The notes under the pieces were generated by a model. It saw only the letters and a program-made list of their open reading frames with translations, searched no databases and was not told where the DNA came from. A DNA stretch of 64,000 nucleotides, taken from contig BPHV01000001.1 in the NCBI GenBank assembly GCA_026003755.1, forward strand, positions 1,276,393 through 1,340,392, read 5' to 3'. This document shows, in pieces, positions 1 to 64,000 of this stretch. The translations under genes and the position numbers were made by a program. Each line of letters begins with the position of its first letter. Position 1 is the first letter of the stretch. The stretch comes from Candidatus Roseilinea sp. (lineage in GTDB: Bacteria; Chloroflexota; Anaerolineae; J036; Brachytrichaceae).

Positions 1-924
1 GCCCGGAATAAGCGGCGCCCACGGGTGGGTCAACATGAATTGTGTCGCAAAGTTGAGCATGTTGCCCCAGGTGGGCGTGGGGTCGGTGATGCCCAGGCCG
101 AGGAAGCTCAATGCCACCTCAGCCGTGAGGCCGTCGGCCAAGGCGAGCGTGTAAGCCACGATCAGCGGCGGGAAAGCGTTTGGCACCACGTGCCGGGCGA
201 TGATCCACAGGTTGCTTGCGCCCAACGAGCGGGCCGACTCGATGAAATCGCGCTCACGCACCGAGAGCACCATGCCACGCATCAAGCGCGCCGCGCCGGT
301 CCAGCCAAACAGGGTGATGACGAAAATCACCACTAAGACGCTGCGCGATTCCTTCTGCGGGTCAATCAGCATGATCCCAGAGACGAGGTTCACCAGGAGG
401 TCGGGAAACGGCAGCAATTTAGGATCCTGGTTCAGCACCGACGCCAAAATGAGCAAAATCGGGAAGGTGGGGATGGCCGACATGAACTCCAAGAGGCGCA
501 TGAGCAGGCCATCAATCGCGCCGCGATAGTAACCGGCGAGCGCACCAACAGCCATGCCGATCAAGGTGCTTAACGTGGCCACGATGAAGGCCACGCTGAG
601 GGTGATGCGCGCTGCGTAGAGCAGGCGGGTGAACGTGTCGCGCCCAATGTGATCGGTGCCCAACAGGTGCAGCTTGTTGTCTCGGGTGTCTGCGCTGAAC
701 GGCGGCGAGAAACGCATGACCGGATTCACCGCGTCGCGCGGGAAGGGGGCAACCAGAGGGGTAAGCAACGAAGCAATGAACACGATGAAGACAAACGTCA
801 GTGACACGATCGCCAGCCGATGACGGCGGAAACGCCGCAGCACGATCGTCCACTGACCTTCGGGCTTGGCCAGGGTGACCGGCGCTGCGGCTGCGGTTTC
901 GACGCGGGCAGACGCTGTTGCCAT
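1..924 (-). CDS. Peptide/oligopeptide ABC transporter permease, OppC/DppC type (3' end outside window)
   Basis: Inner-membrane permease of a nickel/dipeptide-type importer. The reading frame opens with ATG at 924 (MATASARVETAAAAPV) and stays open to base 1, so at least 308 residues are present and the C-terminus is missing. The N-terminus has the usual cytoplasmic RRFRRHRLA stretch before TM1, a GTDHIGRDTFTRLLYAARI segment typical of OppC proteins, and an EAA-type loop (RERDFIESARSLGASNLWII) that contacts the ATPase. It lies 27 bp downstream of the DppB-type permease in the same orientation, so the two are probably co-transcribed and form the heterodimeric channel. The ATPase genes are not visible and may lie beyond base 1. 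The general family is clear; the substrate cannot be told from sequence. Confidence 0.9.
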   Translation of the reverse strand, partial: MATASARVETAAAAPVTLAKPEGQWTIVLRRFRRHRLAIVSLTFVFIVFIASLLTPLVAPFPRDAVNPVMRFSPPFSADTRDNKLHLLGTDHIGRDTFTRLLYAARITLSVAFIVATLSTLIGMAVGALAGYYRGAIDGLLMRLLEFMSAIPTFPILLILASVLNQDPKLLPFPDLLVNLVSGIMLIDPQKESRSVLVVIFVITLFGWTGAARLMRGMVLSVRERDFIESARSLGASNLWIIARHVVPNAFPPLIVAYTLALADGLTAEVALSFLGLGITDPTPTWGNMLNFATQFMLTHPWAPLIPG

Positions 925-951
925 GCGCTCACTCCTCCAAGCTGCTTGCGT

Positions 952-2142
952 TCACGATAGGCGAATGCGCGGATCAACAATGGTATAGAGCACGTCTGAG
1001 ATTAAGTAGCCGATCAGCACCAAGAAGGTCGAGATCAAGATGAAGCCGATGGCCACGTTGTAATCGCCTGCCGTCAGCGCAGCAATGAACAGGCGCCCCA
1101 TGCCCGGATAGTTGAACACGCTCTCGGTGATGATCGCCCCGCCGAACAGCGCCGGCAACACCCCGGCCAACAGCGTCACGAACGGGATGAGCGCGTTGCG
1201 CATGGCGTGCTTCACGATCACCACGCGCTCGATCAACCCTTTGGCGCGCGCCGTGCGCACGTAGTCCTGCCGCAGCACCTCCAGCATCGAAGAGCGGATG
1301 AAGCGGCTCCACTGCGCCAGATTGAAGATGGTAAGAATCATGACCGGCAGCACCAGGTGCCACAGCCGGTCGAGGAACGACCCAGCTTTGATCGTGCCGA
1401 AGAGCGGGAGGACCGTGTCGCGCGGCGATTCAGCCGTGCCCGCCGGCAAATAGGGTAGCCCCGCCTCCTTGAACAACACGGCGAAGATCAAGATGCCCAA
1501 AATGCCCATGAACAGCGTGGGCATGCCAGAGCCGATAAAAGCCAGCGTGGTGACGGCGTAATCAAAGCGTGAGTATTGCTTGACCGCAGAGAGGATGCCG
1601 ATGGGAATCGCAATCATGATGGATAGAAAAGTCGAGAAGCCCATCAGCAAGAGCGTGTTCACAATGCGGCTCTCGAACAGGCGCATCACCGGCTGCTCGC
1701 GCAGAATTTGTGTGGACTTGCCAAAATCAAGCTGCAACACCCCGTTGCTGACCGGCCGGTCCGCCAGGTCGCGCAGAAAGACCGGCTTGGCGCAATTCAC
1801 CTCCACCACGCGCCCATCCGGATAAACCAGCCGCGCCCGACCCTCCTTGAGGCATCCCACCTGCAGATCGGCAAAGAATTGTTGTCCGCCGATCTCGATC
1901 GGCCCGCGCGGATGACCGGTGAGCCAACGCAAAAAGCGGGGGATCAGGAAGATGTCCAGGTCGTAGCGCTTCATCGTGCGCTCGATCAGGTCAAGATCAT
2001 TGCGCTGCGTCGTGCTCTGGCGCGCGGCAATCTCCTGCAACGGCCCGCCCGGCGCAATGCTCAGCAAAATAAACGACGCAAACGCGATGATGAACGCCAT
2101 CACCACGATCACGAATAACCTTCGAACCAGATAGGTCGTCAA
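952..2142 (-). CDS. Peptide/oligopeptide ABC transporter permease, OppB/DppB type
   Basis: Partner permease of the OppC-type protein downstream. TM1 (LVRRLFVIVVMAFIIAF) is followed by an extracytoplasmic region of about 120 residues, longer than in enterobacterial DppB, and then by five further membrane segments and an EAA loop (YVRTARAKGLIERVVIVKHA). The C-terminus VDPRIRLS is typical of the family. The frame is open to 2196, but I prefer the TTG at 2142 because GAGGTGGAG lies just upstream and the protein then begins with LTTYLVRRL, as homologues do. An ATG-like start at 2196 would add an atypical 18-residue leader. It sits downstream of the substrate-binding lipoprotein gene, separated by a hairpin that probably reduces read-through. 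Confidence 0.9.
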   Translation of the reverse strand: MTTYLVRRLFVIVVMAFIIAFASFILLSIAPGGPLQEIAARQSTTQRNDLDLIERTMKRYDLDIFLIPRFLRWLTGHPRGPIEIGGQQFFADLQVGCLKEGRARLVYPDGRVVEVNCAKPVFLRDLADRPVSNGVLQLDFGKSTQILREQPVMRLFESRIVNTLLLMGFSTFLSIMIAIPIGILSAVKQYSRFDYAVTTLAFIGSGMPTLFMGILGILIFAVLFKEAGLPYLPAGTAESPRDTVLPLFGTIKAGSFLDRLWHLVLPVMILTIFNLAQWSRFIRSSMLEVLRQDYVRTARAKGLIERVVIVKHAMRNALIPFVTLLAGVLPALFGGAIITESVFNYPGMGRLFIAALTAGDYNVAIGFILISTFLVLIGYLISDVLYTIVDPRIRLS

Positions 2143-2264
2143 ACGATGCTCCACCTCGCGCGTTGCCCATGCCACACAACGCACCACCCTGCGCAATGCG
2201 GAATGAACAACGCCAACGTTTTCAACCTGACCCTACTCAAGGCCATCAGAATTTTACAGAAAAT

Positions 2265-2291
2265 GAGTAGCCCCACAACTGGGGGCTACTC
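2265..2291 (-). terminator. Hairpin terminator behind the permuted binding-protein gene
   Basis: GAGTAGCCCC and GGGGCTACTC form a 10-bp perfect stem with a loop of about 7 nt. Read on the minus strand the stem is followed by ATTTTC. It lies 37 bp after the stop of the substrate-binding gene and before the OppB-type permease, so it could give high binding-protein and lower permease expression, a common arrangement in ABC importer operons. Confidence 0.75.
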
Positions 2292-2327
2292 AGATGCTCT
2301 TGCTCTCATCATTCCCCAGGGCCGGGG

Positions 2328-4334
2328 TTAGCGGGTGTTGAGGTTCATATCGGCGTGCTCCCAGGTCGGGCTGGCAATTGGCTCGGCGTTGATCTTGCCG
2401 GCTTGAGCCTCTTTGATCACCGTCTCCAACTCTTGGCCCGCGCCGATGACTTCCTTGCCGACGATGTCCACCGTGCCTTGCAGCAGAGCGGCCACCGCGC
2501 CGGCTGGGTTCGCGTCGAAGATTTGGATGACGATCTCTTCCGCCTTCGGTGCACCCAGGTAGAAATCGGGGAAGGCCTTGAGCGTGATCTTCGAGCCTTT
2601 CTCCCAGCTCTCCAACTTGAACGGCCCGGTGCCGAGCGGCTTTTCGGTCAGCTCCGGCAAGTTCTTGAAGTCCTTCGGCGGAACCTCGGCTAGGGTCTTG
2701 CCCTTGTACTCGCCTTCGGTCTCCACCACGCGGTGCGACGGATAGTAACCGTAGGGCGGCAGATAGTATGTCGGGTTCAGGTAACCAGGCACGTAGGTCA
2801 CCGTGTAGCCCAGGCCATCTGCCAGCACCTCATGCTTGGCCGTGCGGTCGCAGGTGAAGTAGGAGGTGTTGCCCGACTCGCGATCGCAAGCGACCTTGTA
2901 ACCCAGCTCGAAGTCGGCGTTCTTCAGGTCTTCGCCGTCTTGCCACTTGCGCGGCTTGAACTTGAAGGTCACGGTCAGTTGCGGCACCTTGACGCCGGCC
3001 ACCAAGTCTACTTCCTCGCCAGCAGCATTCTTAACTTTAAGCGCCAACTCTTTGCCTTCGGCGTCGGTCAGTTTGCCGTCCTTGAAGGTGCCGACGTCGC
3101 CGTTGGCGTTGACCAGCACATCGCCGTCCTTGATCTCGACTTCGGTGAGCGTCGCGCCGCCGTTCTCGATGCGCGGGAAGTCCTCGCCTTCCAAGCCGAC
3201 GTTCTGGAAGCCGTAGCTATATTGCGTGGCATCCACGCCGTAGATCAACTGACCGACGATCACCGCCACGGCCGCGCGCTCTTGCAACAAGAACAGCGAC
3301 TGCGGCTCCTGACCGAGCGCCGCGACGATGGTCTTCCGATCAGGTAGCTCAAAGTCCTGCGAATTCGCCGACCAGTATTCAGTCGGGTCCGGGCGCAGGC
3401 CTTTCAGGTCTTTGTTGTAGGCCGTCGCCTCCAAGCGCTGGAAGAGCGGCAGGGACACCATGTCCTTGCTGAACTCTTCCTGCACAATCACGTAATTCTT
3501 CTTGCGCTCTTCGAGGTTGAGCGTGTTGTTGGCCTGCTTGATGGCGTTGCTGGCGCGTTCGTTGCACCAGCCCATGTAGTTCTGGCCGTTCCAGTTGTTG
3601 GCCGGCGTGGGGATCTGGTCGCAGGCATACAAGCTAGGGCCGGGCGGTTCGGTCTCGCCAACCCAGGCGAAAGCACCGATGTCGAAGTCGCGCCGGCGCA
3701 GGCCGGAGTTGCCGCCGAACCAGATCGAGCCGGGGATGTACGACGGCAGGAGCTGGATGCCGCATTGTTGCAACTGGCTCACCCACACCGCGCCCCAGGT
3801 CTGGCGGAACGGCGCGTTGGTGGTGGTGAAGCGAATCGCCAGCGGCTCGCCTTTATCGTTGACGCGAATGCGTCCACCTTCGGGCAGCTTCCAGCCGGCT
3901 TCGTCGAGCAGCTGGCCCGCCTTCTCAGTGTTGAACTCATAGACGACCACGTTTGCGTTCGGGTCAATGTTCTTGGCATACCATGGCGAGTCCTTCGGGA
4001 TGAAGGTGTCCATGATCTGCTTGGCGCGCTGCTCCTCCGGCAGGAATCCATACACCGAGCCGATCAGCTCAACCGGGTTGGTGCAGTGGGCGATGGCCTG
4101 ACGCACGCGTACGTCGCTCAGGATCGGGTGGGGCCGCGTCCATTCCGGCACCGGCGTCGCGGTCACTTCGACGATCTTCTCGACTTCTTTCTCCTTGACC
4201 ACCTCGACGACCTCGGTCACTTTGACCTCAACAGTCTGCACGACCGGGGCAGCTCCTTGCGGCGCGCAGGCTGAAAGGATCAGACCGGCTGCCGCAGCGG
4301 AAGCAAGTACGACATAGGGTTTTCGGTTTCGCAT
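2328..4334 (-). CDS. ABC transporter substrate-binding lipoprotein, SBP family 5, apparently circularly permuted
   Basis: Extracytoplasmic peptide-binding component of the transporter encoded with the two downstream permeases. Residues 1-23 are a lipoprotein signal ending in LILSAC, followed by a VEV-rich linker (30-62). Order of the conserved blocks is unusual. Residues 66-330 carry what is normally the C-terminal half (HPILSDVRVRQAIA, then AGWKLPEGG, LPLFQRLEATAYN and GLRPDPTEYW). Residues 332-668 carry what is normally the N-terminal half (TIVAALGQEPQSLF, WQDGEDLKNADFELGYK, GTGPFKLESWEKGSKI) and end in EHADMNLNTR, the block that normally precedes DVRVRQAIA. Nothing seems lost. A strong AGGAGGAG ribosome binding site precedes the ATG at 4334. 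Family assignment is secure; the permutation is read from motif order only. Confidence 0.92.
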   Translation of the reverse strand: MRNRKPYVVLASAAAAGLILSACAPQGAAPVVQTVEVKVTEVVEVVKEKEVEKIVEVTATPVPEWTRPHPILSDVRVRQAIAHCTNPVELIGSVYGFLPEEQRAKQIMDTFIPKDSPWYAKNIDPNANVVVYEFNTEKAGQLLDEAGWKLPEGGRIRVNDKGEPLAIRFTTTNAPFRQTWGAVWVSQLQQCGIQLLPSYIPGSIWFGGNSGLRRRDFDIGAFAWVGETEPPGPSLYACDQIPTPANNWNGQNYMGWCNERASNAIKQANNTLNLEERKKNYVIVQEEFSKDMVSLPLFQRLEATAYNKDLKGLRPDPTEYWSANSQDFELPDRKTIVAALGQEPQSLFLLQERAAVAVIVGQLIYGVDATQYSYGFQNVGLEGEDFPRIENGGATLTEVEIKDGDVLVNANGDVGTFKDGKLTDAEGKELALKVKNAAGEEVDLVAGVKVPQLTVTFKFKPRKWQDGEDLKNADFELGYKVACDRESGNTSYFTCDRTAKHEVLADGLGYTVTYVPGYLNPTYYLPPYGYYPSHRVVETEGEYKGKTLAEVPPKDFKNLPELTEKPLGTGPFKLESWEKGSKITLKAFPDFYLGAPKAEEIVIQIFDANPAGAVAALLQGTVDIVGKEVIGAGQELETVIKEAQAGKINAEPIASPTWEHADMNLNTR

Positions 4335-4595
4335 GTGTATAGGTCTCCTCCTAAGTGAGATTTAGGACACTGAGTTGACGGAAAGCTTCTGATACGCAAG
4401 CATGGGTTGGGTTGGGTGGAGGTCGCTATCAGGTACGCAGGTGTTTCTCCTCGTATCACCAGAGTTAACAAACGTCCTACGACGCTGCAACCATGCACAT
4501 GGGATTATCGCGAATGGGTGAAAGCTTGTCAAGAAATACAAAAGGCCTTGCATTGGGGATTTAGCGGGGCGCCCTGTGGTAACCTAGCCTGCGCT

Positions 4596-5516
4596 ATGCC
4601 ATCACTGCGCGACGCCCTGGCCCGCACGCGCAGCAGCCTATTCGGCAAAGTCCAAGCGCTGCTGGGCCAGGCCGACATCACCGACGAGACCTGGGACGAA
4701 CTGGAGGCGCTGCTGTTGCAAGCCGACGTTGGGGTAGCGACCACCCAAAAGCTACTTGCTGCGCTCAAGCAACGCGCCCGCAGCGAGGGCATCGTCCGCG
4801 CCGAGAAGCTGCGCGACGTGCTCAAAGACGAGCTGCGGAAGCTGCTGTTGCCGGGCGGCGCGCCGGCGCCCTATGTCTACGACAGGACGCGCCTGCTCGA
4901 GGTGATCTTGGTTGTCGGCGTGAACGGCAGCGGCAAGACTACCAGCATCGCCAAGCTCGGCAAGCTGTACCAGTCCAAGGGGCGCAGGGTGCTGCTGGCG
5001 GCGTGCGACACCTTCCGCGCGGCGGCAATTGACCAACTGCAAGTCTGGGGCGAGCGCGCCGGCATCCCGGTGATCGCCGGCCTGCCCAACAGCGACCCCG
5101 GCGCGGTCGCCTTCGACGCCATCCAGGCCGCCTTCGCCCGCAAATGCGATCTGCTCATCGTGGACACCGCCGGCCGGCTGCACACCAAGCACAACCTGAT
5201 GAAGGAGCTGGAGAAGGTGCGCAACGTGCTGCAGCGCTCGGTGCATGAGGCGCCACATCAAACGCTGCTGGTGATTGACGCCGCCAACGGCCAGAACGCG
5301 ATCAACCAAGCCAAGGGCTTCACCGCCTCGGTCGGCGTCACCGGCGTCATCCTCACCAAGCTCGACGGCACACCGAAGGGCGGCGTGGCCTTCGCCATCG
5401 CCGGAGAACTCGGCATTCCGATCCGCTACATCGGCACGGGCGAGAAGATTGACGATATTCAGGAGTTCGACGCACAAGCGTTCGTGGACAGCCTGTTCGA
5501 AGAGGGGCAAGGGTAA
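4596..5516 (+). CDS. ftsY: Signal recognition particle receptor FtsY
   Basis: SRP receptor GTPase that docks ribosome-nascent chain complexes at the membrane. The 306-residue protein consists only of the NG domain, without the long acidic A domain of Enterobacteria. It shows the P-loop [14 protein letters not shown], the G2-like [11 protein letters not shown], the [10 protein letters not shown]3 motif, the TKLDG G4 motif and [11 protein letters not shown]. The frame is open from 4407, but [18 protein letters not shown] at 4596 is the start expected for the family. No Shine-Dalgarno is seen; a TAACCT box lies 10 nt upstream, so a leaderless message is possible. It stands alone between the divergent transporter operon and a convergent gene remnant. 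Confidence 0.96.
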
Positions 5517-5597
5517 TGCTGCCGTAGGCTGCGTCAAGCTCGGCTTACGGCCACCTTTCGTGCTGCGGCGCCGCGGGCGTAAAGCCTGCGCCTACGT

Positions 5598-5820
5598 TTA
5601 CCTGCCGACGGCCTTCCAGGCCTCGTACTCCTTCCGGCCCTCTTCGCTCAGTGGGTCGTACTTCCCAATGATGCAGGGCATGCTCCAGGATCACGGGAGC
5701 CATTTGCTGCGGAACGCACACCGCGCCGTCATCGTCGGCGATGATGAGGTCGCCCGGCAGCACCAGCACGCGATCCATGGCGATGGGCACAGCGCCATCC
5801 TCGCGCGCCCGCCGAGCAAC
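5598..5820 (-). pseudogene. Remnant of an RraA-like / HMG aldolase-family gene (C-terminal part, frameshifted)
   Basis: Only the C-terminal third of an RraA-family protein can be read. The frame VARRAREDGAVPIAMDRV continues into VLPGDLIIADDDGAVCVP, the family's conserved PGDL..AD.DG motif. At about position 5660 the frame must shift by one base to recover GKYDPLSEEGRKEYEAWK and a stop at 5598, which is the usual C-terminal tail. Upstream, tandem TGA stops close the frame and the next gene begins within 25 bp, so the N-terminal two thirds have been deleted. No function is expected. The remnant sits between FtsY and the PPOX gene, convergent with FtsY. Confidence 0.65.
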
Positions 5821-5844
5821 TCATCATCATCCGCAGGCCGCAAC

Positions 5845-6234
5845 TCAGTGCAAATCGAGCTTGTCCGGCGCAATTTTGTAGATCACCCGTACCTCGCCGG
5901 GGCGCAGCGGGCCGAACGGCTTGCCGGTGTATTTGATCGAGAGCTGGTCTATGTGCTCACGCGCGCCGGCTTCCGTCACCTCGGCGACATGCCCGCGCAC
6001 TTGGATGTAGCGGTAGGGATTCTCGGCATCCATGATCTCGATGGCCACCCTCGCGCCCAACGACATGTTGCGATCTTTCACCCGGCCGCGCGCGGTGTTG
6101 ATGACGACATAGTCGCCGTCATAGTCCACCCACACCGGCGTTACCTGTGGGCTGCCGTCCGGCATGACCGTCGCCAGATGCGCAAACGATCTCTTCTGGA
6201 ACAGGTCGAGGTACTCGTTGGGAATCTTGGGCAT
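5845..6234 (-). CDS. PPOX-class oxidoreductase (probable F420- or flavin-dependent)
   Basis: Small split-barrel flavin/deazaflavin-binding protein of 129 residues, the usual length of the PPOX-class probable F420-dependent enzyme group. Recognisable features are the N-terminal FQKRSFAHLATVMPDGSPQV strand pair, VWVDYDGDYVVINTARGRVK with the phosphate-contacting basic residues, and YIQVRGHVAEVTE. The C-terminus ends in VIYKIAPDKLDLH. It probably reduces or oxidises a small molecule in the cytoplasm; the substrate and whether the cofactor is F420 or FMN cannot be decided. It follows the NYN-domain gene by 36 bp on the same strand and may share its transcript. Confidence 0.88.
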   Translation of the reverse strand: MPKIPNEYLDLFQKRSFAHLATVMPDGSPQVTPVWVDYDGDYVVINTARGRVKDRNMSLGARVAIEIMDAENPYRYIQVRGHVAEVTEAGAREHIDQLSIKYTGKPFGPLRPGEVRVIYKIAPDKLDLH

Positions 6235-6270
6235 GGATGGTCGAATTCTGCGCCAGCGATCAGAGTTTGC

Positions 6271-7104
6271 TTACAGGCGGGCAACGACCTTAATGTTGCG
6301 CGCCTCCAGCCCATCGTTGCGCAGGCTTTTGTGCAAGTCAAATTCAAAGATGATGTCGCGGTTGGGGATCTCCCCCGGCTCCAGATGGTCGAGCAAATAC
6401 GAGTCGTGGAAGTAGGCCGTCTTGTAAGGCGAGTCCTTGCGGCGGGTGTCCGAGATCCATAGATCGGCATCCACGCGATCCAGGAAACGCATGAAGCCGT
6501 AACCTTCGACATCTTTGTGGTAGTAACACACGCCGCGCACGCGCGAGCCGATCTCGCCCCAAGCTGGCGCGCCGCGCGGCGCCCCTCGGATCGGCAGCAA
6601 GTTGGGTATGAGCCAGCCGGGTATGAACATGTCCACTTCGCGGCGTAGTTCGGCCGACACGTTCTCAAACGCCACTAACTCGACGCGACAGCCGCGATTC
6701 TGCAGCGCGCGCACCACCTGCACAAAATCCCCGTCGCCGGTCAGCATCAACACGCGATCGAGCTTCTCGGACTGCAACAACATGTCTACCGCCATGTCGA
6801 GGTCGGAGTTGGCTTTGGCGATCGCAGTGCCTTCAGCGTCGGTATAACGTTTGACGTTCTTCTGGATCACCTTATAGCCGAAGTCGCGCAACGAGGAATG
6901 GAAGTTGCGCTGGCCCTCGGCATAGTTTGGATCCGTTTCGGCGCGCGCCATATCGTAGGCGACATAGGCGTTCAAGCGAACCACTTCGGCGTTGTCGTGG
7001 CAGGCAAATTCGCGCAACACATCGAACTGCATGCCATACCCGCCGTTCATGGCGATATTCGCGACATCCACATAGATTCCAACACTGCTGCGGCAACCTG
7101 ACAT
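6271..7104 (-). CDS. NYN-domain (LabA/DUF88-like) protein with C-terminal cold-shock-like domain
   Basis: Putative RNA-processing protein of 277 residues. Residues 8-160 form a PIN-like NYN domain with the acidic metal-site signatures YVDVANI near the start, KANSDLDMAVDML in the middle and MLTGDGDFVQVVRAL, then FIPGWLIPNLLPI. Residues 185-277 (RGVCYYHKDVEGYGFMRFL ... FEFDLHKSLRNDGLEARNI) have the strand pattern of a cold-shock/OB fold, so nuclease and nucleic-acid-binding modules seem fused. A TATAAT box sits 8 nt before the ATG and no Shine-Dalgarno is seen. The PPOX gene follows closely. NYN assignment is firm; the C-terminal fold is inference from a short motif. Confidence 0.88.
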   Translation of the reverse strand: MSGCRSSVGIYVDVANIAMNGGYGMQFDVLREFACHDNAEVVRLNAYVAYDMARAETDPNYAEGQRNFHSSLRDFGYKVIQKNVKRYTDAEGTAIAKANSDLDMAVDMLLQSEKLDRVLMLTGDGDFVQVVRALQNRGCRVELVAFENVSAELRREVDMFIPGWLIPNLLPIRGAPRGAPAWGEIGSRVRGVCYYHKDVEGYGFMRFLDRVDADLWISDTRRKDSPYKTAYFHDSYLLDHLEPGEIPNRDIIFEFDLHKSLRNDGLEARNIKVVARL

Positions 7105-7112
7105 CGCTATGA

Positions 7113-7118
7113 ATTATA
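7113..7118 (-). promoter_or_regulatory. -10 box of the NYN gene, leaderless spacing
   Basis: TATAAT on the minus strand ends 8 nt before the ATG at 7104. With normal -10 to start-site spacing, transcription would begin at or within a base or two of the start codon. No ribosome binding site is present. Confidence 0.65.
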
Positions 7119-7222
7119 GGCAGGAACCAGCTTCAACACCTCAACGCACACACCTACCAAAGCACGCCAGAGGAGGGTTGAGCCGCCTTCCGGCCTCCCC
7201 TCACCCCGCGTTTGACGCATGC

Positions 7223-7933
7223 TTAAGCCTGCCGGCGCGCCGGCTGGGTCGAGTCGTCCGGTTCGGTGTGAAAGACCTGGTCCCACAGGCTGGTGCTCAC
7301 GCCAAAGCGCGCGTCGGGCGTCTTATAGTGATGTTCCATGTGATGGCGCTTGAGAAACTTCATCACGCTGCCTTTGGCCGGCAGGTGATGCGTGGCGTAG
7401 TGAATCATGTCATAGCCGACGTAGCCCAGCACCGTGCCGGCGAACATCGGCGCGACGAGAAACGGCAAACCCAGGATGACGTCGAGCACGAGGGAGAACA
7501 AGGCGTAGAAGAAAATTGCGCCCGGAATGCTCACCGCCGGCGGCATCACCAGGCGGGTCTTGATGTGCGGCTGGTAGTGGTGCACGCCGTGGAAGAGAAA
7601 GATCAACTGCCACTGCGTCCGGCTGCGCGGGCGAAAGTGAAAGACGAAGCGATGCACCACGTATTCCAGGAAAGTCCACAACAGCGCCATGCCAAAGAGG
7701 AAGGCCACGCCATACCACAACGGCGAGGCCGCCGCCGGCCAACTCAGCGCGCCTTTCACCAGAAAGAAAGCGACCACCGGCAGCCAGATCGCTAGCACCG
7801 CCTGCGGCGTAACATGCGTGAAGCGCTCCAGGAAGTCAGACTTCAACAGGCGCACCGGCGCCTGGTCGTAATTCACCTTGTCATGTGGAATGTCATCCAC
7901 ATTGACGGCCATCAGTCTATCGAGGATGTTCAT
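7223..7933 (-). CDS. Fatty acid hydroxylase / sterol desaturase family membrane protein
   Basis: Di-iron membrane oxygenase homologue of 236 residues. The histidine clusters that bind iron are all present: FLEYVVHRFVFH, FLFHGVHHYQPH, MIHYATHH and KRHHMEHHYKTPDARFGVS. At least four hydrophobic membrane spans separate them. This set and the length fit fatty acid 2-hydroxylase-type enzymes that hydroxylate acyl chains of lipids. The frame is open to 8029, but the ATG at 7933 (MNILDRLMAVNVDD) has AGGAG upstream and is preferred. A TAGAAT box some 34 nt upstream (about 7968-7973) could be its promoter, divergent from the next gene. Substrate unknown. Confidence 0.88.
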   Translation of the reverse strand: MNILDRLMAVNVDDIPHDKVNYDQAPVRLLKSDFLERFTHVTPQAVLAIWLPVVAFFLVKGALSWPAAASPLWYGVAFLFGMALLWTFLEYVVHRFVFHFRPRSRTQWQLIFLFHGVHHYQPHIKTRLVMPPAVSIPGAIFFYALFSLVLDVILGLPFLVAPMFAGTVLGYVGYDMIHYATHHLPAKGSVMKFLKRHHMEHHYKTPDARFGVSTSLWDQVFHTEPDDSTQPARRQA

Positions 7934-8040
7934 ACCTGCTCCTAGATGCAATGCTCGGGGTTGCGTGTACATTCTACCGGAGCGCCGGCGACTGCCCGGA
8001 TGGACGCAGCGAAATGCGGACCAACGCACGGAGCGCCCGC

Positions 8041-8046
8041 TATAAT
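8041..8046 (+). promoter_or_regulatory. -10 box upstream of the large membrane-anchored protein
   Basis: TATAAT ends 9 nt before the GTG at 8056, with no Shine-Dalgarno between them. This is the same leaderless-type layout seen at several other genes in the window. Confidence 0.6.
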
Positions 8047-8055
8047 CCGGGAACA

Positions 8056-10605
8056 GTGATCAAGAGCGCGCGCGTATCTCCTCTCCTCGCGCTCGCGTGC
8101 GTCGCAGGCATCGTCGCCCTCAGCCGCCCTTCCTACGCCGAACCGGCGCGCCAGCCAAACATCCGCGTCAGCATGGTCGTGGATGCTGGGTTCAACGCCT
8201 ACGTCAAGGAGAACGCCTGGACGCCCCTGCGTGTCACGCTGGTCAACTCCGGCGACCCGATCGAAGGCGAGTTAGAGTTGACCAATACCAGCCTGGCCAC
8301 GACTGAACGATTCGCCCAGCCCGTCTTGCTGGGCCGCAACGCCCGCCGGCAGGTGATGCTCTACGCGCCGCCCGGCAGCAACTCGTTGGAGGTGCGGCTG
8401 GTTTCCGACAGCCGGGTCATCGCATCCGTCTCCCCTGTCGCCCGCCCCCTCGCGCCCGACGACCGATTGGTGCTGATCGCCAGCGATCCGCCCGATGCGT
8501 TTAACTTCATCGGCGACGTGCGCGCGCCCAACGGCAGCACCAGCGCGCTGGCCCTGCTCCGCCTTGACCAGTTTCCGGATCGCGTTGCGGCTCTCAGCAT
8601 TGCGGACGCCATCGTCCTCGACAACGTGGACACCGGCGCCTTCACCCAGGCGCAGCGCGACGCCATCCGGCAATGGGTGGCGAGCGGCGGGCATTTGATC
8701 CTGGCCGGCGGGCCGAACGCCGAGCTGGTGCTCAGTGGATTGAGCGAAATCGCGCCCGCCCGGCCGGCGCGCGCGCTCACCAATGCCGATGCCGATGCGC
8801 TGACCGAGTTGATAGCGCCTGTCGCGGACAAGCCGCTCGATGCGTTCCTCCTGTCATCGCCGGTTCCGGTTGTTCGTTTACAGCCGGCCGCTTCACATGT
8901 GCGCGTCCTGGTCGGCTCGAGCGAGACGCCACTGATCCTGCGCCGCGAGATTGGGCGTGGCATGGTGGATCAACTGGCGTTCGACCCTGCGCTTGCGCCT
9001 CTGCGCGACTGGCCTGGCCGGGCCGCGCTCTTCACGATCCTGCTCGGCGGTCGCGTCGGCCTCGCCAACGACGTGGGCGTCATCGGCGAAGGCGCAGCAG
9101 CTACCTTCGCCGCTGCCGCGTTAGCCGCCGCCAGCCCACCATCACCGCTCGTGGTCGGCGGCTTCTTCGCGCTCTACGTGCTGGTCATCGGCCCGTTCAA
9201 CTTCCTGATCCTGCGCCGATTGCGCAAGCTGGGCTGGGCATGGGTCACCGCGCCGGCCATCGTGATCGCGTTCACCGGGCTTGGCCTACTGACGGGCTTC
9301 CGCCTGCAAGGCAACCAACCACACGTGCACCGGCTGAGCGTGACGCTGGGCGACGCAACGACGGGCGACGCACAGACCTTCGGCGTGTTCGGCCTGTTCT
9401 CGCCGCGCCGAGCACAAGTCACTCTGGAAGCCGGGCGCTCGCTCATGCGCCTGGTGGCGCCGCCGCGCAATCCGGACGAGCCGGCAGACTCCGTCACCTT
9501 CGCCATCGGCGAACCCAGCCGCATCCTCGGCATCACCGTGACGAACAGCGACTTGCGCACGGTATACGCGCGCGATGGCGCAACGCTGCCGCCCATCAAC
9601 GCCTCCTTGCGCTTCATCCCCGGCGCAGGCGACGCCGCAGCGACCCTCGCCGGCGCAATTCGCAACGATACGCCGCATCGTCTGCGCAATTGCGCCATCC
9701 TTGCCGGCAAGGACTATCACACCATCGGCGACATCCCGCCCGGCGTGCTGACCCACGTCGAACTCAAGCTCACCATCGGCCATCCACATTCCCTGCCGCT
9801 CCTGCGCACCATCAACACCGACCGCGACATGCTGTACGGGGGCGCACCCGGCCTTGGCGCTTCTAGACGAATATCCCGCTTGCGTTCATCGGGCGGCTTC
9901 ACGAGCTTGGCCGGAAAGTATCCTTTCGAGCAGAACACCCCGCCTCTAGCCGATGCCCTGGTGCACTGGCAGGATTTCAGCGACGAGCCGATTCGCCAGG
10001 ACGCCCAGTTCGGGTTGGTCAGCGCCGTCTTCGGCGCCGAAAGCGCCGGACCGGGCGTGTACCTCGGCTGCTGGGAGTGGCGCGATGAGACCGGCGCGCA
10101 GATCGCGGGCGCGGGCTATACCGACCGCGCGCTCCGCTTATGGCGCTTGCCGGTCGAACAGCACCTCGTCGCAGCAGGCCAAACGCTGCCCCCCGATATA
10201 TTCACCTGGAACATCATCGCCACCACCGCCAGGATGGAGCTGAACGACAACGGCTTGCTGATGGAGCCTGGAGAACACATCATCGCGCTGACTCCCTGGC
10301 TGGATATGCGCGCCACAAGCACAATGGCTCTCATCGCGTTAAACCTCGAGTTCGATAGCGCCAGCACATCCCTCAGCGCGCTGCAGGACGCATCCATCGC
10401 GCTCTTCAACTGGCAGACGCGCGCCTTCGAAGTGGTGATCCACGACGCTGCGGACCTCACGACGCAGAACACTCATAGCGGGCCATATCTCTCGCCCAGC
10501 GGCCAGATCTTCATCAAGGTTAGCTCGCCCACAAATGCGCTCACGCTCACCCGCCTGGCGACGAGCGCCGAAGTGCGCGCAGGCGCACGGCGACCGCAAC
10601 CGTGA
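8056..10605 (+). CDS. Large exported membrane-anchored protein with a glutamine amidotransferase-like segment, function unknown
   Basis: A protein of 849 residues that I cannot assign to a pathway. A signal sequence (LLALACVAGIVALSRPSYA) is followed by an extracytoplasmic beta-rich region (NAWTPLRVTLVNSG). The segment AIVLDNVDTGAFTQAQ with IRQWVASGGHLILAGG resembles class I glutamine amidotransferase-like folds, without a visible catalytic Cys. Two membrane spans lie in the middle (VVGGFFALYVLVIGPFNFLI and WVTAPAIVIAFTGLGLLTGF), and the rest is a long exported C-terminal part. This architecture is seen in uncharacterised exported proteins of Chloroflexota and Firmicutes. GTG at 8056 is chosen because the signal peptide starts there and a TATAAT lies 9 nt upstream; the frame itself is open from 7951. 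Confidence 0.8.
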   Translation: MIKSARVSPLLALACVAGIVALSRPSYAEPARQPNIRVSMVVDAGFNAYVKENAWTPLRVTLVNSGDPIEGELELTNTSLATTERFAQPVLLGRNARRQVMLYAPPGSNSLEVRLVSDSRVIASVSPVARPLAPDDRLVLIASDPPDAFNFIGDVRAPNGSTSALALLRLDQFPDRVAALSIADAIVLDNVDTGAFTQAQRDAIRQWVASGGHLILAGGPNAELVLSGLSEIAPARPARALTNADADALTELIAPVADKPLDAFLLSSPVPVVRLQPAASHVRVLVGSSETPLILRREIGRGMVDQLAFDPALAPLRDWPGRAALFTILLGGRVGLANDVGVIGEGAAATFAAAALAAASPPSPLVVGGFFALYVLVIGPFNFLILRRLRKLGWAWVTAPAIVIAFTGLGLLTGFRLQGNQPHVHRLSVTLGDATTGDAQTFGVFGLFSPRRAQVTLEAGRSLMRLVAPPRNPDEPADSVTFAIGEPSRILGITVTNSDLRTVYARDGATLPPINASLRFIPGAGDAAATLAGAIRNDTPHRLRNCAILAGKDYHTIGDIPPGVLTHVELKLTIGHPHSLPLLRTINTDRDMLYGGAPGLGASRRISRLRSSGGFTSLAGKYPFEQNTPPLADALVHWQDFSDEPIRQDAQFGLVSAVFGAESAGPGVYLGCWEWRDETGAQIAGAGYTDRALRLWRLPVEQHLVAAGQTLPPDIFTWNIIATTARMELNDNGLLMEPGEHIIALTPWLDMRATSTMALIALNLEFDSASTSLSALQDASIALFNWQTRAFEVVIHDAADLTTQNTHSGPYLSPSGQIFIKVSSPTNALTLTRLATSAEVRAGARRPQP

Positions 10606-10689
10606 CGACGACGGGCCGCGCCGTCGGTTGCGATAAGATAGCGCCTCGGGACGTGACGTATGGACGTGACGTATGGAGGTAAACGCATT

Positions 10690-12153
10690 GTGGAACCTTT
10701 GATCTTCGAGTTGTCCTCGCCGGGGCGCCAAGGTGTTCGCCTGCCCGAGAGCGACGTGCCGTGTTACGAGTTGCCCTCGGACCTGCTGCGCGAGCGACTG
10801 CCGCTGCCAGAAGTGAGCCAGGTTGACGTGACGCGCCACTTTACGCGGCTTTCGCAATTGAATTTTGCGATAGACACGACGTTGTATCCGCTCGGCAGTT
10901 GCACCATGAAGTACAACCCGCGCGTCAATGAGGACGCGGCGCGGTTGCCCGGCTTCGCCCTGCTCCACCCACTCACCGACGCGGACGCAGCCCAGGGCGC
11001 GCTGTGCCTGATGTATGAGCTACAGACCTATCTGGCCGAAATCGCGGGGTTCAAAGGCGTTAGTCTGCAGCCCGCCGCCGGCGCGCAAGGCGAGTTCACC
11101 GGCATCTTGATGATGCGCGCCTACCACGCCGACCGCGGCGACCACAAGCGGACGAAGATGCTGATCCCCGACAGCGCGCACGGCACCAACCCGGCGTCCT
11201 CGGCCATGGCCGGCCTACACGTCGTCGAGATCCCATCCGACGCGCGCGGCAACGTAGACCTCGCCGCGCTCCGGGCACAGCTCGACGATACGGTATGCGG
11301 CCTGATGATCACCAACCCGAACACCCTGGGCATGTTCGAGGAACACATCGAGGAAGTCTGCGCGCTGGTTCATGCCGCCGGCGGCCTGGTCTACGGCGAC
11401 GGCGCCAATATGAACGCCCTGCTCGGCATCGCCAAGCCGGGTGAGATCGGCTTCGACGTGATGCACTACAACCTGCACAAGACCTTCAGCACGCCACACG
11501 GCGGCGGCGGCCCGGGCAGCGGGCCGGTCGCTGCGAACGAGAAATTGGTGGACTTCCTGCCCGGCCCAATCGTGCGAGCCGTTGAGGCCGAGGAAGACGA
11601 ATGGCGCTACGAATGGTACATGCCGCCCAAGAGCATCGGGCGCATGCGGGCGTTCCATGGCAACTTCGGCATGCTGGTGCGGGCATTCACCTACATCCGC
11701 GTGCACGGCGAAGCAGGGCTGCGCGCGGTGAGCCAGCACGCCGTGTTGAACGCCAACTACGTGCAGGCCCGGCTGCGCGGCGTCTATCCCTTCCCGCACG
11801 GCGAACGCTTCTGCATGCACGAGACCTGCGCCCAGGGCAAGATCGCCGGCGCGCCGTCGGTCGTCGCGCTGGACATTTCCAAGCGCCTGATGGACTATGG
11901 CTTTCACCCCCCGACCAACTACTTCCCATTGCCTAAAGTCGTGCCCGAGGCGCTGTTGATCGAACCGACCGAGACCGAATCGAAGCAGACGCTCGACCGC
12001 TTCTGCGACGCGATGCTCCAAATCGCCGAAGAAGCGCGGCACAATCCGCAACTGTTGAAGGACGCACCTCACAGCGCACCGATGAAGCGGCTGGACGAGG
12101 TGAAGGCCGCCAAGGAGCTGGTGCTGTGTTGCGTGATCGCCGATGGTGAGTGA
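10690..12153 (+). CDS. gcvPB: Glycine dehydrogenase (decarboxylating) subunit 2, P-protein beta chain
   Basis: PLP-dependent C-terminal half of the glycine cleavage P-protein, which decarboxylates glycine and passes the aminomethyl group to lipoyl-GcvH. The 487 residues match the stand-alone subunit 2. Motifs include PLGSCTMKYNPR near the start, QPAAGAQGEFTGILMMRAYH, DSAHGTNPASSAMAG, and YNLHKTFSTPHGGGGPGSGP with the PLP-binding Lys. GTG at 10690 gives the canonical N-terminus VEPLIFELSSPGRQGV and is preceded by GGAGG; an ATG at 10660 is in frame but less likely. Subunit 1, GcvH and GcvT are not in the window. A lipoate-attachment enzyme (LipM) is encoded 9 kb away. Confidence 0.95.
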   Translation: MEPLIFELSSPGRQGVRLPESDVPCYELPSDLLRERLPLPEVSQVDVTRHFTRLSQLNFAIDTTLYPLGSCTMKYNPRVNEDAARLPGFALLHPLTDADAAQGALCLMYELQTYLAEIAGFKGVSLQPAAGAQGEFTGILMMRAYHADRGDHKRTKMLIPDSAHGTNPASSAMAGLHVVEIPSDARGNVDLAALRAQLDDTVCGLMITNPNTLGMFEEHIEEVCALVHAAGGLVYGDGANMNALLGIAKPGEIGFDVMHYNLHKTFSTPHGGGGPGSGPVAANEKLVDFLPGPIVRAVEAEEDEWRYEWYMPPKSIGRMRAFHGNFGMLVRAFTYIRVHGEAGLRAVSQHAVLNANYVQARLRGVYPFPHGERFCMHETCAQGKIAGAPSVVALDISKRLMDYGFHPPTNYFPLPKVVPEALLIEPTETESKQTLDRFCDAMLQIAEEARHNPQLLKDAPHSAPMKRLDEVKAAKELVLCCVIADGE

Positions 12154-12194
12154 TTGGCACCAGAGGCTGAGGACTTAACAGACGACTTGACCCA

Positions 12195-12701
12195 ATGTCG
12201 AAACAACTTGCGAACACCTGGCTGATTACCGGAGCGATCGCCCTTGCGACCGTGCTGCTGTTGGCGCTCTCTTTCGTCGGGGGCGGCCCAAGCGCGCCGG
12301 CGATAGCCCCTGCCCCGCAAGCGCCACTGCCCATGGCGCAATTGCCCAACGCCTCGGCGCAGCTCGTCACCACCGCCTCGGGACTACAGTATTTTGACGA
12401 AGTGGTCGGCACAGGCGCACAGCCGCAGCCCGGACAGACCGTGATCGTGCACTACACCGGCTACCTGGACAACGGCACGGTGTTCGATAGCTCCATCAGC
12501 CGCGGCCAGCCGTTCGAATTCGTCCTTGGCGCAGGACAGGTCATCCGCGGCTGGGACGAGGGACTGGCCACCATGCGCGTGGGTGGCAAGCGCCGGCTCA
12601 TCATCCCGCCGGAGCTGGCCTACGGCGCAGCCGGGGCCGGCGGCGTCATCCCGCCCAATGCGCGGCTCACCTTCGATGTCGAACTGCTCGGCGTAAGGTG
12701 A
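12195..12701 (+). CDS. FKBP-type peptidyl-prolyl cis-trans isomerase, membrane-anchored
   Basis: Foldase of 168 residues. An N-terminal hydrophobic span ([19 protein letters not shown]) anchors or exports it, then a Pro/Ala-rich linker (45-65) leads to one FKBP domain. The domain has [38 protein letters not shown] and IPPELAYG, with the conserved aromatic and Asp residues of the active site present. It probably acts outside the cytoplasmic membrane on exported proteins. It starts 41 bp after GcvPB on the same strand and is convergent with nrfA, with a strong hairpin between them. Confidence 0.93.
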
Positions 12702-12825
12702 CTTACAGCCCGCCGAACCGGCGCCGCGTCAACTGGATGCCGGCAAGGACTTCATGCCGAGCACCAATCCGGCAACCGTAGCATTGCCGCTCGCGGCGCG
12801 GGCGACCTCTAATGGGACAGGCTGG

Positions 12826-12871
12826 GCAAGGCAGAACCGCAGGTGCTCGGAGCCCCGAGGTTCTGCCTTGC
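12826..12871. terminator. Nested inverted repeat, bidirectional terminator between FKBP and nrfA
   Basis: GCAAGGCAGAACC (12826-12838) and GGTTCTGCCTTGC (12859-12871) form a perfect 13-bp stem. Inside the loop CTCGG and CCGAG form a second short stem. The structure lies between two convergent genes and is symmetric. There is no long T tract on either side, so a Rho-independent role is likely but not certain. Confidence 0.7.
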
Positions 12872-12911
12872 AGTTGCGGGCGTAGGTCAGACCGGCTTAA
12901 GGCACCTCACC

Positions 12912-14336
12912 CTAAGGCTTAGGTGTGGCCCACTGCGCGATGGCAAGCTGGCCTTGGCGGGCATAGTCAATCGCCTCGCCGAGGATGCGCATGGCCTCCT
13001 GCGGCGCGTGGAAGCCCATCGAGTTCTCGGCGTTCACATAGTCCACCCAGAAGCTGGCCTTGCGCTGGAACTCCTGCGCCTGCGCGATGCGGTCCTCCGG
13101 CGCGCCGTTGGCCTTGGCTGCCTGAATGTCGTTAATCAGCCCCACCAGCGCCCCCGTCGCGCGATCCATCTGCGCAAACGTTCGATCTTGGATCAGGTTC
13201 ACACGGGCGAGAATATCGCGCTCGCTTTGGTGATGGCACGTTTGGCAGGCGTTGTTGATATTCAGCATCGGACTGCGCACATGATGGTCGCTGATCTTCA
13301 CCGCGCCGACGCGCTGGTAGGGCATGTGGCAGTCGGCGCAGGCCACACCGTTGGCCGCATGGACGCCCTGGCTCCACATCTCGAACTCCGGATGCTGCGC
13401 CTTCAACGCCGGCGTCTCGGTCAGCTTGTGCTTCCAGTCCTTGAATCCGGCGGCCTGATAGTAATCGTAGATCGCCTCGATGGTCAGGCCGTTGTGCCAT
13501 GGATAGGTCACCTTCTTCTCCTGCCCGGCGAAGTAGTACTCCACATGGCATTGTGCGCACACCAGCGAGCGCATCTCCTGGCGCGAGGCCATCGTGTTGG
13601 GGTCGTATTCGACCCGGCGGTCACTGGCGCGCCAGCGCTCGATGCTAGGCAGATGCGGCACGGGAGAGTCAGAGCGCGCCAGCGCACGAATGCCGTCAAC
13701 GAACGCCGGGCGTGTCACGCGGATGGCCATATTCTCCGGCGTGTGGCAGTCGTTGCAGGTGATCGGATGCTCCACCAGTTTTGTCGCCTCAGCGTAAGGC
13801 ATGGGGTTGATGATCTCGAATCCCCTGTAGATGGCTGCCTCGCGGTTCTCCGGCGGCACGCCTGCTTCAACGCCCTTCTGATAATAGGCCGGCAGCACCG
13901 ACGAATGACAATGCAAACACGCGCCCGGCTGTTTGAACTGCTTCACCCGTTCGGTCTCCCGCTGGTCAATCAGCATATAAGCGTGGCCGCGATCTTCACG
14001 GAAGTCCACGCTGAACGGCATGCCGGCCCAGATCGTCTTCCAGCGGTCGTCCTTGTCCAGCTTCTGAACAGCTTCGCTGCCGCCGTAGCGCGTGCGCTCA
14101 ATGTCCACCGTGCGCAGGTAGGCGTCGTACTGCATCGGATAGTTCAACCCCCACTGCTTGGGGTCTACGACATCTTCCGAGAGCGGCACGACGCGAAACG
14201 CATCTTGCCGACCCTCACGCTGGCGCTCACTGATGTTTTGCATCAGCAACAGCACGCCGGCCGTCACCAGCGCGATGACTGCCGTGACGACGAGATAGGC
14301 GCCCAGGGGAATGTCGTTTAGCGAGAATCGCTTCAT
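12912..14336 (-). CDS. nrfA: Cytochrome c nitrite reductase catalytic subunit NrfA (CXXCH-type heme 1)
   Basis: Pentaheme enzyme that reduces nitrite to ammonium with six electrons on the outer face of the membrane. In 474 residues there are five heme motifs: CLHCH, CNDCH, CAQCH, CADCH and CQTCH. The third is followed by VEYYF, which supplies the conserved active-site Tyr, and HPEFEMWSQGVH supplies the conserved His. The first motif, which carries the active-site heme, is CXXCH rather than the CXXCK of E. coli. An N-terminal span (YLVVTAVIALVTAGVLLLM) is probably uncleaved. AAGGAG precedes the ATG. It is co-transcribed with nrfH, which lies 42 bp upstream. Identification is firm. Confidence 0.95.
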   Translation of the reverse strand: MKRFSLNDIPLGAYLVVTAVIALVTAGVLLLMQNISERQREGRQDAFRVVPLSEDVVDPKQWGLNYPMQYDAYLRTVDIERTRYGGSEAVQKLDKDDRWKTIWAGMPFSVDFREDRGHAYMLIDQRETERVKQFKQPGACLHCHSSVLPAYYQKGVEAGVPPENREAAIYRGFEIINPMPYAEATKLVEHPITCNDCHTPENMAIRVTRPAFVDGIRALARSDSPVPHLPSIERWRASDRRVEYDPNTMASRQEMRSLVCAQCHVEYYFAGQEKKVTYPWHNGLTIEAIYDYYQAAGFKDWKHKLTETPALKAQHPEFEMWSQGVHAANGVACADCHMPYQRVGAVKISDHHVRSPMLNINNACQTCHHQSERDILARVNLIQDRTFAQMDRATGALVGLINDIQAAKANGAPEDRIAQAQEFQRKASFWVDYVNAENSMGFHAPQEAMRILGEAIDYARQGQLAIAQWATPKP

Positions 14337-14378
14337 CGGTCAACTCCTTCGGACTTGCGCGCTTGATTCGCTCCTTCT

Positions 14379-14843
14379 CTACTTCGCAGCATGGCCGGCG
14401 TCGCGATGACAGGTGATGCAATTCACCGGCGCATTCGGCTCGACTAAATGTTCAGGCAATTGGCTCACCATCTGTCGGTGACAATCCTGGCAGTTCTCCA
14501 ACACAATGCGCGTGCTCGCTTCGCGCATGCGGATCGGCTCATGCCAATCCTGGAAGGTGAACGCGCGCGAGTGGCGGTAGCCGTTCTCCAGTTTGGTCGC
14601 GTATTTGCCGACCAGGTCGTGTGGCGTATGGCAGGCGTTGCACGTCGCAACCTTGTGGTGGCTCGATTTCTGCCAGCTTGCGAGTGGCTCGCGCATGATG
14701 TGGCAGTTAGCGCAGGCGTTCGGATCGTCGGACAAGTATGAGAAACCGCGAGCATAGTAGAAGGTGTAACTACCCAGACCCACCAACACGCCTAACAATG
14801 CAAACGTAACTGCTGCGAGCACAGGACGAATGTTGCCAGCCAT
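14379..14843 (-). CDS. nrfH: Cytochrome c nitrite reductase small subunit NrfH
   Basis: Membrane-anchored tetraheme quinol dehydrogenase of the NapC/NirT family that passes electrons from menaquinol to NrfA. The 154-residue protein has one N-terminal membrane helix (VLAAVTFALLGVLVGLGSY) and four heme motifs: CANCH, CNACH, CQDCH and CITCH. The Met in CANCHIMREPL matches the unusual axial Met ligand of heme 1 in NrfH, and the Lys/His-rich SSHHKVATCNACH stretch is typical. It is first in the nrfHA operon. The region upstream (14844-14996) shows no recognisable FNR or NsrR-type operator to my eye. Confidence 0.95.
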   Translation of the reverse strand: MAGNIRPVLAAVTFALLGVLVGLGSYTFYYARGFSYLSDDPNACANCHIMREPLASWQKSSHHKVATCNACHTPHDLVGKYATKLENGYRHSRAFTFQDWHEPIRMREASTRIVLENCQDCHRQMVSQLPEHLVEPNAPVNCITCHRDAGHAAK

Positions 14844-14996
14844 ATCGCTTTGATTCCATTCTTACCGAAGCGCATCGTTGGTGCACCAGCCGTTTTACCA
14901 GTTCAGACTACGCCGACCGTCCATCCATGGGGTCGAGAGCGTTGCAACAGCATACACACACCCGCACCTTTGGACGGTGACAAAACTCACTTCAAA

Positions 14997-15029
14997 GCAA
15001 ACGGGGCCTCATGAAGAGGCCCCGTTTGC
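14997..15029 (-). terminator. Strong hairpin terminator after the CpXC-like gene
   Basis: GCAAACGGGGCCTC and GAGGCCCCGTTTGC form a perfect 14-bp stem with a 5-nt loop, ending 1 bp from the stop codon at 15031. On the minus strand it is followed by TTTG. It separates this gene from nrfH. Confidence 0.8.
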
Positions 15030-15030
15030 A

Positions 15031-16398
15031 TCACCGTCGCGCGATCTCGATGACCGGCTTGGGCGGTTCTCCCGGCGGACGCGCTTGGCCGGTAGTGGCT
15101 TCTCTCGATGGATCGTACTTGGGCAGAATTTTGCGCGCCTGCACCATGATCTTGGTCAACTTGGCGCTGAGGTCGGTGCGATCCTGCTGGGCGAGCTGGT
15201 CGGCAAACTGCGCCATGATGCCGATCAGCCGGTCATCGGCGGCGTCCTTGAATTCGTGCAGCAGCTTCTCAGTCTCGTCGGGATAGTTGGCGGTGAGGAG
15301 CATGTTGATCATCTGCACCTCGGGCGGCTGACGCTCGGCGATGACCTGCATAGCCACCTCATTCACGGCAGACAGCGCTTTGAGCATCGGCTCATCGCCG
15401 CGGCGCTGAGCATCCTGGACGCTGGCCTGCAACACGGCGAAAAAGGCGTCGTCAATCTCGGCATCGCGCTCGCGGGCGGTCTTCAACGGGTCCTCGCTCG
15501 AGGCGATATCCTGAATCAGCGCAGCCTTCTCCTCCATGTAGGCGCGCGAGGCCGCGTCAATCTTATCGCGCGTCTCCTGGATCTCCTTGCGCAAGGCGAT
15601 CAGCTTTTGCTTGCCGGCTTCATCCGCCGACTCGATGCGCATCGTCAGTTGTTGGAAGAAGACATAGTCCAGCAACTGGCGGCCCAGGGCGATCAGCATC
15701 TCGCGCGTTTCGGCATCGGGCGCAGCGATGAGCTGATCGAGCAACGTCTCGCGCGTCGGCGATTTGCGGAAAGCTTCCAACGCTGCTGCGCGCGCGCCGA
15801 CGGTTTTGCCGTAGGTCGTCTCTTCGATCAGGCGCTGCTGCAGGTTGGCGAGTTGTCGCGCAGCCTGTTCGCGGCCGGATGCCAGATTCGCCTCGATGCT
15901 GGCAGACAAGATGTCGAAGAAGGCCGCGTCAATCTTCGAGTCGTTCTCGCGCAGCTTGGCGCGCAGCGTTGCCTCATCGGCGATGCGCAAAAGCTCACGC
16001 AGCAAATCCGCGCGCTCCTGCTGCGCACGCAGCATCTCCGGCGTAATGCCATCTTGTTCCAAGATCGCTTCGATCAGTGACTGCAAGGTGAAGAAGATGC
16101 GCGGTTGCAACAGATAGGCGCGCGGGGCGTTCTCCGGCAAGCCGCGCATCACGGTTTGCGTCAATTGGCCGATGATGCGCTGCTGCTCCATATCGCGGAG
16201 GTTAAGCTCCATCGGCATCAAGATATAGGCGATTTGTTTGGACGGGTCGTGGTAGATAAATGGCGCAGCGAGGTTGGTCAACCGGCCTGACAACAGCGCC
16301 AACTTCAGCGACGGATCACGGCCGACGTCCACCACCTGGATCGGTTGCTGACCGCGACCGGCGATTCGCCCACTGTCAGGGGTAATCAGTTGAGGCAT
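15031..16398 (-). CDS. CpXC-like protein that has lost its cysteines, with long coiled-coil C-terminus
   Basis: A 455-residue cytoplasmic protein of unknown function. Residues 1-90 resemble the CpXC domain of Chloroflexota proteins: a residue pattern ITPDSG, then VVDVGRDPSLKLALLSGRL, then IYHDPSKQIAYILMPMELNL. In typical members the first and second loops hold CPXC zinc-binding pairs; here there is no cysteine in the whole protein. Residues 110-430 are helical and charged, with two imperfect copies of a segment (DSKIDAAFFDILSASIEANL and DAEIDDAFFAVLQASVQDAQ). ATG at 16398 is chosen for AGGAG upstream; a TATAAT lies about 80 nt upstream (16477-16482). Family is inferred by eye. Confidence 0.75.
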   Translation of the reverse strand: MPQLITPDSGRIAGRGQQPIQVVDVGRDPSLKLALLSGRLTNLAAPFIYHDPSKQIAYILMPMELNLRDMEQQRIIGQLTQTVMRGLPENAPRAYLLQPRIFFTLQSLIEAILEQDGITPEMLRAQQERADLLRELLRIADEATLRAKLRENDSKIDAAFFDILSASIEANLASGREQAARQLANLQQRLIEETTYGKTVGARAAALEAFRKSPTRETLLDQLIAAPDAETREMLIALGRQLLDYVFFQQLTMRIESADEAGKQKLIALRKEIQETRDKIDAASRAYMEEKAALIQDIASSEDPLKTARERDAEIDDAFFAVLQASVQDAQRRGDEPMLKALSAVNEVAMQVIAERQPPEVQMINMLLTANYPDETEKLLHEFKDAADDRLIGIMAQFADQLAQQDRTDLSAKLTKIMVQARKILPKYDPSREATTGQARPPGEPPKPVIEIARR

Positions 16399-16514
16399 TC
16401 GGCGAGGCTCCTTTCGTCGCAAATCATGAGCTTGCGAAGCAAATTGGCGATCTCACAGCTTGAGACGCGTGCGCGATTATATCCCGTATGCCCTTCATCC
16501 CGAACGCGGCGTCA

Positions 16515-17285
16515 TCATCCGAACAGCAGCCGCAACGCGGCGACCGCCGACAAGCTCAGCGCCAGCCCGTTGAACACGCCCTGCGGCACGCGCCACAGCG
16601 CCCAGCGACCGACCGTCACGCCGACCACGACCATCGGCAGCATAACTGCGTCGAAGATCAGCCCCTCGAGCGTGAACAAGGGGCGCGCTGGCGCCAAAGT
16701 CATGACAATCAGATAGAGTGGCACTTTGGCGACGTTGAAGATGAAAAAATACCACGCCGTCGTGCCCATGAACTCGTGCTTCGGCAGCCCAAGGCTGGTC
16801 ATATAGATGGACATGATCGGGCCGGCCGCGTTCGACACGGTGGTGGCAAAGCCCGCGGCGCCGCCGGTCGCCGCCAGGCCGATGCGCGATGAGGGCCGCA
16901 GCCGGTCGCCCCACTTCAACCGAGCCAGATACACCGCCAGCATGACAAGCACCAACGCCCCGATCCACACATTGATTTGATCTCGTCCGCGCGCGTCCTC
17001 GCCGACGACGAACAGGGTGACCATGCCGACCAGCATGCCCACGGCAACCCAGGGCAGCAACTGCAACAATTTATCCCAGCGCGTGTAGCGACGATACCAA
17101 TACACCGCGAAAAGGTCGGCGAAGATCAACAACAACACCGTCGTCCCAACCGCAGCGCGATTTTGAAAGACGATCGCCATCAATGGCACAACCAGGATGC
17201 CGACGCCGGGCACGCCGGTCTTTGAAAATCCGATCAGCAACGCCGCCAGCGCGCCAAGCAACCACTGTTCGGGGGTGAAAGGCAT
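16515..17285 (-). CDS. TauE/SafE-family sulfite/sulfonate exporter-like permease
   Basis: Integral membrane protein of 256 residues with about eight hydrophobic spans, the standard size of the family. It begins MPFTPEQWLLGALAALLIG, with the glycine-rich KTGVPGVGILVVPLMA motif of TauE/SafE proteins in repeat one and GLAATGGAAGFATTVSNAAG in repeat two. Members export sulfite, sulfoacetate or similar anions; the substrate here is unknown. It begins 17 bp after the stop of RNase HII on the same strand, so it is probably in that operon. Confidence 0.9.
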   Translation of the reverse strand: MPFTPEQWLLGALAALLIGFSKTGVPGVGILVVPLMAIVFQNRAAVGTTVLLLIFADLFAVYWYRRYTRWDKLLQLLPWVAVGMLVGMVTLFVVGEDARGRDQINVWIGALVLVMLAVYLARLKWGDRLRPSSRIGLAATGGAAGFATTVSNAAGPIMSIYMTSLGLPKHEFMGTTAWYFFIFNVAKVPLYLIVMTLAPARPLFTLEGLIFDAVMLPMVVVGVTVGRWALWRVPQGVFNGLALSLSAVAALRLLFG

Positions 17286-17302
17286 AGGTCAGGGGGAGCG
17301 AT

Positions 17303-17968
17303 TCAGCAATCAGCCATCAGCGGACGGGGGCGAGCGCACAGCGCGGCCACCGGCTTAAAGCTGCGACGATGCGCCCAGCACGGCCCAAGTCGCGCCAGCG
17401 CTTCGGCGTGGGCGCGCGTGCCGTAGCCTTTGTGACGGGCAAAGCCATAGCCGGCTACCGACGCATCCAGCGCGCACATCATCGCATCGCGCGATGTTTT
17501 GGCCAGGATGGAGGCAGCCGCGACGGACAGGCTGATGCCGTCGGCGTGATCGAAGGCGCGCTGGACGATGGGCAACTCCGGCAGGTTCACTGCGTCAATC
17601 AACAGCGCATCCGGCACAACACGCAGCCCGGCAATGGCGCGCGCCATCGCCAGGCGAGTCGCGGCCACGATGCCGAGCGCGTCAATCTCGGCGCTGCTGG
17701 CGCTGCCGACCGACCAAGCTATCGCGACCCGCTGGATCTGTGCGCGCATGGCGTCGCGCTGCGCCGCCGCAAGCTGTTTGGAATCGTTTACGCCGCGCAA
17801 AAGGGCTGGTGTGCGACGATCGCACGGCAAAATCACAGCAGCAGCGACCACCGGCCCGGCCCATGCGCCGCGACCGGCCTCGTCCACACCGGCCACCAGG
17901 CGATATCCGGCGCGCTGCAACGCGCGCTCCTCTTGCAATGACGGGACGCGACGACGGACGACGGACAT
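17303..17968 (-). CDS. rnhB: Ribonuclease HII
   Basis: Endonuclease that cleaves RNA in RNA-DNA hybrids and at single ribonucleotides in DNA. The 221-residue protein has the catalytic GVDEAGRGAWAGPVVAAAV with the Asp-Glu pair, VNDSKQL, LIDAVNLPELP and AAASILAKTSRDAMM with the later acidic residue, and YGFARHKGYGTRAH. The frame is open to 18085, but ATG at 17968 (MSVVRRRVPSLQEER) lies 9 nt after a TATCAT box and gives a normal N-terminus. It is divergent from nfo with 64 bp between the two start codons, so three DNA repair genes share one control region. Confidence 0.95.
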   Translation of the reverse strand: MSVVRRRVPSLQEERALQRAGYRLVAGVDEAGRGAWAGPVVAAAVILPCDRRTPALLRGVNDSKQLAAAQRDAMRAQIQRVAIAWSVGSASSAEIDALGIVAATRLAMARAIAGLRVVPDALLIDAVNLPELPIVQRAFDHADGISLSVAAASILAKTSRDAMMCALDASVAGYGFARHKGYGTRAHAEALARLGPCWAHRRSFKPVAALCARPRPLMADC

Positions 17969-17977
17969 TCTGTTGCG

Positions 17978-18025
17978 ATGATAATTCAAGCCTTCAATCG
18001 TCGCCGGCCACACCCCCATTACAAT
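17978..18025. promoter_or_regulatory. Divergent -10 boxes for rnhB and nfo
   Basis: On the minus strand TATCAT (17978-17983) ends 9 nt before the rnhB start. On the plus strand TACAAT (18020-18025) ends 7 nt before the nfo start. Neither gene has a Shine-Dalgarno. The two promoters point away from each other and could be controlled by a shared factor between them; I see no palindrome there. Confidence 0.55.
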
Positions 18026-18032
18026 CCCCGAC

Positions 18033-18929
18033 ATGAGCAAAGCCGCACACCTCGACCTGCCCTTCCGCTTCGGCACCGTCGGCACGCCGCTCAGCGCGCC
18101 GAAGCACGGCGGCAGCGCCGGCGGCGTTCAACGCATCCGCGAGCTGGGACTCTCCGCCCTCGAACTCGCCTGGGTGCAAAGCGTGCGGGTGAGCGACGAC
18201 GCCTGCGCGCGCATCCGTCAAGCCGCCGAGCAATACGACGTGGCGATCAGCGTGCACGCGCCCTACTACATCAACCTGAACGCCACGTCCGAAATGTGGG
18301 CCGCCGGGCGCGAACGGCTGCTGGCTGCTGCACGGGCGGGCGCCAAAGCCGGCGCTACCGATATCATCTTTCACCCCGGCGCATACATGAAGCGCGCCCC
18401 GGAAGAGGCCTACCGCCTTGCCCGCGAACGGCTGAGCGAAGTCGCGGAGACGCTGCGCAAGGAGAAGGTCAACGTCCTCCTACGGCCCGAAACGATGGGC
18501 AAAAGCGCCATGCTCGGCACCCTGGAGGAAACCATCAACTGGAGCCGCGAGATCGAGAACGTCCTGCCGTGTGTGGACTTCGCGCATCTGCACGCCCGAG
18601 CGGGCGATGGCTCGTTCAACTCCTACGCCGAATTTGCCGACGCCCTGCGGCTGATCGCCGCCGGCCTGGGCGAGCGCGGACTCAAACGTATGCACATCCA
18701 CTTCAGCGGCATCGCCTACACATCCAAAGGCGAAAAGCACCACCTCAACCTGGCCGAATCCGATATCCAATACCAGGCGCTGTTCAAGGCGCTGGCCGAC
18801 CTGGGCGCAGCGGGCCGTGTGCTCTGCGAGACCCCCAACCTGGAAGAAGACGCCGTGCTGATGCAGAACACCTATGCGCGCGCGTTCAAAGCCGCCGCTC
18901 GCCGACCGGTCGAGAAGACGCTGACCTGA
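18033..18929 (+). CDS. nfo: Endonuclease IV-type AP endonuclease (TIM barrel)
   Basis: Class II apurinic/apyrimidinic endonuclease homologue of 298 residues, acting in base excision repair. TIM-barrel metal-site elements are seen: ALELAWVQSVRV, ISVHAPYYINLN with the first His, ATDIIFHPGAYM, RPETMGKSAMLGTLEE, VDFAHLHARAGDGSF, MHIHFSGIAYTSKGEKHH and VLCETPNLEEDA. These supply the His, Glu and Asp ligands of the three-zinc site. The pattern is closer to archaeal and Chloroflexota proteins than to E. coli Nfo. Six bases separate it from the uracil-DNA glycosylase gene, so abasic-site formation and cleavage are probably expressed together. Confidence 0.9.
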   Translation: MSKAAHLDLPFRFGTVGTPLSAPKHGGSAGGVQRIRELGLSALELAWVQSVRVSDDACARIRQAAEQYDVAISVHAPYYINLNATSEMWAAGRERLLAAARAGAKAGATDIIFHPGAYMKRAPEEAYRLARERLSEVAETLRKEKVNVLLRPETMGKSAMLGTLEETINWSREIENVLPCVDFAHLHARAGDGSFNSYAEFADALRLIAAGLGERGLKRMHIHFSGIAYTSKGEKHHLNLAESDIQYQALFKALADLGAAGRVLCETPNLEEDAVLMQNTYARAFKAAARRPVEKTLT

Positions 18930-18935
18930 GCGGCG

Positions 18936-19544
18936 ATGTTGCGCGCACTAGCCCTGCTGCATGCCGAGATCGCTGCGTGCCGCGCCTGCGCCGAGGCCGG
19001 CTTTTTCGTCACGCCGTCGCCAATCGTCGTCAACCGGCCGGCGACGCGCCCCAGGATGATGTTGGTGGGCCAGGCGCCGGCGGCGGCATCGCGCTCGCGC
19101 GGCAAACCCTTCAGCGGCCAGGCCGGGCGTGTGCTGTTTCGTTGGCTTGCGCAAGCCGGCTTTAGCGAAGAGGCGTTCCGCAACCGCTGCTACTTCACCG
19201 CCATCACCAAATGCTATCCCGGCCCGGCGCGCGGCCAGGGCGACCGCGTGCCCACCGCGCGCGAACGCGCGTTGTGCCGGCCCTTCCTCCAGCGTGAACT
19301 GGCGCTCGTCCGACCCAGGCTCATCTTGACGGTGGGCCGGCTGGCCACAGCCCACTTCCTCGGCGATGCCATCCCCCTCACCGAGGTTATCGGCCGGTCC
19401 TTCGAGCGCGACGGGCGCATCATCCTGCCGCTGCCCCACCCCAGCGGCGTCAGCCGTTGGACGAACGACCCGCGCAACCGCGAACGATTGGCTCAAGCGC
19501 TCTCGCTATTGCAGCAATACCGCGAACTGTGCGCCCTGGCATGA
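18936..19544 (+). CDS. Uracil-DNA glycosylase superfamily protein (family 4/5-like)
   Basis: DNA glycosylase homologue of 202 residues. The N-terminal CRAC and two later Cys (CYPGP, LCRPF) could hold the iron-sulfur cluster of family 4/5 enzymes. Motif A reads GQAPAAASRSRGKPFSGQAG, which keeps the GxAP and the GxPFxGxAG core but not the usual acidic residues. ITKCYP and LILTVGRLA are conserved, and motif B is LPHPSGVSRW with the catalytic-loop His. It is translated directly after nfo and probably starts repair of deaminated or damaged bases that Nfo then processes. Substrate range is uncertain because of the motif A sequence. Confidence 0.88.
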   Translation: MLRALALLHAEIAACRACAEAGFFVTPSPIVVNRPATRPRMMLVGQAPAAASRSRGKPFSGQAGRVLFRWLAQAGFSEEAFRNRCYFTAITKCYPGPARGQGDRVPTARERALCRPFLQRELALVRPRLILTVGRLATAHFLGDAIPLTEVIGRSFERDGRIILPLPHPSGVSRWTNDPRNRERLAQALSLLQQYRELCALA

Positions 19545-19564
19545 ACCGTCGCGCGCGGCAGCGC

Positions 19565-19570
19565 TACAAT
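19565..19570 (+). promoter_or_regulatory. -10 box of pepA, leaderless spacing
   Basis: TACAAT ends 7 nt before the ATG at 19578, with the intervening bases CCCCATC. The same TACAATCCCC string precedes nfo at 18020, suggesting a conserved promoter form rather than chance. Confidence 0.6.
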
Positions 19571-19577
19571 CCCCATC

Positions 19578-21128
<1,551 letters not shown>

Positions 21129-21209
21129 ATCATGTCGTGAGCATCAATAGACCCGTGACCCCCTGACATCCTAGACACTTCCGACGCCCACGACGCCACA
21201 CCCCTTGCT

Positions 21210-22007
21210 ATGCCTTTCGAATTTCGATTGATCTACGACGGCGCGCATGACGGCGCGACGAACATGGCCCGCGACGAGGCTATTTCGCGGGTGGTGAGCG
21301 CCGGGCGACAACCGCCCACGCTCCGGCTCTACGGCTGGCAGCCGCCGGCTATCAGCCTGGGCCAATCACAACGCATTGACTCCGTTGATGAGGCGCGTTG
21401 TCAGACCGACGGTGTTGACATCGTGCGCCGGCCCACCGGCGGGCTGGCGATCTTGCACGCCGACGAGCTCACCTACAGCATATCGCTGCCCATCACTCAC
21501 CCAATCGCCGAAGGCGACCTGATGACTTCGTATCGGCGCATCGCAGAAGCGATCATGGGCGCATTGCGTCTGCTAGGGGTGCCAGACGTCGGCGCCAACC
21601 GCGTGGCCAAAGAGGACAAAGCCAAAGGGCCGGTGTGCTTCGAAGCGCCCAGCGACTATGAAGTCGTCGGCGCCGGCCGGAAGTTGGTGGGCAGCGCGCA
21701 GTGGCGACGCGTGGACGGCGTGCTTCAGCACGGCAGCTTGCCGCTGCGCGGCGACATTGCGCGCATCTGCGCTTATCTGCGCGACGCCCCCTCACCGGCG
21801 CAGGTGCGCGCCCATGCAGCGACGTTACAAGACGTGCTTGGGCGGCCGGTGTCGTGGGACGCAGCCGCCGAGGCATATCGGCGCGCCTTCGCCGAGGCGC
21901 TGGACATCCGATTCGCCGTCGGCGTGTTGACGGCGGAGGAACTGCGCTGCGCAGAAGCGCTGCGCGCCACGAAGTATGCGAACAGTGAATGGACGCGCCG
22001 GCGCTGA
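21210..22007 (+). CDS. lipM: Octanoyl-[GcvH]:protein N-octanoyltransferase / lipoate-protein ligase family (LipM-like)
   Basis: Biotin/lipoate A/B ligase-fold enzyme of 265 residues. RRPTGGLAILHADELTYS is the lipoyl-binding RR.TGG.A..H motif; VCFEAPSDYEVVGAGRKLVG contains Cys143 at the position of the LipM acyl-thioester Cys and the conserved Lys158. This favours the LipM group, which transfers octanoate from acyl-ACP to GcvH, over ATP-dependent LplA, although the distinction rests on the Cys. A glycine-cleavage subunit gene (gcvPB) is in the same window. It precedes the redoxin gene by 37 bp. Confidence 0.85.
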   Translation: MPFEFRLIYDGAHDGATNMARDEAISRVVSAGRQPPTLRLYGWQPPAISLGQSQRIDSVDEARCQTDGVDIVRRPTGGLAILHADELTYSISLPITHPIAEGDLMTSYRRIAEAIMGALRLLGVPDVGANRVAKEDKAKGPVCFEAPSDYEVVGAGRKLVGSAQWRRVDGVLQHGSLPLRGDIARICAYLRDAPSPAQVRAHAATLQDVLGRPVSWDAAAEAYRRAFAEALDIRFAVGVLTAEELRCAEALRATKYANSEWTRRR

Positions 22008-22044
22008 GCCGGGCGCCGAACCGGTTTAAGATTACGACCTGCCG

Positions 22045-22638
22045 ATGAGTGAACGACCCACGGTCAGCCCACGGTTGCAGGTGGGCGATGTTGCCCCGAA
22101 CATCACGTTAACCAAAACCACCGGCGAATGCGTCACGCTGGCGGAGTTGCTGCGACAAGGGCGCGTCTTGCTGGTCTTCCTGCGCCATTTTGGCTGAGTG
22201 TTCTGCCGGTCGGAATTGGCCAGGTTGGCCAAGCTCAACCCGCGCATCGAAGCTGCCGGCGCGCAGGTCGTCGTCGTGACGATGGGCCGGCCCGAGGAGA
22301 CCGAGCGATTCTGCGGTGAACGCGCCCCCGGCCTGCGCTGCTTCTGCGATCCGGAGGCGACTTCATACCGCGCTTATGGCCTGGCGCGCGGCAACACCGA
22401 CCAGTTGTTCGGGCCGGCGGTTTGGCTGAAAGGCGCGCAGGCGGCGCTAGGGGGCAAGTTCGATGGGCTACCCATCGGCAGACCGGTGGGCGACCCCTTC
22501 CAGATGCCGGGCGTGTTCGTGATCGGCGAAGATGGACGCGTGAGCTTCGCCTATTACAGCAAGCACGCCGGCGACTATCCCGACGACGCCGAGCTGCTGC
22601 GAGCCGTTGGAGCCATTAGCCGCAGCCAGACCACCTGA
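22045..22638 (+). CDS. Peroxiredoxin-like (AhpC/TSA_2-type) protein with in-frame TGA, probable selenoprotein
   Basis: Thioredoxin-fold protein of 197 residues when the TGA at 22195-22197 is read through. The frame MSERPTVSPRLQVGDVAPN runs into LLVFLRHFG, then TGA, then VFCRSELARL. Homologues have FLRHFGCxxCRE here, so the TGA takes the place of the first redox Cys and gives U51-x-x-C54. The codons downstream stay in the same frame to a normal C-terminus (GVFVIGEDGRVSFAYYSKH). After the TGA, CTGCCGGT (22203-22210) can pair with ATTGG-C-CAG (22215-22223) around a CGGA loop, a plausible bacterial SECIS. A nonsense mutation or sequencing error is the alternative. The upstream -10 candidate is TAAGAT at 22027. 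Confidence 0.8.
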
Positions 22639-22792
22639 GAAGCGATCTGACCTGTAACGGCGAGCGTGCCGGAAATCGCGGCCAGCTTCTGGTCGGTGCA
22701 CGCGTTCAAACTTTCGGCGACTGCGCTTACGCCGGCTTCGGGCATCGGCGAGATCGGGCGCGCGCCATGCGCGAGACGCCGGAAAGAGAACA

Positions 22793-22815
22793 GGGAGGCC
22801 GTTTTCCGGCCTCCC
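22793..22815 (-). terminator. Terminator of the sugar-binding lipoprotein gene
   Basis: GGGAGGCCG and CGGCCTCCC form a perfect 9-bp stem with a 5-nt loop, 28 bp after the stop at 22844. On the minus strand the stem is followed by TGTTCTCTTTCC. On the plus strand a TTTC follows, so it may also stop transcription from the redoxin gene. Together with 22639-22792 it separates two convergent genes; nothing else is seen there. Confidence 0.75.
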
Positions 22816-22843
22816 TTTCACAGCGCAGGCGTCCCAGGTTCGA

Positions 22844-24346
22844 CTAGTAGCCGGGTGCGTTCTCCTTCAGCACCGCGTTGGCTTCCTCGACGGCCTTATC
22901 CAGGGCCTCCTTCACGTCACCTTCGCCCTTGATGGCCACGGCCGTCACCACCTCGCTCATCAGCTTGCGCACGGGATCATAGCCGGCGACAGGCGCTTCA
23001 ACCGCGCCATAGGCGACCATGTCGTACAAGCGCGCGTAGGCTTCGGCAGCCTCGGGGAAGTCCTTGAAGCGCTCATCAGTCTTCACCGCTTCGATCGCCT
23101 TGGGCGCAGCGCTTTTGCGCACCGCCATATAGCTCGAGGCGTTTGCCCAGCCGGCGATGTTATCCGGCTCGGTGAACGCCTTGAGGAACAGCCACGAGGC
23201 CAGCTCCTTTTCCGGCGTGCTCTTGAACACCGACCACGAGGCGCCGTAGATATCCACGACCGGTTTGCCCGGATCCTTCTGCGGGAACATGACGTAGGTG
23301 AAGCGGAAGGGCTTGTCGGATTTGGCCACGGCATCGGCGTAGAAGCGCAAGCCGGTGCTGCTGGACATGGTGAACAGGACCTTCTGGGCGGCGAAGCGCG
23401 TCTGCTCGCCGTTGCGCTCGGCGCTGGGAATTTCAACGGCGCACTTGTTCTCAAACAAGCGCTTGAGCAACGACAACGCCTCGACACCGGCTTCACTGTT
23501 GAATACGTAGCTCTTGGCATCTTCGCTCAACACACGCCCGCCGTTGGCGAACACCAAGGCCGCAAAGTTGCTGATGTCGTTCTGCCAGGCCAGGCCGTAG
23601 CGCTCATTGGCGGGATCGGATGCCTTGCAGGCCAACTCCTCGAACTCGGCCAGAGTCTTCGGCGGCTCTTCGGCGCCCAGCTCCTTCAACCAGTCTAGGT
23701 TGACGTAGAGCACGGCGGCCGAGCGGCTGGTCGGCCAGCCCAGCACCTCGCCGGGGAACTGCGGATTCTTGTCGCTCTCCAGGAAGAAGGCGAAGTAGTC
23801 GTCAATCTCCGCCTGGGTCAGGCCATACTTCTTGCTGGTGATGAACGGCGCGAGGTCAATCACGTTGCCGTCCAGGCGATAGAACGAGGCCTGATTCTGA
23901 TAGGCCTGAGCGATGTTCGGCGGCGTGCCACCCTCAATCGCAGCATTGATCTTGCTATACAGATCGGCGTAGCTGCCGTCAATCTTCTCGACGGTCACTT
24001 TGATGCCGAACGCGTTCTCGGCGTTGAACTTCTCGACGAACTGCTCGACGAACTGCTGCGCGCTGCCCGAGTAGCGATGCCAGAACAGGATCTCCGTGGG
24101 GTTATCTTTGCTCAGGGTGATCGCATCTACGCCGGTGGACGGCTCAGCCGTCGGCGCGGGCGCTTGCGTCGGCGCAGGGGCCTCGGTAGGCGCGGGCGCT
24201 TGCGTCGGCGCAGGAGCTTCGGTGGGCGCAGGCGCCTGCGTCGGCGCAGGGGCTTCGGTGGGCGCGGGCGCTTGTGCGGCCGGTGCTGCGCAGGCCGCCA
24301 TCAGCACGGCCATCGCAGCCACAAATGGAATAAGTTTACGTGTCAT
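22844..24346 (-). CDS. Sugar ABC transporter substrate-binding lipoprotein (SBP family 1)
   Basis: Extracytoplasmic carbohydrate-binding protein of 500 residues. A lipoprotein signal (LIPFVAAMAVLMAAC) is followed by a linker of seven APAPTE/APAPTQ repeats (residues 25-66). The mature domain has ILFWHRYSGSAQQFVEQFVE, INAAIEGGTPPNIAQAYQNQ, a conserved middle part (GLAWQNDISNFAALVFANGG) and DKPFRFTYVMFPQKD, as in UgpB/MalE-type proteins. AAGGAG lies just before the ATG. It is the last gene after the two permeases at 24541-26442 on the same strand. No ATPase is encoded nearby, so a shared multi-sugar ATPase is probable. Substrate unknown. Confidence 0.93.
   Translation of the reverse strand: MTRKLIPFVAAMAVLMAACAAPAAQAPAPTEAPAPTQAPAPTEAPAPTQAPAPTEAPAPTQAPAPTAEPSTGVDAITLSKDNPTEILFWHRYSGSAQQFVEQFVEKFNAENAFGIKVTVEKIDGSYADLYSKINAAIEGGTPPNIAQAYQNQASFYRLDGNVIDLAPFITSKKYGLTQAEIDDYFAFFLESDKNPQFPGEVLGWPTSRSAAVLYVNLDWLKELGAEEPPKTLAEFEELACKASDPANERYGLAWQNDISNFAALVFANGGRVLSEDAKSYVFNSEAGVEALSLLKRLFENKCAVEIPSAERNGEQTRFAAQKVLFTMSSSTGLRFYADAVAKSDKPFRFTYVMFPQKDPGKPVVDIYGASWSVFKSTPEKELASWLFLKAFTEPDNIAGWANASSYMAVRKSAAPKAIEAVKTDERFKDFPEAAEAYARLYDMVAYGAVEAPVAGYDPVRKLMSEVVTAVAIKGEGDVKEALDKAVEEANAVLKENAPGY
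24151..24276. repeat. 36-bp tandem repeat encoding the APAPTE/APAPTQ linker
   Basis: About three and a half copies of a 36-bp unit run from 24151 to 24276 inside the lipoprotein gene, each encoding two hexapeptides. Copies differ at a few third-codon positions. The unit length is a multiple of three, so copy-number change would alter linker length without breaking the frame. Confidence 0.85.
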
Positions 24347-24540
24347 AGTTTCTCTCCTTAGTCTCGTTAGTCTCGGATTGTCTTCTCTGGGTTGTCTGTT
24401 GTAAGCGAATGGTTATCGGTCGTCGTTGGTCACCGGCTTTGACTCAGCCGGTCATCCATCGTCGATCGTCAGTCATCAGTTGCGAATTACGACATCCACC
24501 GTACGTGATAAGCCTATACCCATCACCCCCTAACCGTGAG

Positions 24541-25467
24541 TTAGCCCTTCAGGCCGGTCGTTGTGATGCCCTCGGTGAAGTAGCGTTGCGTGAAGAAATA
24601 CAGCACGACCACCGGCAGCACGACCATGACTGCTACCGCCATGGCCAGTTGCGTCTGTGCGCCGCCGTCGGTTTGCAAGAAGCCCACCAGCCCGACCGAC
24701 ACCGTGCGCATGTTCGAGCTGGAGGTGACGAGCTGAATCCAACGGAACTCGTTCCACGTCCAGATGAACTCGAGCAGCGCCAGCGTGAGGATAGCGGGGC
24801 GGGCGAGCGGGATCATGATTGTGGTGAGGTAGCGCATGTGGCCGGCGCCGTCTATGCGCGCGGCATCGTACAAATCGCGGGGAATTTGCAGAAAGAATTG
24901 CCGGATCAAGAAGATGCCGAAGGCGTTCACCAAAAAGGGCGCTACCATCGCCGGCACGGTGTTGTACCAGTTCAGGTAGTTCTTGTTCATCATCACCGCG
25001 CGCGGCACCAGAATCAGCTCCTCCGGGATCATGAAGGTGGCCAGCACCAGGATGAAAAGGACGTTCTTGGCCGGAAAGTCCAACTGGGCAAAAGCGTAGG
25101 CCGCCAATACGGATGTGGTGATCGAGGAAGCGATGACGATGGCCGTCACCAGCGCTGTGTTCAGCACGTGGCGGAAGAACATCGGCAGGCCGGTGTCTCG
25201 ATCCACGCCAATCAAGCGGATGGCCTCCGCAAAGTTGTCGAAGCGCGGCGCAGAATTGCCGAACGGCGGCCACGGCCAGAACTTGAGGGAGACGACGTCG
25301 CCATAGTCTTTCACGCTCGTCAGCACCATCCACAGGAACGGGATGAGCGAGGCGACGCCGACGATGATCAACACGAGATAGATCAGCGGATTCACCCGGT
25401 TCAGCGATCGGCCGGGCGCGCGGCGCGTTTCAACTCGTGCAAGCGGCGTAGCAGTTGCAGTGGCCAT
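24541..25467 (-). CDS. Sugar ABC transporter permease, MalG type
   Basis: Integral membrane protein of 308 residues with six spans. The start MATATATPLARVETRR is followed by TM1 (LIYLVLIIVGVASLIPFLWM) and VLTSVKD, the usual MalG N-terminus. The EAA motif reads YDAARIDGAGHMRYLTTIMI and the C-terminus ends RYFTEGITTTGLKG, both diagnostic of the family. It lies 3 bp after the MalF-type permease, indicating translational coupling. Works with the lipoprotein at 22844 and the permease at 25471. Confidence 0.94.
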   Translation of the reverse strand: MATATATPLARVETRRAPGRSLNRVNPLIYLVLIIVGVASLIPFLWMVLTSVKDYGDVVSLKFWPWPPFGNSAPRFDNFAEAIRLIGVDRDTGLPMFFRHVLNTALVTAIVIASSITTSVLAAYAFAQLDFPAKNVLFILVLATFMIPEELILVPRAVMMNKNYLNWYNTVPAMVAPFLVNAFGIFLIRQFFLQIPRDLYDAARIDGAGHMRYLTTIMIPLARPAILTLALLEFIWTWNEFRWIQLVTSSSNMRTVSVGLVGFLQTDGGAQTQLAMAVAVMVVLPVVVLYFFTQRYFTEGITTTGLKG

Positions 25468-25470
25468 GAC

Positions 25471-26442
25471 TCAGTAGTTCACCCGCTCAGCAGCAACGCG
25501 GTTTTGCAGGATGGTGACCAGCAAAATCACCGCGGACAGTAGGAAGGCGAGCGCGCTGGCATAGCCGGCGCGCTGGAACTCGTAGAACTGGCGATAGATC
25601 AGGATGCTGGCCGTCTGCGTGCCGTTGTCGCCTTGGGTCATCACCCAGATGTGGTTGAACGCCTTGAGCGTGCCGATCACCGTGATGAGCACGACGAAGA
25701 ACGTGGTCGGCGAGAGCAACGGCCAGGTGATATGGCGGAAGAGTTGCCAGCCGTTGGCGCCATCAATCTTGGCCGCCTCATACATCTCGCCGGGGATGTT
25801 ACCCAGGCCGGCCAGGAACAACGTCATGTTATAGCCGACGAACACCCACGTGGTGTAAATCACCACCGCGACCATGGCCAGACTCGGCCCGCGCAGCCAG
25901 TCCGGCAGCGTGACGCCCAGCCCGTTGGCCATCAAAGTGAATACGCCCTTGTCCTCCAGCAGCCAACGCAACGGCTGCAGACCCAACCCACGAAGGACGC
26001 CGTTGATCAGACCGATATCCGGGCTATACAGCCGCGCCCACACCGCCGCCGTCGCCACGGTCGAGGTCACCCACGGCAGGAACATGACCACGCGAAAGAG
26101 CGATTTGCCGCGGATCTTCTGAAAGAGCAAATACGCCAGCGTCAGCGCGATGCTGATCTGAAAGGGCACGGCGAGCAACGAGTAGGTCAACGTCGCGCCG
26201 AGTGAAGGCCAGAACTCCGAACCGGGGGTCAACGCGCGCAGATAGTTGCCCAGGCCCAGGAACTCGCGCGGCCCCAATCGCCAGTTGTGCAGGCTGATGT
26301 AAAACCCAAAGCCTATCGGGAAGACGGTGAATGCGAGAAAGAGCAGCAGCGCCGGCGCAAGCAGTGTGTATGCCAGGATGTGCTCGCGCATCGTCACAGA
26401 GCGCTGCTTAGGCTTAGGCGGCTTACGGCCGATGGCTACCAT
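25471..26442 (-). CDS. Sugar ABC transporter permease, MalF/UgpA type
   Basis: First gene of the importer operon, 323 residues and six spans. TM1 is AYTLLAPALLLFLAFTVFPI, followed by FYISLHNWRLG as in UgpA/MalF proteins. The EAA loop is YEAAKIDGANGWQLFRHITW. It is divergent from the MaoC gene, with 94 bp between start codons (26443-26536) that must hold both promoters. The substrate is presumably a mono- or oligosaccharide but cannot be specified. Confidence 0.94.
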   Translation of the reverse strand: MVAIGRKPPKPKQRSVTMREHILAYTLLAPALLLFLAFTVFPIGFGFYISLHNWRLGPREFLGLGNYLRALTPGSEFWPSLGATLTYSLLAVPFQISIALTLAYLLFQKIRGKSLFRVVMFLPWVTSTVATAAVWARLYSPDIGLINGVLRGLGLQPLRWLLEDKGVFTLMANGLGVTLPDWLRGPSLAMVAVVIYTTWVFVGYNMTLFLAGLGNIPGEMYEAAKIDGANGWQLFRHITWPLLSPTTFFVVLITVIGTLKAFNHIWVMTQGDNGTQTASILIYRQFYEFQRAGYASALAFLLSAVILLVTILQNRVAAERVNY

Positions 26443-26536
26443 ACACCTTTTTCAGGCTAGCACGGCTCGGTTAAGATGAAATTAAGGTGGATTAAAACCT
26501 TCGTTGAGCTGCCGGCATTATAAAATCCCGACGCAG

Positions 26537-27004
26537 ATGGCCGGCAAATACTACGAAGAACTCGAAGTCGGGATGCGCATCGAGCATCCGCTCGGCCGGA
26601 CGGTTACTGAAGCGGACAACGTGTTGTTCTGCGCGCTCACCATGAACACGCAGCCGCTGCACTTGGACGAGCATTTCGCCGCCCAGACGCAGTTCGGCGC
26701 GCGCATCGTCAACGGCCTGCTCACGCTCGGCCTGGCGGTGGGGTTAACGGTGGCCGACCTGACCGCCGGCACGATCATCGCCAACCTGGGTTACGACAAC
26801 GTCCAGCACCCGAGGCCGATGTTCCACGGCGACACGCTCTACGTGACGAGCGAGGTGCTCAGCAAGCGCGACTCCCGGTCAAACCTCGGCGCCGGCGTCG
26901 TGCGCCTGCGCCACATCGGCCGCAACCAGCGCGGCGAAACCGTGATCGAGTTCGAGCGCACAGCGCTGTTCCGCAAACGAAAGCCCGCAGATCCAGCCAC
27001 CTGA
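26537..27004 (+). CDS. MaoC-family (R)-hydratase, mesaconyl-CoA hydratase-like
   Basis: Hot-dog fold acyl-CoA hydratase of 155 residues. YYEELEVGMRIEHPLGRTVTEADN is the typical N-terminus, and ALTMNTQPLHLDEHFAAQT contains the catalytic Asp/His dipole positions of the MaoC group. HPRPMFHGDTLYVTSEV is also conserved. This form resembles mesaconyl-CoA or 2-methylfumaryl-CoA hydratases more than polyhydroxyalkanoate PhaJ. The CitE-type lyase starts 35 bp downstream, a pairing that fits beta-methylmalyl-CoA metabolism. ATG at 26537 is chosen over 26504; TAAAAT lies 10 nt upstream. Confidence 0.87.
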   Translation: MAGKYYEELEVGMRIEHPLGRTVTEADNVLFCALTMNTQPLHLDEHFAAQTQFGARIVNGLLTLGLAVGLTVADLTAGTIIANLGYDNVQHPRPMFHGDTLYVTSEVLSKRDSRSNLGAGVVRLRHIGRNQRGETVIEFERTALFRKRKPADPAT

Positions 27005-27039
27005 GTCATGGGGCCATCCGGTCGCCCCCGTCACCATCC

Positions 27040-27915
27040 ATGTTCCGCCTACGACGTTCGCTCCTGTTCATGCCCGGCGACAGCTTGCGCAAGATCGAGA
27101 AAGCTCAACAGCTCGATGCCGACAGCATCGTGATGGACCTGGAAGATGCCGTCGCGCCCGCCAACAAGGCGATGGCGCGCCGCACGACGCGCGAAGCGCT
27201 CCAGACGATGAACTTCGGCTGCCGCGAACGGCTGGTGCGCACCAACGCCTGGCAGACGCCGTTCTTCGCCGACGACGTGGCCGAGACCATCCTGGGCCGG
27301 CCGGATGGCTACGTCATTCCCAAGGTCAACAGCGCCGAAGACCTAGCCGCCGCGCGCGACTTGATCGCAGCGCAGGCGGGACGACACGGGATCGAGGCCG
27401 GCGCCATCGCGCTCCTGGCCATCGTCGAAACGGCCCAGGGCGTGTTGAACCTGCACGAGATCGCCCGGCTCGGCCCGCCGCTGCAAGCGTTGATCTTCGG
27501 CGCCGATGACCTGGCGGCCGATATCGGCGCCGTGCGCACGCCGTCAAGCATCGAGGTGCTCTACGCGCGTAGCGCAGTGGTCATCGCCGCCGCCGCCTAT
27601 AAGCTGCAGGCGATTGACATCGTGTTCTTCGACCTGAACGATTTGTCCGGCTTGGAGGAAGAGTGCCGCTTTGGACGGCAACTGGGCTACACCGGCAAGA
27701 TGGTCATCCACCCCCGGCAGTTGAGCGTAGTCAACCGCGCCTTCGCACCGTCGCCGGAGGAGATCGCTCGCGCACAACGCATCGTGCAAGCCGCCCACGC
27801 GCAGGCCAACGCCGGCCTGGGCGCGTTCGCCCTGGAAGGGCGCATGGTGGACGGGCCAATCATCAAGCAAGCCGAGAACGTACTGGCCCGCGCGCGAGCC
27901 GCGGGGTTACTCTAG
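27040..27915 (+). CDS. HpcH/HpaI aldolase / CitE-family CoA ester lyase
   Basis: Mg-dependent C-C lyase of 291 residues. The N-terminus RRSLLFMPGDSLRKIEKAQQ and VMDLEDAVAP are the family signature; LAIVETAQGVLNLHEIA holds the metal-binding Glu and FGADDLAADIG the second acidic ligand. GKMVIHPRQLSVVNRAFAPS is the conserved C-terminal part that brings the catalytic Asp/Arg lid. It may cleave malyl-CoA, beta-methylmalyl-CoA or citramalyl-CoA. Its partner MaoC gene suggests the first two. Convergent with the cytochrome oxidase subunit IV gene, only 14 bp apart. Confidence 0.9.
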   Translation: MFRLRRSLLFMPGDSLRKIEKAQQLDADSIVMDLEDAVAPANKAMARRTTREALQTMNFGCRERLVRTNAWQTPFFADDVAETILGRPDGYVIPKVNSAEDLAAARDLIAAQAGRHGIEAGAIALLAIVETAQGVLNLHEIARLGPPLQALIFGADDLAADIGAVRTPSSIEVLYARSAVVIAAAAYKLQAIDIVFFDLNDLSGLEEECRFGRQLGYTGKMVIHPRQLSVVNRAFAPSPEEIARAQRIVQAAHAQANAGLGAFALEGRMVDGPIIKQAENVLARARAAGLL

Positions 27916-27929
27916 CGCCCTCGCCTCGG

Positions 27930-28220
27930 TCAAACCGCGAGCGTAAAGATGAGGAAGACGGCGAACAGCGCCGGCGTGATGAAGATGGCCGTGTAAATCC
28001 ACTTCTCGTAACGCAGGTGCATGTAATACGCTGCAACCAGGCCGGCCTTCACAAACGCAATCGCCAGCAAGATCGGCACGATCACGTTTTGCGGCAAGTG
28101 GAACAGCGTGACGACGACTTCCAGGATGGTGGCGATCGTCAAGATGCCGAAGACCAGGACAGGGTTCGTGTGCTTGCGATGCGCGCCGGAGTGGCCGTGT
28201 GGAGCAGGAGCATTCGCCAT
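27930..28220 (-). CDS. Cytochrome c oxidase subunit IV (prokaryotic type)
   Basis: Small membrane protein of 96 residues with three hydrophobic spans (VLVFGILTIATILEVVVTLF, VPILLAIAFVKAGLVAAYYM, IYTAIFITPALFAVFLIFTL). The middle span with AFVKAGLVAAYYMHLRYEK is the signature of bacterial COX4_pro subunits. The N-terminus is His-rich. It follows subunit III by 9 bp on the same strand and probably stabilises the oxidase. Subunits I and II are not in the window. Confidence 0.9.
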   Translation of the reverse strand: MANAPAPHGHSGAHRKHTNPVLVFGILTIATILEVVVTLFHLPQNVIVPILLAIAFVKAGLVAAYYMHLRYEKWIYTAIFITPALFAVFLIFTLAV

Positions 28221-28229
28221 AGGAACCCC

Positions 28230-28838
28230 TCAATTAGTCAGATAGACCACGGTGAAAATAATGACCCAGATCAGGTCTACGAAGTGCCAATACAAGCCGA
28301 AGATCTCGACGGTGGTGTAGTTGTAGGATGAGAACGTGCCGCGCCGGGCGACGAGCAAAGTCATCAGGCACCAAAGCACGCCGACGAACACGTGCAACCC
28401 GTGAATGCCGGTGAGGGTGAAGAAGGCCGTTCCGAACGGATCGGCGAACGAGTGACCTTCCTCGAAGATCAGCAGTGAGTACTCGATGGCCTGGCCGCCC
28501 AGGAACATTGCGCCCAAGATCGCCGTCAGGATGAGGTAACGCTGCAGCTTGCGCAGGTGATCAACGCGAATCGCTTCGATGCCGAGCACCACCATCAAGC
28601 TGCTGGCCAGCAAAATAAAGGTGTTGACGCTGACGAGCGCCAAGCTAAACGCATTCGGCTCCCACCACTCCAGGCCGTTCTGGAAGGCGTTCCGGCGGGT
28701 AAGGACAAATGCGCCGATCAAGCCTGCGAAGATCAGCAGCTCAGAGCTCAGGAAGAGCCACATGCCGAACTTGCGGTTCTCGTTGGCATGCGCGGCTTCT
28801 GCGCTAATCGGCCGCGGCGCGACGGTTGTTTGACTCAT
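28230..28838 (-). CDS. ctaE: Cytochrome c oxidase subunit III
   Basis: Membrane subunit of a heme-copper oxidase, 202 residues, with five spans rather than the seven of mitochondrial forms. Motifs include KFGMWLFLSSELLIFAGLIG, the conserved Glu in GQAIEYSLLIFEEG, FFTLTGIHGLHVFVGVLW and WHFVDLIWVIIFTVVYL, all typical. The frame is open to 28886; ATG at 28838 (MSQTTVAPRPISA) is chosen and lies 8 nt after TAAAAT. It forms an operon with subunit IV. Subunits I, II and assembly factors must lie elsewhere. Confidence 0.94.
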   Translation of the reverse strand: MSQTTVAPRPISAEAAHANENRKFGMWLFLSSELLIFAGLIGAFVLTRRNAFQNGLEWWEPNAFSLALVSVNTFILLASSLMVVLGIEAIRVDHLRKLQRYLILTAILGAMFLGGQAIEYSLLIFEEGHSFADPFGTAFFTLTGIHGLHVFVGVLWCLMTLLVARRGTFSSYNYTTVEIFGLYWHFVDLIWVIIFTVVYLTN

Positions 28839-28846
28839 GGTCCGAG

Positions 28847-28852
28847 ATTTTA
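28847..28852 (-). promoter_or_regulatory. -10 box of the cytochrome oxidase III-IV operon, leaderless spacing
   Basis: TAAAAT on the minus strand ends 8 nt before the ATG at 28838. There is no Shine-Dalgarno in the intervening CTCGGACC. Confidence 0.55.
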
Positions 28853-28943
28853 TCAACGCTGTCGGCGGAGGTGGGTTACAATCCATTTAGAACAGAAGTT
28901 CGACCAACTATCATCCTGCCTCTGCCTTTCAATTGGAGTTGTC

Positions 28944-29756
28944 ATGCGAGAGATCATCGTCGCCGTCGTCCAAATGGATACCAAGCTGGGCGAACCCGAA
29001 GCGAATTTGGCCAAGATGTCCGACTTCGTGCGCAAGATCAGCAGCGCACAGAAGGTGGATGTGATCGTCTTCCCCGAGCTGGCCACGACCGGCTATGAGT
29101 GCGGCGTCAAGTTCACGCAGCTCGCCCAGCGCGTGCCCGGCCCTTCCACCAACGTCATGGCCCAGCGCGCGAACGAACAGGGCGTGCACATCGCCTTTGG
29201 GATGGCCAGCAAAGAGCGCGTCGAGAGCATCCTGTTCAACTCCGCTGTGCTCATCGGGCCGGAAGGGGACGTGGTGACGCAGTATCGCAAGATCCACCTC
29301 AAAGGCGAAGAGCAGATGCTGTTCCGCCCCGGCTTTCGCCTGGAGGTCGCCGAGATCGCCGCAGGCGCCGTCGGTCTACAAGTCGGATGGGATGTATTCT
29401 TCCCAGAAGGGACGCGCGCGCTGTGCTTGGACGGCGCCGAAGTGATCCTGGTAAGCGCCGCCTGGGACAATGCACGGGCCGAGGAATGGCGCACGTTCAT
29501 ATCGGCCCGCGCCGCCGAGAACGCCTGCTTCGTGTGCGCGGCCAATCGCGTCGGCGAGGAACCGGCCACCACCTTTGCGGGCGAAAGCATGATCGTCGGC
29601 CCGCGCGGTCAGGTGATCGTAGACCTGGATGAGACGACGGAAGGCTACATCGTCGCCAAGCTCAACCTGGACGAATCGCGCCGCATCCGCGAAGAGACGC
29701 AGATCTTCCAGACGCGCCAGCCGCTCAGCTACCGCGCCGTGGTGCGCAAATACTAG
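28944..29756 (+). CDS. Carbon-nitrogen hydrolase (nitrilase superfamily) homologue lacking the catalytic Cys
   Basis: A 270-residue protein with the alpha-beta-beta-alpha nitrilase fold. The catalytic Glu is present in FPELATTGYE (E45) and the Lys in YRKIHLKGEEQM (K116). The third residue of the triad, normally Cys in an ICYDxxFPE motif, is Gly148 in LQVGWDVFFPEGTRAL, encoded by GGA. The rest of the family pattern (DGAEVILVSAAW, CAANRVG) is intact and the frame is clean, so this looks like a genuine substitution. It may bind rather than hydrolyse its ligand, or have another activity. ATG at 28944 has GGAG upstream; a TTACAAT lies about 70 nt further up. Confidence 0.88.
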   Translation: MREIIVAVVQMDTKLGEPEANLAKMSDFVRKISSAQKVDVIVFPELATTGYECGVKFTQLAQRVPGPSTNVMAQRANEQGVHIAFGMASKERVESILFNSAVLIGPEGDVVTQYRKIHLKGEEQMLFRPGFRLEVAEIAAGAVGLQVGWDVFFPEGTRALCLDGAEVILVSAAWDNARAEEWRTFISARAAENACFVCAANRVGEEPATTFAGESMIVGPRGQVIVDLDETTEGYIVAKLNLDESRRIREETQIFQTRQPLSYRAVVRKY

Positions 29757-29763
29757 CGCGCCG

Positions 29764-29791
29764 CGCAGAGACACCAGGCGACGTCTCTGCG
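29764..29791. terminator. Hairpin between convergent nitrilase and Gfo/Idh genes
   Basis: CGCAGAGAC (29764-29772) and GTCTCTGCG (29783-29791) form a 9-bp stem with a 10-nt loop. There is no T tract, so terminator strength is uncertain, but the position between two convergent stops supports the role. Confidence 0.55.
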
Positions 29792-29825
29792 GACATCGCC
29801 TTACGCCCTTCACGGCTTTCGCAGG

Positions 29826-30824
29826 TCAAACCGCTACGACCGCCCCACCCTGCCGGGCGCTCTTCTTGATGGCGTCCCAGAGCTGGATCATGCGCAAGCC
29901 GTTCTCCGCCGGGCTAGGGTTTTCGATCTCACCGTTGCGCACCTTGACGAAGGTCTCCCAGACGCCCAGACTCGGCGGCAACTCGACCGGCTTAAGCTCC
30001 GGCTCGCCCTTCATCTGCAAGTTAAAGTAATCGCCCCACACGCCCACTTGTATCAGGCCGTTCTCACAGAACAGCTTGACGTCGGAGTTGGTGACTGGCG
30101 ATGCGCCACAACCATTGATCGTCACAAGCGTGCCGGAGCGGGTGCGGGCAATTGCGACGGTCAGAATGTCCACTCGGGTGTTGCGCTTGTCGATGAACGC
30201 GGCGACTTGGCTGAACGGCTCGCCCAGCAGGTCGGCTACGGTGTTGAGCAGATGCGCGCCGGTGTCGAACATGAAGCCGCCGCCGGAGATCTTCGGATCC
30301 TGCCGCCACAGGCCTCGGGTGCCCTGCTCCCAGCTCTGCCAGACGTTCGCGCTAACGGTCAACACCGCGCCCATCTGGCCGGAGCGCAACATCGCGGCCG
30401 CCTGGCGAATGGAAGGCGACATGCTGCCGTTGAACGCGACGGCCAGCAGCCGCTTGGTCTTGTCGCGCACTCGGATCAGCCGCTTGGCTTCTGAGGTGTT
30501 CATCACCATCGGCTTTTCCACCAACACATCCTTGCCGGCCTCCAGCAGTGCTTTGGCTTGCGAGAAGTGTTGGTTGTGGGGAGTGACGATGAACGCTGCA
30601 TCAATGCGCTTGCCGTACTTCTGCAAAAACTTGTCGAAGTCAGGCTCGCAAGGGGGCACGGGCTGGCCGGCCTGCTCGAACAACTCGGCCGCCTTTGCAT
30701 AGTTGTCCTTGTTCGGCTCACACAGCGCCGTGATCTGGGTCGTATCGGTCTGCTTGAGGATTTGTCGAATATGGTAACGGGCCATGCCGCCCACGCCGAT
30801 CATGCCAAGTCGAACGATGGTCAT
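29826..30824 (-). CDS. Gfo/Idh/MocA-family oxidoreductase
   Basis: NAD(P)-dependent sugar or inositol dehydrogenase homologue of 332 residues. The Rossmann motif is VRLGMIGVGGMARYHIRQI, followed by ALCEPNKDN and AFIVTPHNQHFSQAKALLEA; the family motif EKPMVMNTSEAKRL carries the catalytic Lys region. The C-terminal domain has GGGFMFDTGAHLLNTVADLL with the conserved Asp and His. Substrate unknown. ATG at 30824 is chosen; the open frame extends to 30902. It follows dtd by 81 bp on the same strand. Confidence 0.9.
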   Translation of the reverse strand: MTIVRLGMIGVGGMARYHIRQILKQTDTTQITALCEPNKDNYAKAAELFEQAGQPVPPCEPDFDKFLQKYGKRIDAAFIVTPHNQHFSQAKALLEAGKDVLVEKPMVMNTSEAKRLIRVRDKTKRLLAVAFNGSMSPSIRQAAAMLRSGQMGAVLTVSANVWQSWEQGTRGLWRQDPKISGGGFMFDTGAHLLNTVADLLGEPFSQVAAFIDKRNTRVDILTVAIARTRSGTLVTINGCGASPVTNSDVKLFCENGLIQVGVWGDYFNLQMKGEPELKPVELPPSLGVWETFVKVRNGEIENPSPAENGLRMIQLWDAIKKSARQGGAVVAV

Positions 30825-30905
30825 AGGTCGTCGTTGTCCTTTGATCGCGATGAGAAGATGGGGATATGAATCAGAGTGTAGCAAAAGGCAGCCCGTGTGC
30901 AACGC

Positions 30906-31367
30906 TTATGCGCTGCGGGGCGCGGGCGTGTCCAGGATGAGCGTGACCGGCCCGTCGTTTGCCAACTCGACCAGCATATCGGCGCCGAATACGCCTTGTT
31001 CAACCGGCACACCGTGCGCGCGCAGGGCATCGCACAAATAGGCGATAAGCGGCGCAGCGACCTCAGGCCGCGCCGCCCGCGTGAAATCCGGCCGACGTCC
31101 TTTACGCGCATCGCCGAAGAGCGTGAACTGGCTGACAACCAGCGCAGCGCCGCCGACCTCCAACAGCGAGCGATCGAAGTGCGACGTGGCATCGAGCGCC
31201 GGGAAGACGCGCAAGCCGGCGATCTTCTTCGCCATCCATTCCGCCGATTCGCGCGTATCGTCATGGGCAACGCCCACCAGCAACACCACGCCGCGCCCAA
31301 TGGCACCAACGACTTGCCCCCCCACCGTGACCGAGGCATGTTTGACGCGCTGCAGGACGACACGCAT
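30906..31367 (-). CDS. dtd: D-aminoacyl-tRNA deacylase
   Basis: Proofreading enzyme of 153 residues that removes D-amino acids, and glycine from tRNA-Ala. Family motifs [20 protein letters not shown] at the start, [20 protein letters not shown] (the SQFTL active-site motif) and [11 protein letters not shown] (the NxGPVT cross-subunit motif) are all present. Length is normal. ATG at 31367 follows a TATCCT box by 8 nt. It is divergent from the inositol monophosphatase gene, 45 bp apart. Confidence 0.95.
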
Positions 31368-31375
31368 AGGCGCAA

Positions 31376-31404
31376 AGGATACACCGGGCGCCGGCGAGTA
31401 GAAT
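31376..31404. promoter_or_regulatory. Compact divergent promoters for dtd and the inositol monophosphatase homologue
   Basis: TATCCT on the minus strand (31376-31381) ends 8 nt before the dtd start; TAGAAT on the plus strand (31399-31404) ends 8 nt before the ATG at 31413. The two start codons are only 45 bp apart, so each promoter's upstream region must lie in the coding sequence of the opposite gene. Confidence 0.55.
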
Positions 31405-31412
31405 CGCGTCAC

Positions 31413-32342
31413 ATGATGAACCCGTCACCGCTTCGCCACACCACTTCACCCGCGATCGCCGCGCGCGACCTCTCGCTCATCCTCCGCGAGGCAACCACCA
31501 TTGCGCGCGGCGCCGGCGCCATCTTGCGCGAGGGCCTGCGGCAAATCGAAGCGCAGCGCGAAGGCATTGCCGTGCGCTACAAATCGCGCGACACCGATCC
31601 GGTCACCGAATTCGATCACCGCAGCGAAGCCTTCATCGTCGAGGCGCTGCAGAGCGCCTTTCCCGATCATCGCATCGTCGGCGAGGAGGGCGGCGCGTAT
31701 GCGATGCCCATCGAGCACGAAGCACGCAGCAATCCCGACGGCGAACCGCCGGATCGCTCTTCGACTGCTCATGGCCAACTCGAGTGGCAGGTGGATCCGC
31801 TGGATGGGACGGTGAACTTTGCCCATCGCTTCCCCGTGTTCGCGGTATCGCTCGGGCTGCTGGTGAACGGCGTGCCCGCGCTCGGCGTGGTCTACGCGCC
31901 GATGAGCGATGAGTTGTATGCGGCAGCGCATGGATTAGGCGCGACGCTGAACGGCCAGCCGATCCGCGTCTCGGACACTCGCCCCCTCGCCTACGCGCTG
32001 CTCAATACCGGCTTCCCCTACGACCGCCGCGAGAGCGAGGAGAACAACTTCGACTATTTTCTGGCCTTCCAACGCGCCTCCCAGGAGGTGCGGCGCGTTG
32101 GCTCCGCTGCGCTCGACCTGTGCTGGGTCGCCTGCGGACGCATGGATGGCTACTGGGAACTGAAGATTCAGCCGCATGACATCGCGGCTGGCATCGTCAT
32201 CGTGCGCGAAGCCGGCGGCGTGGCGACCGACTTCGACGGCGGCCAGGAGATGTTCGCGCGCCGACACGTGGTCGCCAGCAATGGCCTAATCCACGCCGCG
32301 ATGCTGGACGTCATCCGCGAGACGCGACAAGCGCGAGCGTAA
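31413..32342 (+). CDS. Inositol monophosphatase family protein
   Basis: Li-sensitive, Mg-dependent phosphatase homologue of 309 residues. [11 protein letters not shown] holds the first metal-binding Glu pair. [20 protein letters not shown] is the WxxDPxDGTxNF motif 1 with metal-binding Asp residues, and [24 protein letters not shown] is motif 2 with WE(L)xxxxxDxAAG. Substrates in the family include inositol phosphate, fructose-1,6-bisphosphate and 3'-phosphoadenosine nucleotides; which applies is unclear. An insertion of about 25 residues after the first motif ([20 protein letters not shown]) is unusual. Leaderless-type start at 31413. Confidence 0.92.
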
Positions 32343-32401
32343 GGGCAGCGCATGGGCGCGTTCATGCGCTGCTTATCTTTATCGCTTAGGATTGATCTGC
32401 A

Positions 32402-32959
32402 ATGACCTACGCGACCACCGCGCCGACGGCCGAAGCGCCGGCCGCGTTCGACTGCCCCGGCAACTACCAGGCCGCAGCGCCATCCACGCTGCGCTGCGCC
32501 AAGTGCAACCGGCCGCTGGCCGTCAAGGATGCGCAGCGCACGCCAACCGGCTATGTATGTCCCTACTACGTCAAGGCGCGCATCGCGACGTTCTACACCG
32601 CCGGGCCGAAGCAATACATCCTCGCCGCGCTGATCGCGTTCGTCCTGGGCATCGGCATCGGTTTGGTGCTGCAATTCGTCGGGCGCATCGGCTTCTTTGC
32701 GCTCATCCTCACGATCTTCGTGGGGCCGGCCGCCGGCAGCCTGGTCGCCGAGGCGATCCGGCGCGTGAACGGCAAGGACCGCGGCCAACACATCTGGCTG
32801 GTCGCGGCCATTGCGATGGTGATCGGCGCGGCGTACTTTGCGGTGTTGCCGGCGCTGTTCGCTTTGTTGGCCGGGTCACCCAGCTTCCTCTTCGCCCTGA
32901 TCCCGATCGTCGGGTTAGCCATCGCCGTCACGACGCTGGTTGCGCGCTTGAGGTTCTAG
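32402..32959 (+). CDS. Small membrane protein with N-terminal zinc ribbon-like segment, unknown function
   Basis: A 185-residue protein without a recognised family. Residues 16-55 contain four cysteines (FDCPGNY, LRCAKCNRPLA, YVCPYY) that could bind zinc. After a basic TAGPKQY stretch there are about four membrane spans: YILAALIAFVLGIGIGLVLQ, IGFFALILTIFVGPAAGSLV, WLVAAIAMVIGAAYFAVLPA and FLFALIPIVGLAIAVTTLVA. It starts 59 bp after the phosphatase gene, convergent with acpS. The zinc ribbon plus membrane helices resembles proteins predicted to scaffold membrane processes, but no role is supported. Confidence 0.8.
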   Translation: MTYATTAPTAEAPAAFDCPGNYQAAAPSTLRCAKCNRPLAVKDAQRTPTGYVCPYYVKARIATFYTAGPKQYILAALIAFVLGIGIGLVLQFVGRIGFFALILTIFVGPAAGSLVAEAIRRVNGKDRGQHIWLVAAIAMVIGAAYFAVLPALFALLAGSPSFLFALIPIVGLAIAVTTLVARLRF

Positions 32960-32975
32960 AAACACCGAATGTCGC

Positions 32976-33350
32976 TCACATCGCCACGACGAACGCAATA
33001 GCATATTCCCGCTCGTGCGTGAGGGATAACGCCCATTGCGTCAGGTGGAGCGCGGCGGCAAGGTGCGCCGCGCGGCCATGCAGGCGCACCCCCGGCTTGC
33101 CGCCGTGCCCGTTGATCACCTCTGCGTCATGCCAACCGATGCCGTGCCGCGACAGCGTGCGCATGCCGACCCCCAGCGTTTTCGACACGGCTTCCTTCGC
33201 CGCGAACCGTGCGGCCAACTCTGGGATGCGTCCCCGACAATACGCCAACTCGTGAGGCGTGAACACGCGTCGCAAGAAGCGATCGCCATAGCGCGCCACC
33301 GCTTCTTCGACGCGCGGGATGTGAATGATGTCAACGCCGGTCGTCAGCAT
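32976..33350 (-). CDS. acpS: Holo-[acyl-carrier-protein] synthase
   Basis: Phosphopantetheinyl transferase of 124 residues that activates acyl carrier protein. [21 protein letters not shown] with the metal-binding Asp, [10 protein letters not shown] and [16 protein letters not shown] with the catalytic Glu-Lys pair are diagnostic. The C-terminus [16 protein letters not shown] is also standard. ATG at 33350 is preferred to the longer frame to 33458 because the canonical protein starts there. It lies 22 bp after the second M16 gene on the same strand. Confidence 0.95.
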
Positions 33351-33372
33351 ACACGCTGCATCCCGCTGCGCC

Positions 33373-34734
33373 TTACGCTCCGTTTTCGACTTCCGGTCCG
33401 GCCGTCGCCAGGGCGTAGCGATCCGGATCGAGCCAGCGCTGCGCCGCCGCCTGGACATCTGCAGCAGTAATCGCGTACACGCGATCCGGATACTCCAGGA
33501 GCCAGTCCAAACCTCGTCGGAAAAGCACCATGTTGAGAATCTGGCCGGCGATGCCCTCGTTGGTCTCCATCTGTAGCGGCAGCGCGCCCACGAAGTAAGC
33601 TTTGTTGTCGTCCAGCTCGGCCGGCTTCACCTTGTGTTCGCGTATGCGGCGCATCTCGGCGCGCACGATCTCGACCACACGATCCACCGTGCCTGGATTC
33701 ACCTCGGCGTAGACGGTCCATGCCCCCGGCCCCAGCCCGCCCTCGAATCGGCTGCCGATGTGGTAGACCAGCCCTTCTTCCTTGCGTATGCGCTTACCCA
33801 GCCGGCCATACAGGCCGAACTGGCCGAAGATGCTGTTCATCAGGGTGCAGGCCAGCCACTGCGGATCGAGGTGGGACGGTCCGGGGCGGCCGAGGAGCAT
33901 GGCGGTTTGGCTCTTGCCGGGGATGGGTACATGCCTGTGGCGTCGCTCGGCGATTGGCGGCACCTCCAGATTCACGCTGCGCGCCGGCCGCGCCGCTGAC
34001 CAGTCGGCAAAGTGAGCCGTGACCAGGTCGTGCGCTTGCTCAGCCTTTACCGCGCCGACGACCACGATCGCCATACCAGCCGGCGCGTAGAAGGTCGCAT
34101 GAAACTGGCGTACGTCGTCCGGCGTAATCGTTTGCGCCGTCTCCGGGTAGCCGTCTGTGGGATAGTGAAAGGGATGGTGCTCCGGATAGCACAACTCGTT
34201 GAACACCAGGCCGCACATGGCGCTGGTGCTCGTCGCGCGCTCGTGCAGGTCGGTGAGCCATTCGGCGCGCTCCTTAGCCACCTCGGATTCGGGGAAGGTG
34301 GGGCACCGAATGACATCGCTCAACAAATCGAGCATCAGGGGCAAATCCTCGGCCAGGCTTTTGGCGAAGAAGCGGGTCGTGAACATGCCGCTACAAATGC
34401 TGAGGCTGGCACCCACGGCCTCGATCTGCTCGTAGATTTGCGCGTAAGTGCGACGCTGCGTGCCGCGCATCAGGCAATCGGCCACAAAGCCGGCCAAGCC
34501 CGCCTTTGTCGCGCTCGGCTCGTCGAGCGCACCGACCTCCAGATAGCCGTTGACTACGACGGATGGGCTGGAGGGATTCGCGTAGACGTAGAGGTTGACC
34601 CCATTGGCCAGTGAAAAGCAGGCCACATTCCCGCTGTGAGGTAGCGAAGGCAGGCGCGCGCGAGACTCAACCCGCTGGTTGCGCCGCCTCGACCGATGCG
34701 TCACCGTTCTATCAGCCGCTCTATGCGCCGCCAT
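33373..34734 (-). CDS. M16-family peptidase subunit lacking the HxxEH zinc site
   Basis: A 453-residue M16 protein, the partner of the zinc-bearing subunit encoded just upstream. At the position of HxxEH it reads [14 protein letters not shown], so it cannot bind zinc, like the alpha subunit of mitochondrial processing peptidase. The C-terminal M16 domain is intact: [20 protein letters not shown] holds the R..Y substrate-binding region usually supplied by the non-catalytic chain. The first 40 residues are poorly conserved, so translation may start later. The ATG at 34734 overlaps the end of the upstream gene by 14 bp, suggesting equal expression. Confidence 0.92.
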
Positions 34735-36070
34735 TCGCCTTGTCCTGCCCCAGATAGCAGCCGACGGTCACGTTGTCGCGCGTGAGATACCGATTGGCGA
34801 CGCAAACAACATCCTCCGGCGACACCCGCATCAGCCGCTCTAAAAAGGTGGTGAACCACGTGTAATCCGCGATCACCTCGCTGAAACCCAGCCAGAACGC
34901 CTGGCTGGTCGCCGTTTCGGTGCTGAAGACCAACTGCGCCCGCGTTTGCTTGATCGCCGTGTCCAGCTCGGCGCGCGCCACGCCCTCGCGCTTCACCCGC
35001 TCCAGTTCCGCCCACACTTTCGCCTCCACCTCGGCGACTTCTCGGCCGACCATCACCGTCGCCTGCAAGGTGTAGAGAAAAGGGTCAATGGTCGGGACGA
35101 GTCCGCTGCCGACATCGGCCGCATAGCCGCCATCCACCAACGCCCTGCTGAGCCGGCTGCTGCGATTGTTGCCGCCTCCGCCGAAGAAGGACAATCCGCT
35201 TGCGCCGCACAGCACCGCATCGAGCGCAACGAACGCCATGTAGTCCGCGTGCGTCGCTGCGGGCGCGTGAAAGGCCAACGCGAGATAGTCGGTGTCGCCT
35301 TCCCCGCGCACCACGACGCGACGTTCGCCCTTCTGCGGCGGCTCAACGACGGCCACCGAGGGCGCCGGCGGCGCCGGCTTGAGCCGCCGATAGCGCCGCT
35401 CGATGTGCGCGAGGATGTCGCGCGCGTCGAAATCGCCGGCGACGGCGATCACCGCGTTATTCGGCGCGTAATACCGCCGATAGTAAGCATACAGATCGTC
35501 GCGCGTGAGCGCTTGCAAGTCACACGCATAGCCGATGATCTCGTGCCCGTAGGGATGCACCTTGAACGCCGCAGCCTGGATCTCCTCGCCCAGCCGGAAG
35601 CTGGGGCTGTTCTCGTATGTCTGCCGCTCGTTCAGGATGACGTCGCGTTCGAGCGCCACTGCGCGGCTGTCGAAGCGCGCGTTCGTCATGCGGTCGGCTT
35701 CCAGATCCAAAGCCAGTGTGAGTTTGTCCGCGGGCAGGGTCTCGTAGTACGTCGTGAAATCGAGCCAGGTGAAGGCGTTATTCACCCCGCCGTTGCGGCT
35801 GATCAGGCGGTCGAGGTCAAATTCGGAGTACCGGCGGGTGCCTTTGAACATCATGTGTTCAACCCAATGCGAGATGCCGGTGATGCCGCTGTGCTCGTTG
35901 CGTGAGCCGACGCGATACCACACGCTCAGCGCCGCAACCGGCGCGGCGTGCATCTCTTTGGCAATCACGCGCAGGCCGTTGGGCAGTTTGGCGCGCACGA
36001 TGCCATCGCCCGCGCGCGCGGCGCGCATGCGCGCCGGCTTGCCGCTCGTCTTGCTGCTTCGCTCTGCCAT
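34721..36070 (-). CDS. M16-family zinc metallopeptidase, catalytic subunit
   Basis: A 449-residue peptidase with inverted zinc motif HWVEH in GISHWVEHMMFKGTRR and the downstream Glu ligand in ALERDVILNERQTYEN. The N-terminus LPNGLRVIAKEMHAAPVAAL and VWYRVGSRNE are standard for M16B enzymes, which are typically heterodimers of an active and an inactive chain that degrade or process peptides. ATG at 36070 is chosen; the frame continues to a TTG at 36133 that would overlap the end of ugd. The catalytic domain complements the HxxEH-less partner encoded next. Confidence 0.93.
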   Translation of the reverse strand: MAERSSKTSGKPARMRAARAGDGIVRAKLPNGLRVIAKEMHAAPVAALSVWYRVGSRNEHSGITGISHWVEHMMFKGTRRYSEFDLDRLISRNGGVNNAFTWLDFTTYYETLPADKLTLALDLEADRMTNARFDSRAVALERDVILNERQTYENSPSFRLGEEIQAAAFKVHPYGHEIIGYACDLQALTRDDLYAYYRRYYAPNNAVIAVAGDFDARDILAHIERRYRRLKPAPPAPSVAVVEPPQKGERRVVVRGEGDTDYLALAFHAPAATHADYMAFVALDAVLCGASGLSFFGGGGNNRSSRLSRALVDGGYAADVGSGLVPTIDPFLYTLQATVMVGREVAEVEAKVWAELERVKREGVARAELDTAIKQTRAQLVFSTETATSQAFWLGFSEVIADYTWFTTFLERLMRVSPEDVVCVANRYLTRDNVTVGCYLGQDKANGGA

Positions 36071-36129
36071 ACAACCAGGCCACGGCTCGGTCAAAAAGAG
36101 GCGCGCCAGCCCACGCGCCACGTCGCTGC

Positions 36130-37461
36130 TCAATACCCTCGCCCGACGCCGCGATAGATAAATCCAAGTTCGCGCATCACGGGCGGATCGTATAGATTGC
36201 GCCCATCCACGATCACCGGCTGCTTCATGATTCGCTTAATGCGTGCCAGGTCGAGATTCTTGAACTCATTCCACTCGGTTGCCAGGATCAACGCGTCACT
36301 TCCCTCGGCCACCTCGTAAGCATCGGCACATAGTTTGACGTTGTGCAGCACTTTGGCCGCATTCGGCATCGCCACCGGATCGTAGGCTTTGACCGTGCCG
36401 CCCTCAGCTTGGATCATGCGGATGATGTCAATTGGCTGCGACTCGCGGATGTCGTCCGTGTTGGCTTTGAAGGCCAGGCCCAAGACGCCGATAGTCTTGC
36501 CCTCCAGCCGGTTCAGATGCGTGCTGTTGTTGCCCACCAACGCGCGCACCTTAGCCACGATGCTGCGCCGCGCGTCCGCGTTAATCTGCATGACGGCTTC
36601 GAGCAATTGAGGATGCTTGCCCTGCACGTTCGCCATGTGCGCCAGCGCCTTGACGTCCTTCGGGAAGCACGAACCACCGTAGCCCAAGCCGGCGTCCAGG
36701 AAGGCGCGGCCGATGCGCTTGTCATAGCCCATGCCGGCGGCCACCTCTTTCACATCGGCCCCGAGCGCCTCGCAGATGTTGGCGATCTCGTTGATGAACG
36801 AAATCTTCGTCGCCAAGAAGGCGTTGCTCGCATACTTGATCATCTCGGCCGTGCGCGGGTCGGTGATCATGATCGGACCGCGCAGCGGAAGATAGAGCTG
36901 CGCGACCTTTTGAGCCGCCTCTTCGTCTAATGAGCCGAGCACGATGCGATCGGGGTTCATGAAGTCGCTGAGGGCCGAACCTTCGCGCAGAAACTCCGGA
37001 TTGCTGACTACGCTAAACGGGATCGGCTTGGGCTGTTTATTCCTCACGATATCGGCTACCCAGTCGCCCGTGCCCACCGGCACCGTGCTCTTATTCACGA
37101 TGATCAGCGGATGATCCATGGTCTGGGCGATCATCTCGGCCGCTGCGCGCACATAGCGCAACTCGGCCTCGCCATCCACCCCCGTCGGCGTATTCACCGC
37201 GATGAAGACCAATTCTGCGGGAGCTTCTGGGCAGTTGAGCGCTTCGGCATACGAAGTGGTGAATGAGAGACGCCCGGCAGCGAGGTTGCGGCGCACGACT
37301 TCTTCCAGGCCGGGTTCGTAAATGGGCAAAATGCCCTGCTTGAGGTTCGCGATGCGTTCCTCGTTCACATCTACGCACGTGACGCGGTTGCCCAAATCGG
37401 CAAAGCACGTCCCTGTGACCAAGCCTACATACCCCACACCAATCACTGCGATGTTTTTCAT
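36130..37461 (-). CDS. ugd: UDP-glucose 6-dehydrogenase
   Basis: NAD-dependent enzyme of 443 residues making UDP-glucuronate for surface polysaccharides. It has the Rossmann motif [52 protein letters not shown], and [20 protein letters not shown] with the catalytic Cys. The C-terminal domain has [27 protein letters not shown] precedes the ATG. It follows asd by 22 bp. Genes for dTDP-rhamnose synthesis and polysaccharide export lie just across the divergent promoter. Confidence 0.95.
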
Positions 37462-37483
37462 GCGATGCAGCTCCCCTACTCAT

Positions 37484-38572
37484 TCATCCAATCAGACCCA
37501 TCCGCCAGGCGAGTTCGGCGTTCAGCACGCTGCCGCCTGCTGCGCCGCGAATCGTGTTGTGCGCCAGTGTGACAAATTTGACGCCACAATCGCCGAACAG
37601 CGGCTCGCGGCGCACCCGCCCCACGACCACACTCATGCCCCCGACCGGTGAGCCGGCCAGCCGGTCGCGCCGCGGCTGAGGGCGATCAGGCTCATCGTGG
37701 ACGATGATGGGACAGTCCGGCGCGCTGGGCAGTCCGGCAGTTTGCGCGCAGCGAAATTGGCGCATCACGCGCGCAGCCTCCTCCGGCGCGACGGGGCGCT
37801 CCGTCTCCACCGACATGGTCACCATGTGGCCGTCAATCACCGGCACGCGGTGGCAGTGCGCGCTCAGGCCAAAGCTGGCCTCTCGGATCACGCTCCCGTC
37901 CAAGCGGCCCAGCAACTTGCGCGCCTCGGCTTCTAATTTTTCCTCCTCATTTTTGATGTAGGGCAGCACATTGTCGGTGATATCCAGCGACGGCACGCCG
38001 GGATAGCCGGCCCCGCTGACCGCTTGCATCGAAACACAAAACACGCGCCGCACACCAAAAGCGTCGTGCAGCGGCCGCAGCGTCATCGCCGGCCCGCTCA
38101 CCGTGCAGTTCGTGTTACACACGATGCCGCCCGTCCACCCGCGCCTTTGCCGCTGATGGCGCAACAGATTTAAGTGCTCGGCGTTGACCTCGGGGATGAC
38201 CAGGGGCACATCCGGCGCCATGCGATGGTAGGACGCATTGGAAAACACCAGCACGCCGGCCTGAGCAAATGCCGGCTCGGCCACCGCCGCAATCTCATTG
38301 GGCAGCGCGCTAAAAACCACCCGCACGTCTGGCGCAGCGCGCAAAACAGCGTCGGGATCGGCAGCCAGCAGCGTCATGTCCCGCACCGCCTGAGGTATCT
38401 CGCCCTCCACAGCCCAGTGCGCGGCGTCAGCATAACGCTTGCCCTCGCTGCGGTCAGAAGCGGCTAAGGCAGCGATCCGAAAATTAGGATGCTCTCGCAG
38501 CAACTGGACGAAGCGCGCCCCGACAACGCCAGTCGCGCCAAGAATAGCCACGGGAACTTTGTTGGTGGACAT
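37484..38572 (-). CDS. asd: Aspartate-semialdehyde dehydrogenase (archaeal/fungal-type)
   Basis: NADPH-dependent enzyme of 362 residues for lysine, threonine and methionine synthesis. VAILGATGVVGARFVQLLRE is the nucleotide-binding start, CNTNCTVSGPAMTLRPL contains the catalytic Cys, VSGAGYPGVPSLDITDNVLP and AHCHRVPVIDGHM with the active-site His follow. The short spacing and SGAGYPG pattern match the archaeal-type group rather than E. coli Asd. MSTNKVPVA at 38572 is taken as start; the open frame begins at a TTG six bases upstream. First gene of the operon running through ugd and the M16 pair toward acpS. Confidence 0.94.
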   Translation of the reverse strand: MSTNKVPVAILGATGVVGARFVQLLREHPNFRIAALAASDRSEGKRYADAAHWAVEGEIPQAVRDMTLLAADPDAVLRAAPDVRVVFSALPNEIAAVAEPAFAQAGVLVFSNASYHRMAPDVPLVIPEVNAEHLNLLRHQRQRRGWTGGIVCNTNCTVSGPAMTLRPLHDAFGVRRVFCVSMQAVSGAGYPGVPSLDITDNVLPYIKNEEEKLEAEARKLLGRLDGSVIREASFGLSAHCHRVPVIDGHMVTMSVETERPVAPEEAARVMRQFRCAQTAGLPSAPDCPIIVHDEPDRPQPRRDRLAGSPVGGMSVVVGRVRREPLFGDCGVKFVTLAHNTIRGAAGGSVLNAELAWRMGLIG

Positions 38573-38654
38573 GCGCAAGGATGATACCGCAACCGCTTCG
38601 GCGATAATGCGCAGCGCAAGGGCGACTGGCCCTGGCGCTCAGTCATGTGAAGTC

Positions 38655-39560
38655 ATGAGGATTTTGTTAATCGGCGCAAACGGTCAGCTTGGACGAGACT
38701 TGATGGCGGCGCTCGCCCATCATGACGTGCTGGGCACGGTGCGCGGGGCGATCGCGGCAGATGATTCCGAGACCTACCGGCTTTCTCCCGTCGCGCTCGA
38801 CGTGTGTGACACGGTCGAGGTGCGCGCCACCATCGCCGGCTTCTTGCCCCATATCGTGATCAACTGCGCAGCGTATCACCGCGTAGATGACATCGAGTCG
38901 GACGCCTCGCAGGCGCTGGCCGTGAACGCGCTGGCGGCGCAGCGACTGGCGCTGGCTTGCCGCGAGCTGGACGCCGCGCTGCTACACGTCAGCACCGACT
39001 ATGTGTTCGACGGCGCCAAGCGCGCGCCGTACGTCGAGGCCGACCTGCCCAACCCGCTCAGCGCCTACGGAACCAGCAAGCTGGCCGGCGAGCTGCTCAT
39101 CCGCGCCGCATGGCGCAAACACTACATCGTGCGCACCTGTGGCTTGTATGGCCTGGCCGGCGCCAGCGGCAAAGGGGGCAACTTCGTCAACACCATGCTG
39201 CGACTCGCCCAAGAAGGCCAGCCCATTCGCGTGGTCAACGACCAGACCTGCACCCCGACGTTTACTCAGGACTTGGCCCGGCAGATCGCCCGGCTGATCG
39301 AAACTGAGGCCTACGGCGTTTATCACATCACCAACGCTGGAGCATGCACTTGGTACGAATTCGCTTGCGAGATCTTTCGCCTGGCCGGCCTGCAGCCGGA
39401 TGTGCGCCCCATCACCAGCGCGGAGTTCAACGCGCCGGCGCGCCGCCCGCCCTACTCCGTGCTAGAGAACGCCGGCCTGAAGGCGCTGGGCATAGACCAA
39501 ATGCGCCACTGGCGCGAGGCGCTGGCGGAATACATCTCGCTGAAGGTAGCCCAGAGGTGA
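38655..39560 (+). CDS. rfbD: dTDP-4-dehydrorhamnose reductase
   Basis: SDR-type reductase of 301 residues making dTDP-L-rhamnose. ILLIGANGQLGRDLMAALA is the NAD(P) motif, DYVFDG and AYGTSKLAGE supply the YxxxK catalytic pair, and NDQTCTPTFTQDLARQI is the conserved RfbD segment. Other genes of dTDP-rhamnose synthesis are not seen. It is followed at 125 bp by the export ATPase, so both probably serve the same cell-surface polysaccharide. Start at ATG 38655; a longer open frame begins at 38439 but overlaps asd. Confidence 0.93.
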   Translation: MRILLIGANGQLGRDLMAALAHHDVLGTVRGAIAADDSETYRLSPVALDVCDTVEVRATIAGFLPHIVINCAAYHRVDDIESDASQALAVNALAAQRLALACRELDAALLHVSTDYVFDGAKRAPYVEADLPNPLSAYGTSKLAGELLIRAAWRKHYIVRTCGLYGLAGASGKGGNFVNTMLRLAQEGQPIRVVNDQTCTPTFTQDLARQIARLIETEAYGVYHITNAGACTWYEFACEIFRLAGLQPDVRPITSAEFNAPARRPPYSVLENAGLKALGIDQMRHWREALAEYISLKVAQR

Positions 39561-39685
39561 GGCGCACGGCCGCCGGCTCTGGGCGCGCAGCGCATCGGGC
39601 ATCCGCAGGCCAGCCGGCGCCTTCGCGTCCGGCGCAAGACCCGCCGATCTGTTAAACTTGCGACTCGATCGTTTGTCGGGAAAAA

Positions 39686-41005
39686 ATGTCCAACGCCGTC
39701 GAGTTCCACAACGTCTCAAAATCCTTCCGCATAGATCGAGACCGGCCGCGCACCTTCCAGGAGCTATTCATTCAACTCTTTCGGCGCAGCCGACGAGACG
39801 CCAATATCTTCTGGGCGCTGCGCGACGTGAGCTTCACCATAGAACGGGGCAGCAGCGTTGGCCTGATCGGCACAAACGGCGCCGGCAAGAGCACGACGCT
39901 CAAACTCATCAGCCGAATCATCCAACCGACGCACGGCCAGATCACGGTGAACGGCCGGGTGACGGCTTTGTTGGAGCTGGGCGCCGGCTTCCATCCAGAG
40001 TTGAGCGGCCGCGACAACATCTACCTGAACGGCGCGGTGATGGGGCTGTCGCGGCGCGAGATTGCGCGCAAGTTGGATGAAATTGTCGAGTTTGCCGAGA
40101 TCGAGGATTTTATTGATGTGCCGGTGAAGGATTACTCCAGCGGCATGTATCTGCGGCTGGCGTTCTCGGCGGCGGCCCATCTCGATCCGGAAATTCTGCT
40201 GCTGGATGAAGTGTTTGCCGTCGGCGATCAGGGCTTTCAGCAAAAGAGCCAGGAGCGTATTCAGGAGCTGCGCAAGCGCGGCATCACCATTCTCTTCGTC
40301 TCGCACAGCATGGAGGCCGTGCTGCAAACCTGCCAGCGCGCCATCTGGCTGGAGCGCGGCCGGGTGCGGGCCGCCGGCGATGTATCTGCCGTTAGTGCAG
40401 CCTACTATGAAGATACGCTGGTGAGGATGGCCAAGAAGCAGGTAGCCAAAGCAACAACGCCGGAGAAACAGCTCGCCGACCAGCAGAAACGGCTGGGCAG
40501 CGGCGAGGCGCGCGTCGAACGGGTGGAGTTCATCGACGCCGATGGCCGTTCGACCCGTTTCACTCACACCAACGCCCGCCTGACCGTGCGAGTGCACTAT
40601 CACGCGCGCGAACGGGTGGACAAGCCGCTGATCGGCGTCGCGTTTTACCGCGCCGACCAGCGCATCCGCATCGCCGGGCCGAACAACACCACGCAGCCTT
40701 ACAAGATTCCCTACATCGAGGGATCGGGCTATGTGGATTACACCATCGCACGATTGCCCTTCCTGCCCGGTGAGTATGTCCTGGACGCAGCGATCTACGA
40801 CTGGGACGACACTCATCGCTACGATTACTGGAACGAATGCGCACGGTTCACAGTGCTGCCCGGCGGCACGCGCGAGCGATACGGGCTCATCGCACTGGAA
40901 GGGCAGTGGCATCATCCCGGTTTCGAGGATGCGGGGATGAACGTGCCGGCGCGCGCGCATGAGCGCAGCAACGGCGCGTTTGAAATGATGCGGCCTGAAC
41001 GGTGA
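39686..41005 (+). CDS. Polysaccharide export ABC transporter ATP-binding protein (Wzt/TagH-like) with C-terminal carbohydrate-binding domain
   Basis: Cytoplasmic ATPase of 439 residues for export of an undecaprenol-linked polysaccharide. Walker A is GTNGAGKSTTLKLISRII, the signature region is YSSGMYLRLAFSAAAHLDPE, and Walker B is ILLLDEVFAVGD. VTALLELGAGFHPELSGRDN is characteristic of Wzt/RfbB proteins. Residues 265-415 form the extra Wzt C-terminal domain, which in Wzt of E. coli O9a binds the glycan end before export. The cognate Wzm permease is not in the window. The gene is followed at once by a broken glycosyltransferase gene. Confidence 0.93.
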   Translation: MSNAVEFHNVSKSFRIDRDRPRTFQELFIQLFRRSRRDANIFWALRDVSFTIERGSSVGLIGTNGAGKSTTLKLISRIIQPTHGQITVNGRVTALLELGAGFHPELSGRDNIYLNGAVMGLSRREIARKLDEIVEFAEIEDFIDVPVKDYSSGMYLRLAFSAAAHLDPEILLLDEVFAVGDQGFQQKSQERIQELRKRGITILFVSHSMEAVLQTCQRAIWLERGRVRAAGDVSAVSAAYYEDTLVRMAKKQVAKATTPEKQLADQQKRLGSGEARVERVEFIDADGRSTRFTHTNARLTVRVHYHARERVDKPLIGVAFYRADQRIRIAGPNNTTQPYKIPYIEGSGYVDYTIARLPFLPGEYVLDAAIYDWDDTHRYDYWNECARFTVLPGGTRERYGLIALEGQWHHPGFEDAGMNVPARAHERSNGAFEMMRPER

Positions 41006-41008
41006 CGC

Positions 41009-41834
41009 ATGACACGACTGCTGATCATCAGCCACGACATCATCGGCGAGCGCATGGCCGGGGTGGGGATTCGATACTGGGAGATCGCGCGCATTAGCCC
41101 AAGATGCCGCCTTGCAGGTGACACTTGCTGCGCCATCCGGCTCTGCTGCTAACAGCAATTTTGGCGGCCAGTTCATGGCGTACGACGAGAATCTCAGCCG
41201 GCTCGGCGAGGCGACTGCTCACAGCGATGTGATACATGACCTGGCAGTGCCGCGCGGCGCTGTCGCAATTCGCCAAGCCGGTAGTTGTGGACGGATATGA
41301 CATCACACTGCCGGAGCACCTTGCGCTTGACCACCCAGCCGTTGGATTGCGTGAACGCCTAACCTGGCATGCTGAATATCAGCGCATTGTTCCTGGCTGC
41401 CACAGAGCGCCAACGCGATTGGTGGCTGGGGATGCTGGCGGCCGCCGGCCGAATCAACCCGCTCACCTATCGCGCTGATCCGACCTTGCGCCAACTCGTT
41501 AATGTGTTGCCCTATGGCCTGTCGGATGATCCACCGACCCACACCCGCCCGGTGATGCGCGGCGCGATTACTCAAGACAGGATTGTTGGGAATGGTCGGA
41601 TCCGTTGACGCTCATTCGCGCGGCGGCGCAGATCGCCTCGCGGCGGTCTGATGTGAAGTCTGGAGGCGCACGTTTCGGCCTGCACACGCGTGCTGAGCTA
41701 TCTGTGGGCCGGCTTGCCGGTGGAGCGAACCTACGCGCTGCTCGCCCGCTACGCCGGCGGGTTGGGCAGCAGAAGCAATCGGTGCGTGGCAGCAAGCGCG
41801 CCGCGTGTTGGTGCGAGAGAAGTTCAAGCGATAA
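41009..41834 (+). pseudogene. Disrupted glycosyltransferase gene
   Basis: A glycosyltransferase coding region that changes frame several times. It opens with MTRLLIISHDIIGERMAGVG, then needs a shift near 41095 to read VTLAAPSGSAANSNFGGQ, another near 41260 (LSQFAKPVVVDGYDITLPEH), another near 41370 (SERQRDWWLG-type motif, here ATERQRDWWLGMLAAAGR), and more near 41590 to reach DPLTLIRAAAQIASRR and SYLWAGLPVERTYALLARYA. The last readable piece ends at a TAA at 41832. Total length is shorter than an intact member, so some sequence is also deleted. Probably co-transcribed with the export ATPase. True decay or sequencing error cannot be separated here. Confidence 0.75.
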
Positions 41835-41938
41835 CTTAGCAAAGAACAACCTCTCGCCGTCGTCCGGCGCGCCGCGACGGGCGCAGCGAAGTCTGTGCTG
41901 CGCCCGCTCACGCGCAGGGGCCGCAAGACAGGCCGTGC

Positions 41939-43462
41939 CTACAGCTTGATTGTGACCGCCTTAAGCTCGGTGAAAGCTTCCACGCCCTCTTTGCGAGAAC
42001 TCACGTCCCATGCCGGACTGCTTGAAACCGCCGAATGGCAAGTTCGGATCGAACACGCCGAAGCAGTTGATCCAGACCGCGGCCGGCGTTTAGGCGCGCT
42101 GCCAGCGTATGCGCGCGGCTGATGTCACGGGTGAAGATCGTCGCCGCCAGGCCATAGTGGGTCTGGTTGGCGACGGGCGCAATCTCATCAGGATTCATCA
42201 AACGGCATGGCAACCAGCACCGGGCCGAAGATTTCTTCACGCACGATGGACATCTCCGGTGTGGTGTGAGTGAAAATCGCAGGGGCCACAAAATTGCCGG
42301 GCACATCTTGGAGCAAATCGGGACCACCGATGACCAGCTTCGCTCCACTGCGCAGCCCCTGGTCTATGTAGCTCAAGACGCGCCTTTTTTGCTCGCTCGT
42401 GACTAACGGACCGAGCTGGGTGCTTTCGTCCAGGCCGATGCCGATGCGCTAGCTTCTGCGCATATTCGGCGACGCCCTCAAGCACGCGGTCAAAGGGAGC
42501 GGCGGCTGCACGTATAAGCGCGAACCGGCGTTGCACACTTGTCCGCTGTTGTTGAAGGATGGCGGCGGCGGCCTGTGGGAATAGCCTCGCCCATATCGGC
42601 ATCATCGAAGATGATCGTTGGCGACTTGCCGCCCAACTCCAGCGTGAGGCGCTTCAAGTTGGACCGTCCTGCCGCCTGCATGTTGAGTTTGCCCACGGCC
42701 GTCGAGCCGGTGAACGAAATTTTGTTCACATCCAGTGTGTTCGGCCAACGCTGCTCCGGCGGGACTCGCCCAGGCCGGTGACGATGTTGATCACACCGGG
42801 CGGGAAGCCGGCTTCGGCGATCAACTCGGCCAGGCGTAGATTCGCCAGCGAGGCCTGTTCGGCGGGCTTCACCACGGTCGTGCAGGCCAGCCGCCAAGGC
42901 CGGGGCGATCTTAAAGGAGACCTGGGCTAGGGGATAGTTCCACGGGATGATGCAGCCCACTACGCCGACCGGCTCGCGGGCGAACGTAGGAGAAGAACGC
43001 GCCGCCGGGCGGCAAACTGAGATCAAGCGTTTTGCCGTAGAGCTTCGTGGCCCACCCTGCGTAGTAACGCCACAGGAAGACCGTGAAGGGCACGTCAATG
43101 GCGCGGCGCGCTGGTGATGGTCTTGCCCACGTCCAGCGACTCGATTTGCGCAAATTCCTCAGCGTGTTGCTCGATCAGGTCGGCCAGCTTGAACATGCAC
43201 GCGGCGCGTTGCGTGGGCGACATGGCGCGCCATTCGCCCTCGAATGCGGCGCGCGCCGCGCGCACGGCGGCGTCAACGTCCGTCGCATCGCCGCGCGGGA
43301 ATGTGATCGAGCACGCCGCCGGTTGGCCGGGTCTTCGGTGGGCATGGTCTTGCCGGAGGCCGGCTCGACAAACGCATTGTTGATGAACAAACGCTTAGGA
43401 CGCTTCAAAAACGCCTGTACCTCAGGCAGCAAGGGGATGGGATTGTTAGCAATCGTTGACAT
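41939..43462 (-). pseudogene. Aldehyde dehydrogenase gene with multiple frameshifts
   Basis: NAD-dependent aldehyde dehydrogenase spread across several frames. The start MSTIANNPIPLLPEVQAFLK is followed, after shifts, by [73 protein letters not shown] with the catalytic Cys, MSIVREEIFGPVLVAMPFDE and [15 protein letters not shown] at the end. All family blocks exist, in order, so only single-base errors or small deletions separate it from a working enzyme. It lies 18 bp behind the zinc alcohol dehydrogenase gene, which suggests that alcohol is oxidised to acid in two steps. Confidence 0.85.
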
Positions 43463-43480
43463 GGCTGTTCGGACGCGGAT

Positions 43481-44538
43481 TTACATCCAGGGTGAGACGA
43501 TGATCTTCACGTGCTCGTCGGTGTGCTCCATCAGCTCGCGGTAGCCAACATCCACCAGACGATCGAGGCTAATGCGCGCCGTGATCATATCGCTGGCCCG
43601 CACGTTGCCCTCGGCGATCAACTGAATGGCCGGCGCGAACTCGCCGCAGTACGCCACCGTGCCGATCAGCACGCGCTCGTTGAAGCCGATCTCGTTGACG
43701 AACAGGCGGAAGGGCGTATTGGTCTGGCTGACGAGGCAAATGCGCGCGCCTTTGCGCGTGTTGCGCACTGCCGTTTGGTAGGCGGCATCGTTGCCGCCGC
43801 ATTCAAAGGCGATGTCGGCACCGAGCTGATTCGTAAAGTTGCGGATTTCGCGCTCCACGTCGTCGTGGCGTGGATCCAGCGCGATGGTCGCGCCGAATTC
43901 GAGCGCCATCTCGCGCCGCTTGCGGGCCGGCTCGACGACGGCAATGCGGTTGATGCCGGCGGCGCGCAGCACTTGCAACACGGCCAAGCCGATCGGCCCG
44001 GCGCCCACCACCAGTGCGCGTTCGCCCAGCAAGGGCTTGACGTGATTGACGGCGCGCACAGCCACAGCCGTCGGCTCGACTAAAGGTGCGGCTTCCCAGC
44101 TCACCCGCGGATCTAGGGGATAAAGTTGATAGACAGGGGCGCACACGGTCTCGGCCAAACCGCCGGGCGCAGAGAACCCATGAAAGGCTAGCCGCTCACA
44201 ACGGTTGTACTCATGTCGTTGGCAGTAGTAGCACTCATGGCAAATGTGATACCCCTCCAGCGCCACCCGGTCGCCCACCGACCAGCCGGTGACGCCCTCC
44301 CCCCAGGGCGATGATCTCGCCGGCGAACTCGTGGCCGATGATCACCGGCGCGCCATAGCCTGTGAGGGGATGTGGCTCTTTGGCGATAAACATCGGCCCT
44401 TCGAGATACTCGTGCAGATCGGTGCCGCAGATGCCGCAGTAATGCACTTTGAGCTTGACCTCACCCGGTCTCGGCGCACACTCCGGAACATCTTCGATCC
44501 GCACATCACGTTGGTCGTGCCATCGTGCTGCCTTTCAT
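43481..44538 (-). pseudogene. Zinc-dependent alcohol dehydrogenase gene (threonine/butanediol dehydrogenase-like) with two frameshifts
   Basis: Medium-chain zinc dehydrogenase. The ATG at 44538 reads MK, then one extra G must be skipped to read AARWHDQRDVRIEDVPE. GEVKLKVHYCGICGTDLHEY carries the catalytic-zinc Cys and APVIIGHEFAGEIIALG the His-Glu pair. A second +1 shift lies in a run of six G (near 44300, minus strand), after which GWSVGDRVALEGYHICHECY continues to the end, with the four structural-zinc Cys and the Rossmann motif LVVGAGPIGLAVLQVLRAAG. The long second part (265 codons) is intact. Homologues include (R,R)-butanediol, sorbitol and L-threonine dehydrogenases. Confidence 0.85.
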
Positions 44539-44569
44539 CAGCGATCACACCTCCTTCAGGGTGCGCGGC

Positions 44570-45451
44570 CTATTTCACGCTGCCACGCGTCAAGCCATGA
44601 ATTAAATAACGTTGAAAGAACATCGCCAGCACATATACCGGCACGATGCCGGTGAGCGCTGCCGCAGAGATCTCTCCGAATTGCAGCCCGTGCTCGCCCT
44701 GAAACTCGGAGATGCCGATCGGGAAGGTCTGCGAGCGCAGACTGTAGGTGAGGATCAACGCAAACAGGAATTCGTTCCACGACAGGATGAGGCAAATGAT
44801 CGCCGTAGCGACCAGGCCGGGCAAGATGAGTGGGATGACGATGCGCAGCAGCACGCCCCAGTGAGAGGCGCCGTCCATCTGCGCCGCCTCCTCAATTTCC
44901 AAGGGCAAGCTGCGCACAAAGTCCATGAGCATCCACGCGGCCACTGGCAGGGTTGGCGACCATGTGCAACAGGGCCAACCCGAACGGCTGATCGACCAGG
45001 CCGACAGAGCGCATCAGCATAAACACGGGCACGCTGATCACGATGGGCGGGGCGACGTAGGTGCCGAGGATCCACGACGGTAGCCATCGCCCGCCGGCGC
45101 GAAAGCGCACAATCGCGTAGCTGGCCGGCACGGCGACGAGCAGCGTCATGGTTGTGCTCATGATCCCGACGAGGAGTGAGTTCCCCAGATAGCGCGGCAA
45201 TGGCACGTCTCCGAAAGGCGCGCCTCCCAGTTCACCAGAAAGATCCCCTCAGAGGGGAGTAGGCTGCCGGAAACGCGGATCTCGATGGGCGACTTCAACG
45301 AAGTCGTCAGCATGAAGATCAGCGGGATGAGCGTGAACGCCAGCAGCAGCCCGACTGTTACCCAGCGCAGCAGGTGCATGACCGCGCGCATCGGGTGCAG
45401 TGGCTTCGCCGGTCGCTGGCGAAGCGGTGAGGAGATCGCTCGTTCGGTCAT
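44570..45451 (-). pseudogene. Sugar ABC transporter permease, MalG type, with two frameshifts
   Basis: The N-terminus (MTERAISSPLRQRPAKP, then TM1 and MLTTSLKSPIEIRVSG) breaks near 45225, where the frame must shift to continue as VPLPRYLGNSLLVGIMSTTM. A second shift near 44950, an extra C within CCC, is needed to join LALLHMVAN to VAAWMLMDFVRSLPLEIEEA. The EAA loop (EEAAQMDGASHWGVLLRIVI) and C-terminus FFQRYLIHGLTRGSVK are present. The ATG overlaps the stop of the MalF-type gene as ATGA. All six spans can be reconstructed. Confidence 0.85.
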
Positions 45452-46341
45452 GGCCCGTATTTCGCCTGTGCCCGCCGGTAGAGCGCCGTGAGCAGTGTGA
45501 CCAACACCGACAGGATGACGATGACGATGATCGTCATGGCCGAGGCATAGCCAGTTTTGAATTGCTGAAAGGCCGTCTTGTAGATATAGAACGAAGCGAC
45601 CTGCGTGGACGACCCCGGCCCGCCAAAGGTGAGCATGAATACCAGGTCGAAGACCTTCATCGCGCCGATCAAGCGCAGGATGGCGATGACGAGCACGCCG
45701 GGCAGGCACAACGGCAGCGTGAGGTGAATGAATTGCTGCCAACCGTTCGCACCGTCCACGGCAGCAGCCTCGTATGGCTCATGTGGCAGGCCGGCCAGCA
45801 CGGCCAGCGAGAGCAAAAAGACGAACGGCGTCCACTGCCAGATGTCCACCAGCATCACCGATGCCATGGCCAGGCCGGGCACGCCGAGGAAGGCGACGTT
45901 CTGTTCCAGGATTCCGGCGCGCACGAGATAGTGATTCAGCATGCCTGATGATGGGTCATAGATCAGCCGCCAGATGGCTGCGATGGCGACCGGCGGGGTG
46001 ATGAACGGCAGCAGACCCAGCGTGCGCGCGAAGCGCGTCGGGCCGCTCTCGCGGTTCAGCAACAATGCCAGTCCAAAGCCGATGACCGTCTCAATTGCAG
46101 TGACGCCGAACGCATAGATGAACGTGAGCACCAGCGAGTTGCCGAACAGCGCATCCCTGGCCGCATTGGTGTAGTTTTTGAACGCGATGAATTCGCGAAA
46201 GGGTCGCGCCAGTTGAGAGTCGGTCGCGCTCAAGGCGATGGAATAGATCAGCGGGTAGAGCGAGAAGACGATCAGCGTCAAGACGGCCGGCCCGATCATC
46301 CATAGGACCTCGCGATGGTGTTGGCGATGAAGTGTGTGCAT
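45448..46341 (-). CDS. Sugar ABC transporter permease, MalF/UgpA type
   Basis: Intact permease of 297 residues, the only undamaged gene of this operon. TM1 is VLWMIGPAVLTLIVFSLYPL; the EAA loop is YEAAAVDGANGWQQFIHLTL; the end ALYRRAQAKYGP overlaps the next gene by 4 bp. With the frameshifted MalG-type permease and the upstream lipoprotein it would form a carbohydrate importer, again without a local ATPase gene. Neighbouring alcohol and aldehyde dehydrogenases, an enolase-superfamily dehydratase and a GMC oxidoreductase point to uptake and oxidation of a sugar or sugar alcohol. Confidence 0.93.
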   Translation of the reverse strand: MHTLHRQHHREVLWMIGPAVLTLIVFSLYPLIYSIALSATDSQLARPFREFIAFKNYTNAARDALFGNSLVLTFIYAFGVTAIETVIGFGLALLLNRESGPTRFARTLGLLPFITPPVAIAAIWRLIYDPSSGMLNHYLVRAGILEQNVAFLGVPGLAMASVMLVDIWQWTPFVFLLSLAVLAGLPHEPYEAAAVDGANGWQQFIHLTLPLCLPGVLVIAILRLIGAMKVFDLVFMLTFGGPGSSTQVASFYIYKTAFQQFKTGYASAMTIIVIVILSVLVTLLTALYRRAQAKYGP

Positions 46342-46408
46342 CGAACGGGAAAGTGCGATGAGCCGCTAACGCGCTATCGCTCTTTTTCGATTGAAATGCG
46401 ACGCGAAC

Positions 46409-46470
46409 GAGCACGGGGCGGGGCCTGGGATTCTGTCGATCAATTTAGGTTAGGCCCCGCCATTGTGCTC
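46409..46470. terminator. Large inverted repeat between the binding-protein and permease genes
   Basis: GGCGGGGCCT (46417-46426) pairs with AGGCCCCGCC (46452-46461), and the outer GAGCAC pairs with GTGCTC (46465-46470). The loop is 25 nt. On the minus strand it lies 30 bp after the binding-protein stop. It may be an attenuating terminator or a 3' stabilising hairpin that favours the binding protein. Confidence 0.6.
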
Positions 46471-46500
46471 AAAGGACTTTTAGGCTCTTCTCAACGGGCT

Positions 46501-47913
46501 TCACTTGCCGAGTATCTCGAGCCACTTGGCCTGCGTGTCGTCCAGCGCCTGTTGGGGCGTCTTCGTGCCGGCCAGCGCCTCCGCGACGTTCTCGGTCAGC
46601 ACATCTTGCATCTCCGGCCACTTGGCGTTGGTGGGCCAGGCGAACGCGCCGCTCAGCGCTGCCTTCGCGGCATCGGCCAGCTCCGGCGTGACGTGCGTGC
46701 GATAGGGCTCGGCGTCGAAGGTGGACTTGCGCGTGGGGTCGAGGCCGCCGACAATAGTGTTGACCCGCACGTTGATGTCCGGCCGACCGACGAACTTCAG
46801 GAACTCATAGGCTAGCGGCTTGTTCTGCGCCAGCGTGGAGATGCCTAGCGCGAATCCGGCGTTGAGCGCGGGGCGGCTGGCAGCGTTCGGGCCTTCGCCC
46901 TTCGGCATCGGTACGGCGCCCCACTTCTTCATGATCTTGGACTGCTCCGGATTGTCGCTCATCTGCCCTAGGTCGGTCCAGAACTCGACCATGCCCACCT
47001 TGCCGGTGGTGAAGCCGCCGAGCGCTTCGTCGAACGCCACGGCCTTCGGGTCGGGCAAAGCGTAGGGGAGCTGATTCACCAGCTCTTGCAAGGCCGCGAC
47101 GGCCTCCGGGCTGTTGATGGCCGGCTTGCCATCGGCATCGAAGAAGCTGGCACCATAGCCCTGCAGCCGATTAATGAACGTGGACAGCAAGATGATCGGC
47201 ACTTTGGCGCCCATGATGGCACAGCCGTAGATGCCTTCGGATTTGCCCTGCTCGGTGATGGTCTTACAGGCTTCGCGATATTCCGCCCATGTCGTCGGCG
47301 GCTTCACGCCGTACTTCTCCAGCAGCTCGCGGTTGTAGAACAACAGGTGCGTGTCGCCGTCATAAGGCAAGCGCCCAGCGTTTGCCGTCTATCAGCGTGT
47401 AGGGATCGGCTATCGAGGGCACGAAGTCATCGAACTGCAGCGCCTCCTTGTTCTCCTCCCACCACTGGGTGAGATCCTCCAATACACCGCTCTCCACCAG
47501 CTTGCCGAGCATGGGATACCAAATTTCGATCACGTCGTATTCGCCGGCGCCGGAAGTGACGTCGAGGATGGCCTTCTCGGTGACGTTGGCGTACGGCACG
47601 ACAAGCACCTGGACGCGCGCGCCGGTCTCCTCCTCGAACCATTTGGCGAGCGCACGGGTCGCCACGGCATGAGGCCTGAAATTGTCAACACATTGATGGA
47701 TTGGCCCTCAAACGGTTTGGGAGCGGTCGCTTCTGGGGTTGCAGTAACCGTGATTTCGCGAACGACCTCTACTTGGCGCGTCACCTCAACTTCACGCGTC
47801 ACCTCAACTTCTCGCACTGCAGACGGCGTGGCCGGAGCAGCGCAGGCATTCAGCACAACGACAGATAGCAGTGCACCGATGAGCACGGTGCGCATTTGGC
47901 GATGCGTATTCAT
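46501..47913 (-). pseudogene. Sugar ABC transporter substrate-binding lipoprotein gene with two frameshifts
   Basis: SBP family 1 protein in three overlapping frames. The first part has a lipoprotein signal (VLIGALLSVVVLNAC) and a REVEVTREVEVTRQVEVVRE linker ending EGQSINVLTIS. A shift near 47670 (one C too few) leads to ATRALAKWFEEETGARVQVL and DVIEIWYPMLGKLVESGVLE. A second shift near 47365 (one base extra) leads to PYDGDTHLLFYNRELLEKYG and the long C-terminal 289 codons, which are undamaged to the stop. AGGAGG precedes the ATG at 47913. It is the first gene of the operon. The region 47914-48054 before it holds nothing else recognisable. Confidence 0.85.
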
Positions 47914-48054
47914 CTTCAGCAATGCCTCCTCTACTTAACGAATGACCAAGTTGACCAAGGGATTGAAACGTTCTAGAAGGTCAGGGACGAATTTCGGGGA
48001 GTTTCCAAACGCTAATGATCACCTCCTACTGGATGCATTGGCGGATGCAGCGCG

Positions 48055-49170
48055 TTATAAGCGCACTTGATGGGCGAGGACGACTTCCCAATTTAGCTCG
48101 ATGCCCAATCCTGGCCCAGTGGGCGTGAGGGCGCAACCCTCCGCCACCGTGATCGGCTCACGCAAGACCGACTCACGAAGCGGAGCCGGGGAGACATCGC
48201 GCAGCATGTAGTCTGCGCCGGCAACAGCGGAGATCAAATGAAGCGCAGCAGCAAAACCCACGTCAGAACCGTAATGATGCGGCGAATAGGGGTAGCCGCG
48301 CGCCCGTGCTAGAGCGCAGATGCGTTGTGCCTCGCTCAATCCACCCGCGCGCGTTGGATCGGGCATCAAATAGCGAATGGCGTTCGTGTCCAACAGCGCG
48401 GTCGCATCGGCCACGTCGAACTGATTCTCGCCGGCAGCAAGCGGAATATCGGTGTGCTCCTTCAGCGTGCGATAGCCTTCTAGATCGCTGGCGACCAACG
48501 GTTCTTCCAGCCAGTAAAGGTGATAGGGCCGTAGCGCCGCGGCCATGCGCTTTGCTGTGTCCAGATCATAGGCCATGTTGGCGTCCACCAACACATGGTG
48601 GTCGTCGCCCACGGCGCGCCGCACCGCCTCCACGTTGGCGATGTCGCGCGCTTCATCGAAGCCAATGCGCACCTTCACCGCTCGATAGCCCTGATCCACG
48701 AACCGACGGGCGCTGTCGGCTAACTGCGCGGGGTCCAGCCCAGTGGCATACAGCGGAGCGCGGGCGGGTTGGCTGCCCCCCAGCAGGGCATAAATCGGCT
48801 TGCCGTGCGCCTTGCCCGCGATGTCCCACAGTGCGATGTCCACCCCGCCGATGGCCGACATGACTGCGCCCTTCCCCCACAGCACCCCTAAGCGGCTAAA
48901 GGCGTGGATCATCTTCTGCCAAAGACCGGCGACGTTCAGGGGATCCTCACCCACGAGCAGCGGCTTCAGCCCTTCCTCGATGGTGGCCTTGCGCTCGACG
49001 ATGGCCCAGCTAGGAAAGTTCACCGATGTCTCTCCGACACCGCTGATGCCGGCATCAGTCTCGACCAGCACAAGACCGAAATTGCGATGATGCATCGCTC
49101 CCCAAGCCAACCGCAACGGTTGTTGCAGGGGCTGGCGCAGCGCGATGAATCGAACGTCACGAATTTGCAT
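48055..49170 (-). CDS. Mandelate racemase / muconate lactonizing enzyme family protein (sugar-acid dehydratase-like)
   Basis: Enolase-superfamily enzyme of 371 residues. AVKVRIGFDEARD supplies the KxR motif at the end of strand two. Metal ligands are in VLVDANMAYD (Asp), WLEEPLVASD (Glu) and LAAGENQFD (Glu). PDPTRAGGLSEAQRI and SPHHYGSDVGFAAALHL hold the Asp-His dyad typical of the mandelate racemase subgroup, which includes many acid sugar dehydratases. The gene is intact. TACAAT lies 9 nt before the ATG. Its neighbourhood of a sugar importer and dehydrogenases fits a dehydratase for an aldonic or uronic acid, but specificity is open. Confidence 0.9.
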   Translation of the reverse strand: MQIRDVRFIALRQPLQQPLRLAWGAMHHRNFGLVLVETDAGISGVGETSVNFPSWAIVERKATIEEGLKPLLVGEDPLNVAGLWQKMIHAFSRLGVLWGKGAVMSAIGGVDIALWDIAGKAHGKPIYALLGGSQPARAPLYATGLDPAQLADSARRFVDQGYRAVKVRIGFDEARDIANVEAVRRAVGDDHHVLVDANMAYDLDTAKRMAAALRPYHLYWLEEPLVASDLEGYRTLKEHTDIPLAAGENQFDVADATALLDTNAIRYLMPDPTRAGGLSEAQRICALARARGYPYSPHHYGSDVGFAAALHLISAVAGADYMLRDVSPAPLRESVLREPITVAEGCALTPTGPGLGIELNWEVVLAHQVRL

Positions 49171-49179
49171 TAGCGCAGA

Positions 49180-49185
49180 ATTGTA
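49180..49185 (-). promoter_or_regulatory. -10 box of the enolase-superfamily gene, leaderless spacing
   Basis: TACAAT on the minus strand ends 9 nt before the ATG at 49170, with no Shine-Dalgarno between. Confidence 0.55.
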
Positions 49186-49271
49186 GTGAGATTAGCAAAA
49201 AACGCACGCATGGCGTCATGCCCTGTCTCGGAGCAACCGGTGTGAATCCAAGACAGCACCCTACAATGCGG

Positions 49272-49300
49272 TTGCACGTCGTAGGACAGTCATATATAAC
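49272..49300 (+). promoter_or_regulatory. Sigma-70-like promoter of the cupin gene
   Basis: TTGCAC (49272-49277) and TATAAC (49295-49300) are 17 bp apart. The -10 box ends 9 nt before the ATG at 49310, so the transcript would be leaderless or nearly so. Confidence 0.55.
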
Positions 49301-49309
49301 TGCGAAGCC

Positions 49310-49786
49310 ATGAGGAAAAGGAACAAGGTCGTGATCCATCCACGCGAAGTGTTGGAAGGTGCCCCCATGCAGCAAGCCGGCGGTGGCGTCCGCGATCTAA
49401 AATTGATTTACCCTGAGACCGGTTTTGATGCCAAAACCCTGTGTCTGGGCATTGTGGAGATTGACCCCGGTCACCATTCCCCGTTACACCGCCACAATTG
49501 CGAAGAGGTGTACTATGTGATTCAGGGCTCTGGTGAGATCGAGAGTGACGGCAAGCGCTACAAGTTCTCGGCGGGGTGTGCCATCTTCAACCGCCCCAAC
49601 ACCATCCATCGGGTGTGGAACACTGGCGACGAGACCATTCGGCTGGCCGTGGTCGGCGGCATCATGTTTGTGCCCCTGTGGCCGAAGTGGCCCACCGCAT
49701 CCCCTTACGAAGTCTTTGAAGGCACATCAGCGAATGCTACCCTCTCCGAGGGACGCAGCCAAACGCGCGCGCGCCGGCGCAAGTAA
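49310..49786 (+). CDS. Cupin-domain protein
   Basis: Small beta-barrel protein of 158 residues. GHHSPLHRHNCEEVYYVIQG is cupin motif 1 with the two His and Glu metal ligands, and PNTIHRVWNTGDE is motif 2 with the third His. Such proteins may be isomerases, dioxygenases or sugar-binding proteins; the function here is unknown. The basic tail SQTRARRRK is unusual. It starts the plus-strand group cupin, small subunit and GMC oxidoreductase, divergent from the enolase-superfamily gene. Confidence 0.88.
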   Translation: MRKRNKVVIHPREVLEGAPMQQAGGGVRDLKLIYPETGFDAKTLCLGIVEIDPGHHSPLHRHNCEEVYYVIQGSGEIESDGKRYKFSAGCAIFNRPNTIHRVWNTGDETIRLAVVGGIMFVPLWPKWPTASPYEVFEGTSANATLSEGRSQTRARRRK

Positions 49787-49811
49787 CAACCTCCTAGTCA
49801 AAAGAACTGCG

Positions 49812-50373
49812 ATGTCAACCCTCGCCACTACCTCCGAGACAAAACCGATGAGCCCGCGCCAAATTTCAGAAGCGCTCGAAGCCTTTGTAGATACGCTGAT
49901 CCCCGGCGACTCGCTTTTTTCCTGCGGCCTCACAAGTCGGAGTGCAGCACGTGCTGGCCGAACGCCTGCGCGCCCACCATGGCAGCGACGCCGTTGAGCG
50001 CGTGATTGCGTTGCTTCAAGATAATGCAGGACAAGCGTTTGCTGCACGCCCATCGTCGCAGCGCGTGCGATTGGTGCGCCGGTTGGAACACACCGAACCC
50101 ACGCTCTTTGCATTCATCCGCATGGCGACCTACATGGCTTATTACCAGCATCCTGCCGTCATACGAGCGATCCGACGCCTCGGCCACGACTACAACGATG
50201 CTCCCCAACCCAGCGGCTACCACATGCCGGCCTTCGACCCGAACGTTGACGCCCCCCGACATCAACGCGGCTTTTACAAGAAGACCGAGGAGATCACGCC
50301 GGTAGACACGTCCTCACTCGCAGCACAGTTGAGCGGACTACCCCGTTATCCCGCCCACCATGAGTCCAAGTAA
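49812..50373 (+). pseudogene. Gluconate 2-dehydrogenase subunit 3-like gene with one frameshift
   Basis: Small subunit that usually accompanies GMC-type membrane dehydrogenases. The first part reads MSTLATTSETKPMSPRQISE and FVDTLIPGDSLF. A run of six T at 49915-49920 then shifts the frame by one; removing one T gives LFPAASQVGVQHVLAERLRA and joins to VIALLQDNAGQAFAARPSSQ and FIRMATYMAYYQHPAVIRAI. The remainder is intact to the stop at 50373 and the large-subunit gene follows 29 bp later. A homopolymer sequencing error is a strong alternative to a real pseudogene. Confidence 0.75.
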
Positions 50374-50402
50374 TCCCTTGCACCTCTCATCCTGAACACG
50401 CC

Positions 50403-52049
50403 ATGAGCAAACACGATCATGTTGACGTCGTCGTCGTCGGGTCGGGCATGGGCGGGGCAGCGGCAACAAAGATCCTTGCCGAAGCCGGCCTGCGCGTTGT
50501 CTGTTTAGAGCAAGGGCGGTGGACGCGACCCGAAGATCACCCGCATACCAGCCCAGATTGGGAATGGCAGCGCATGACCAATTGGGCGACGGCTACCAAT
50601 GTGCGCCGCCGACCGGAGGACTATCCGGTTGACACGCAGGACGAGAACCCGTTGATGTGGAACGGCGTCGGTGGCTCGACCGTGCACTACACGGCTACCT
50701 GGCCGCGCTTCCGCCCGTCCGATTTTCGCAAAGGCACGGAGCATGGCTACGCACCCGACTGGCCGTTCACCTACGAGGAACTCGCGCCGTACTACGCGAT
50801 CAACGACCGCGATGTGGGCGTGAGCGGTTGGTATGGCGATCCGGCCATGCCGCTCCACGAGGCCTTTCAAACCGGCCCGCTGCCGCATGGGCCATTAGGG
50901 CGTATCGCTGCGCGCGGCTTCGACAAACTGGGCTGGCACTGGTGGCCGATGCCCTGCGCGATTTTGGCCGAGGACTACGACGGTCGGCCGGCTTGCAACA
51001 ACTGCGGCAACTGCCAGAGCGGCTGCAACCGTGGCTCGCTGGCCGATATGCAGGTGACGCACTGGCCGAAGGCGATCAAGGCCGGCGCCGAGCTGCGCAC
51101 CTTTGCCCGTGTGGAGCGCGTCGAGCTGGATCGCACCGGGCGCGCCAAAGGCGTGGTGTACGTGGACTTGAACACCGGCACGCGCCACATCCAGGAAGCC
51201 GATGTGGTCATCCTGGCCTGCAACGGCATCGGCACACCGCGCCTGTTGCTCAATTCCACCTCCAACCGCTTCCCCAATGGCCTGGCCAACACGAACGACA
51301 TGGTTGGGCGCCACCTCATGCACCACGGCTTGGCCATCGTGGAGATGTGGGTGGATGAGCCGCTGGATTCGCACAAAGGCATCGTCTCGGCCGCCATGAT
51401 GTGCGCCGAATTTGCCGAGACCGACGTAAAGCGCGGCTTCATTAACGGGCTGACGATTCATATTGCGCGCCTGAACGGCGCCGGCTATCAGGCTGCCGGA
51501 TCGCATTCTGGCAACGCCGCGCCGTGGGGCAAGGCACATCACCGCTGGTTCAAGCGTCACTTCGCGCATGGGCTGTGCGCGCTCATCGTGGGCGAGGACC
51601 TCCCGCTGCCGGACAATCGCGTCACGCTCTCCGAGACGATGGTGGACTCCAGCGGCATGGCTGCCCCGAAAGTGCGCTACACGCTCCACCCCAACGACCG
51701 ACGCATCGTCGAATTTGGCATCGCGCGGGCGCTTGAACTGGCTGAAGCCATCGGCGCGTTTGACGTCAAGGTCAACCGCTTTGAAACGCCGGGGCGGGGC
51801 TACACCCCGCCCGCGTGGCACCTGCTCGGCACCTGCCGCATCGGCAACGATCCGGAGACCTCAGTGTGCAATCGCTGGCACCAGACATGGGACGTGCCCA
51901 ACCTCTACATCATGGACGGCAGCACCATGCCCACCAGCGCCGCCGTCAATCCCACCAGCACTATCGGCGCGATGGTCGTGCGCGCAGCGATGCACTTGCG
52001 GGACAACTTTGCCGAGCTGCGCCGCGCCAAACGCACACTGCCGAATTAG
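50403..52049 (+). CDS. GMC-family oxidoreductase (gluconate 2-dehydrogenase large subunit-like)
   Basis: FAD-dependent alcohol or sugar dehydrogenase of 548 residues. The dinucleotide motif is VVVVGSGMGGAAATKILAEA. It also has WNGVGGSTVHYTATWPRF, a four-Cys cluster (ACNNCGNCQSGCNRGSL), VILACNGIGTPRLLLNST and the C-terminal GTCRIGNDPETSVCN with MPTSAAVNPTSTIGAMVVRA. The Cys cluster could hold an iron-sulfur center, as in some GMC dehydrogenases. It probably oxidises a sugar or polyol together with the subunit-3-like protein encoded upstream, passing electrons to the respiratory chain. Confidence 0.92.
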   Translation: MSKHDHVDVVVVGSGMGGAAATKILAEAGLRVVCLEQGRWTRPEDHPHTSPDWEWQRMTNWATATNVRRRPEDYPVDTQDENPLMWNGVGGSTVHYTATWPRFRPSDFRKGTEHGYAPDWPFTYEELAPYYAINDRDVGVSGWYGDPAMPLHEAFQTGPLPHGPLGRIAARGFDKLGWHWWPMPCAILAEDYDGRPACNNCGNCQSGCNRGSLADMQVTHWPKAIKAGAELRTFARVERVELDRTGRAKGVVYVDLNTGTRHIQEADVVILACNGIGTPRLLLNSTSNRFPNGLANTNDMVGRHLMHHGLAIVEMWVDEPLDSHKGIVSAAMMCAEFAETDVKRGFINGLTIHIARLNGAGYQAAGSHSGNAAPWGKAHHRWFKRHFAHGLCALIVGEDLPLPDNRVTLSETMVDSSGMAAPKVRYTLHPNDRRIVEFGIARALELAEAIGAFDVKVNRFETPGRGYTPPAWHLLGTCRIGNDPETSVCNRWHQTWDVPNLYIMDGSTMPTSAAVNPTSTIGAMVVRAAMHLRDNFAELRRAKRTLPN

Positions 52050-52158
52050 AATTCCGGCGAGCGCTTAGCCGGTAGGCGAAAAGCGTCGCGATGCCGTTCG
52101 GCTGCCTGCCGGCTTGGCCGAGGCGCTACGCCCGACCCTTGAATTTTGACGACGCGAC

Positions 52159-52932
52159 ATGTCTTCTCTCCCGCTCCTCCAAGTGCAGGACCTGGCGAAG
52201 TCCTTTCGCGGTGTGCAAGCGCTGCAAGGCTATCGGCTGGAGCTGATGCCGCATGAGCTGGTCGGCGTGATCGGACCGAACGGCGCCGGAAAGACCACGC
52301 TCTTCAATACGCTCACCGGCGTCACTCCGCCCACGCACGGGCGAATCATATTCGACGGTCGAGACATCACGCGCGCATCCCCCGATGCGATCTGTCGCAC
52401 AGGTGTAGCGCGCACCTTTCAGAACATCCGCCTGTTCCGCCGGCTCTCGGTGTTGGACAACGTGCGCATCGGCCTGCACGCGCATACCCAAGACCGCCTG
52501 CACGAGGCTGTGCTGCGCCTGCCCGGCTTTGCCGCGCGCGAGCGGCAACTCGAGCGACAAGCGCGCGAGCTTCTCGAGATGTTGAGCCTGGCCGACTACG
52601 CCGACGCGCAGGCCGACGCGCTGCCCTATGGCCTGCAGCGCCGGTTGGAGATCGCCATCGCACTCGCCACACGCCCCAAGTTGTTGCTGCTGGACGAGCC
52701 GGCCGCCGGCATGAACCCGACCGAGGCGGAGTCCCTCATGCACCTGATCGCCCGCCTGCACGACGAACTCAAACTCGCGATCATCCTGATCGAGCACAAC
52801 ATGCGCGTGGTGATGGGAATATGCCGGCGCATCCAAGTGCTGAACCACGGCCGACTGATCGCCGAAGGCCGGCCCGAGGAAATCCAACAAGACCCGCGCG
52901 TGCTCGAAGCCTATCTCGGCGTCGCCACTTGA
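52159..52932 (+). CDS. livG: Branched-chain amino acid-type ABC transporter ATP-binding protein LivG
   Basis: Cytoplasmic ATPase of 257 residues. Walker A is IGPNGAGKTTLFNTLTGVTP, the LivG-type signature is YGLQRRLEIAIALATRPK and Walker B LLLLDEPAAGMNP. FQNIRLFRRLSVLDNVRIG is typical of LivG. It opens a five-gene transporter group (livG, livF, livH, livM, then the binding protein), 109 bp after the GMC gene. Actual cargo need not be branched-chain amino acids; the adjacent glutamine synthetase-like and amidohydrolase genes suggest an amine, amide or amino acid. Confidence 0.94.
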   Translation: MSSLPLLQVQDLAKSFRGVQALQGYRLELMPHELVGVIGPNGAGKTTLFNTLTGVTPPTHGRIIFDGRDITRASPDAICRTGVARTFQNIRLFRRLSVLDNVRIGLHAHTQDRLHEAVLRLPGFAARERQLERQARELLEMLSLADYADAQADALPYGLQRRLEIAIALATRPKLLLLDEPAAGMNPTEAESLMHLIARLHDELKLAIILIEHNMRVVMGICRRIQVLNHGRLIAEGRPEEIQQDPRVLEAYLGVAT

Positions 52933-52936
52933 CCCT

Positions 52937-53641
52937 ATGCTCAGCGTGCAAGACCTTCATGTGTATTACGGGCACATCCACGCGCTCAAGGGGATCTCGC
53001 TCCAGGTGAGCGCCGGCGAGATCGTCGCGCTGATTGGCAGCAACGGCGCCGGCAAGACCACCACGCTGATGACGCTCTCCGGGCTGCTGCGCCCGCGCGA
53101 GGGGCGCATCCGCTTTGAAGGCCACGATCTGACGCACCTGCCTGCGCATCAGATCGTGCGCCTGGGCGTGGTGCATTGCCCGGAAGGACGCCAGGTGTTC
53201 GCGCGGCTGAGCGTGATCGAGAACCTACGTTTGGCGGCGGCGCACCGCGCCGATCGTGATGGCGTAGCGCGCGACCTGGAGCGCGTGTACGCGCTCTTCC
53301 CCATCCTGGCCGAGCGACGCGGCCAATATGCCGGCACGCTTAGCGGTGGGGAGCAGCAAATGTTAGCGATCGGCCGCGCCTTGATGAGCCGACCGCGCCT
53401 GCTGCTGCTCGATGAACCGTCGCTGGGGCTGGCGCCGATGGTCGTCGAGAACATCTTCCGCGTGATCGAGGCGCTGCGGCGCGACGGCGTCACCATCCTG
53501 CTGGTCGAGCAGAACGCCTACCAGGCGCTGCGGTTGGCCGACCGCGCCTATGTGATGGAGACGGGTGACATCAAGGCGAGCGGCCCAGCGCGCGCGCTGG
53601 CCGACGATCCGGCCGTGAAGGCCGCATATCTGGGAGGCTAA
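52937..53641 (+). CDS. livF: Branched-chain amino acid-type ABC transporter ATP-binding protein LivF
   Basis: Second ATPase of the Liv-type importer, 234 residues, starting 4 bp after livG. Walker A is GSNGAGKTTTLMTLSGLLRP, signature LSGGEQQMLAIGRALMSRPR, Walker B LLLLDEPSLGLAP. EGRQVFARLSVIENLRLAA is the LivF hallmark. It pairs with LivG on the cytoplasmic side of LivH and LivM. Confidence 0.94.
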   Translation: MLSVQDLHVYYGHIHALKGISLQVSAGEIVALIGSNGAGKTTTLMTLSGLLRPREGRIRFEGHDLTHLPAHQIVRLGVVHCPEGRQVFARLSVIENLRLAAAHRADRDGVARDLERVYALFPILAERRGQYAGTLSGGEQQMLAIGRALMSRPRLLLLDEPSLGLAPMVVENIFRVIEALRRDGVTILLVEQNAYQALRLADRAYVMETGDIKASGPARALADDPAVKAAYLGG

Positions 53642-53644
53642 ATC

Positions 53645-54544
53645 GTGCTCACGCCCTCGTATATCGCTCAGCAATTCATCAACGCCCTGAACATGGGCAG
53701 CATCTATGCGCTGGTCGCCATTGGCCTGACGATGGTGTACGGCATCTTACGGCTGATCAATTTCGCGCATGGGGACATGATGACCGTCGGCGCATATCTG
53801 GGGTTGGCAGTGCTGACGGCGCTGGCGCTGCCGGCCTGGGCTGCGCTGCTCATCCCCATGCTCGTCGTCGGCGCGTTGGGGGTGCTCATCGAACGTCTGG
53901 CCTATCGCCCGCTGCGCGGCGCGCCGGAGGTGGCCATGCTCATCACCTCGCTGGCCATCAGCTCACTCATCCAGAATGGCGCCACGATGACGCTGACCGC
54001 GCAACCGCGGCCGGTGCGCCTGCCCGCCGAACTGACGCAGCGCGTGGATGTGCTGGGCGTCAATTTCGCGGTGATGGACTTGGTGATCGTCGGGCTGGCC
54101 GTTGCCCTGATGATTGCGCTGACCCTCTTCGTGCAGCGCACCACACTGGGGATTGCCATGCGCGCGTGCAGCGAAAGCGTGCGCGTCACCCAGCTCATGG
54201 GTGTGGATGTCAACCGTGTGATCGCCGTCGCGTTCGCCATCAGCGCCGGCCTGGCTGCCGTCGCCGGCGTGTTGTGGTCGGGCAAGTTTGGCCTGGTGGA
54301 CCCGTTCACGGGCTTTGTGCCCGGCCTGAAGGCGTTCGTTGCGGCGGTGATCGGCGGGATCGGCAACATCCCCGGCGCCATGCTGGGCGGCTACTTGCTG
54401 GGCTTCGCCGAGGTGTTCTTCGTCGCCTTCACGCCGCCGGAGGTGTCGGGCTACCGCGATGCCTTTGTCTTTGTGCTGCTGCTCGTGGTGCTGCTGGTGC
54501 GTCCGACCGGCTTGTTGGGCGCGCGCGAGGTGAATCGGGCATGA
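53645..54544 (+). CDS. livH: Branched-chain amino acid-type ABC permease LivH
   Basis: Integral membrane protein of 299 residues with about eight spans, starting at GTG 53645 three bases after livF. IYALVAIGLTMVYGILRLIN, NFAHGDMMTVGAYLGL and the C-terminal SGYRDAFVFVLLLVVLLVRP with TGLLG are diagnostic. The EAA-like loop is MRACSESVRVTQLMGVDVN. Its stop overlaps the livM start as ATGA. Confidence 0.93.
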   Translation: MLTPSYIAQQFINALNMGSIYALVAIGLTMVYGILRLINFAHGDMMTVGAYLGLAVLTALALPAWAALLIPMLVVGALGVLIERLAYRPLRGAPEVAMLITSLAISSLIQNGATMTLTAQPRPVRLPAELTQRVDVLGVNFAVMDLVIVGLAVALMIALTLFVQRTTLGIAMRACSESVRVTQLMGVDVNRVIAVAFAISAGLAAVAGVLWSGKFGLVDPFTGFVPGLKAFVAAVIGGIGNIPGAMLGGYLLGFAEVFFVAFTPPEVSGYRDAFVFVLLLVVLLVRPTGLLGAREVNRA

Positions 54545-55590
54545 AGCGCTTCGCGCCGCTGATGCTGATCGTCGTCGTGATGGGCTTGGCCGGCCTGGCA
54601 CAATCGGCGCTGAACGACTACTACCAACGTGTGTTGTCGGTCATTGCGATCAACATCATCCTGGCCGTCAGCCTGAACCTGACCAACGGCTACAGCGGCG
54701 ACTTCTCGTTGGGTCATGCAGCCTTCATGGCGATCGGCGCGTACACGTCGGCCATCCTCACTTTGCCGGCGCGCACCAAGGCTGCGGCAATGCCCGATCT
54801 GCCGCCATGGCTCGCTCAGGCGGAGCTGCCGTTCATCGTCGCCGCGCTGGTCGGCGCCGGCCTGGCGGCGCTGGTCGCGTTCCTGGTGGGCATTCCGGTG
54901 CTGCGCCTGCGTGGGCATTACCTGGCCGTGGCCACGTTGGGGCTGATGGTGATCGTGCAAGTGGTGGCGCTGAACTGGCAGCCGGTCACGCGCGGCGCGC
55001 GCGGCATCAGTGGCTTGCCGCCGTTTACCACGCCGTTGTGGGCCTACGGCTGGATGTTGATCGCCGTTGCGGTCCTCTGGCGGATCGTTCACTCGCCGCT
55101 GGGACGGGCGATGATGGCCGTGCGCGAAGACGAGCTGGCCGCGGCATGCCGCGGCGTGTCGGTCTTCCGCACGCGCCTCCTGGCCTTCGTATGTGGCGCG
55201 CTCTTCGCCAGCATCGCTGGCGCGCTGTGGGCGCACCTCATCACCGCAATCACCCCATCGTCGTTCTCCTTTCTCATCACCTTCAACGTGGTCGCAATGG
55301 TGGTGATCGGCGGCGCGGGCAGCATCAGCGGATCGGTGATCGGCGCCGTGCTGATGACGCTGCTGCCGGAACTGCTGCGCCGCGTCGAGACGACGCTGGC
55401 CATCGGCGGCCAGCCGCTCTATGGCCTCAGCCAGATCGTCATCGCATTGATGATGCTGGCGGTGATGCTCTTCCGCCCGCAAGGCTTGATGGGCCGACGG
55501 GAGTTGCCGGATATGCTGGGCGGACGGATCGGTGCGCAACGCGCGCCCTCGCCGGCACCCGCCAAGGCTGCGGGCGAAGCGTCATCCTGA
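54541..55590 (+). CDS. livM: Branched-chain amino acid-type ABC permease LivM
   Basis: Second permease, 349 residues. NIILAVSLNLTNGYSGDFSL with GHAAFMAIGAYTSAIL is the LivM start pattern, RLRGHYLAVATLGLMVIVQV the middle, VREDELAAACRGVSVFRTRL the EAA-like loop and GAGSISGSVIGAVLMTLLPE the last part. The C-terminal 40 residues are an Ala/Pro-rich cytoplasmic tail. The frame is open from 54166, but ATG at 54541 is the coupled start. A 551-bp gap follows before the binding-protein gene. Confidence 0.93.
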   Translation: MKRFAPLMLIVVVMGLAGLAQSALNDYYQRVLSVIAINIILAVSLNLTNGYSGDFSLGHAAFMAIGAYTSAILTLPARTKAAAMPDLPPWLAQAELPFIVAALVGAGLAALVAFLVGIPVLRLRGHYLAVATLGLMVIVQVVALNWQPVTRGARGISGLPPFTTPLWAYGWMLIAVAVLWRIVHSPLGRAMMAVREDELAAACRGVSVFRTRLLAFVCGALFASIAGALWAHLITAITPSSFSFLITFNVVAMVVIGGAGSISGSVIGAVLMTLLPELLRRVETTLAIGGQPLYGLSQIVIALMMLAVMLFRPQGLMGRRELPDMLGGRIGAQRAPSPAPAKAAGEASS

Positions 55591-56141
55591 TTGGGCTTCA
55601 GCTACCTTGTGCGGCCTGTTGCACAGTCCGAGTCGAAAAGGTGACGAACGGAAAGACCTCCGGCGCGTGCGAATCCCATATCTGTTGTGCGCACGCCACA
55701 AGTCCAGCCATCCGAATCCTCCGCCGGCGGCGATTCCCCAGACCGCTGGGACGCCGGCAGCGCGGGGCGCTAGCGCAGATCGCGCTGTGGCGATCGAATC
55801 CGTGGGAGCAGGATGGTCTGGATCGGGGACGGGCGGAGGCGCCGGCGACGAATTGAGCGGATGATCGGACGGATTCAGCAGCGCCTGGCAGGGATGCGCA
55901 GGGTCAAGCGCGTGGCGGGACCGGAGCGGGCGATGGGGTTGTCGTTCGTGCAACCGGCCTCGATACCGCCTCGCGCCTATCAGGGGGCGTTTTGCTTCAA
56001 ACTCGCCTAAAAAGAGACAGTACCTGAACCGTGACACTTGCGCGCCATGGTGCTGTTCCTATAATGCTTCTGCTGGACGCACTCTTCCCTTCCGCGACGC
56101 AGAGAGACGCCCAGCTTTGAACGCAAAAAGGAGAAAGCACT
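55591..56141 (+). other. 551-bp intergenic region between livM and the binding-protein gene
   Basis: No convincing gene. A minus-strand frame (55582-56037) has biased Pro/Arg composition and no recognisable motif, so I treat it as noise. Near the 3' end, TTGCGC (56038-56043) and TATAAT (56060-56065) with a 16-bp spacer make a good promoter for the binding-protein gene, with a leader of about 70 nt and an AAGGAG ribosome binding site. The binding protein can therefore be transcribed independently of livGFHM. The first 400 bases show no repeat or RNA structure that I could name. Confidence 0.6.
56038..56065 (+). promoter_or_regulatory. Sigma-70-like promoter of the Liv-type binding-protein gene
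   Basis: TTGCGC and TATAAT are separated by 16 bp, about 75 bp upstream of the ATG at 56142. In contrast to the leaderless-type promoters elsewhere, this gene has a leader and an AAGGAG site. Confidence 0.65.
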
Positions 56142-57332
<1,191 letters not shown>

Positions 57333-57360
57333 CGCGGCCTTGGCCGTTGTATATGTGAAC

Positions 57361-57397
57361 GTTCGCGGGCGTGATCATGCACGCCCGCGAACCTTTT
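57361..57397 (+). terminator. Terminator or attenuator between the binding protein and the glutamine synthetase-like gene
   Basis: GTTCGCGGGCGT (57361-57372) and ACGCCCGCGAAC (57381-57392) make a perfect 12-bp stem with an 8-nt loop, followed by CTTTT. It ends 8 nt before the glutamine synthetase-like start codon, so expression of that gene depends on read-through of this hairpin or on a promoter inside it. Confidence 0.8.
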
Positions 57398-57404
57398 GCG
57401 CTCG

Positions 57405-58757
57405 ATGACTCCGATGGCCTCCGCAAACGACATTCTCAACCTCATTCGAGAGCACCACGTACGCTTCGTGCGCTTCATTTGGTGTGACAACGCCAACGTC
57501 ATCCGCGCCAAAGCCGTGCGCACGACGTTCATTCAGCCCTACCTAGATGGCGAAGGGGTGGGCATCGCGGCTGCGCAGCAAGCACTGCCGGTAATGTATG
57601 ACGCGCTCGCGCCGGGCAGCGGCCTCACCCCTGCCGGCGAGGCGCACATGCGCGCCGACTGGCACACGTTCACCATACTGCCCTACGCCCCCGGCCACGC
57701 CCGGGTGCTCACCGACATTTACGACGGCGCGCAGCCTTGGGCGCATTGCCCGCGCAGCTTCCTCCGCCGCATGATCGCCCGCGCTGCCGATCACGGCTTG
57801 CAGGTCTTTGCCGCCTTCGAGAACGAGTTCTCGCTCCTGCGTCCGTCAGAGCACGGTCCGCAGCCGTTCGACACCACCGTCTTCTGCCAGACCTGGGCGC
57901 TTGATCAGGCCGCGCCGATCATCAACGCCATCACCGATGCGCTGGAGGCGCAGGGGCTGCAGGTGGAGATGACCTACCCCGAATCCGGCCCCGGCCAGTT
58001 CGAGCTGCCGGTGCACTATGCCGATGCGCTGCGCGCCGCCGACAACCAGATCATCTTCCGCGAGACGGTGAAGGGTGTGGCGCGCCAACACGGCGCGCTA
58101 GCCTCGTTCGTCCCAAAGATCTATCCCGATAAAGCCGGCAACGGCGCACACCTGCACCTCAGCCTGCAACGCAACGGGCGCAGCATCGTGGTTGAACCGG
58201 ACCAGCCGCACATGCTCACTGCCGAGATGCGCGCGTTCATGGCCGGCGTTCTGCATCACCTCCCCGCGCTGATGGCGCTGACTACCCCCAGCACCAACAG
58301 CTTCAAGCGCATCCGCCCGCGTTTCTGGAGCGGCGCATACACCTGTTGGGGCATCGGCAATCGCGAGGCGGCGCTGCGCGCGCCACAGCCCGCTGCCGGC
58401 CAGCCCATCACCAACGTGGAGCTGAAGACCTCGGACGCCACCGCCAACCCCTACCTGTCGCTCGGCGCAGTGATCGCCGCCGGCGTGGACGGCTTGGCGA
58501 AAGGCATGACGCTCGGCGAGCCGGTCAACGGCGATCCGGCCGATCTATCCGAGGCGGAACGCGCAGCGCGCAGCATCCGTCAACTCCCCACCACGCTGGG
58601 CGAAGCCATTGCTGCGCTAGAACAAGACGCTGTGTTGCTCGATGCCCTGGGCGACGCGTTGGCCCGCTCATACCTCGCCGTGCGCCGCGCCGAATGGGAG
58701 GCGATGAAAGACCTGCCCCATGCGGAAGAGGTGCAATTGCTGCTAGAGCGCTACTGA
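57405..58757 (+). CDS. Glutamine synthetase-family gamma-glutamyl ligase
   Basis: GS-fold enzyme of 450 residues, ATP-dependent ligase of glutamate to an amine. The N-terminal beta-grasp domain has VRFVRFIWCDNANVIRAKAV. The catalytic domain has FAAFENEFSLL and ESGPGQFELPVHYADALRA with metal-binding Glu residues, AGNGAHLHLSLQ with the His, and NSFKRIRPRFWSGAYTCWG followed by NREAALR for ATP and glutamate binding. The standard DGSS-type ammonium-site region of true GlnA is not recognisable, which favours a GlnT/PuuA-like substrate such as an amine. The amidohydrolase 47 bp downstream completes a FluG-like pair. ATG at 57405 is chosen; TTG at 57396 lies within the terminator. Confidence 0.88.
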   Translation: MTPMASANDILNLIREHHVRFVRFIWCDNANVIRAKAVRTTFIQPYLDGEGVGIAAAQQALPVMYDALAPGSGLTPAGEAHMRADWHTFTILPYAPGHARVLTDIYDGAQPWAHCPRSFLRRMIARAADHGLQVFAAFENEFSLLRPSEHGPQPFDTTVFCQTWALDQAAPIINAITDALEAQGLQVEMTYPESGPGQFELPVHYADALRAADNQIIFRETVKGVARQHGALASFVPKIYPDKAGNGAHLHLSLQRNGRSIVVEPDQPHMLTAEMRAFMAGVLHHLPALMALTTPSTNSFKRIRPRFWSGAYTCWGIGNREAALRAPQPAAGQPITNVELKTSDATANPYLSLGAVIAAGVDGLAKGMTLGEPVNGDPADLSEAERAARSIRQLPTTLGEAIAALEQDAVLLDALGDALARSYLAVRRAEWEAMKDLPHAEEVQLLLERY

Positions 58758-58760
58758 ATC

Positions 58761-58785
58761 GCGCGTGGGGCGCTGCCCCACGCGC
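58761..58785 (+). other. Intercistronic hairpin between the ligase and amidohydrolase genes
   Basis: GCGCGTGGGGC (58761-58771) and GCCCCACGCGC (58775-58785) form a perfect 11-bp stem with a 3-nt loop. No T tract follows, so it may stabilise or process the mRNA rather than terminate it. Confidence 0.6.
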
Positions 58786-58804
58786 AACATCATCCTCGCT
58801 CCCG

Positions 58805-59944
58805 ATGGACCTCACCCACATTCGCATCCTCGATCATCACGCGCACAACCTGCTGACGCCGGAGGCCATGGCCGGCTTCACGCTCACCGCCGCCTTCACC
58901 GAAGGCTATGCCCAAGAGATCGTTTCGCAGCACGTGCGCGAAACCCTGTTCTTCAAACGCAGCCTGCGCCAGCTCGCCGAGGCGCTCGGCTGCGCGCCGA
59001 CGCTGGAAGGATTACTGGACGCACGCGAGCAGCTAGGCTACGAGCAAATCGCACAGACGCTGTTCGATGCCGGGGGGTTCGCAGCACTGCTGTTGGACGA
59101 TGGCTTCATGCCCGATCGCATCATGCCCACCGCCTGGCACAACCGCTTCGCACCCACCTACCGCTTCATCCGCATTGAACACCTGGCCGCGCAATTGATC
59201 GCCCAACACGCGCGCTGGCCCATGTTTGCAGAGGCCTTCCGCGCGGCGCTGGAAGCGCGCGGCCCCGACGTGGTTGGCTTCAAAAGCATCATCGCCTACC
59301 GCACCGGCCTGGGCATCGCGCCGCCAGAAGAGGACGCTGCGCAGCGATGCTTTGGCGAACTGCGCGCCCAGGCCGAACGCGGCCTTCCGGTGCGCATAGC
59401 GCACCCCCCGCTCAACCACTGGCTGGTGTGGACGATGATGATCATCGCCGCGCGCGATGGCGTGCCGGTGCAGTTCCACACCGGCTTCGGCGACCCCGAC
59501 CTCGACCTGCGCATGGCCAATCCCTTGCACCTGCGCGCGCTCTTCGAGCACGCCCCCTTTCGTGGTGCGCCGGTCGTGCTGCTGCACGCCAGCTACCCTT
59601 TCACGCGCGAGGCCGGCTACTTGGCGGCAGTCTATCCGAATGCTTACCTCGACCTCGGCTTGGCGCTGCCCTACCTCAGCCGAGCAGGCATGCGCTTTGC
59701 CGTGCGTGCTGCGCTGGAGCTGGCGCCGCTCAGCAAAATCATGTTCTCCACCGATGCTCACCTCATCCCAGAGACGTTCTACCTGGGCGCGCGCTGCGGG
59801 CGGGAGATCATCGCCGACGTGCTCTCTCAAGCAATCGCCGACGGCGACCTCTCGGCAGCCGAAGCGGACGCCGCCGCGCTGGACATCCTGCACCGCAACG
59901 CGGCGCGGCTTTACTTTGGTCAAGAGCACATTGGGCCGGCGTAG
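58805..59944 (+). CDS. Amidohydrolase family protein, FluG N-terminal domain-like
   Basis: TIM-barrel hydrolase of 379 residues. ILDHHAHNLL supplies the HxH metal site near the N-terminus; VVGFKSIIAYRTGLG has the Lys at the bridging position. IAHPPLNHWLVWTMMIIAA, PVQFHTGFGDPDLDL (His), VVLLHASYPFTREAGYLA (His) and IMFSTDAHLIPETFYLGA (Asp) follow the amidohydrolase-2 pattern. In fungal FluG the same kind of domain is fused to a glutamine synthetase-like domain; here they are separate adjacent genes. It may hydrolyse the gamma-glutamyl product or a related amide. ATG at 58805; the frame itself is open from 58346 inside the ligase gene. Confidence 0.88.
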   Translation: MDLTHIRILDHHAHNLLTPEAMAGFTLTAAFTEGYAQEIVSQHVRETLFFKRSLRQLAEALGCAPTLEGLLDAREQLGYEQIAQTLFDAGGFAALLLDDGFMPDRIMPTAWHNRFAPTYRFIRIEHLAAQLIAQHARWPMFAEAFRAALEARGPDVVGFKSIIAYRTGLGIAPPEEDAAQRCFGELRAQAERGLPVRIAHPPLNHWLVWTMMIIAARDGVPVQFHTGFGDPDLDLRMANPLHLRALFEHAPFRGAPVVLLHASYPFTREAGYLAAVYPNAYLDLGLALPYLSRAGMRFAVRAALELAPLSKIMFSTDAHLIPETFYLGARCGREIIADVLSQAIADGDLSAAEADAAALDILHRNAARLYFGQEHIGPA

Positions 59945-59988
59945 GCCAACACGCCGCGTCGCGAGGGGGCAAAGATGCGCGGGATGGG

Positions 59989-60480
59989 TCACCGCACCGA
60001 GCGTTTGTAGCGCGGGTCTTTGATTAACAAATACAGCGCCCCACGGGGATACCGCGCGCGGAAGAAACAATCTGCGCGCTGCGCGCCGCAGCCCACCATG
60101 GCAAGGCGCTGCGGGCCGGCCGGCGAACCAATCGGCAGCTCAGGGATGACCAGCTCCGGCACGCCGGCCTGCATCCCAAACGCGCGCAGCGCCTGCGCGG
60201 CGTGCAAGAGCGCTTCGGGAATGCCGCTCCGATTGGCCCATCCCCACAACCACGTGCCGCTATCCTCCGACTCGGCGCCGAGCACCTGCACGCTCAAGCG
60301 CAAGCTCGCCTCGTGCGGGCGTCGCAGCGCCAAAATGCCGCTGCTCACATCAAACGCCCATCCGCCTCCGCGCAGCATGGCCGCCAGGTAAATCTGCTTG
60401 TCAAACGATGCCGCGCCGTGTTCGGTGAACAGCGCCTCGAACTGCGCAGAAGCACGGGCAGGCCCGCGGTCGTCAGGCAT
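59989..60480 (-). CDS. DUF6882-like protein of unknown function
   Basis: A 163-residue soluble protein. ASFDKQIYLAAMLRGGGWAF near the start and VQVLGAESEDSGTWLWGWAN match the pattern of the DUF6882 family, where a Gly-Thr-Trp-x-Trp-x-Trp block is central. The C-terminus FRARYPRGALYLLIKDPRYK is basic. No catalytic motif is evident. ATG at 60480 (MPDDRGPARASAQFEALF) is chosen; the frame continues to 60588 and would overlap the next gene by a few bases. Function unknown. Confidence 0.72.
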   Translation of the reverse strand: MPDDRGPARASAQFEALFTEHGAASFDKQIYLAAMLRGGGWAFDVSSGILALRRPHEASLRLSVQVLGAESEDSGTWLWGWANRSGIPEALLHAAQALRAFGMQAGVPELVIPELPIGSPAGPQRLAMVGCGAQRADCFFRARYPRGALYLLIKDPRYKRSVR

Positions 60481-60584
60481 GATGCGCGGATTGTGTCGAG
60501 CGCCCGGCCAATCGTTCAGCTTGCCGCAGCATCCCCGGCCGAACCCATCGCCGATCATCGGAACATGCGGCATCGCAGCACACC

Positions 60585-63086
60585 TCATCGCACCGCGCGG
60601 GGCGCAAACACCCGCCGCAGCACCATCTCCGACTCAGCGTAACCGATGTCCGGCGCGTTGCCCTGCGGGCGCGGCCGGCCGAAGTAATCGGCGCTCACGC
60701 CCTCCGGCGCGCCGCCGTCAATCGCCAGGCTGACCGGCGCCAGCGCGTAATCCACCGCGTCCACGAAACGCGCCGGCCCGATAAACAGCGGCCCGGCCAA
60801 CGTCACCACGCCGCTGAGCGGCGCGCTCGCCCCGCCGATCAACACATGCGCCACCTGCGCCGTCCCGCCCAGCCGCGCCACACCCACCGTGTGCGAGGCG
60901 ATCAGCGTGTTGGTCAGATACGCCGCGCCGGCGTTCACACGCACCGCTTCGGCGCCGACCAGCGTGGGGCTGACCAGCGTGGCATGCAGCAAGATCAACG
61001 CGTCGTCGCCGCCATCGTGCGCGGCGCACACTGCTGCGCCCTGCCCGGCTGCGTTGCCGGCCCACAAGCTGTTCACCCAGCGCGCGCGGCTCCCCACCGT
61101 CATGCCGGCCAGGTGCAGGCCGCCGCCGCACTGCGCCGCGGCGTTGTCACGCCAGGTCACCCCTGCGCCGCCCACCGCCCCCCAGCCATACGCACCGCCG
61201 CCGTGCTCGGCTGCGCTGTTGCCGATAAAGGCGCTGCGCGTGATGATCGTCGCGCCGAACAGGGCCGCCCCGCCGCCCGATCCGTTGATGGCCAGCACAG
61301 CCAATGGCGCGAACGCTTCTCCGCTCGCGCCGGCCCAGGCCGGCCGGCTCCCGCCCAGCGCGCGGTTGCCGGCGAACGCGCTGCCGCTGATCGCCGCCGT
61401 GCCGAGCAACAGCGCGCCGCCGCCATTGGCCAGCGCGGTGTTGGCGGTGAACGTCACGCCCTCCAGCGCAGCCGCGCCCAGGGCGTACATCCCGCCGCCC
61501 TGGCGCGCGGTGTTGCTGAGGAACTGCGCCTCGCTCAGGCCGGCTGCGCCGCCGGCATACACCCCACCGCCAAAGCCTTGCGCACCCATCGCCTGATTGC
61601 CGACGAAAGCGACCGCGCTCAGGGTCACCGGCCCGGCGACCGAGAGGCCGCCGCCCCGACCGGCAGAGTTGCCGATCCAGGCGCTCCCGCTCAGCGCCAG
61701 CGTTGCGCTCACGTGCGCCCCGCCGCCGGCCACACCGGCGACATTCGCCGTGAAGGTGAGCGGCCCTTGCGCCAACAGGTTCGCCGCAACGAGCGCCCCT
61801 CCCCCCATGCCCTGCGCCGTGTTGCTCACGAAGGCCGCCACGCTCAACGTCACCGGCTGGGCAAAAAACGCCCCGCCGCCGGAAGCCCCGGCCGTGTTGC
61901 CGCTGAACTGCGCCTCGCTCAGGTCGGCGGCGCCGCTGACGTATAACCCGCCGCCCTCCTGCTGCGCCCGGTTGCCGGCAAACACGACGCCCTGACCTTC
62001 CAGCCGCGCCTGGTTGAACGCAAACGCCCCGCCGCCTCGCTCGCCGGCGGTGTTGCTCACAAAGGACACATGGCGCAACGCAGCCAGATCGCCGAAGGAA
62101 GACTGGTTGAAATACGCGCCGCCGCCGTGCATGGCCGCGCTGTTGCTGTAGAACGTGGTGTCGGTCAGCCAGGTGACCCAGTTGAAATGCGCGCCGCCGG
62201 TGCTCAGCAAAGTAGCCTGATTGTGCGCAAACGCCACGTCCTGCGCGTGCGTCTCGTTGCTGAAGATCGCCCCGCCGATGCCCCGCGCGATGTTGTGGGT
62301 AAAGGTGACATGGCGCAGCGTGGCGCGGTTGTCAAAGCGCGCGCCGCCGGCCTGGGTGCTGGCCGCGTTGCCGGCAAAGGTGCTGCTCAACACCGTGGCC
62401 GGCGCGTTGAAGCCAAAATTCGCCCCGCCGCCATAGCCCGCGCTGAAATCCGTCGCGGTGTTGCTGAGGAACGCCGATGCAACAATCCAGACCTCGGCGT
62501 TGAACGAGGCCCCGCCGCCGCGATAGCGCGCGACGTTGCTGACGAGCGCGCTGTGCGTCACCGTCGCCGGCCCGCCCACGTACAGCCCGCCGCCGGCGCC
62601 GTTGGTAGCCTCGCTCCCGCGGATCACCACGTTGCTGATCACCCCCGCCGACTCCAGCGCCACCCCACCGCCGGACTCAAACGGGTTGGTCCAGCGCCCG
62701 CCCTGCACGATCAGGCTCTCCAGCGTAAGCGGCTGCGTGGCATACACCACCCGGCCGGCCTGCTGCGCGTCCAGCACAGTCGGGTGCGCGTCCGGATCGC
62801 TGAGCGCCCAGTTCGTGAGGGTGTAGCCGCCGCGCAAGGTGAGCGGCTGGCCGATGGCGACCACCTGCGCGCCGCTCACACCCGCGCACACGCCGGCGAC
62901 TTTCACCACGTCGCCGGGCGCCGCCGCGCCCACCGCATCGCGCACCGCCTGCGCGTCAGGGCTGGAATACACCGTCGTCCCGTCAATCGTGGCAGAGCAC
63001 TGCTGCGCCCTGGCCGCCTGCGCGCCCAGCCCCAGCGCCGCGGCCAGCCCCGCGCCAACCCACAGCAGCTTCATTCCGCGTCTCAT
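60585..63086 (-). CDS. Secreted right-handed beta-helix repeat protein (polymorphic outer membrane protein-like)
   Basis: Very repetitive exported protein of 833 residues. An N-terminal signal (LLWVGAGLAAALGLGAQA) leads to PDAQAVRDAVGAAAPGDVVK and LTLRGGYTLTNWALSDPDAH, the usual opening of parallel beta-helix proteins. Then about twenty irregular turns of the pattern F-x-x-N-x-A-x-x-x-GGG-x (for example FVSNTAQGMGGGAL, WIGNSAGRGGGLS) extend over residues 140-700. The C-terminus AIDGGAPEGVSADYFGRPRP and APDIGYAESE is typical of such proteins. Probably a surface adhesin or polysaccharide-binding fibre. Its ATG overlaps the stop of the upstream gene as ATGA. Confidence 0.88.
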   Translation of the reverse strand: MRRGMKLLWVGAGLAAALGLGAQAARAQQCSATIDGTTVYSSPDAQAVRDAVGAAAPGDVVKVAGVCAGVSGAQVVAIGQPLTLRGGYTLTNWALSDPDAHPTVLDAQQAGRVVYATQPLTLESLIVQGGRWTNPFESGGGVALESAGVISNVVIRGSEATNGAGGGLYVGGPATVTHSALVSNVARYRGGGASFNAEVWIVASAFLSNTATDFSAGYGGGANFGFNAPATVLSSTFAGNAASTQAGGARFDNRATLRHVTFTHNIARGIGGAIFSNETHAQDVAFAHNQATLLSTGGAHFNWVTWLTDTTFYSNSAAMHGGGAYFNQSSFGDLAALRHVSFVSNTAGERGGGAFAFNQARLEGQGVVFAGNRAQQEGGGLYVSGAADLSEAQFSGNTAGASGGGAFFAQPVTLSVAAFVSNTAQGMGGGALVAANLLAQGPLTFTANVAGVAGGGAHVSATLALSGSAWIGNSAGRGGGLSVAGPVTLSAVAFVGNQAMGAQGFGGGVYAGGAAGLSEAQFLSNTARQGGGMYALGAAALEGVTFTANTALANGGGALLLGTAAISGSAFAGNRALGGSRPAWAGASGEAFAPLAVLAINGSGGGAALFGATIITRSAFIGNSAAEHGGGAYGWGAVGGAGVTWRDNAAAQCGGGLHLAGMTVGSRARWVNSLWAGNAAGQGAAVCAAHDGGDDALILLHATLVSPTLVGAEAVRVNAGAAYLTNTLIASHTVGVARLGGTAQVAHVLIGGASAPLSGVVTLAGPLFIGPARFVDAVDYALAPVSLAIDGGAPEGVSADYFGRPRPQGNAPDIGYAESEMVLRRVFAPRAVR

Positions 63087-64000
63087 TCCGCCCTCCGCGC
63101 CAACGGCAGATACAGGCGATAGGCACCGGGGATGAGCACACGCACCACGATCGGCGGGTCGTCCAACAGCGCCTGCGCCCCGGCCTCACCCTGCGCCGTC
63201 TCAGCCGCAACGCTCACAGCCGACATCGTCAGCGCGCCCAGCGCCGGGTCGGGCCGGCCGATGTGCACGAAGAACCACTCATCCGGCTCAGGCAGGCCGT
63301 CGTCCAGGATCGGCACGCTGATGGTCTTTTGCGTCTCGCCCGGCGCAAAGACCAGCACGCCGGCGGTGTAAGCGTAGTCGCTGCCGGCCTGCGCGGTGCC
63401 ATCCACCGTGGCATAGGTTAGACCCACCGCCATGGGCAGCGGCATAGCCAGCGCGACGGTGATCATCGCGCTGCCCTCCGCCTCCACGCCGGTAACTTGC
63501 AGCGGGTTCACCTGCGCCGGCGGCATCGTGATCGTCACCGGCAGCGTCAGGCTGATCTGCCCGTTGGCGTTCCACACCCGCACCGTGGCCAGATACACCC
63601 CCGGCGCGTCGTAGGCATGGGTTTGGTTCTGGCCCTGCAACTGCACGCCGTCGCCGAAGTCCCAGGCAAAGGTCAGCCCGCTGCCGCCGGAGGTGGTGGC
63701 TGTGAACTGCACAGCCTGCCCGACCGAGGCCGGCGCCAGCGCGCCGGCGCTCAGCCCAATCGGCGGGGCATCGGTGATCACCAGCGCGACGCTGGCGACC
63801 TGCGCGCCGAGCAAGTTGAACGCGGTGACGATGGCGGTGTAGGTCCCAATTGCGCCGTAGGCATGGTTGACCGACGCACCATAGGCCAGATTGCCGTCGC
63901 CCAGATCCCAGGTAAAGCTGACCGGCCATCCCGCATCCAGCGCAGCAGCCAGGAATGTCGGCTGGCCGAGGAAGGTCGGCCCGCTGGCCGTGGCGCTCAG
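63083..64000 (-). CDS. Secreted PKD / Calx-beta domain protein (5' end outside window)
   Basis: C-terminal part (305 codons visible) of a large exported protein; the frame is open to base 64000. Two PKD repeats are seen, each with the W-x-F/L-G-D-G motif (FTWDLGDGNLAYGASVNHAY and FAWDFGDGVQLQGQNQTHAY). Next comes a Calx-beta domain (ATVDGTAQAGSDYAYTAG, LVFAPGETQKTISVPILDDG, EPDEWFFVHI). The protein ends with PGAYRLYLPLARRAE, the I/V-YLPL-x-R tail common on Chloroflexota secreted proteins. It is translationally coupled to the beta-helix protein and both probably act at the cell surface. Confidence 0.88.
   Translation of the reverse strand: MSATASGPTFLGQPTFLAAALDAGWPVSFTWDLGDGNLAYGASVNHAYGAIGTYTAIVTAFNLLGAQVASVALVITDAPPIGLSAGALAPASVGQAVQFTATTSGGSGLTFAWDFGDGVQLQGQNQTHAYDAPGVYLATVRVWNANGQISLTLPVTITMPPAQVNPLQVTGVEAEGSAMITVALAMPLPMAVGLTYATVDGTAQAGSDYAYTAGVLVFAPGETQKTISVPILDDGLPEPDEWFFVHIGRPDPALGALTMSAVSVAAETAQGEAGAQALLDDPPIVVRVLIPGAYRLYLPLARRAE

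Follow-up and report, generated by a model that had tools for sequence, protein, structure and literature searches.

A SelL-related UxxC gene of Roseilinea-like Chloroflexota in which an in-frame UGA is very probably read as selenocysteine

SelL proper is characterized by a UxxU motif with a diselenide. Peroxiredoxin (Prx)-like selenoproteins of both the UxxC and the UxxU type are well documented (PMC1794560, PMC2398784, PMC9312934, PMC13188914). Here we describe a gene of the UxxC type in a 64,000-nucleotide stretch of DNA from Candidatus Roseilinea sp. (hereafter, the window). Set against the published descriptions of Prx-like UxxC/UxxU selenoproteins (pfam00578; PMC13188914, PMC9312934, PMC1794560), it shows no difference in kind: it shares the AhpC-TSA domain, the predicted selenocysteine (Sec) in the first position of UxxC, the pairing of Sec and Cys forms and a bacterial SECIS element shortly 3′ of the UGA, and the lineage in this case is Roseilinea-like Chloroflexota. 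Because Prx-like selenoproteins with UxxC have been described before, this gene is a well-supported further case of a known selenoprotein type and not a new phenomenon, and it leaves our knowledge of Sec decoding unaltered. It adds a well-supported UxxC selenoprotein to a Chloroflexota lineage, and it illustrates a SelL-related family with several Sec/Cys exchanges and a clearly covarying SECIS. Our literature search on bacterial 'SelL-related' or 'SelU' proteins returned nothing relevant.

The gene (Table 1) is one unbroken frame from ATG 22045 to the stop codon TGA at 22636–22638, except for an internal in-frame TGA that is followed by 146 sense codons. The motif encoded around the internal TGA is LVFLRHFG-U-VF-C-R, in which the TGA occupies the first Cys position of FLRHFG[C/U]xxC. 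A preliminary description of this DNA had recognized a peroxiredoxin-like gene, free of other stops or frameshifts, in which TGA substitutes for the first Cys of FLRHFGCxxC, a motif of AhpC/TSA_2-type proteins. The frame, the motif and the AhpC-TSA and AhpC-TSA_2 profile matches all agree with it; coding does resume in the same frame, although for one codon fewer than the 147 it had counted. We are nearly certain that this is a functional selenoprotein gene, in which the SECIS hairpin recodes the UGA as Sec to give a SelL-related oxidoreductase. In the mechanism that we propose, the hairpin would draw in SelB with Sec-tRNA(UCA), and SelB and the SECIS would recode the UGA as Sec; insertion at residue 51 is a prediction, whereas the sequence itself shows the open frame, the Sec machinery, Sec paired with Cys among homologues, covariation of the SECIS and purifying selection.

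Table 1 Features of the selenoprotein gene, in window coordinates
Feature	Position	Strand	Details
Selenoprotein coding sequence, stop included	22045..22638	+	197 residues, Sec = residue 51; unbroken frame with TGA = U; matches to NF040769, AhpC-TSA and AhpC-TSA_2
UGA codon predicted to be read as selenocysteine (Sec51)	22195..22197	+	TGA in 11/11 close loci; Cys codon in 90/130 homologous loci
Cys54 codon (TGC), UxxC partner	22204..22206	+	Almost invariant in the protein alignment; aligned with C47 of human PGF synthase
Putative bacterial SECIS hairpin	22216..22232	+	Stem UUGGCCA/UGGCCAA; loop GGU 22223-22225; place conserved and stem covarying in relatives

Standard ORF calling returned only 22198–22638, starting at a GTG directly 3′ of the TGA. 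Standard gene finders split the protein or begin at this GTG, which leaves out the active site. The GTG adjoins the TGA, as would suit termination followed by re-initiation at 22198 to yield two separate polypeptides, but it is not conserved, which argues against re-initiation: the codon after the TGA is ATA in two relatives (L025 and L058), and other TGA homologues have CCA, CTA, ATT or different codons there. A split would also deprive the redox motif of its first residue and the fold of its first strands, and we regard re-initiation as very improbable.

The internal TGA is retained in all 11 of the closest loci (80–99% identity), which correspond to approximately 8–9 distinct genomes, some of them reached by two routes. 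Among named relatives, Candidatus Roseilinea sp. NK_OTU-006 is the closest, with 96% protein identity, and the host is accordingly a Roseilinea-like bacterium of the Anaerolineae. Among all the loci examined, 40 have TGA at the Sec codon and the others a Cys codon, with TGT or TGC frequent in distant homologues. This was the count of Cys against TGA that the preliminary description had proposed. Given that most distant homologues have TGC or TGT at the site, such a codon might have been misread as TGA through a sequencing or assembly error. However, the TGA recurs in independent assemblies of the approximately 8–9 related genomes and in other Chloroflexota families; its presence in every near relative therefore rules out an error confined to one assembly, and this explanation is refuted in practice, with a negligible probability.

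The codons 3′ of the TGA are under purifying selection: dN/dS within the clade was about 0.07–0.11 in this part, and 0.05–0.38 in the part 5′ of the TGA, where sites are few. A pseudogene that genuinely ends at the TGA and decays beyond it would fit the halt of standard ORF calling at this codon, but not the low dN/dS 3′ of it across the clade, the lack of any further stop or frameshift, or the retention of the TGA over divergent lineages; we consider decay extremely unlikely. The gene lies 3′ of two genes that, from our own reading of the ORFs, we take to be pepA-like and lipoate-ligase-like, and this order is common to the clade. Searches of plasmids and viral contigs gave no matches.

The host genome (3.3 Mb in five contigs, 95% complete) encodes the Sec machinery that the preliminary description had suggested looking for. 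Alongside the SelL-like gene we found selA (515 bits), selB (322 bits), tRNA-Sec (73 bits; anticodon TCA according to ARAGORN, that is, UCA) and selD (364 bits). The selD gene has an in-frame TGA within SLASCAG-U-AGKLS, where SelD usually carries Sec, and SelD is therefore itself a predicted selenoprotein; this TGA is at about 1531–1533 of locus L021 (CAG-U-AGK), and the gene also carries a SECIS-like hairpin of its own. Nothing specific supports the idea that UGA is generally decoded as another amino acid (Trp or Cys) or is read through non-specifically. Against it stand the complete Sec system, the Cys and not Trp found at the internal site in homologues, and the fact that the gene itself, like several relatives, apparently ends in TGA; this alternative, too, has very little probability. 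Overall, the machinery, the retained TGA and the Cys homologues support the earlier reading of the gene as a probable selenoprotein, within which the SECIS coordinates alone are corrected below. By a hand count, selA was present in 28 of the 30 genomes that carry the TGA form, and the remaining two genomes are incomplete. We set little store by co-occurrence with selA as a test of Sec, because selA was present in 322 of the 400 Chloroflexota genomes sampled.

In the putative SECIS hairpin, 22216–22222 pairs with 22226–22232, with 25 nt between the UGA and the loop GGU. This loop G and this spacing conform to the published bacterial SECIS model, which calls for a G among the first two loop nucleotides and a spacing of 16–37 nt (PMC13188914). 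In Chloroflexota TGA homologues, the hairpin has a G among its first two loop nucleotides, and its loop mostly starts 24–25 nt past the UGA. The mean best hairpin energy was −8.9 kcal/mol for TGA homologues versus −1.4 kcal/mol for Cys homologues, among which a comparable hairpin was rare; the p-value of this comparison is nominal, because the rows are related and unequal in G+C. In one GC-rich Cys homologue (L028), a strong hairpin is possible by chance.

Covariation was counted in 23 distinct relatives with an AGUU/AGGU loop. In this set, 93.8% of cells were paired and two-sided compensatory changes occurred in six of the seven stem pairs; the covariation score was reached by none of 500 shuffles, and shifting the partner by 1–3 columns reduced pairing to 17–53%. 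The register in the window's clade is slightly unlike that of the 23 counted sequences, with a 3-nt loop, or a 5-nt loop with the A–U pair open. Hairpins at the same place in L026 (genome G330; CUGGCC-GGUCU-GGCCAG) and L038 (genome G385; ACUGGCUA-GGU-UAGCCAGU) differ from that of the window by compensating changes. In the window sequence taken alone, about 1.9% of synonymous recodings yield a hairpin of equal stability, and the case for the SECIS therefore comes from the relatives; within the genus and clade, synonymous sites of the hairpin showed no significant constraint (p = 0.12). The preliminary description had placed a SECIS-like hairpin at about 22203–22223. With −5.4 kcal/mol in RNAfold for the 21-mer, this structure is able to form, but as a SECIS it is weaker, it overlaps the conserved hairpin and its loop is closer to the UGA than 16–37 nt. 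Its stem retains 5–6 of six pairs in the clade and 1–6 of six in remoter TGA relatives. The claim thus holds for the folding but not for the SECIS, which we assign to the conserved, covarying hairpin at 22216–22232.

The protein matches the NCBIfam model NF040769 (SelL_rel_redox) over its full length, with 152.8 bits against a cut-off of 120 (model positions 2–172 of 173), as well as AhpC-TSA (PF00578; 63.2 bits against a cut-off of 26) and AhpC-TSA_2 (60 bits). AlphaFold2 confidently predicted a peroxiredoxin-like fold (pLDDT 91.2, pTM 0.88) with a helix, 52–70, that begins directly after residue 51, and Foldseek matched it to peroxiredoxins, Bcp/PrxQ, AhpE and human prostamide/PGF synthase. 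The last (PRXL2B; 9us9) is also the closest solved relative by sequence: its LRRFGCVVCR corresponds to LRHFGUVFCR of the window protein, with C44-x-x-C47 in register with U51-x-x-C54. It has Cys at the Sec51 position and shares approximately 24% identity with the window protein, which does not imply a shared substrate. With PrxQ/Bcp and the TxxU Sec-peroxiredoxins the fold is shared, but in the alignment with Aeropyrum pernix PrxQ (2cx3) it is Cys54 that faces the peroxidatic Cys. Because Sec51 lies three residues ahead of the peroxidatic position, the protein belongs, on this alignment, to the UxxC oxidoreductase type and not to the TxxU Sec-peroxiredoxins. An AhpC-TSA domain with the motif UVFC places it among the Prx-like thiol:disulfide oxidoreductase selenoproteins, and it differs from SelL proper in having TGC (Cys54) at the second position.

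By analogy with these proteins, the product would be a SelL-related peroxiredoxin-fold thiol/selenol oxidoreductase, whose Sec51-x-x-Cys54 centre lies where helix 52–70 begins. Sec51 and Cys54 would most likely alternate between a reduced pair and a selenenylsulfide as a peroxide or disulfide substrate is reduced, and a thioredoxin-like donor may then regenerate the reduced pair. Substrate and reductant are proposed by analogy, and either Sec51 or Cys54 may attack the substrate first.

A tree of 62 rows required seven Sec/Cys changes, at least five of which are forced by well-supported branches; it is compatible with repeated Sec/Cys exchange, whether by gain or by loss. In this tree, the window's clade is joined (97/91) to mostly Cys-containing proteins of Armatimonadota, Acidobacteriota and Bacteroidota, and its SECIS stem register is one nucleotide off that of most other Sec-containing Chloroflexota homologues. 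It is possible, though somewhat less probable than the opposite, that the Roseilinea clade acquired Sec independently of these homologues, as may be read from the mainly Cys neighbours in the tree, the one-nucleotide register shift and the at least five Sec/Cys changes. If it did, the family would be a good case of repeated Sec gain together with a SECIS.

Variant motifs were seen among the relatives. Unlike the window protein, three of them (L143 in G217, L145 in G097 and L151 in G304) have TGA at both motif positions (UxxU), like SelL proper; G304, which belongs to the window's genus, has a UxxC copy in addition to its UxxU copy. In a Pyrinomonadaceae (Acidobacteriota) homologue, at around 2959–3468 of L084, TGA is at the Sec site and Ala (GCT) replaces the second Cys (U-x-x-A). 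The genome contains selA, and a clear SECIS was not found for this homologue; the gene may encode an enzyme with one Sec or may be decaying. A Chloroflexota subfamily (L041, L043, L044, L046 and L049) has RHFGCSC, with the second Cys at C-x-C and not at C-x-x-C.
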